Source: a virus
DNA: 20,517 nucleotides
IMG/VR virus record: IMGVR_UViG_3300034198_002953
Location: 1-20,517 of that record
Direction: 5' to 3' (one strand)
Shown here: positions 1 through 20,517 of the stretch, one piece after another
How the letters are laid out: every line of letters starts with the position of its first letter
How positions within the stretch are numbered: position 1 is the first letter of the stretch
Position numbers and translations under genes: made by a program
The notes under the pieces: model-generated
What the model saw: the letters and a program-made list of their open reading frames with translations, nothing else
Databases searched by the model: none
What the model was told of the DNA's origin: nothing

Positions 1-1
1 C

Positions 2-472
2 GAAAACAGACTCGAAGTATTCTTTGTTAACTATAATCAGAAAATTCTTGGTTCATTAGTATTTAGAACTGATGCAGTTGAAAGCGCCAATGAACTAGAC
101 CATTCACATCTAGTAGCTGGTTACATTAGTGAAAGTGCTAGTGACTTTGAAAACTACGAAGCAGTAACTGTAGCACACGGTAAGTTCTTTACCGAGTCAG
201 ATGTTTCTTCTTGGTTGTCAACAACATTTGAAACTGAGAATACTCTTGACATCTTAAACATCAATGGTGACAAATGGACATCTGCTATGTGTTCAAGTCA
301 AGGTTGTTGTGATCCTAATGGTACTGTAATTCCACCTATCGATTACTACGAACAATCTCTCGTTGCTACTGAGTCAGACGAAAAAGAAGATGATGACACT
401 TATGATGAACAAAGTATTGACGAACTAATTAATTTTCTAACAACAACACTATTAAAAATAGATAAGGAATAA
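2..472 (+). CDS. DUF4192-like protein, N-terminal half (5' truncated by window edge)
   Basis: The frame is open from the left edge, so the true start lies outside the window; 156 residues are visible. A Trp-x7-Cys-x4-CC-x-Pro-Asn-Gly arrangement (bases about 271-320, GDKWTSAMCSSQGCCDPNG) resembles the conserved W-x-S-x-x-C...CCP-x-G signature of DUF4192, a family of unknown function found almost only in actinobacteria and their phages. The C-terminal 40 residues are very acidic (DEKEDDDTYDEQ) and look like a linker. The protein stops one base before the next gene, which appears to carry the C-terminal half of the same family. The family call rests on motif memory only; function is unknown. 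An internal TTG at 215 is an unlikely start because coding sequence continues upstream of it. Confidence 0.55.
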   Translation, partial: ENRLEVFFVNYNQKILGSLVFRTDAVESANELDHSHLVAGYISESASDFENYEAVTVAHGKFFTESDVSSWLSTTFETENTLDILNINGDKWTSAMCSSQGCCDPNGTVIPPIDYYEQSLVATESDEKEDDDTYDEQSIDELINFLTTTLLKIDKE

Positions 473-473
473 T

Positions 474-1058
474 ATGAGTAGCGAAACAGAAACACCAACG
501 CTAACTGCTGCACAACAGGAAGCACAAGACCGTATCGAAACCATCTACAATCTGTTTAGTATGCCATTGTTAAAGTCAAAGGATATTGAACTACAGGAAC
601 TGTTTGATGAACTATCAGCAGTAGGTGTGCGTGATGGTGTGTTGTACAAGTTTGCTAATCTTTCACAAGAAGATCGCAACGAGTACTTCTTTAATGCTAC
701 TGCAGTAAGCCATCAGTTAGATGGATACTATGCAATTGATTCTAGTCCAGAACAGTTTATTCCAAGTGCTACCTTAATAGCTGCACTTGGATATGTACAT
801 GCTGGTGCTTTGATCAAAGAAGGTTATGAAAACAAAGCATTTATCGAAGAGTTGCTTAATGTTGTTGATGGATTAGCAAGTGAAATTAGTCAGACTAATA
901 ATGTACCTAGCTTAATTCAATTGATTCAACGTGCTCGTGGATTTAATGTTCCTGATTATATCTTCTATGATTCTGTCATGGCTGTTCCGTATGATGAAAT
1001 CCTAGATTCAATAAAACCAAAGGAGAATACAAATGATAGTTCTATCATCGGGGAATAG
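474..1058 (+). CDS. DUF4192-like protein, C-terminal half (putative)
   Basis: 194 residues. The start is ATG 474 with AAGGA at 464-468, one base after the upstream stop. The sequence is largely helical. VGVRDGVLYKFAN recalls the 'vRDalL' segment of the C-terminal lobe of DUF4192, and SATLIAALGYVHAGALI followed by PSLIQLIQRARGFNVP recalls the family's later 'laalaylrGdga' and 'lA.Ll..al..GvpP' segments. Together with the preceding ORF this looks like one DUF4192 protein divided in two at the inter-lobe linker. There is no catalytic motif and the function is unknown. The alternative is an unrelated helical early protein. The 3' end overlaps the next gene by 26 bp. Confidence 0.5.
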   Translation: MSSETETPTLTAAQQEAQDRIETIYNLFSMPLLKSKDIELQELFDELSAVGVRDGVLYKFANLSQEDRNEYFFNATAVSHQLDGYYAIDSSPEQFIPSATLIAALGYVHAGALIKEGYENKAFIEELLNVVDGLASEISQTNNVPSLIQLIQRARGFNVPDYIFYDSVMAVPYDEILDSIKPKENTNDSSIIGE

Positions 1059-1452
1059 ATACTATTCAGAAGAAGAACACAATGCAGCACTAGCCAAGGT
1101 TGATACCTTGGTTAGTGAATTGCGTAGTGATTTTAATATCATTGCTAATGCTTTGCTTGACGAAGCAATCAAACGTGAATGGTGTGATCTTTACAATGAG
1201 TTTGTTGAAAAGATTAATTCAGAAACTAAAGATCTTAAACTACATTACGCAAAGAAAGATTATGAAGTTGAAGTCAAAGTCGAAGAGACCAGAGAACAGT
1301 ATGTTTATGTAACTGTTGAAGCTACTAGTGAAGAAGAAGCTGAAGAAATTGTCAGTGACTGGGACTATTCTGATCTTGCAGAACGTGGTGAAGATTGGAA
1401 CTGGGATCAAACAGATTCAGACTTCACTGTTATTCGTGCAACCGTAGCATAA
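1033..1452 (+). CDS. Hypothetical acidic protein with DpnD/PcfM-like C-terminal segment
   Basis: 139 residues, starting inside the previous gene, with AAGGAG (1020-1025) seven bases before ATG 1033. The N-terminal half is helical (YYSEEEHNAALAKVDTLVSE). The C-terminal half has an alternating charged beta-strand followed by YVTVEATSEEEAEEIVSDW. That 'v.veA.s.eeA.e' pattern is typical of small phage and plasmid proteins of the DpnD/PcfM type, and recurs in the gene at 2925. The protein ends in a very acidic, Trp-rich stretch (DWNWDQTDSD). I do not recognise a function. Expression is probably coupled to the upstream gene through the overlap. Confidence 0.7.
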   Translation: MIVLSSGNRYYSEEEHNAALAKVDTLVSELRSDFNIIANALLDEAIKREWCDLYNEFVEKINSETKDLKLHYAKKDYEVEVKVEETREQYVYVTVEATSEEEAEEIVSDWDYSDLAERGEDWNWDQTDSDFTVIRATVA

Positions 1453-1461
1453 AGGGGGTTT

Positions 1462-1779
1462 ATGTCGCAGGGAATTAAAGAACAAGAATGGTATCATGAT
1501 CCATTTGGTTGGTATATAAGACATGGCCAACCAGAAATGATGGGTATTAAGTTAACAAATAAAGTTGCACTAGATTTTCTACAAGGTCTTTATGACATTT
1601 GGTTACGGCTTGAAGATAAGAAATTAGAACAAGCCAAGAAAGATATATGTGTATTAGCAACTTTAGTTATTGCTTCTTGCACTGGTTTCGGTCAGGAAGC
1701 AGTAGAAGAATTACTTGTTGACGAATTGTATAGCAAAAATATAGATGATGAGTTAAATAAAATACTAGAAGGAGAATAG
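1462..1779 (+). CDS. Hypothetical protein
   Basis: 105 residues. ATG 1462 follows an AAAGGGGG Shine-Dalgarno-like run nine bases after the upstream stop. The N-terminus is rich in aromatic residues (EWYHDPFGWYIRHGQPEMMG). The rest reads as three amphipathic helices, with a hydrophobic middle (ICVLATLVIASCTGFG) too interrupted to be a confident membrane segment. Its 3' end carries the ribosome binding site for the DUF932 gene that follows two bases later. No family is recognised. Position in the early operon suggests a host-takeover or accessory role, which is inference. Confidence 0.65.
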   Translation: MSQGIKEQEWYHDPFGWYIRHGQPEMMGIKLTNKVALDFLQGLYDIWLRLEDKKLEQAKKDICVLATLVIASCTGFGQEAVEELLVDELYSKNIDDELNKILEGE

Positions 1780-1780
1780 C

Positions 1781-2731
1781 ATGGCTAGACGTGCACCATG
1801 GACAATCATTGGTTCAAACAATGAGTTCAATGTATCTACAGCTGCAGAGTTAATGACTGCTGCAGATTTAGATTGGCGTGTAAATCTATCTGAAGTTCAG
1901 ACTGTTGATGGTCTAGAAATTAAAAATAGATTTGCAACTGTAAAGACAGACCAGTCAGGTAACAAGTCAGTATTGTCTGTCGTTGGTGGTAGATACCAAG
2001 TCATTCAGAACGCTGAGATCTTTGGCTGTCTTGATGATGTGGTTGGTACTGGCGAAGCAAGGTATGCTTCTGCTGGTGAACTAGGTGGTGGCAAAGTTGT
2101 ATGGACTGTGCTTGAACTACCTGAAGATGTCAATGTAGGTAACGATGAACACAAAGGTTACATCGTTGCTCGTAGTTCTCATGATGGTAGTACTCCATTT
2201 CAGATTACACCTATCATGCAACGGTTAGCTTGTACCAATGGTATTAATCTAACTATGTTACATGGTAAGAATAATAATAAATATTATTCTATGCGTCATA
2301 CTGAGAACTATAAATTAAATGCTAGCGAGATTCGTGCAGCATTAGGTTTGGTTCGTGAAGACATGACTGCTTATGTGGACATGTCGAATGTACTAAGTTC
2401 ATTACGTTTTGATGATGCTGACTTTGTTGCTTATGCTAAGTCTGTGTTCCCATTGCCAGCAAAGATCGAGTATGTATCTGAAGAACTATTAAGTACTGGT
2501 GAGAAACGACTTAAGACTTCTACGATGCGTAAGCGTATGAATGCTTGGACTGTATGGACAGGTGATACTGATACTCAACACAACCTGTATAACACAAAGT
2601 TTGGTGCGTTCCAAGCTATCGTTGAAACCGTTGATCACTTCAGTAACAACAAGAATAAACAAGCAGAACGTGCGTTGCTAGGTACTGATACTACTATCAA
2701 GCAACGTGCATTACAACTATTAGGAGTATAA
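1781..2731 (+). CDS. DUF932 / TIGR03299-type phage-plasmid protein
   Basis: 316 residues, with GGAG at 1771-1774 before ATG 1781. The order of features matches the DUF932 (TIGR03299, 'phage/plasmid-like protein') family: an N-terminal DW-x-V...V(D)G segment, VGGRYQVIQNAEIFGCLDDV near residues 68-87, GGGKVVWTVLELP, then the central IMQRLACTNGINLTMLH and a later WTVWTGDTDTQHNLYNTKFGAFQAIVE segment. Length (about 300-350) is normal for the family. It is widespread in phages and conjugative elements, often near recombination or replication genes. The biochemical role is unknown, and no catalytic residues can be assigned. Confidence 0.85.
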   Translation: MARRAPWTIIGSNNEFNVSTAAELMTAADLDWRVNLSEVQTVDGLEIKNRFATVKTDQSGNKSVLSVVGGRYQVIQNAEIFGCLDDVVGTGEARYASAGELGGGKVVWTVLELPEDVNVGNDEHKGYIVARSSHDGSTPFQITPIMQRLACTNGINLTMLHGKNNNKYYSMRHTENYKLNASEIRAALGLVREDMTAYVDMSNVLSSLRFDDADFVAYAKSVFPLPAKIEYVSEELLSTGEKRLKTSTMRKRMNAWTVWTGDTDTQHNLYNTKFGAFQAIVETVDHFSNNKNKQAERALLGTDTTIKQRALQLLGV

Positions 2732-2932
2732 ATGTTAAGTTGGATTACTAAATTAGACAAAGATGCTAAGGTCAAGATTGATAATCGTGAAGATACTGAT
2801 TATCCTTTTGCTTTAAGAATTGGTTACGATCTTAGTGTGTTACTAACTGAAGATGAAATGTCACAGTTGTACACAGAAGTTACTGAAAGTTTATTTGCTT
2901 TTGACTTTGGCAAAGAAAAAACTGATGCCTAG
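2732..2932 (+). CDS. Hypothetical small acidic protein
   Basis: 66 residues. ATG 2732 starts at the last base of the upstream stop codon, with AGGAG at 2722-2726, so translation is almost certainly coupled to the DUF932 gene. The N-terminal half is charged (DKDAKVKIDNREDTD) and the C-terminal half helical (LTEDEMSQLYTEVTESLFAF). No family recognised. Its last eight bases overlap the next gene. Confidence 0.6.
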   Translation: MLSWITKLDKDAKVKIDNREDTDYPFALRIGYDLSVLLTEDEMSQLYTEVTESLFAFDFGKEKTDA

Positions 2933-3092
2933 GTACTGGTTTGTATCTAAAAGAGTAACACAATTTGAAGACATTATAGAAGCAGATACACAAGATGAAG
3001 CAGTAAAAATTTATAATCAACTTGTTGCAGATGAAATGAATATAGTCAGTCAGCATTTTGATTATGAAGTTTATGGAAGGGAAGTAGAATAA
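2925..3092 (+). CDS. Hypothetical small DpnD/PcfM-like protein
   Basis: 55 residues from ATG 2925, which overlaps the upstream gene by eight bases. The frame is open further upstream but only inside the preceding gene, so I take this ATG. The sequence RYWFVSKRVTQFEDIIEADT followed by DEAVKIY has the beta-strand, then 'ieA.t.deA' turn and helix seen in DpnD/PcfM-like small phage proteins and in the C-terminal half of the gene at 1033. There is no strong Shine-Dalgarno sequence, so termination-reinitiation is likely. Function unknown. Confidence 0.55.
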   Translation: MPRYWFVSKRVTQFEDIIEADTQDEAVKIYNQLVADEMNIVSQHFDYEVYGREVE

Positions 3093-3095
3093 ACA

Positions 3096-3410
3096 ATGAA
3101 GTATCCTGCATTTGATGGTACACAAAACTGTGTAGACGCTGACGTAGAAATATTTTTCTATGAAGATTGGGAAGGCGAAGGCACAGGTGCTCGCAAACCC
3201 AGGGACAAAAAAGATTTTACAGCAGCTAAAATCATGTGCAGTACTTGTCCTTTCCTAGAACCATGCTTTTTATGGGCATTACACCATGAAAAGTATGGTT
3301 TCTGGGCTGGTACCACTGAAGAAGAACGTGCTAAAATACGTACAGCAAAAGGAATTAAATATGTAAATCCTTTAAAAGATAGTCTATATGTTAAAAGGAA
3401 AAACAGATAA
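3096..3410 (+). CDS. whiB: WhiB-family Fe-S transcriptional regulator
   Basis: 104 residues. The four cluster cysteines are present in the family spacing: C12, then C48-x2-C51-x5-C57. The turn motif GFWAGTTEEER (68-78) corresponds to the G-[VIF]-W-[GA]-G segment, followed by a basic tail (RAKIR, KRKNR) as expected for DNA or sigma-factor contacts. WhiB proteins bind a [4Fe-4S] cluster, associate with the primary sigma factor, and are confined to actinobacteria and their phages. The phage copy probably reprograms host transcription, as described for mycobacteriophage TM4 WhiBTM4. The C12-C48 gap is enlarged by a DWEGEGTGARKPRD loop. The Shine-Dalgarno sequence is weak. This gene is the main evidence for an actinobacterial host. 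Confidence 0.93.
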   Translation: MKYPAFDGTQNCVDADVEIFFYEDWEGEGTGARKPRDKKDFTAAKIMCSTCPFLEPCFLWALHHEKYGFWAGTTEEERAKIRTAKGIKYVNPLKDSLYVKRKNR

Positions 3411-3535
3411 TGGAAAAAAAAGAACACGTTTGTGAACGTACTGATTCCGACTATCAGAACTGTGAAGACTGTGATATTATCTATGAAGATATGAATACAG
3501 ATTTATTAATTATGGAATGGAAGGAATCAAAATGA
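3410..3535 (+). CDS. Hypothetical 41-residue Cys-containing peptide
   Basis: A short ORF from ATG 3410, which shares one base with the whiB stop, to TGA 3533-3535, which overlaps the next start as ATGA (3532-3535). The product is very acidic with Cys8, Cys18 and Cys21 (CERTDSDYQNCEDCDIIYE), a partial zinc-ribbon-like pattern. It fills the space between whiB and the nuclease exactly, and its 3' end carries AAGGAA before the nuclease start. The tight coupling at both ends is the main reason to believe it. Function unknown. Confidence 0.6.
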   Translation: MEKKEHVCERTDSDYQNCEDCDIIYEDMNTDLLIMEWKESK

Positions 3536-3726
3536 TCAAGATAAATGGTTATGATCTACCAGTACATGTTTCTTATTCATCGTTAACTACTTACTTAGAC
3601 TGTGGTTGGAAGTATTACCTAAGTCGCATAGTAAAAGTAAACGAACAGCCAACATGGTATCTTGCTGGTGGTTCAGCAGTACATGAAGCAACAGAAGCAT
3701 ACGACAAGGAGACATGGAATGACTAA
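3532..3726 (+). CDS. RecB/Cas4-like PD-(D/E)XK nuclease, N-terminal part (split gene)
   Basis: 64 residues from ATG 3532, in an ATGA overlap with the upstream gene and preceded by AAGGAA. The sequence HVSYSSLTTYLDCGWKYYL is the classic opening of RecB-family (PDDEXK_1, Cas4, AddB) nucleases: 'S.S.l..y..CP..y'. GGSAVHEATEAYD supplies the conserved GxxxHE helix. Cys24 matches the single N-terminal cysteine that, with three C-terminal cysteines, binds a [4Fe-4S] cluster in Cas4/AddB-type enzymes. The ORF then stops, and the catalytic Asp/Lys and the other cysteines lie in the next ORF in another frame. Either the two chains assemble, a frameshift joins them, or the sequence has an indel. Confidence 0.8.
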   Translation: MIKINGYDLPVHVSYSSLTTYLDCGWKYYLSRIVKVNEQPTWYLAGGSAVHEATEAYDKETWND

Positions 3727-4327
3727 ATATTGGGATGATGCATGGGCAAAAGTACAAAGAGAACAGTTAGATAAAACTAAGATACACCCATCAGAATGGA
3801 AAGCAGCAGGTCGTGCTACCAAAGCCAATCCCAATAAGGAAGATGGTACATGGTGGACAGTCAATGGTAGTAATATGGTTGACTCATGGATTAACTGGCG
3901 TAAGAATGTAGCTTGGAAAATCTGGGAAGCACAACCTGGTGTACCTGCAATTGAACTAGCACTCACTCCAATATGGAATGACATCCCGGTTCAGATGCAC
4001 ATTGACCGAGTCATGGTTACACCAGAAGGTGAACTAGTAATATTAGATATCAAGACTGGTTCTCGTACTCCTAGTTCTGATCTTCAGTTAGGGTTCTATG
4101 CTGCAGGTCTAGAAGCCATGTTAGGTGTCCGCCCACAGTATGGTGCATACTGGATGGCTAGAGAAGGTGGCATAGGTGAGATGATTGATTTGAACAAATA
4201 CACATTAGATGTTATTATTGATCTTGTAACTAAGTTCGATACAGCAAGGAAGCATGAAATCTTTTTGCCTAATCTAAATCATTGTGTAATGTGTGGTTTA
4301 ACTAAAGATTGTAAATGGAAACAGTAA
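3719..4327 (+). CDS. RecB/Cas4-like PD-(D/E)XK nuclease, catalytic part with Fe-S cysteines (split gene)
   Basis: 202 residues from ATG 3719, overlapping the N-terminal ORF by eight bases, with a near-ideal AAGGAG (3706-3711) seven bases upstream. The catalytic elements are visible: D96 in IDR, D110-I-K112 in LVILDIKTG, and the QxxxY motif Q123-LGF-Y127. The C-terminus has C189-x2-C192-x5-C198 (HCVMCGLTKDC), the three-cysteine pattern that closes the Fe-S cluster in AddB/Cas4 nucleases. Such phage enzymes are exonucleases thought to act in recombination or end processing. The missing N-terminal HE motif and first cysteine are supplied by the preceding ORF. The family call is strong; activity of the split form is untested. 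Confidence 0.88.
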   Translation: MTKYWDDAWAKVQREQLDKTKIHPSEWKAAGRATKANPNKEDGTWWTVNGSNMVDSWINWRKNVAWKIWEAQPGVPAIELALTPIWNDIPVQMHIDRVMVTPEGELVILDIKTGSRTPSSDLQLGFYAAGLEAMLGVRPQYGAYWMAREGGIGEMIDLNKYTLDVIIDLVTKFDTARKHEIFLPNLNHCVMCGLTKDCKWKQ

Positions 4328-4338
4328 AGGAAAACAAT

Positions 4339-4788
4339 ATGGAAAAGAATGTAACAGTAACAGTAAAGACTAAGCGTGGTAGCTTGGTTACTTTGCGTGG
4401 TGATACTCCAGAAGAGTTTGTCAACAAAGTAACTGAAGCATACAATGCTGGCTTTGGTTTGGCAGTAGAATCATTTGAAGACTTTGTGTTGTCTACATCT
4501 GTTGATGCAGTTCAGACAGTAGTGGATACACTAGGTGCTACTGTGATTCAGGAAACCGTAGCTACTCAGCCGACTACATTTGCTCCTATCCCACCAGCAG
4601 TAGCAGCACCAGTTGCTACGGGTGGTACAGCAGTACGTCAGTGTGCTCATGGTGTTATGACTAAACGTGAAGGTCAAGGTCCTTATGGTCCTTACAAGGC
4701 GTTCATGTGTCCAACACCTAAGGGTACACCTGATCAGTGTAAGGCTATTTATCTCAAGGCTAATGACCCTGAGTGGCAAACATTCTAG
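4339..4788 (+). CDS. Hypothetical protein with C-terminal Cys/His (zinc-finger-like) motif
   Basis: 149 residues from ATG 4339, preceded by AAAGGA (4326-4331). The N-terminal 60 residues begin with a beta-strand pair (VTVTVKTKRGSLVTLRGDTP) and a helix. A Pro/Ala/Thr-rich linker follows (about 76-98). The C-terminal module has C102-x-H104 ... C124 ... C134 (QCAHGVMTKREGQGPYGPYK, then MCPTPKGTPDQC), a likely metal-binding knuckle of a type common in actinophage early proteins. Its place between a recombination nuclease and a helicase-like ATPase is compatible with single-strand DNA binding or recombination, but that is inference. I do not recognise a named family. Confidence 0.6.
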   Translation: MEKNVTVTVKTKRGSLVTLRGDTPEEFVNKVTEAYNAGFGLAVESFEDFVLSTSVDAVQTVVDTLGATVIQETVATQPTTFAPIPPAVAAPVATGGTAVRQCAHGVMTKREGQGPYGPYKAFMCPTPKGTPDQCKAIYLKANDPEWQTF

Positions 4789-4804
4789 TAGCGTAAGTTA
4801 CTAG

Positions 4805-4894
4805 ATAGTCCTCTTATAGAGGGGAAGCTATAGTGGACGCAGTCCCTCACCAATACTCCTTGTCGTGGTGGGGGACTGTCCTATATTTAAGGAG
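4805..4894 (+). promoter_or_regulatory. Structured leader with two hairpins and a weak promoter-like box
   Basis: This lies in the only gap over 50 bp in the left arm (4789-4898). A small hairpin CCTCT/AGAGG (4810-4814 / 4818-4822, 3-base loop) may be extended by ATAG/CTAT (4805-4808 / 4828-4831). A strong hairpin follows: AGTCCCTCACC (4841-4851) pairs with GGTGGGGGACT (4867-4877) over 11 bp with one G-U, extendable to 4839-4879, with a 15-base loop. TATAGT (4829-4834) resembles a -10 box that would start RNA near 4841, exactly at the big stem, but no good -35 is visible. A second possible pair is TTGTCG (4860-4865) with TATATT (4882-4887). The weak UAUAUUU after the stem does not make a convincing terminator. 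AAGGAG for the next gene is at 4889-4894. Confidence 0.45.
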
Positions 4895-4898
4895 AGAA

Positions 4899-5141
4899 AT
4901 GAAAGTCAAAAACATATTTGAATACATGAAAGACTACGACCCAGAAGAAGAAATATCTTGCATTTGGTTTACTCGTGAAGATGCTGAGCGTTGGACTGAT
5001 GAACAGATTGATGATGAAATATGGAACTATATTATAGATGAAGTGGATATTAACGCTGATGATATAACATATGCAGTTCAACATTTAAAAAAATATCGGA
5101 AGGAAAAATTAATTGAAGACGCTAGGTCGGTCAGTAGGTAG
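4899..5141 (+). CDS. Hypothetical acidic protein
   Basis: 80 residues. ATG 4899 has AAGGAG at 4889-4894. An in-frame GTG at 4833 would run through the upstream hairpin and lacks a ribosome site, so I reject it. The sequence is acidic and helical, rich in Trp and aromatics (EEEISCIWFTREDAERWTDE, then IDDEIWNYIIDEVDINADD). No family is recognised. Its last 29 bases overlap the next gene if that gene starts at TTG 5113. It is the first gene after the structured leader. Confidence 0.65.
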   Translation: MKVKNIFEYMKDYDPEEEISCIWFTREDAERWTDEQIDDEIWNYIIDEVDINADDITYAVQHLKKYRKEKLIEDARSVSR

Positions 5142-5898
5142 ACCTGACATAGGTGGAGAACCTATGCCTACCGTGTTCCGTACATTTGAGAACAATCAGA
5201 TAATACTAAGACGAGCAGAAGTAAGTATGATTGCTGGCACTCCCGGTGCTGGTAAGTCAACACTAGCATTAGCATTAGCATTACGTATGGGTGCACCAAC
5301 ACTTTATTTATCAGCAGATACTAACGCACATACAATGGCTATGCGTTTATACTCAATGATTACAGGAGTATCACAACATGAAGCAGAGAAGATCATATCT
5401 GAAGACCCTATTAACTCTCGTAATAAGCTTGCTTTGGCTAGTCATATTTACTGGAGTTTTGATAGTAGCCCAACTCTCGCTGATATTGACGATGAAGTTA
5501 CTGCAGTTGAAGAACTACTTGGAGAATCTCCTGCGTTAATTGTTATTGATAACCTAATGGATATTAGTATGGATGGTGGTGAAGAATTTAGTAACATGCG
5601 TAGTGCATTGAAAGAACTTAAGTATCTTGCTCGTGATACTAATGCTGCCATCCTTGTGTTACATCACACACAAGAAGGTTATGCTGGTGAACCATGTCAG
5701 CCACGTAGTTCTTTGCAAGGTAAAGTAGCACAGTTACCAGCATTGATCCTAACCGTAGGTCAGAACTCAACTGGTTTGTTAGGTGTTGCTGCAGTTAAGA
5801 ACAGGTATGGTAGAGCTGATGCAAGTGGTAAGTCACCTGTGTGGTTACAATTTAATCCTGCTTATATGTTTATAGCAGACTTAGAGGAAGCAAGATAA
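5113..5898 (+). CDS. DnaB/RecA-like ATPase (probable replicative helicase)
   Basis: A P-loop ATPase of the RecA/DnaB fold. Walker A is GTPGAGKS, preceded by the strand EVSMIA; PTLYLSADTNAHTMAMRLYS is the next strand-helix unit; ALIVIDNLMDI is Walker B; AAILVLHHTQEG is the following strand with the sensor His. LILTVGQ and VAAVKNRYGRAD are late RecA/DnaB-core elements. It is a short, single-domain form without a DnaB N-terminal domain, as in many actinophages. Two starts are possible: TTG 5113 with GGAAGGA eight bases upstream (261 residues, used here), or ATG 5164 with GGAG five bases upstream (244 residues). It probably works with the primase ORFs downstream at the phage fork. Confidence 0.85.
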   Translation: MKTLGRSVGRPDIGGEPMPTVFRTFENNQIILRRAEVSMIAGTPGAGKSTLALALALRMGAPTLYLSADTNAHTMAMRLYSMITGVSQHEAEKIISEDPINSRNKLALASHIYWSFDSSPTLADIDDEVTAVEELLGESPALIVIDNLMDISMDGGEEFSNMRSALKELKYLARDTNAAILVLHHTQEGYAGEPCQPRSSLQGKVAQLPALILTVGQNSTGLLGVAAVKNRYGRADASGKSPVWLQFNPAYMFIADLEEAR

Positions 5899-5963
5899 TG
5901 GCAGAAAAAATATTATTAGTGTTAGTAGCACTATGGATTATTAGTTATGTTTGGTCTAGATAG
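5898..5963 (+). CDS. 21-residue single-pass membrane peptide (micro-ORF)
   Basis: ATG 5898 shares a base with the stop of the ATPase gene (TAATG) and the ORF ends at TAG 5961-5963. The product is MAEK followed by about 14 hydrophobic residues (ILLVLVALWIISYV) and a short WSR end, which reads as one membrane-spanning segment. The stop-start coupling and the AGGAG that follows for the next micro-ORF argue it is translated, but the length is very small and no homologue is known to me. It could simply be a spacer ORF that keeps ribosomes moving. Confidence 0.4.
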   Translation: MAEKILLVLVALWIISYVWSR

Positions 5964-5971
5964 GAGAAGCA

Positions 5972-6052
5972 ATGTCAGTAATGCCAGTAGAACCGTTGAC
6001 AGTAAGTCAACCAGGTATAGATGATCCAGATGAATGGTTTGAAGATGAGTAA
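5972..6052 (+). CDS. 26-residue acidic peptide (micro-ORF)
   Basis: ATG 5972 has AGGAG (5962-5966) five bases upstream, a better ribosome site than several larger genes here. The product ends in a strongly acidic tail (GIDDPDEWFEDE) and its last eight bases overlap the start of the following nuclease gene. Two in-frame ATGs (5972, 5981) exist; the first fits the ribosome site. Function unknown; it may be a leader peptide coupling translation of the nuclease. Confidence 0.4.
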   Translation: MSVMPVEPLTVSQPGIDDPDEWFEDE

Positions 6053-6389
6053 AGCAAAACAAAAAGGTACTGCTGCAGAAACTGCAGTAGTTAAATACTT
6101 AAAAGAAAAAGGTTATAAGAACTGTGAACGCAGATCTCTTAACGGGGTTAATGACCGTGGTGATATTGCTGGTATTAAGTCAGTTGTAATTGAAGTTAAA
6201 AACCATGCTCGCATGGAACTAGCCCAATGGATATCTGAGTTACTTGTTGAAATAGAAAATGACAAAGCTAAGACTGGTGTAGTTATACATAAGAAGCGTG
6301 GCACTACCAATGTTGGTGAGTGGTATGCTACTATGCCAGTACATATATGGGTGGAGTTACTAAATGGATTCAACCGTACCAATAAATAG
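6045..6389 (+). CDS. Hjc-like PD-(D/E)XK nuclease (probable Holliday junction resolvase)
   Basis: 114 residues from ATG 6045, overlapping the preceding micro-ORF by eight bases; an in-frame ATG at 6021 lies fully inside that ORF and is less likely. The motif order fits archaeal-Hjc-type resolvases and related phage nucleases: E12 in the first helix (KGTAAETAVVKYL), D40 in DRGDIAG, and E50-V-K52 in VVIEVKN. Length of about 110-130 is usual. It would cut branched DNA during recombination or before packaging. The alternative is a restriction-like or VRR-NUC-type nuclease of the same fold. It lies between helicase and primase genes, consistent with a replication/recombination job. Confidence 0.8.
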   Translation: MSKAKQKGTAAETAVVKYLKEKGYKNCERRSLNGVNDRGDIAGIKSVVIEVKNHARMELAQWISELLVEIENDKAKTGVVIHKKRGTTNVGEWYATMPVHIWVELLNGFNRTNK

Positions 6390-6726
6390 GATTGTTAAAC
6401 ATTATGGTGGTAGAGTCAGAGACAACTACATGGGGTGGCAGAAAATTAAATGTCCATTTCATTCCGATAGCCATGCTTCGGCTGGTGTTTCACTAAGTGA
6501 TAATATCTTTGTCTGTCACGGTTGTGGTATAAAAGGAAATGGATTTAATATTATTAAGTTACATGAAGGAGTAACATATCGTGAAGCTATCAAGATCGCA
6601 GAAAACATTACTGGAGAAAGCTACAAATTATTACGAGGACAGTCTTCCGTTGGCAGAAGAGTATCTTCTCAAGCGAGGAATACCTCTAGAAGTAGCGGAA
6701 ACAATTCGATTAGGAGTCGTCGTTGA
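6364..6726 (+). CDS. DNA primase, CHC2 zinc-binding part (split primase)
   Basis: 120 residues from ATG 6364, overlapping the resolvase gene by 26 bp. The zinc-binding domain of DnaG-type primases is complete: C30-PF-H33 ... C51-HG-C54 (KCPFHSDSHASAGVSLSD, FVCHGCGIKGNGF), followed by the helix KLHEGVTYREAIKIAENITG. After about residue 88 the sequence becomes Ser/Arg-rich (SSVGRRVSSQARNTSRSSG, ending RSRR), typical of out-of-frame translation over the neighbour's coding sequence. The Toprim catalytic domain is in the overlapping next ORF in another frame. Zinc-binding domains like this recognise the single-strand template. Confidence 0.87.
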   Translation: MDSTVPINRIVKHYGGRVRDNYMGWQKIKCPFHSDSHASAGVSLSDNIFVCHGCGIKGNGFNIIKLHEGVTYREAIKIAENITGESYKLLRGQSSVGRRVSSQARNTSRSSGNNSIRSRR

Positions 6727-7198
6727 TCCCTTACCTGGGCAAGAACAATTCATCAACAGATTATCTATTCCTTATATCACACCCTCAGGCGTGGTTGATA
6801 TTAGGTTTAGGTCTATGGGTCCAGAAGAACCAAAGTATCTAGGGTTTCCCGGTACTCAAACTAGGTTATTCAATGTCGCTGCATTACATTCAGCCAAAGA
6901 TTTTATTGCTGTATGTGAAGGTGAGATTGATGCTATAACACTACACTATTTGTGTGGTGTTCCAGCAGTCGGTGTTCCAGGAGTCAACTCTTGGAAGCCA
7001 CACTATACTCGGTTACTACAAGACTTCAATACTGTATATGTATTTGCAGATGGAGATCAACCTGGTATAGACTTTGCTAAGTCCTTATCAAAGGAACTTA
7101 GTAGTGTTATAATTATTAACATGCCAGAAGGTGAAGATGTTAACTCGATGTATCTTCTGCATGGTAGTGATTACTTTAAAAAGAAAGTAGATATGTAA
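6581..7198 (+). CDS. DNA primase, Toprim catalytic part (split primase)
   Basis: 205 residues if GTG 6581 is the start; AAGGAG at 6566-6571 lies nine bases upstream, inside the zinc-finger ORF. SLPLAEEYLLKRGIPLEVAE is the helical linker seen before the catalytic core of phage DnaG-type primases, then VVDIRFRSMGPEEPKYLGFP. Toprim residues are visible: E113 in CEGEIDAI and D157-G-D159 in VFADGDQPG. Together with the upstream ORF it makes one ordinary phage primase, overlapping it by 146 bp. The first 15 or so residues look out-of-frame, so a +1 (or -2) ribosomal shift near 6620-6650 is an alternative to independent initiation. Confidence 0.87.
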   Translation: MKLSRSQKTLLEKATNYYEDSLPLAEEYLLKRGIPLEVAETIRLGVVVDPLPGQEQFINRLSIPYITPSGVVDIRFRSMGPEEPKYLGFPGTQTRLFNVAALHSAKDFIAVCEGEIDAITLHYLCGVPAVGVPGVNSWKPHYTRLLQDFNTVYVFADGDQPGIDFAKSLSKELSSVIIINMPEGEDVNSMYLLHGSDYFKKKVDM

Positions 7199-7764
7199 TG
7201 GCTAAGTGCAAGTGTAAAGTATGCGAAAAAAGAACAGTTCAAAAAACAATTTTTAAAGACATTAAAGAACTAGAGACTGTTGTTGAACGCAATATCAAGA
7301 ATGAAATTAGAAAGAAAGAATATGAAAACAGATCAAAGTTTTTCGGAGAAGGAATTACAACTAATCCTTACGAAACTAAACGAACTTGGTCTTACGGTAA
7401 AAGCTATGAGTCAGACTGGGGAAGGTATACTAAGCCTAAAACTTCAACGCCCAAAACTAAGGTAACTGTAAAGACTGATACTCGTCTTAGCAATTTAGAA
7501 ATCAACGCTTTGATTGTTGCAGTTAGTGCTATTGAATTACTAATCAAAAAGCATAATGATTATGGTCCTAAGAATATTAGTGACGCACCAGGTGGTCCAC
7601 TTAATGGACTAGCAGTACGACTACATGACAAGGTAGCACGACTAAACAATCTTACTAGCCACAACAAAAAGCCAAGTAATGAAACTTTAGAAGATACCTT
7701 TGTTGATATCCTTAACTACGCAGTCATTGGCTTGCTAGTCTTAAAGGATAAATGGGATAAGTAA
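7198..7764 (+). CDS. DUF1599-like (nucleotide-modification-associated domain 1) protein with Cys-rich N-terminus
   Basis: 188 residues; ATG 7198 shares a base with the primase stop. The N-terminus has CKCKVC (C4, C6, C9), then a charged coiled-coil-like helix (17-45) and a low-complexity basic linker (about 55-95). The C-terminal domain (97-188) carries KKHNDYGPKNIS, GGPLNGLAVRLHDKVARLN and NETLEDTFVDILNYAVIG. This is the 'k..dYGp.ni ... Gl..R..DK..Rl.nl ... DT..D..NYaii' pattern of DUF1599, a MazG-like all-alpha family linked by others to phage nucleotide modification. Conserved acidic residues (E162, E165, D166, D170) could bind metal. A nucleotide pyrophosphohydrolase activity is plausible but not shown. 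Confidence 0.7.
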   Translation: MAKCKCKVCEKRTVQKTIFKDIKELETVVERNIKNEIRKKEYENRSKFFGEGITTNPYETKRTWSYGKSYESDWGRYTKPKTSTPKTKVTVKTDTRLSNLEINALIVAVSAIELLIKKHNDYGPKNISDAPGGPLNGLAVRLHDKVARLNNLTSHNKKPSNETLEDTFVDILNYAVIGLLVLKDKWDK

Positions 7765-7766
7765 CC

Positions 7767-8510
7767 ATGCAGGTAAAGGTAATTGTTTCAGATCTGCAAG
7801 TACCGTATCAAGATAAACGTGCAGTCAATAACTTGGCTGCCTTTATCAAAGCGTTTAAGCCAACTGATGTTGTATCTGTTGGTGACGAAATGGATATGCA
7901 GACTATCAGTCGATGGTCGCAAGGCACTCCACTAGAATACGAACGCAGCATTGGCAAAGACCGAGACGAAACTGTTAGAGTATTAGAACAACTTAAAGTT
8001 ACTCATATGACTCGCAGTAATCATACTGATCGTCTTTACAATTCAATCATGAAGCGATTACCTGGACTGCTTGGTGCTCCAGAGTTTGAGCTTACTAACT
8101 TCTTAAAGCTAAAAGAACTAGGCATTACCTACCATTCAGAGCCGTGGCAGGTAGCACCACAATGGTTGCTACTACACGGCGATGAAGGTAGTACTAGTCA
8201 GACTGGTGGACAGACAGCACTAGGTCTAGCAAAGAAGTCAGGCATGTCAGTAGTGTGTGGTCATACACACAGAGCAGGACTACTACACCATAGTCAGTCA
8301 TATGGTGGTCGTCCTGTTAAAACTGTATGGGGTATGGAAGTAGGCAACCTTATGGATATGCGTAAAGCTTCTTACCTTAAAGCAGGTATTGCTAACTGGC
8401 AACAGGCATTTGGAATCTTGTACATCGATGGAAATAAAGTTACTCCACAACTAATACCAATCCAAAAGGATGGTACATTTGTTGTTGCTAACAAGGTATG
8501 GGGTAAGTAA
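7767..8510 (+). CDS. Metallophosphoesterase (calcineurin-like), phage type
   Basis: 247 residues, ATG 7767 two bases after the upstream stop, with only a weak ribosome site. The metallophosphoesterase motif series is present: VSDLQ (D9), VSVGDEMD (G39-D40), SNH (N85-H86), LLLHGDE (H137) and CGHTH (H166, H168). The first motif reads D-x-Q rather than the usual D-x-H, and the third S-N-H rather than G-N-H. The family hydrolyses phosphomono- or diesters with two metals; phage members sit among replication genes and may process nucleic-acid ends or nucleotides. The substrate cannot be told from sequence. Length is normal for the phage subgroup. Confidence 0.85.
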   Translation: MQVKVIVSDLQVPYQDKRAVNNLAAFIKAFKPTDVVSVGDEMDMQTISRWSQGTPLEYERSIGKDRDETVRVLEQLKVTHMTRSNHTDRLYNSIMKRLPGLLGAPEFELTNFLKLKELGITYHSEPWQVAPQWLLLHGDEGSTSQTGGQTALGLAKKSGMSVVCGHTHRAGLLHHSQSYGGRPVKTVWGMEVGNLMDMRKASYLKAGIANWQQAFGILYIDGNKVTPQLIPIQKDGTFVVANKVWGK

Positions 8511-9163
8511 TGCAAGACTTCTATGATGGGTATAACTATATGGTCAAACAAATTGCTTCTGAGTTTGGTCGTAAATATCCGATGGTAGAGAAAGAAGATA
8601 TACAGCAGGAATTGTGGGTCTGGTTTGCTGAGCATCCAGTTAAACTAGAAACTTGGAACAATGAGCATGAAGAACAAAAAGATGTAGATAAACTGGTTGC
8701 TAGGTCTTTACGTAATGCTGCTCTTGATTATTGTTTAAAAGAAAAAGCCATTAAGCTTGGCTATGATCCTTCCGATAATTTCTTTTACGATAAACAGTTC
8801 ATCAAGATCATGATTCCTGCTGTACTATCTGGTGACTGGTCTAAGATGGCAAACACTTTATCCTCTGACCGTAGGGCTAAGAAAGATTTATCTGAACTAA
8901 ATGACTTGATGGCTTTTAGTGCTGACATTAAAAAAGCATTTGAAAAATTATCATTAGAAGAACAAGTCTACGTAGAACTTTATTACGGAGAAGACTTGAC
9001 GGGTAGTGAGTTAGTCGAAGCTACTAAGTCTAATACAACAGACAAGGCTGCTATCATGAAAGCTAACCGTGCTTTAAATAAAATGGTCAGGTCATTGGGC
9101 GGTACTAAGCCATTCAAAGATAAAGATTATACCTACGGAAAAGAGGAATCAGATGATATGTAA
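8510..9163 (+). CDS. Sigma-factor-like / HTH protein
   Basis: 217 residues; ATG 8510 overlaps the upstream stop (TAATG). EKEDIQQELWVWFAEHP (27-43) and LVARSLRNAALDYCLKEKA (62-80) resemble the region-2 helices of ECF-type sigma factors. The C-terminal part, AFEKLSLEEQVYVELYYGED (143-162) and a following helical segment to about residue 195, resembles a sigma region-4 helix-turn-helix with a typical 'l..Lp.eer..l.L.y' entry. Similar proteins in actinophages are annotated as sigma-like or simply HTH proteins. A role in switching the host polymerase to late genes would suit its position at the end of the early operon, next to the late arm, but this is inference. Confidence 0.65.
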   Translation: MQDFYDGYNYMVKQIASEFGRKYPMVEKEDIQQELWVWFAEHPVKLETWNNEHEEQKDVDKLVARSLRNAALDYCLKEKAIKLGYDPSDNFFYDKQFIKIMIPAVLSGDWSKMANTLSSDRRAKKDLSELNDLMAFSADIKKAFEKLSLEEQVYVELYYGEDLTGSELVEATKSNTTDKAAIMKANRALNKMVRSLGGTKPFKDKDYTYGKEESDDM

Positions 9164-9332
9164 CTTATGTAAAAAAGCTGGTGACTATTATTCTAAATAT
9201 AAAATCACCAAAGATCCCAAAGACCTTTTAGATACAAGACAAATGCATTGGTTATGTTCTAAATCTCCACGAGCAAACAGCAGTTGCTTCTGTGGTCATA
9301 GGTTTGAAGAAATAAAAATAGAAGTAGAATAA
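9153..9332 (+). CDS. Small zinc-finger-like protein
   Basis: 59 residues from ATG 9153, overlapping the upstream gene by 11 bases, with AGAGGA (9142-9147) five bases upstream. Metal-binding candidates are C3-x2-C6 (ICNLC), C35 (HWLC) and a C-terminal SSCFCGH cluster, i.e. a treble-clef or zinc-ribbon-like pattern. It is the last gene of the left arm and ends exactly where the terminator stem begins. No named family recognised; similar small Cys proteins close early operons in several actinophages. Confidence 0.6.
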   Translation: MICNLCKKAGDYYSKYKITKDPKDLLDTRQMHWLCSKSPRANSSCFCGHRFEEIKIEVE

Positions 9333-9375
9333 AAAAAGATCCCCCAACCAATTACTGGAAGGGGGATTCTTTTTG
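9333..9375. terminator. Bidirectional Rho-independent terminator between convergent arms
   Basis: TCCCCC (9340-9345) pairs with GGGGGA (9361-9366), preceded by an A-run (9331-9337) and followed by TTCTTTTT (9367-9374). The A- and T-runs can also pair, lengthening the stem. The loop has an inner CCA/TGG pair. Read in either direction the stem is followed by a U-tract, so it can stop the early + strand and late - strand transcripts. The late-arm stop codon lies only six bases beyond it. Confidence 0.9.
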
Positions 9376-9380
9376 TTTAA

Positions 9381-9782
9381 TTAAGCTCTGAACAAAGAGG
9401 TTAATCTAGTTCCACCTGTTGGTGTCCACCACTTAGTTCTTTGTCCCTCTACGTGGATGTGAGGTCCACCTGAGTTACCCTCAACACCAATCTCAGCTAT
9501 CTTCTGACCACGCTTGACCTTGTCACCTGGTTTAACAAAGACTGCACGTACGTGACCGTACACTACATACTTTGGATAAACTTTGCCATGCTTAATAACT
9601 GGAGCAAAACGACCAAATGCTCTACCCCAAATGTTTACACCGATTACTACACCATCTGCCATTGCGTATACTGGTGTTCCTTGTCGTCCAGCAAAGTCGT
9701 ATCCTTGATGGTAGCCTGACTGCCATTGTGAACCTTTAGCATGAAAGCCACAAGTTAGTATTGGCTTCTTAACTGGATACAT
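9381..9782 (-). CDS. M23-family peptidase endolysin
   Basis: 133 residues, essentially one Peptidase_M23 (LytM-like) domain. Zinc ligands are visible as H25-x3-D29 (HQGYDFAG) and the HxH motif H108-I-H110 (GGPHIHVEG), with the catalytic-site His in VVYGH77. The core strands GTPVYAMADGVVIGV and KPGDKVKRGQKIAEIG are in the usual order. These enzymes cut peptide cross-links in peptidoglycan. There is no signal peptide, so release depends on the holin encoded just upstream, whose gene overlaps by 14 bp. It is the last gene of the late operon, next to the terminator. An alternative is a virion-associated lysin, but the holin neighbour favours host lysis. Confidence 0.92.
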   Translation of the reverse strand: MYPVKKPILTCGFHAKGSQWQSGYHQGYDFAGRQGTPVYAMADGVVIGVNIWGRAFGRFAPVIKHGKVYPKYVVYGHVRAVFVKPGDKVKRGQKIAEIGVEGNSGGPHIHVEGQRTKWWTPTGGTRLTSLFRA

Positions 9783-9981
9783 TAGTTACTCCATAACGCT
9801 TGTCTTCTGAATTAACAAAGTTAATCAACACAGTAACAACAGAGATAACTACTGCTGTCCATACTGGACCTAAATTAAATGATGCTACATTATCAATGAT
9901 GTAGACAAGTGCTGCACCTACACCGATCTTTAATGCTGATGCTAGCGGACTATGCGCTAGCCATACCTTGAACTTCTTCAC
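9769..9981 (-). CDS. Holin, two transmembrane segments
   Basis: 70 residues with a basic N-terminus (MKKFKVWLAH), hydrophobic segments at about 13-29 (LASALKIGVGAALVYII) and 37-56 (LGPVWTAVVISVVTVLINFV), and a polar tail. Size, two-segment topology and overlap with an endolysin gene fit actinophage holins. It would form membrane lesions that release the M23 peptidase and time lysis. The start shares one base with the upstream stop. An in-frame alternative start within the gene is not evident, so no dual holin/antiholin start is suggested. Confidence 0.82.
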   Translation of the reverse strand: MKKFKVWLAHSPLASALKIGVGAALVYIIDNVASFNLGPVWTAVVISVVTVLINFVNSEDKRYGVTNVSS

Positions 9982-12032
9982 TATAGTTTCCTCACTGTTA
10001 ACATGATTGTACCGCCATAAGAATGAACTCGTTTATCTGGTGATGATTGGTTTTCAAAAGCTACACTTTCAATCAGTGCTGTGTACTGTTCACCAGTACG
10101 CCAGTCAACAACTGTTACTGTATCTCCTGCTTCTTCTAAAGCTTCCAATGATCGTTGTATTTCAAACGCTCTTCCTGTATGACCGTACTGGATATTGTAT
10201 CTATCCATTTCATTATCATAGCATGATAGTGGGTATTGTATTATGCGTTGACGTTTAGTAGCAGGGATAGCTTTTACTTGGTAGGACTGCACGGTAGGGG
10301 TACTTACTAGGTCTGATGATGGATATAAAGTAAACCTATAACGTAGCATTTCTTGTTTACCAGTAGGTCTAGATGTGGATAATTCCCCACCGCCGGAGTC
10401 TACATATGCTCGTAAGATGTCATACTTAACTCCATCTTTATCTATTGTTGAAACCATCATAGATGTATCGCTAGGATACAAAGTATTGACAACAATGTTT
10501 TTGAAATACTTTGGTTCAATAGTTGCATACCTAATGTAACCAGTTTCAAGATAGCCAGAAGAAATATAGTTAGTTGTATGTTCTGCTTTAAGTTTGCCTA
10601 CAGATCCAGCTTCTTCGACAATAACAGTACGTCTACCATCAATAAAAAGAACATGGCTAAATGTAGAAGTAAGACTGGTTGTATCTTCTAGATCGTAGGC
10701 GTAAGCATAAGTTCCATCTTCAAACTCACGGCTTAAATCTATACGAACAAGAACACCTTTGTTATCTATAGTTGTAGCAGCATAAACATATTTGTCATTA
10801 ACTGTAAGATCGTTAACACCATAACCATTGTAGTCCCATAGCAGTGGACCAAGAGTAACAAGTTCTTTCATAGATACCATGTTGGCTGCAACTTTACAGA
10901 TGCGTACACCTTTATTTGTACCAACAATAAGATTGCCAAGATAGTATTCCATGGTCTGTACTATTTCACCAAATGGTAATGTTGCAACAACAGTTGCGCC
11001 AGCCATATCTGGTAGTGCTGCAGTAGTATTTGATACAGTATCGTCAGGTTGAATAGCCCAGATCTCTGACACCCCGTCACCGTAACCTGATGCCCATACT
11101 GCAGTTCTTCCACCTGTTACATTGTTCCAAGTCCAGTTAGAATTAAGATGTGTAGTTACACCATAAGCTGATTGACTAGTCCCAGAACCTGAAGTAGATA
11201 ACTGTGTACTGCCAGTATGTGAAATGCTAGAAGGGGAAGCTACAAAAGTTGGATTAAGATTCCAAAGACTGCGACCATCACCAAGAAATAAATATCCTTT
11301 GGCGTAAGAAATTACAGGTGGTGTAGTTGCTGTAGCACCATGACGTACCAATACTGTGTCAGCAGTAGTACCAATAGTTCCAACATGTACACAAGTACTA
11401 CAAGCAGCATAATACTTATTACCATCATTGGTTATAGAGTAAAAAGGATAAGTTGTTCCGCTACTATGACCAGTAACAGTGTAGTTATAAACATAAGGTA
11501 ATGTAGTTACCACACTGTTACCATTAAGTCTTATTCTATTTAGTGAACCAGCAGAGTTGCCAAAGACTACACATTCGTATTTAACTCCAGTGTCATAATA
11601 TGATGCAGCAGTACCAACAAAGCTATGGTTAGCAGCATCAGAATAAATAGGGGTGATGTCCTTATGTAGTTTAATATCACCAATATCCCAAATGTCTACA
11701 CCGCGAGAGTTCCAAAAACGATTCTGTTGATGTTGATAATCTAAACCAGGATCAAAGTATTTAACTCCAGCACCCATGTGCCAAGATGTTTGTGAACGTA
11801 ACCACCAAGAAGCTACAAGTGTTTGCTCACCGGGATCTGGTGCTGAATCAAACTGGTCTTTTTTGTATTGTGCAGTCTCACGCTTGTATGGTGTTTGATC
11901 ATTAATACTTAAAACAAATCCCAAGTTATTAACAGATAAGTCGTAAGCTATCTTGGTTGGTTTAAAAGATTCATCAGTTGCATTAGGGTTAGATAAATCA
12001 ATTTGAAATTCTTCTGTAATATCAGCAGCCAT
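9981..12032 (-). CDS. Large tail protein with beta-propeller-like repeats
   Basis: 683 residues, almost entirely beta-strand in character. The central region (about 130-480) is a series of short strands with repeated Tyr/Gly/Asp turns such as DGNKYYAAC, GYLFLGDGRSLW, LGNLIVGTNKGVRI and DKYVYAATTIDNKGVLVRID, suggesting a propeller. The N-terminal part carries TLVASWWLRSQTSWHMGAG. The C-terminal 95 residues (KRQRIIQYPLSCYDNEMDRY, later VVDWRTGEQYTALIESVAF) form a separate domain common in actinophage minor tail proteins. It could be a tail-tip or nozzle protein; the T7 gp12 nozzle also has a propeller, but I cannot show homology. The start overlaps the upstream stop by one base. Confidence 0.7.
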   Translation of the reverse strand: MAADITEEFQIDLSNPNATDESFKPTKIAYDLSVNNLGFVLSINDQTPYKRETAQYKKDQFDSAPDPGEQTLVASWWLRSQTSWHMGAGVKYFDPGLDYQHQQNRFWNSRGVDIWDIGDIKLHKDITPIYSDAANHSFVGTAASYYDTGVKYECVVFGNSAGSLNRIRLNGNSVVTTLPYVYNYTVTGHSSGTTYPFYSITNDGNKYYAACSTCVHVGTIGTTADTVLVRHGATATTPPVISYAKGYLFLGDGRSLWNLNPTFVASPSSISHTGSTQLSTSGSGTSQSAYGVTTHLNSNWTWNNVTGGRTAVWASGYGDGVSEIWAIQPDDTVSNTTAALPDMAGATVVATLPFGEIVQTMEYYLGNLIVGTNKGVRICKVAANMVSMKELVTLGPLLWDYNGYGVNDLTVNDKYVYAATTIDNKGVLVRIDLSREFEDGTYAYAYDLEDTTSLTSTFSHVLFIDGRRTVIVEEAGSVGKLKAEHTTNYISSGYLETGYIRYATIEPKYFKNIVVNTLYPSDTSMMVSTIDKDGVKYDILRAYVDSGGGELSTSRPTGKQEMLRYRFTLYPSSDLVSTPTVQSYQVKAIPATKRQRIIQYPLSCYDNEMDRYNIQYGHTGRAFEIQRSLEALEEAGDTVTVVDWRTGEQYTALIESVAFENQSSPDKRVHSYGGTIMLTVRKL

Positions 12033-13261
12033 TATGCTGCCTCGTAAGTTCCACTAAAGTAAATGGAATCGCCAACAGTTAGAGAGTATTGCGCACTTGT
12101 TAAATTAACCCTGCCGACATAAGTTCCAGACGTATTCATTAATTGTGGAACAAAAGAACTTGTAGAAGTCGGCGTTATGGCTAACGTTCCGTTGGCAGCA
12201 GTTCCCGTTAAACTACAACGACCCACTCCGGTCCAGTTTGTATCAAGGGCGGTTACTGGCAGACTAATAGTCAGAGCCGTTGAGCCAACCGTAGTAGTTG
12301 AACTACTAAATAGTATGTATCCCTTAAAGTGTACAGTTTTACCAATTTGTTTGTATTGTCCAATTGCAGTTGAAGCATTAAGAGCCCAACCAGAAACAGA
12401 AGGACTATAAGTTGACCAAGCAGTTCGATCTGCCGCAAGGCTTGTTCCAGAAACACCACCAATAGTTGAAGCAGAATTTAAAGTAGCACCGTTTATTGTT
12501 GGATTTGTCAAAGTTGCATTACTGCCGAAAGAAGTTAATGAAGAAGCAGTGACTCCAGATGTAAGAGTTGAGCCAGTTAAAGTTCCTGCTGCGGCTGGAG
12601 CAGTAATGTCGGCAGTGCCGTCAAATGGAACTCCGTTTATGTTTCGAGCTGTGGTTAACTTTGTTGCAGTGGCCGCATTGCCTGTTGTGCTTCCAGAAGA
12701 GCCACTGACATTTCCTGTAACATTACCCGTCAAGTTTCCTGTAAAAGTTGCTGTGACATTGCCACCACTAATTGTTCCACTGTTTGTTGTAGTACCACTC
12801 AGTGTTGCACCAGCGATAGTCCCAGCATTAATTGTTGGGCTGGTTAAAGTTTTAGCACTAAGAGTTTGTGTATCAGTAGTTCCAACAACAGCACCAGTAA
12901 CACCATGAACACCAGTAGAAGCATAAATATGATCTTGAGGTTCCTGTAAGTCACGAGCAGTAACCATGTGCTTTACTTGAACACCAGATATATGCGAAGT
13001 AGGATTAGTGCCGTCCTGCCCACGAGTTACATTGTACCTATATGTACTAACCTGACCAGTAACTGTAACAATCTCTTCTTTACCTGCAACATCAGGTTCA
13101 ATGACAAGAGTATAAGGATACGCACTTGGAAGATTACTAGTAGCAACAGTATTTAAAAGCATGGTACTATATGGGTTAGGTGAACCACCAACATCAGTAG
13201 CACCCATGTCTGCATTTAAAGACCTAACATCAGTAGTTGAAGAGTAATTACGTTTAGGCAT
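12032..13261 (-). CDS. Tail fibre protein
   Basis: 409 residues, with AAGGAT before the ATG (complement of 13261). Layout: an N-terminal attachment region; a small beta-domain at about 50-104 (EEIVTV, YNVTRGQDGTNPTSHISGVQ); a Thr/Ser/Gly-rich repetitive shaft (130-280) with units such as LSAKTLTSPTINAGTIAG, TFTGNLTGNVTGNVSGSSG and ATKLTTARNINGVPFDGTAD; and a globular beta-sandwich tip (283-409, WSTYSPSVSGWALN, GQYKQIGKTVHFKGY). The 'KL..aR.inGv.FdGtadIt' unit is a well-known tail-fibre repeat. It probably contributes to host recognition. Overlap with the next tail gene is one base. Confidence 0.87.
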   Translation of the reverse strand: MPKRNYSSTTDVRSLNADMGATDVGGSPNPYSTMLLNTVATSNLPSAYPYTLVIEPDVAGKEEIVTVTGQVSTYRYNVTRGQDGTNPTSHISGVQVKHMVTARDLQEPQDHIYASTGVHGVTGAVVGTTDTQTLSAKTLTSPTINAGTIAGATLSGTTTNSGTISGGNVTATFTGNLTGNVTGNVSGSSGSTTGNAATATKLTTARNINGVPFDGTADITAPAAAGTLTGSTLTSGVTASSLTSFGSNATLTNPTINGATLNSASTIGGVSGTSLAADRTAWSTYSPSVSGWALNASTAIGQYKQIGKTVHFKGYILFSSSTTTVGSTALTISLPVTALDTNWTGVGRCSLTGTAANGTLAITPTSTSSFVPQLMNTSGTYVGRVNLTSAQYSLTVGDSIYFSGTYEAA

Positions 13262-13269
13262 TGCTATCC

Positions 13270-14169
13270 TTATAGTGAGTAGTGGATACGAACATTGTTC
13301 TCATCTTGATAACGCTGTGCTTCTTCCTGTAAACGCTGTTGATACAACGCATACAAATATTTAGATGCAGAAGTACCAGCACCGTAAGCACGTCCAGCAA
13401 TCTGTGACTGCTGGTCAGCTTCAGCAGAACCAAAAGTCAAACGACCAGGATCAATAAATGCAGCCAACCTTGCTGCTGCACCAAGAACAATTACATCTTT
13501 AGAAGAAGCAGACAGACCAGTAGTGTACTCAAAGTCATCATTACCATTTTCTAATGTGGTAGGAATGTGCGAGTAATGAACATTGATAGTACGACCTGGC
13601 ACAATACCACTATAAAGAGATACAGTTTTACCACTAGGGTAAGCAGTACGGTCTGCTGCAGTATCAAGACGATACGAACGAATAGGAATCCATTGTTTAG
13701 ATGGACCAATAGACTCATAAGAAATCATAATGATTTTCTTTAATTCTGCAGGTAGTTCATAGGTTAAACGAGCAGGACGATACTTAAATGAATACTGATC
13801 ACTAGCATACAGTTCAGGATAAACTGCATGGATAGTTTCGTTAATAGCAGCTTTAACATCTACCGCTGTGTATGTTGGCGAGATGATAACTTTAGCACCA
13901 CTCTTGTGGCTTGCTGCTGTGGTGCCGTTGTAGCCACGACCATATGGTGGTATAGATAGCACTGAAGTGTCGCGGTTAAATGAGTTGACGTAAATCAATT
14001 CATCATCTATTTGTATTATGCCTGCAGAAATATTTGTTGCATCATCAACAGTTATTGTTGTTGCTGTTGCTGTAATGTCTGCAACTAAATGTGTTTGTCT
14101 ATCTTGGCGTAAAGTAAAGCCTGACAACTTACGAGTTACTTCATCTGCTAACTGATTAAATGTTGGCAT
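13270..14169 (-). CDS. Probable head-tail adaptor / neck protein
   Basis: 299 residues. MPTFNQLADEVTRKLSGFTL opens a helix. An inserted beta-domain (about 25-97: TTITVDDATNISAG, IQIDDELIYVNSF, YGRGYNGTTAASHKSG) follows, then helices VDVKAAINETIHAVYPELY (103-121) and KDVIVLGAAARLAAFIDPGR, and a long C-terminal helix (ALYQQRLQEEAQRYQDEN). A helical bundle with a beta insertion and long terminal helix is the general pattern of gp6/gp11-type connector adaptors that join portal to tail. That assignment is from fold pattern, not clear motif identity; a tail-attachment protein is the alternative. The inserted domain resembles one in the adjacent tail fibre. The start overlaps the upstream stop by one base. 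Confidence 0.55.
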   Translation of the reverse strand: MPTFNQLADEVTRKLSGFTLRQDRQTHLVADITATATTITVDDATNISAGIIQIDDELIYVNSFNRDTSVLSIPPYGRGYNGTTAASHKSGAKVIISPTYTAVDVKAAINETIHAVYPELYASDQYSFKYRPARLTYELPAELKKIIMISYESIGPSKQWIPIRSYRLDTAADRTAYPSGKTVSLYSGIVPGRTINVHYSHIPTTLENGNDDFEYTTGLSASSKDVIVLGAAARLAAFIDPGRLTFGSAEADQQSQIAGRAYGAGTSASKYLYALYQQRLQEEAQRYQDENNVRIHYSL

Positions 14170-17100
14170 TACTTACCTTTCACTAATGATTCTATGTAAT
14201 CTTTAATTGCTTGGCGACCAGATTCTTTTAAGTCACGAGTACCTATACCAGCAAATGATTTAAACTTAGGTGGTAAGCCAGCTTCTTCAAATACTGTTCC
14301 ATTCCATTTAAACCATTTAGAAACAGACTGATCAAAAACATGAACAGGTATACCTTTATCAATACCCATTTGCATACCCCATCTAGTTCCACTTGATGTA
14401 GTTTTTTTATTAGCAGAAAGTCTTTCAACAATTGCAATAACAGCATCAGAGTCTTTAACTTGATAATAATTTCTTAACACAAGATCATTGTCTGAAGGTC
14501 TAACACCAAGATTTCTTGCAGCTTTTTCAATAAATGGTTTAGCTTTATTAATCTCTTCTTTAGTGTAAATAATTCTTTCTTCAAGTGCTGGTCTTGTACC
14601 AGTAAATCCTGCAGAATTAGGATTTAATTTTTCATGACCAACAAAACTATGACCTTTAGTTACAATGCCAACTTCATCGGCAGCTTTAGCCCAAGCAGTA
14701 TCTGAACCACCTGCTCCACCAGAATGCACAACAATGTCACTAGTTGCTTTTTTTGATGTAGTCTTAGAAATTAACTCTGGATGTTTATCTAGATATTTAA
14801 TTGCTTTAATAATTACCTGACCATGACAAGCATCATTAGGTTCAGATCCTGGACAAGCAAGTCGTTTACCTTTAAGGGCATAAAGTTCTTTAGCATATTC
14901 TGGATCAGATTTAATTTTGTCCCATAACCAAGAACTATATTTATCAACTGCTTCTTTAACAGTAACGCCATTACCAACAGGAAATGGATTGCCAAACTTG
15001 CCTTTGTCTCCAGAACCACGACCAATATAAACAACATCTTTTTGTTCAGCAGAAGTTAAACTCTTCCATCTAACAACATTACCAACTTCATCAATAGTTT
15101 TCCTAGTTTCTCTGCCAATTAAATCACCAATTTTAGGATCAAATCTAACATTACTTGGAGTTCTAGAAATTAAACTGGCAATATCTTCAGGAGAATGACC
15201 AGCAAGACCAGTACCTAAAGCACTAAAGAAAAATCTTTCATCAGGATGTGCTTCAGCATAATTAAGAAATTCATCAATATCTTTCTTAATACTATTAAGC
15301 GGAAGACCTTTATTAATCTTAAGATCCTTAGTAGGAATAGCATAAGATTGACCCTGTCTACCTTTAGCCTGACCCTGTTTAGCACCAAACTTTTCTCTAG
15401 CTTCTAATGCTGCACCCTTACCATGGCGACCTTCAAGGTTAGAACCAAACACAAGGACTTCATCATCTGCCGCTTTACTCCAACTTGATGGTTCTGTTTT
15501 AGTTTTCTTTTCAACTACTTCAGCAGGTTTAGTTTTAGCAAGAGCTTCTACTTTAGCTTTAGTTGCAGCAAGACGTTCTTCCTTAGATAAACCATCAGCA
15601 ACAACTTCTGGTTTTTTGGGTTCAGGTTTAGCCATAGCCTGTACCTTAGCTAAAGTTTCTTCATTGCGAGTTAAAGGTGCATTGCGTTCAAGACGTTTTT
15701 GCATTTTTAATTTGTTCTGTTGTTTCGCTACATCTTTTTCAATAGAAGAAAGTCGTTTGCCTAAAGTAGCAACAGATCGTTTAACATCATCAGCTTTAGC
15801 TTGCCTAAAAATATCACGTAGCAATTCAAGATAAACATGATGATCTAATAACTCAAGTTCTTCCAAAGGTCTTGAGTTTAATTGTTTAACAAAATATTTA
15901 ATACCATTATCATCAAGGTCTTTAACAAATGATTTAACTGATTCAATATGTTTTGATTGCAGTCTATTAAGATCTGCAAGTTCATCTTGATATCCTTGTA
16001 TTACTTTAGTATATTCTGCCAATTGTTTTGGATCATCTAAATTATATTTAGATTTAATTAACTGTTTATATTGATTGCTTTCAGGAAGAAAAAGTTTTTC
16101 TTCTCTAGCAATAATATTTTTAACATGTTTAATTCTATCAAAAAGTAAAACTTTTTTAGTTTTTACACTATTAACATAAACATCATTTACAAGTTTATAA
16201 GGAGTAACTTCACTTGTTGGAATAAGTTCTTTAGTTATTTTATTGGAAGTTTTACTATCAATTGTAGGTACAACAATTTTAAAAATATTATCAACAATAT
16301 CTTTTTGACGTTGTTTTTCAATTGCTAAGGCAGCATGTCTAGTAATCTTGGAACTACGTAAAGCATTCTGTAATTCATTTTGTGCTAAACGATAAGAACG
16401 TTTATAACGAGCAACTTCTTCAGGAGTTCCATTTATTGTAACTTGAAGTAAATTTTTAGCCTCTTGTATTACATCTGTTTGTAGTTCAGGAAGATAAGAT
16501 CGAGCAGCACTACCATATTGTTTAGGCTTTGGAACAATGTCAAGGTCTTGTGCTGCTGTTGATGGTTGATCTGGAACATTTAAATTTTGAAGTTCGGTTT
16601 CAACAATGTTGCCATCTTCATCTAAAGTAGTTTTATGTTGAACTGCCCAATCAAGTTTTTCTTTAAGATTAATATCTTGACCACGCTCATAATTATGTTC
16701 AGGACCATCATCAGTAATATGAACTTCTTTAAGAACATCTTCATCAATGTTGCCGACATGATCATTCCATGCTTTAATATAATCTTCGCCATGACCAGCT
16801 CGTCTAAGATTATCAACTTCTTCTTGAGTTAAATTAGGATACTTAGGGTACTTTGTACCTTTTCGCATTTCACTCATTGTTAAACTTACATCTTTTAATT
16901 CATCAAGAGTATCAGCTTGTTGAGCATTAGGAGCAGTATCAGTAAGACCTTCTTCATATAAACTTCGACTAATGCCATTACCTTCTTTAGCTGCTTCGGC
17001 ATGAGCTGCCATGCTAGCTTCAAAATCATGAGGTAATTTACCAGTAGCAAAAAAATGATCTGCTTCTTTTGGAAGATCACGAAGTTTAAAAACTGTAGCT

Positions 17101-17513
17101 TCAGGATCATTCGCATGAATGTCAGTTAAACGAATTAATTCTGTATGTTTTTCTGGATTGTCTAAAAGATATTTTGCATTTTTTGCTGTTTTTAAAGCAG
17201 CACTTTTAGCAGCAGCACTAGCAGTATCAGACGCAGTAATTTCTGCGGCATGAACAATAATAGACTCTAATGGTTTAGCAGCAAACTTTAATAATTTAAC
17301 AGGTGGAATAAAGAATGAAGCAGCAGTAATACCAACAGCAGCAGCATCTCCCCAACCACCTTCACCACTAAATAAACGACCAATAGATTTAGTAGCAAAA
17401 AGAAAATCAGCAACATCTGCTATGTGACCCCAAAGACCTTTATCATCAGGCAACTGAGAAGGAGTCGGTGATGGTTCAGGACTAGGACTAGGTTCTACAT
17501 TAAGAACAGTCAT
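14169..17513 (-). CDS. 1114-residue probable virion protein with C-terminal macro-like, DUF4326 and SLOG-like domains
   Basis: Residues 1-25 are a Pro/Ser tract (SPSPEPSPTPSQ). Residues 30-110 include hydrophobic/Ala-rich segments (AAAVGITAASFFIPPVKLL), and 110-680 are charged helices with coiled-coil character and a Lys/Pro/Ala-rich linker. Then come three compact domains. (1) 685-793: VLVFGSNLEGRHGKGAALEA with N692, G698-K-G-A-A, later ALGTGLAG (765-772), matching the A1S_2505 'phage non-structural protein' family and resembling macro domains. (2) 813-912: VVYIGRGS, FGNPF (840-844) and ACHG (895-898), matching DUF4326. (3) 925-1112: VVHSGGAGGSDTAW, NYYQVKDSDAVIAI, SGTRWGMQMGIDKGIPVHVF and FAGIGTRDLKE, a SLOG-like Rossmannoid. 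SLOG and macro folds bind nucleotide ligands such as ADP-ribose derivatives. Position among virion genes suggests packaging and ejection with the DNA; an effector role is inference. Confidence 0.8.
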   Translation of the reverse strand: MTVLNVEPSPSPEPSPTPSQLPDDKGLWGHIADVADFLFATKSIGRLFSGEGGWGDAAAVGITAASFFIPPVKLLKFAAKPLESIIVHAAEITASDTASAAAKSAALKTAKNAKYLLDNPEKHTELIRLTDIHANDPEATVFKLRDLPKEADHFFATGKLPHDFEASMAAHAEAAKEGNGISRSLYEEGLTDTAPNAQQADTLDELKDVSLTMSEMRKGTKYPKYPNLTQEEVDNLRRAGHGEDYIKAWNDHVGNIDEDVLKEVHITDDGPEHNYERGQDINLKEKLDWAVQHKTTLDEDGNIVETELQNLNVPDQPSTAAQDLDIVPKPKQYGSAARSYLPELQTDVIQEAKNLLQVTINGTPEEVARYKRSYRLAQNELQNALRSSKITRHAALAIEKQRQKDIVDNIFKIVVPTIDSKTSNKITKELIPTSEVTPYKLVNDVYVNSVKTKKVLLFDRIKHVKNIIAREEKLFLPESNQYKQLIKSKYNLDDPKQLAEYTKVIQGYQDELADLNRLQSKHIESVKSFVKDLDDNGIKYFVKQLNSRPLEELELLDHHVYLELLRDIFRQAKADDVKRSVATLGKRLSSIEKDVAKQQNKLKMQKRLERNAPLTRNEETLAKVQAMAKPEPKKPEVVADGLSKEERLAATKAKVEALAKTKPAEVVEKKTKTEPSSWSKAADDEVLVFGSNLEGRHGKGAALEAREKFGAKQGQAKGRQGQSYAIPTKDLKINKGLPLNSIKKDIDEFLNYAEAHPDERFFFSALGTGLAGHSPEDIASLISRTPSNVRFDPKIGDLIGRETRKTIDEVGNVVRWKSLTSAEQKDVVYIGRGSGDKGKFGNPFPVGNGVTVKEAVDKYSSWLWDKIKSDPEYAKELYALKGKRLACPGSEPNDACHGQVIIKAIKYLDKHPELISKTTSKKATSDIVVHSGGAGGSDTAWAKAADEVGIVTKGHSFVGHEKLNPNSAGFTGTRPALEERIIYTKEEINKAKPFIEKAARNLGVRPSDNDLVLRNYYQVKDSDAVIAIVERLSANKKTTSSGTRWGMQMGIDKGIPVHVFDQSVSKWFKWNGTVFEEAGLPPKFKSFAGIGTRDLKESGRQAIKDYIESLVKGK

Positions 17514-17521
17514 TAAAAATC

Positions 17522-17761
17522 CTAACTAAAAAATTCAGAAGCACCGTCAGAATCTAAGCCAGTAGTACCAGCAAGTAGATTGCAAACAGCATTTAAACCA
17601 AGACCAGATGTACCAGCTTTATAATTTAAAGCACCAAGAAGATCAAGGTAAGTAGGAGTACTAGCCCAGACATTGGCAGCTTTCTGTGCGTCATACCAAG
17701 TAGGACCAGTCATAGTATTACCAATGACACGATTTAAATTAAACTGTAAACCAACAGCCAT
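17522..17761 (-). CDS. Hypothetical small protein of the virion module
   Basis: 79 residues from the ATG at the complement of 17761, which shares one base with the upstream stop (TAATG) and has AAGGTG eight bases upstream. An ATG two codons earlier is too close to that site. The sequence is neutral and glycine-rich with two helices (GPTWYDAQKAANVWASTPTY, LNAVCNLLAGTTGLDS). A small-phage-protein pattern of this kind sits before the large internal protein here. Function is unknown and no motif is recognised. Confidence 0.6.
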   Translation of the reverse strand: MAVGLQFNLNRVIGNTMTGPTWYDAQKAANVWASTPTYLDLLGALNYKAGTSGLGLNAVCNLLAGTTGLDSDGASEFFS

Positions 17762-18039
17762 TACCATTTCACCTTATCTGCCCAATACGCTGCAGACATT
17801 TTGCCTTTAGCGATATTACCTGCATGTCGTGCTTTAAAAGACTCACGACGTTTACGGTATGCCTCTGACTCCCCTGCTTTTTTTGGAGAGCCAGAGACAC
17901 CCTGTTGACCGAAACGAATCGTCTTAACCTGTGAACCAACTTTAGCTACAACAACAGGAGATTTAGTAGGATGGCTAGGAGTACGCTTGGGTTTATTGTA
18001 ACCAGATACACCAGCACGTTTAAGACGAGGATCAATCAT
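17761..18039 (-). CDS. Conserved basic phage protein (…MSAAYWADKVKW family)
   Basis: 92 residues, strongly basic. DPRLKRAGVSGYNKPKRTP, KVGSQVKTIRFGQQGVSGSP, AYRKRRESFKARHAGNIAKG and the C-terminal KMSAAYWADKVKW form a recognisable series that I recall as a conserved hypothetical family in many marine and freshwater phages, usually among structural genes. No catalytic function is known. The Arg/Lys-rich helix could contact DNA. The start has GGTG eight bases upstream; the stop overlaps the next start. Confidence 0.7.
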   Translation of the reverse strand: MIDPRLKRAGVSGYNKPKRTPSHPTKSPVVVAKVGSQVKTIRFGQQGVSGSPKKAGESEAYRKRRESFKARHAGNIAKGKMSAAYWADKVKW

Positions 18040-18055
18040 AATTAATCACCAATCT

Positions 18056-18565
18056 TTAAGGCATAAAGATTTGCTTTAGCAAAGACTGGTCCTTGCGCTT
18101 CTGGTCTTTAATTTTCTGTTCTCTGCGGAACTTAGCAATACGAGCATTCTCAGCCTTCTGATAAGCATCATACTTCTTCTTGCGAGCAGCCTCATTTGCG
18201 GCAAGTTTTTGCTTACGAATTGCATCACCAGTTGCAATCTTTTTGCGCTTTGCTGCCTCACTTGCTGCTTGTTTTTTACGAAAGTCAGAAATTTTTTCAT
18301 CTTCTGCTTTCTTGTAAGCATTATATTTCTTTTTATGCTCTTGCTCCATGGTCCAAAGTTTATCTTTTACGACTTGTTCTTTCATGTTGATGACCTGACG
18401 AGGGGTCATAACAATTCCACCAGCACTTCGGTAGCCCTTTGTTCCACCCTTGTACATGGAAGCAATCTGCTTAGCCTTTGCACTAGAAACATTAGACTTG
18501 GTAATAGTCTTTTTTGGTTTGCTACTTGCCGTTGGCTTTGGTTTTGGAGTTTTTGATGCAGGCAT
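18056..18565 (-). CDS. Lysine-rich coiled-coil protein with internal repeat
   Basis: 169 residues with AAGGA upstream of the ATG. The N-terminal 35 residues are a Pro/Lys/Ser tail (SKTPKPKPTASSKPKKT), then a short motif region (KGGTKGYRSAGGIVMTPRQV). From about 60 to 160 there is a continuous, highly charged helix. Two copies of a 22-residue unit, KKKYNAYKKAEDEKISDFRK.. (78-99) and KKKYDAYQKAENARIAKFRR.. (129-150), lie 51 residues apart with AAKRKKIA/AARKKK-type linkers. Composition recalls histone H1-like or scaffold proteins. A DNA-condensing internal virion role or a scaffolding role is possible; neither is shown. Confidence 0.65.
   Translation of the reverse strand: MPASKTPKPKPTASSKPKKTITKSNVSSAKAKQIASMYKGGTKGYRSAGGIVMTPRQVINMKEQVVKDKLWTMEQEHKKKYNAYKKAEDEKISDFRKKQAASEAAKRKKIATGDAIRKQKLAANEAARKKKYDAYQKAENARIAKFRREQKIKDQKRKDQSLLKQIFMP
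18116..18334 (-). repeat. Two-copy 22-codon repeat inside the lysine-rich protein
   Basis: Codons 78-99 (18269-18334) and 129-150 (18116-18181) encode KKKY[ND]AY[KQ]KAE[DN]xxIxxFR[KR]xQ. The two copies match at most positions, spaced 153 bases start to start. This points to an internal duplication of a helical unit. Confidence 0.6.
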
Positions 18566-18574
18566 TGTTATTCC

Positions 18575-18778
18575 TTAACTAGATGCTGGCTTAGTTTTAG
18601 ACTTAAACACAGACTGAACAGAAGAAACATCGGTAGCAGACGAACGAGTCTTGTAACCTGATGCGTTAGCAGTACGACCAACCTTGGTGGTGTCTGACTT
18701 GTACTTTCCAAAGCTTGAAGTGCTCTGGTTCTTTGCTGACTGGTGTGACTTTCCAGTCAATGTTGGATGCATTGGCAT
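18575..18778 (-). CDS. Small basic Ser/Lys-rich protein
   Basis: 67 residues with AAGGAA before the ATG (complement of 18778), two bases downstream of the preceding stop. Low complexity, rich in Ser, Lys and Thr (GKSHQSAKNQSTSSFGKYKS, later SVQSVFKSKTKPASS), no hydrophobic core, probably disordered. Part of the consecutive run of basic small proteins at 17761-19194. Function unknown; a DNA-binding virion component is possible. Confidence 0.6.
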   Translation of the reverse strand: MPMHPTLTGKSHQSAKNQSTSSFGKYKSDTTKVGRTANASGYKTRSSATDVSSVQSVFKSKTKPASS

Positions 18779-18779
18779 A

Positions 18780-19028
18780 TTATTTTCCTTTTCGTTTCAT
18801 GGGGAATTGCTTCTTTACTTTAGAAGCTAAAGCACGGTCCATTTTCATGTCGGCTTTTACAGAAGGCTTACGCTTGTCCATTGCAATGTCAGCCTTCTTA
18901 TATGCTGCTTTAGCCTTTGGAGCCATACCTTTCATCATCTTTGTGTCCTGCTTACGATCAGCAGCTTTCATTGCAGAAGCACTAGGCTTACGTACCACCT
19001 TTAGTGCTGGCTTCTTTCCAGTAGCCAT
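18780..19028 (-). CDS. Very basic histone-like small protein
   Basis: 82 residues with AAAGGT before the ATG. Roughly a third of the residues are Lys or Arg, with many Ala and Met (KKPALKVVRKPSASAMKAAD, KAKAAYKKADIAMDKRKPS, ending KKQFPMKRKGK). The composition is like histone H1-tail or HU-tail proteins, with likely amphipathic helices and no other motif. It lies in the structural operon, so packaging with genome DNA or binding nucleic acid during assembly is plausible. No homologue name is known to me. Confidence 0.65.
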   Translation of the reverse strand: MATGKKPALKVVRKPSASAMKAADRKQDTKMMKGMAPKAKAAYKKADIAMDKRKPSVKADMKMDRALASKVKKQFPMKRKGK

Positions 19029-19029
19029 A

Positions 19030-19194
19030 TTATTTACCTTTGACTTTCTTTAAATTAGGATTTAATTTTTTAGCTTTAGCAGAAGCCTTACGAGAAGAAC
19101 TCGCAAGAATTGCACCAGCTGCTTTCTTACTGATACCTTGCTTCTTAGCAATGCTGGATTGCACTGCTTTGAATCCTGGATGTTTAGCTGCCAT
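19030..19194 (-). CDS. Small basic protein (HPGFKAV… family)
   Basis: 54 residues from the ATG at the complement of 19194; earlier in-frame ATGs lie inside the upstream gene and lack ribosome sites. KHPGFKAVQSSIAKKQGISK then KAAGAILASSSRKASAKAKK and a KKVKGK end. I recall similar 'HPGFKAVQ..IA..eG.s...AgAILAs..R.As..AkkaNP.L..VkG' proteins as conserved hypotheticals in many phages. The central part (GISKKAAGAILASSSRKAS) reads as a helix-turn-helix-sized unit and the tail is Lys-rich. The start overlaps the upstream gene by 11 bases. Function unknown. Confidence 0.68.
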   Translation of the reverse strand: MAAKHPGFKAVQSSIAKKQGISKKAAGAILASSSRKASAKAKKLNPNLKKVKGK

Positions 19195-19447
19195 AAGCAA
19201 CACCTGTTTTTTCACTAATGTCCAGAGCTTTCTGGATCTTTGCAGTACTTGTACCATCAGGTTGAATACCTTGCTTCCTTGCAGAAGCATACAAGTCTAA
19301 CTCTTTATTCCATTTTTTATTTGTCCAACCACCAGAGATAAGATTGCTGTTGGCATCACCGGTAGTTAACTGAAGATTAGATGCTCGTAAACAATCTCCC
19401 CAAGATTCATGGTCTTGTGTAGGACAACCTGTACGACAGTTAGACAT
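19184..19447 (-). CDS. Conserved hypothetical phage protein with CxxGCPTQDH motif
   Basis: 87 residues from the ATG at the complement of 19447, sharing a base with the fibre gene stop (TAATG). An ATG three codons earlier lies in that gene. NCRTGCPTQDHESWGDCLRA has C4, C8 and C19 with a His, a possible metal site. The C-terminal half is a helix-rich segment (KKWNKELDLYASARKQGIQP, IQKALDISEKTGVAYG). I recall similar 'C..GCPTqDH.s...C.ra' proteins in many marine and freshwater phages next to structural genes, without a known function. It may be an internal or ejected component, but this is a guess. Confidence 0.68.
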   Translation of the reverse strand: MSNCRTGCPTQDHESWGDCLRASNLQLTTGDANSNLISGGWTNKKWNKELDLYASARKQGIQPDGTSTAKIQKALDISEKTGVAYGS

Positions 19448-20517
19448 TATGCCCATCCACCAAAACTGTTACTGGTATCTGTGCCAATTTCGTAGATGTT
19501 GATGTACGAGCCATTACCGTATTGCGGAGTGGAGGCTGTTGCATCACAAAGTCCGATGTTCATACGGCCAGCCGTATTTAGGTTAGTTTTAATAAAGCCC
19601 TGAAACTGAATGTACACAGTCGTATTCGTAGCAGTGCTATTGTCGATGTTTGTATTTTCAGCTGTACCAGTGCCTACTGCGTGTGGTGTGGCTCCAGAGG
19701 GATAAGGCCGAAAAATAAGTCGAGCTTGTTGGGCCCCCAAGTTTGCTCCACTCGTATCTTGATAAATAACACTCATACGAGTATTAGATGCTGCAGCTTT
19801 GATAAATTGGATGACTCCCTCAAAGAAATACATCTTTGCTGCATCCACTGGAAAATACTTGACAGTAGTATTTGCTGCATCCCAAAATACTGCCTCTGGA
19901 GTATTGTTACTGGTTACTTTGGTACGAGCCGATAGCAAATGACTGTGACCAACGATGTATGAATTACCAGCTGGACCTGTTGGACCTGTTGCTCCAGTGT
20001 CGCCTTTGCTAACCATTAATACCCAATAGGTAGCATTTGGTGGTGTAACACCAGTTGATGTTACAATGTTATAGTATGTTGAACCTAAACGACTTACTAC
20101 ATCTCCAGGAATGTAAGTGTCTACAGCACTATATGCAACTGGTGCATTAAATCCTTGTGTAAATAATTCCCAGTAAGTTCCATTGGTTGGGGCATTACCA
20201 GTGCTAGCAGTTTTACAACGGTACTGTTGACCATTGTAATAAACTACATCATATGCTGCGTAGGTTGTTCCAGATGAATAAACACCTTTGGCGGTGTAGC
20301 CTTGACCATTGGTTCCGTTAGTACCGTTAGTACCATTGGTTCCGTTAGTACCGTTAGTGCCGTTTGTACCATTAGTTCCGTTAGAACCATTGTAAACTTG
20401 AAATGTTGCAGTAGTGCCATTGGTATAAGTAATGGTAAATGTATCGGTAGTTCCTGGTGCTCCAGTGCCAGAGGTTCGAGCAATACTAGAAATACCATTA
20501 CCAGTTAAACCAGTGTC
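19447..20517 (-). CDS. Tail fibre/adhesin with collagen-like triplets and CBM5/12-like modules (5' truncated)
   Basis: The frame is open to the right edge of the window, giving 356 visible residues; an internal ATG at 20016 is not the real start. Order: a beta region (ARTSGTGAPGTTDTFTITYT); ten Asn-Gly-X triplets, i.e. collagen-like G-T-N repeats; two tandem modules of about 45 residues (YSSGTTYAAYDVVYYNGQQY ... YWELF, then YSAVDTYIPGDVVSRLGSTY ... YWVLM) that match the 'Y..Gd.V...g..Y ... W.l' pattern of CBM5/12 chitin-binding-type modules; a second collagen-like stretch (GDTGATGPTGPAG); and a C-terminal beta-sandwich-like head. It probably recognises a host surface glycan. It is the first visible gene of the late operon. 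Confidence 0.82.
   Translation of the reverse strand, partial: DTGLTGNGISSIARTSGTGAPGTTDTFTITYTNGTTATFQVYNGSNGTNGTNGTNGTNGTNGTNGTNGTNGQGYTAKGVYSSGTTYAAYDVVYYNGQQYRCKTASTGNAPTNGTYWELFTQGFNAPVAYSAVDTYIPGDVVSRLGSTYYNIVTSTGVTPPNATYWVLMVSKGDTGATGPTGPAGNSYIVGHSHLLSARTKVTSNNTPEAVFWDAANTTVKYFPVDAAKMYFFEGVIQFIKAAASNTRMSVIYQDTSGANLGAQQARLIFRPYPSGATPHAVGTGTAENTNIDNSTATNTTVYIQFQGFIKTNLNTAGRMNIGLCDATASTPQYGNGSYINIYEIGTDTSNSFGGWA
20305..20391 (-). repeat. 9-bp tandem repeat encoding Asn-Gly-Thr triplets
   Basis: Ten consecutive 9-base units of the form AAY-GGN-ACN, on the complement strand, encode NGS, eight NGT and NGQ. Third-position variation shows selection for the protein sequence rather than recent slippage alone. 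In register Gly-X-Y these are G-T-N triplets of a collagen-like stalk within the fibre gene. Confidence 0.85.

Follow-up and report, generated by a model that had tools for sequence, protein, structure and literature searches.

A Cas4/AddB-type nuclease predicted to be assembled from two phage-encoded chains

Described nucleases and the gene pair of the window

Fe-S nucleases of the Cas4, AddB, Dna2 and EXO5 kind have been described as single chains in which a metal cluster staples the ends of the nuclease domain, and the purpose of this cluster is debated. To our knowledge, all described Fe-S nucleases of the Cas4/AddB type consist of one polypeptide, a feature that is not part of their definition by sequence or fold. 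The Cas4 protein Sso0001 is a 5'-to-3' ssDNA exonuclease, and replacement of any of its four cysteines resulted in insoluble protein (PMC3466216). In a phylogenomic survey, members from mycobacterial and Propionibacterium phages are placed in the pfam12705 branch; the word "split" is absent from this survey (PMC5704561). The closest phage relatives of the locus described here are the "Cas4 family exonucleases" of actinobacteriophages (PHROG 1870), for example Veracruz gp68, PHL152M00 gp36, Manuel gp62 and Espica gp57, which contain the same domain at full length, with the four cysteines and the active-site residues, and lie near a DnaB-like helicase like the gene pair studied here. They are uninterrupted polypeptides, whereas here two genes encode the parts on either side of a cut behind the HxxxE helix. 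In our searches of the literature (open-licence papers), no split Cas4-like nuclease was described.

The DNA analysed, hereafter the window, is a 20.5-kb metagenomic virus fragment. The two ORFs, named N chain and C chain, and their likely translation signals are as follows.

3521-3525, + strand: AAGGA, likely ribosome-binding site of the N chain, 6 bases before ATG 3532
3532-3726, + strand: N chain, 64 aa, ATG 3532, stop codon 3724-3726; carries Cys24 (putative first cluster ligand) and G47-x3-H51-x3-E55 (RecB-type motif I)
3706-3711, + strand: AAGGAG, likely ribosome-binding site of the C chain, within the N ORF, 7 bases before ATG 3719
3719-3726, + strand: overlap of the N and C ORFs, 8 bases, C frame +1 relative to N
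3719-4327, + strand: C chain, 202 aa, ATG 3719, stop codon 4325-4327; carries E79, D96, D110-x-K112, Q123-x3-Y127 and C189-x2-C192-x5-C198

Nearly all of this agrees with the initial annotation, which had placed Cys24 in the first ORF and the motifs from D96 to C198 in the second, and had noted the +1 frame, the 8-base overlap and the AAGGAG in front of the second ATG. Its "GxxxHE" helix in the N ORF is indeed a helix, but the "HE" has to be corrected: residue 52 is variable (E, T, A, L, V, R and others) and the conserved motif is GxxxHxxxE.

The N chain matches positions 1-50 of PF12705 (PDDEXK_1; E 2e-6) and the C chain positions 117-189 (E 3e-7). Each half is above the cut-off of 22 bits (28.3 and 31 bits), and the artificially joined chain scores 62.7 bits. 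PHROG 1870 (exonuclease) is likewise matched in tandem, at 11-66 by N and at 78-287 by C (E 2.5e-47). Because the two ORFs align one after the other to a single Pfam model and to a single PHROG, their pairing is not attributable to chance. With profile scores above the gathering score, the catalytic His, Asp, Asp-x-Lys and Gln/Tyr motifs spread over both chains, and a nuclease core flanked by one cysteine on its N-terminal side and three on its C-terminal side, the two ORFs are, as judged from sequence, jointly one PD-(D/E)XK nuclease of the Cas4/AddB type. PHROG 31737, a short "exonuclease" family of 146 aa, matches the N half only (window 3532-3723, profile positions about 46-92), and may be home to further nucleases that are similarly cut or truncated.

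A PDB sequence search with the joined chain gave nothing significant (best E 0.095, for AdnA), so that comparison by fold was needed. The chains were joined by reading the four-base word TAAA at the junction as one residue, which is a modelling device only, and the alignment (A6) contained single-chain homologues and C chains, the former being the sole source of its N part. The AF2 model of this joined chain is one fold (pLDDT 93.6, pTM 0.89), which suggests that both sequences make up one domain and says nothing on the binding of free chains. By fold it corresponds to the RecB-like domain of Fe-S nucleases. Its nearest PDB matches, spanning nearly the full joined length (1-264), are AdnA (Z 16.6), ACE1 (16.2), AddB (14.4), Dna2 (13.1) and Cas4 (12.6); 3L0A (13.0) is also matched. 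In the model the cut falls in a loop between the HxxxE helix (42-59) and the next helix (66-82), and single-chain homologues span this loop with a few residues.

Among solved structures, the nuclease domains of AddB and AdnA are the closest known systems, and AddB has the same arrangement, with a single cysteine close to the N-terminus and the other three at the C-terminus (PMC3466216). These domains are the C-terminal parts of single-chain helicase-nucleases of about 1000 aa, while the split nuclease has no helicase part. CRISPR Cas4 (Sso0001 and the type I-C Cas4) is similar in fold (Z about 11-12.6), four-cysteine layout and RecB motifs, but is a single chain. The joined chain just passes the PF01930 cut-off (23.0 versus 22.7 bits) and fits PF12705 better. 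Among the window proteins scanned around the gene pair no cas gene product was recognised, Cas1 and Cas2 included; replication genes and a WhiB regulator were found.

Distribution, conservation and origin of the split

Relatives were collected from viral-contig scans with the C chain, a C alignment and an N alignment, and from one bacterial-genome scan, and the two halves were called with separate profiles. The collection comprises at least 248 sequences, counting the window and four phage records. N and C are separate ORFs in at least 226 loci, at least 128 of them distinct, contrary to the single polypeptide of all described members known to us; the split lineages counted here are a minimum. 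Among the matches listed, N lies upstream of C on the same strand in all split loci, each half is accompanied by the other wherever the contig is long enough, and the C-only loci of the clade all end at a contig edge. One contig repeats the window junction and is 99.88% identical over 9.3 kb (11 differences, no gaps), so that it comes either from the window's own virus population, sampled a second time, or from a near twin. Another (92-94% identical to the window) has the same junction. The bacterial-genome scan gave only four relatives, of which L086 is split.

The halves are also separate ORFs in two cultured phages, OX376641 (LanE43-AprF5) and OX376640 (LanE43-AprE7). The bacterium infected by these phages is abundant in freshwater. 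The records agree in size with Planktophila phages LanE43AprF5 (38.9 kb) and LanE43AprE7 (39.1 kb), whose isolation host was "Ca. Planktophila" strain LanE-43, a member of the freshwater order "Ca. Nanopelagicales"; WhiB-like and sigma-70 genes are reported in both phages (PMC10202952). The window contains genes of both kinds, found by profile search, in addition to a helicase gene discussed below.

3096-3410: WhiB-like gene
5113-5898, + strand: DnaB-like helicase (phrog_243); split and single-chain forms both have it as a conserved neighbour downstream
8510-9163: sigma-factor-like gene

The host of the window virus could thus be related to that of the Planktophila phages. Elsewhere in the window, a 1114-aa protein is encoded among structural-type genes (14169-17513, - strand); by eye, its C-terminal part seems to consist of several small enzyme-like domains.

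The residues expected of a functional nuclease are retained in both halves. Among the matches listed, C24, G47, H51 and D58 are kept in 130/130 copies, and E55 in 128/130 (Asp in L310 and L312). E79, D96, D110, K112, Q123 and Y127 are present in all 129 copies that reach them, and C189, C192 and C198 in all 127 complete copies. Comparison of close relatives by the Nei-Gojobori method, outside the overlap and omitting pairs whose synonymous sites were saturated, gave median dN/dS values of 0.09 (N) and 0.15 (C). Purifying selection thus acts on both halves.

Single-chain versions occur in phages of Cutibacterium, Propionibacterium, Mycobacterium, Streptomyces and Rhodococcus, and in viral contigs (L074, L078-L080, L249-L307). 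A 56-row tree places 32 split rows in a single clade (support 100/97). L086 and L310 fall outside it, so that the tree needs three changes. When all split rows were held together, p-AU was 0.04, and 0.06 and 0.09 without L310 or L086, which are long-branch rows. A single origin of the split is weakly disfavoured, and it is possible that the gene was cut at the same place more than once. In L310-L313, N and C overlap by one base. In L086, an actinobacterial contig from Phytoactinopolyspora halophila, the halves (1812-2012 and 3932-4588) both match PF12705. They are separated by about 1.9 kb that contains several small ORFs, and a DnaB-like helicase follows downstream; from these neighbours, L086 is probably a prophage.

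Junction geometry and alternative explanations

The geometry of the junction between the halves is variable. Among the matches listed, C start and N stop overlap by 1 base in 36, by 4 in 31 and by 8 in 22 of the 128 distinct loci; 3 abut, 2 overlap otherwise, and in 34 the C frame opens after the N stop, with a gap of 9-1901 bases (start codons were picked by rule, so that small distances are approximate). All three relative frames are present, in 75, 32 and 21 of these loci. N ends at the same point everywhere and is 61-71 aa long among the matches listed. In the nine gapped loci inspected, the intervening small ORFs are of several unrelated kinds:

L008 and L034: 35-36 aa CxxC protein
L016 and L043: 62-64 aa protein
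L059: 48 aa
L066: 114 aa
L071: 171 aa
L056: 107 aa and 218 aa

This variability bears directly on the idea, raised by the initial annotation, that a programmed +1 frameshift joins the two ORFs into one protein. In the window alone this would be attractive: the frames differ by +1, a strong Shine-Dalgarno-like AAGGAG just before the junction could stimulate frameshifting, and a single-chain form exists in relatives. What a +1 frameshift gene is expected to have is a conserved overlap with a slippery site, and the geometry is instead variable. Close relatives differ in overlap, gap and frame, which makes a shared frameshift signal impossible; many loci have only 4 bases from the opening of the C frame to the end of the N stop, and where gaps containing other ORFs separate the halves no frameshift could join them. 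Joining by frameshift is therefore contradicted, and we regard it as highly improbable. A sequencing or assembly error, or a decaying pseudogene, would be a natural suspicion for a metagenomic virus fragment, and the initial annotation had named an indel at 3700-3730, or uninterrupted proteins in all close relatives, as what would undo the split. Neither is borne out. The close relatives are split, not fused, the same split is present in 128 distinct loci among the matches listed, and independent genomes show the junction again, two cultured and separately sequenced phages among them; moreover, both halves are under strong purifying selection and keep every catalytic and ligand residue, so that error or decay can practically be dismissed.

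The halves could instead act apart, with a C chain in which the first motif is missing or substituted and an N chain that serves as a separate regulator or DNA-binding protein. The distance of up to about 1.9 kb in L086, with unrelated genes intervening, would fit this. It is nonetheless quite improbable, as N retains exactly the residues needed by a RecB-type active site and cluster, ends at one point everywhere and, among the matches listed, is never found without C where the contig is long enough, nor C without N. A different alternative accepts that the two chains are one nuclease and concerns the metal: the four cysteines might hold zinc or a [2Fe-2S] cluster, or be purely structural. We consider this unlikely, given that several of the best structural matches (AddB, Dna2 and Cas4) are described in the literature as Fe-S proteins. 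It is favoured by the [2Fe-2S] cluster reported for Pcal_0546 (PMC4176176) and by 3L0A, a relative from E. rectale that is among our structural matches and for which zinc is reported (discussed in PMC3466216). By sequence, [4Fe-4S], [2Fe-2S] and zinc would not be distinguishable.

Two other origins of the interruption were considered and rejected. Stop-codon readthrough is not general: abutting halves in one frame occur only in L120-L122, where the N stop TAG is directly followed by an in-frame TTG start of C. An intron or intein would need space between the halves, and most of them overlap. Rfam gave no intron match in seven gapped loci, and inteins or homing endonucleases had no PHROG match in seven intervening ORFs and no Pfam match in five.

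Proposed assembly, role and significance

The many junction geometries, together with the conserved pairing and residues, argue for the two-chain reading that the initial annotation had also offered. The gene pair very probably encodes an obligate two-chain PD-(D/E)XK nuclease of the Cas4/AddB type. Most likely the chains assemble into one nuclease with the metal cluster bridging the subunits; the physical association, the shared metal cluster and the nuclease activity of the pair are what we infer from the data above. Both genes would be carried on one phage mRNA, and the overlap and the internal Shine-Dalgarno sequence may translationally couple the C chain to the N chain. The latter would provide the N-terminal helices, the catalytic His/Glu motif (H51/E55) and one cluster cysteine (C24), and the C chain the catalytic core (D96, D110, K112 and Q123) and three cysteines. 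The chains would then pair into one nuclease domain, pairing would complete the active site, and a cluster formed by C24 and the three cysteines of the C chain may lock the pair, acting as an inter-subunit staple that holds the enzyme together. Since the cluster and active-site residues are divided between the chains, the enzyme probably works only once its halves have joined. In the nitrogenase Fe protein and in DPOR, metal clusters are held between subunits. The ligands of these clusters come from two chains, as proposed here, but the proteins are neither nucleases nor products of a split domain.

A DnaB-like helicase gene lies downstream in 40/40 split loci with enough DNA, with primase genes beyond, and the single-chain homologues of cultured actinophages are also encoded near DnaB-like helicases. 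Given this place beside helicase and primase genes, and relatives that resect DNA ends, the likely role of the pair is DNA-end processing in phage replication or recombination. Two other features of this region were observed. The gene 3' of C (4315-4788, + strand) has its start codon within the C ORF and is the next gene after C in 104 of 115 split loci; its product is weakly similar to gp49 of mycobacteriophages L5 and D29 (PF25690, below cut-off). The primase of the window is likewise divided between ORFs that overlap and are read in different frames (6364-6726 and 6581-7198, + strand), one with a CHC2 zinc ribbon (phrog_360) and the other with a Toprim domain, and such a CHC2/Toprim pair is also present in L074, L078, L071, L056 and L082.

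For annotators, our results mean that two short ORFs should be read as one enzyme. The cultured Planktophila phages that carry the split nuclease are deposited without annotation in the collection searched. Taken as a whole, we find it fairly probable that this is a heterodimeric Fe-S nuclease, in which a divided domain has its active site and a [4Fe-4S] cluster completed in trans (one plus three cysteines), in which cluster assembly would couple pairing to activity, and which is fixed in a large phage group related to the cultured "Ca. Nanopelagicales" phages, the cut perhaps being repeated in L086 and in L310-L313. A staple placed across two chains would offer a natural way to ask whether loss of the cluster, or of one chain, ends pairing, DNA binding or cutting.
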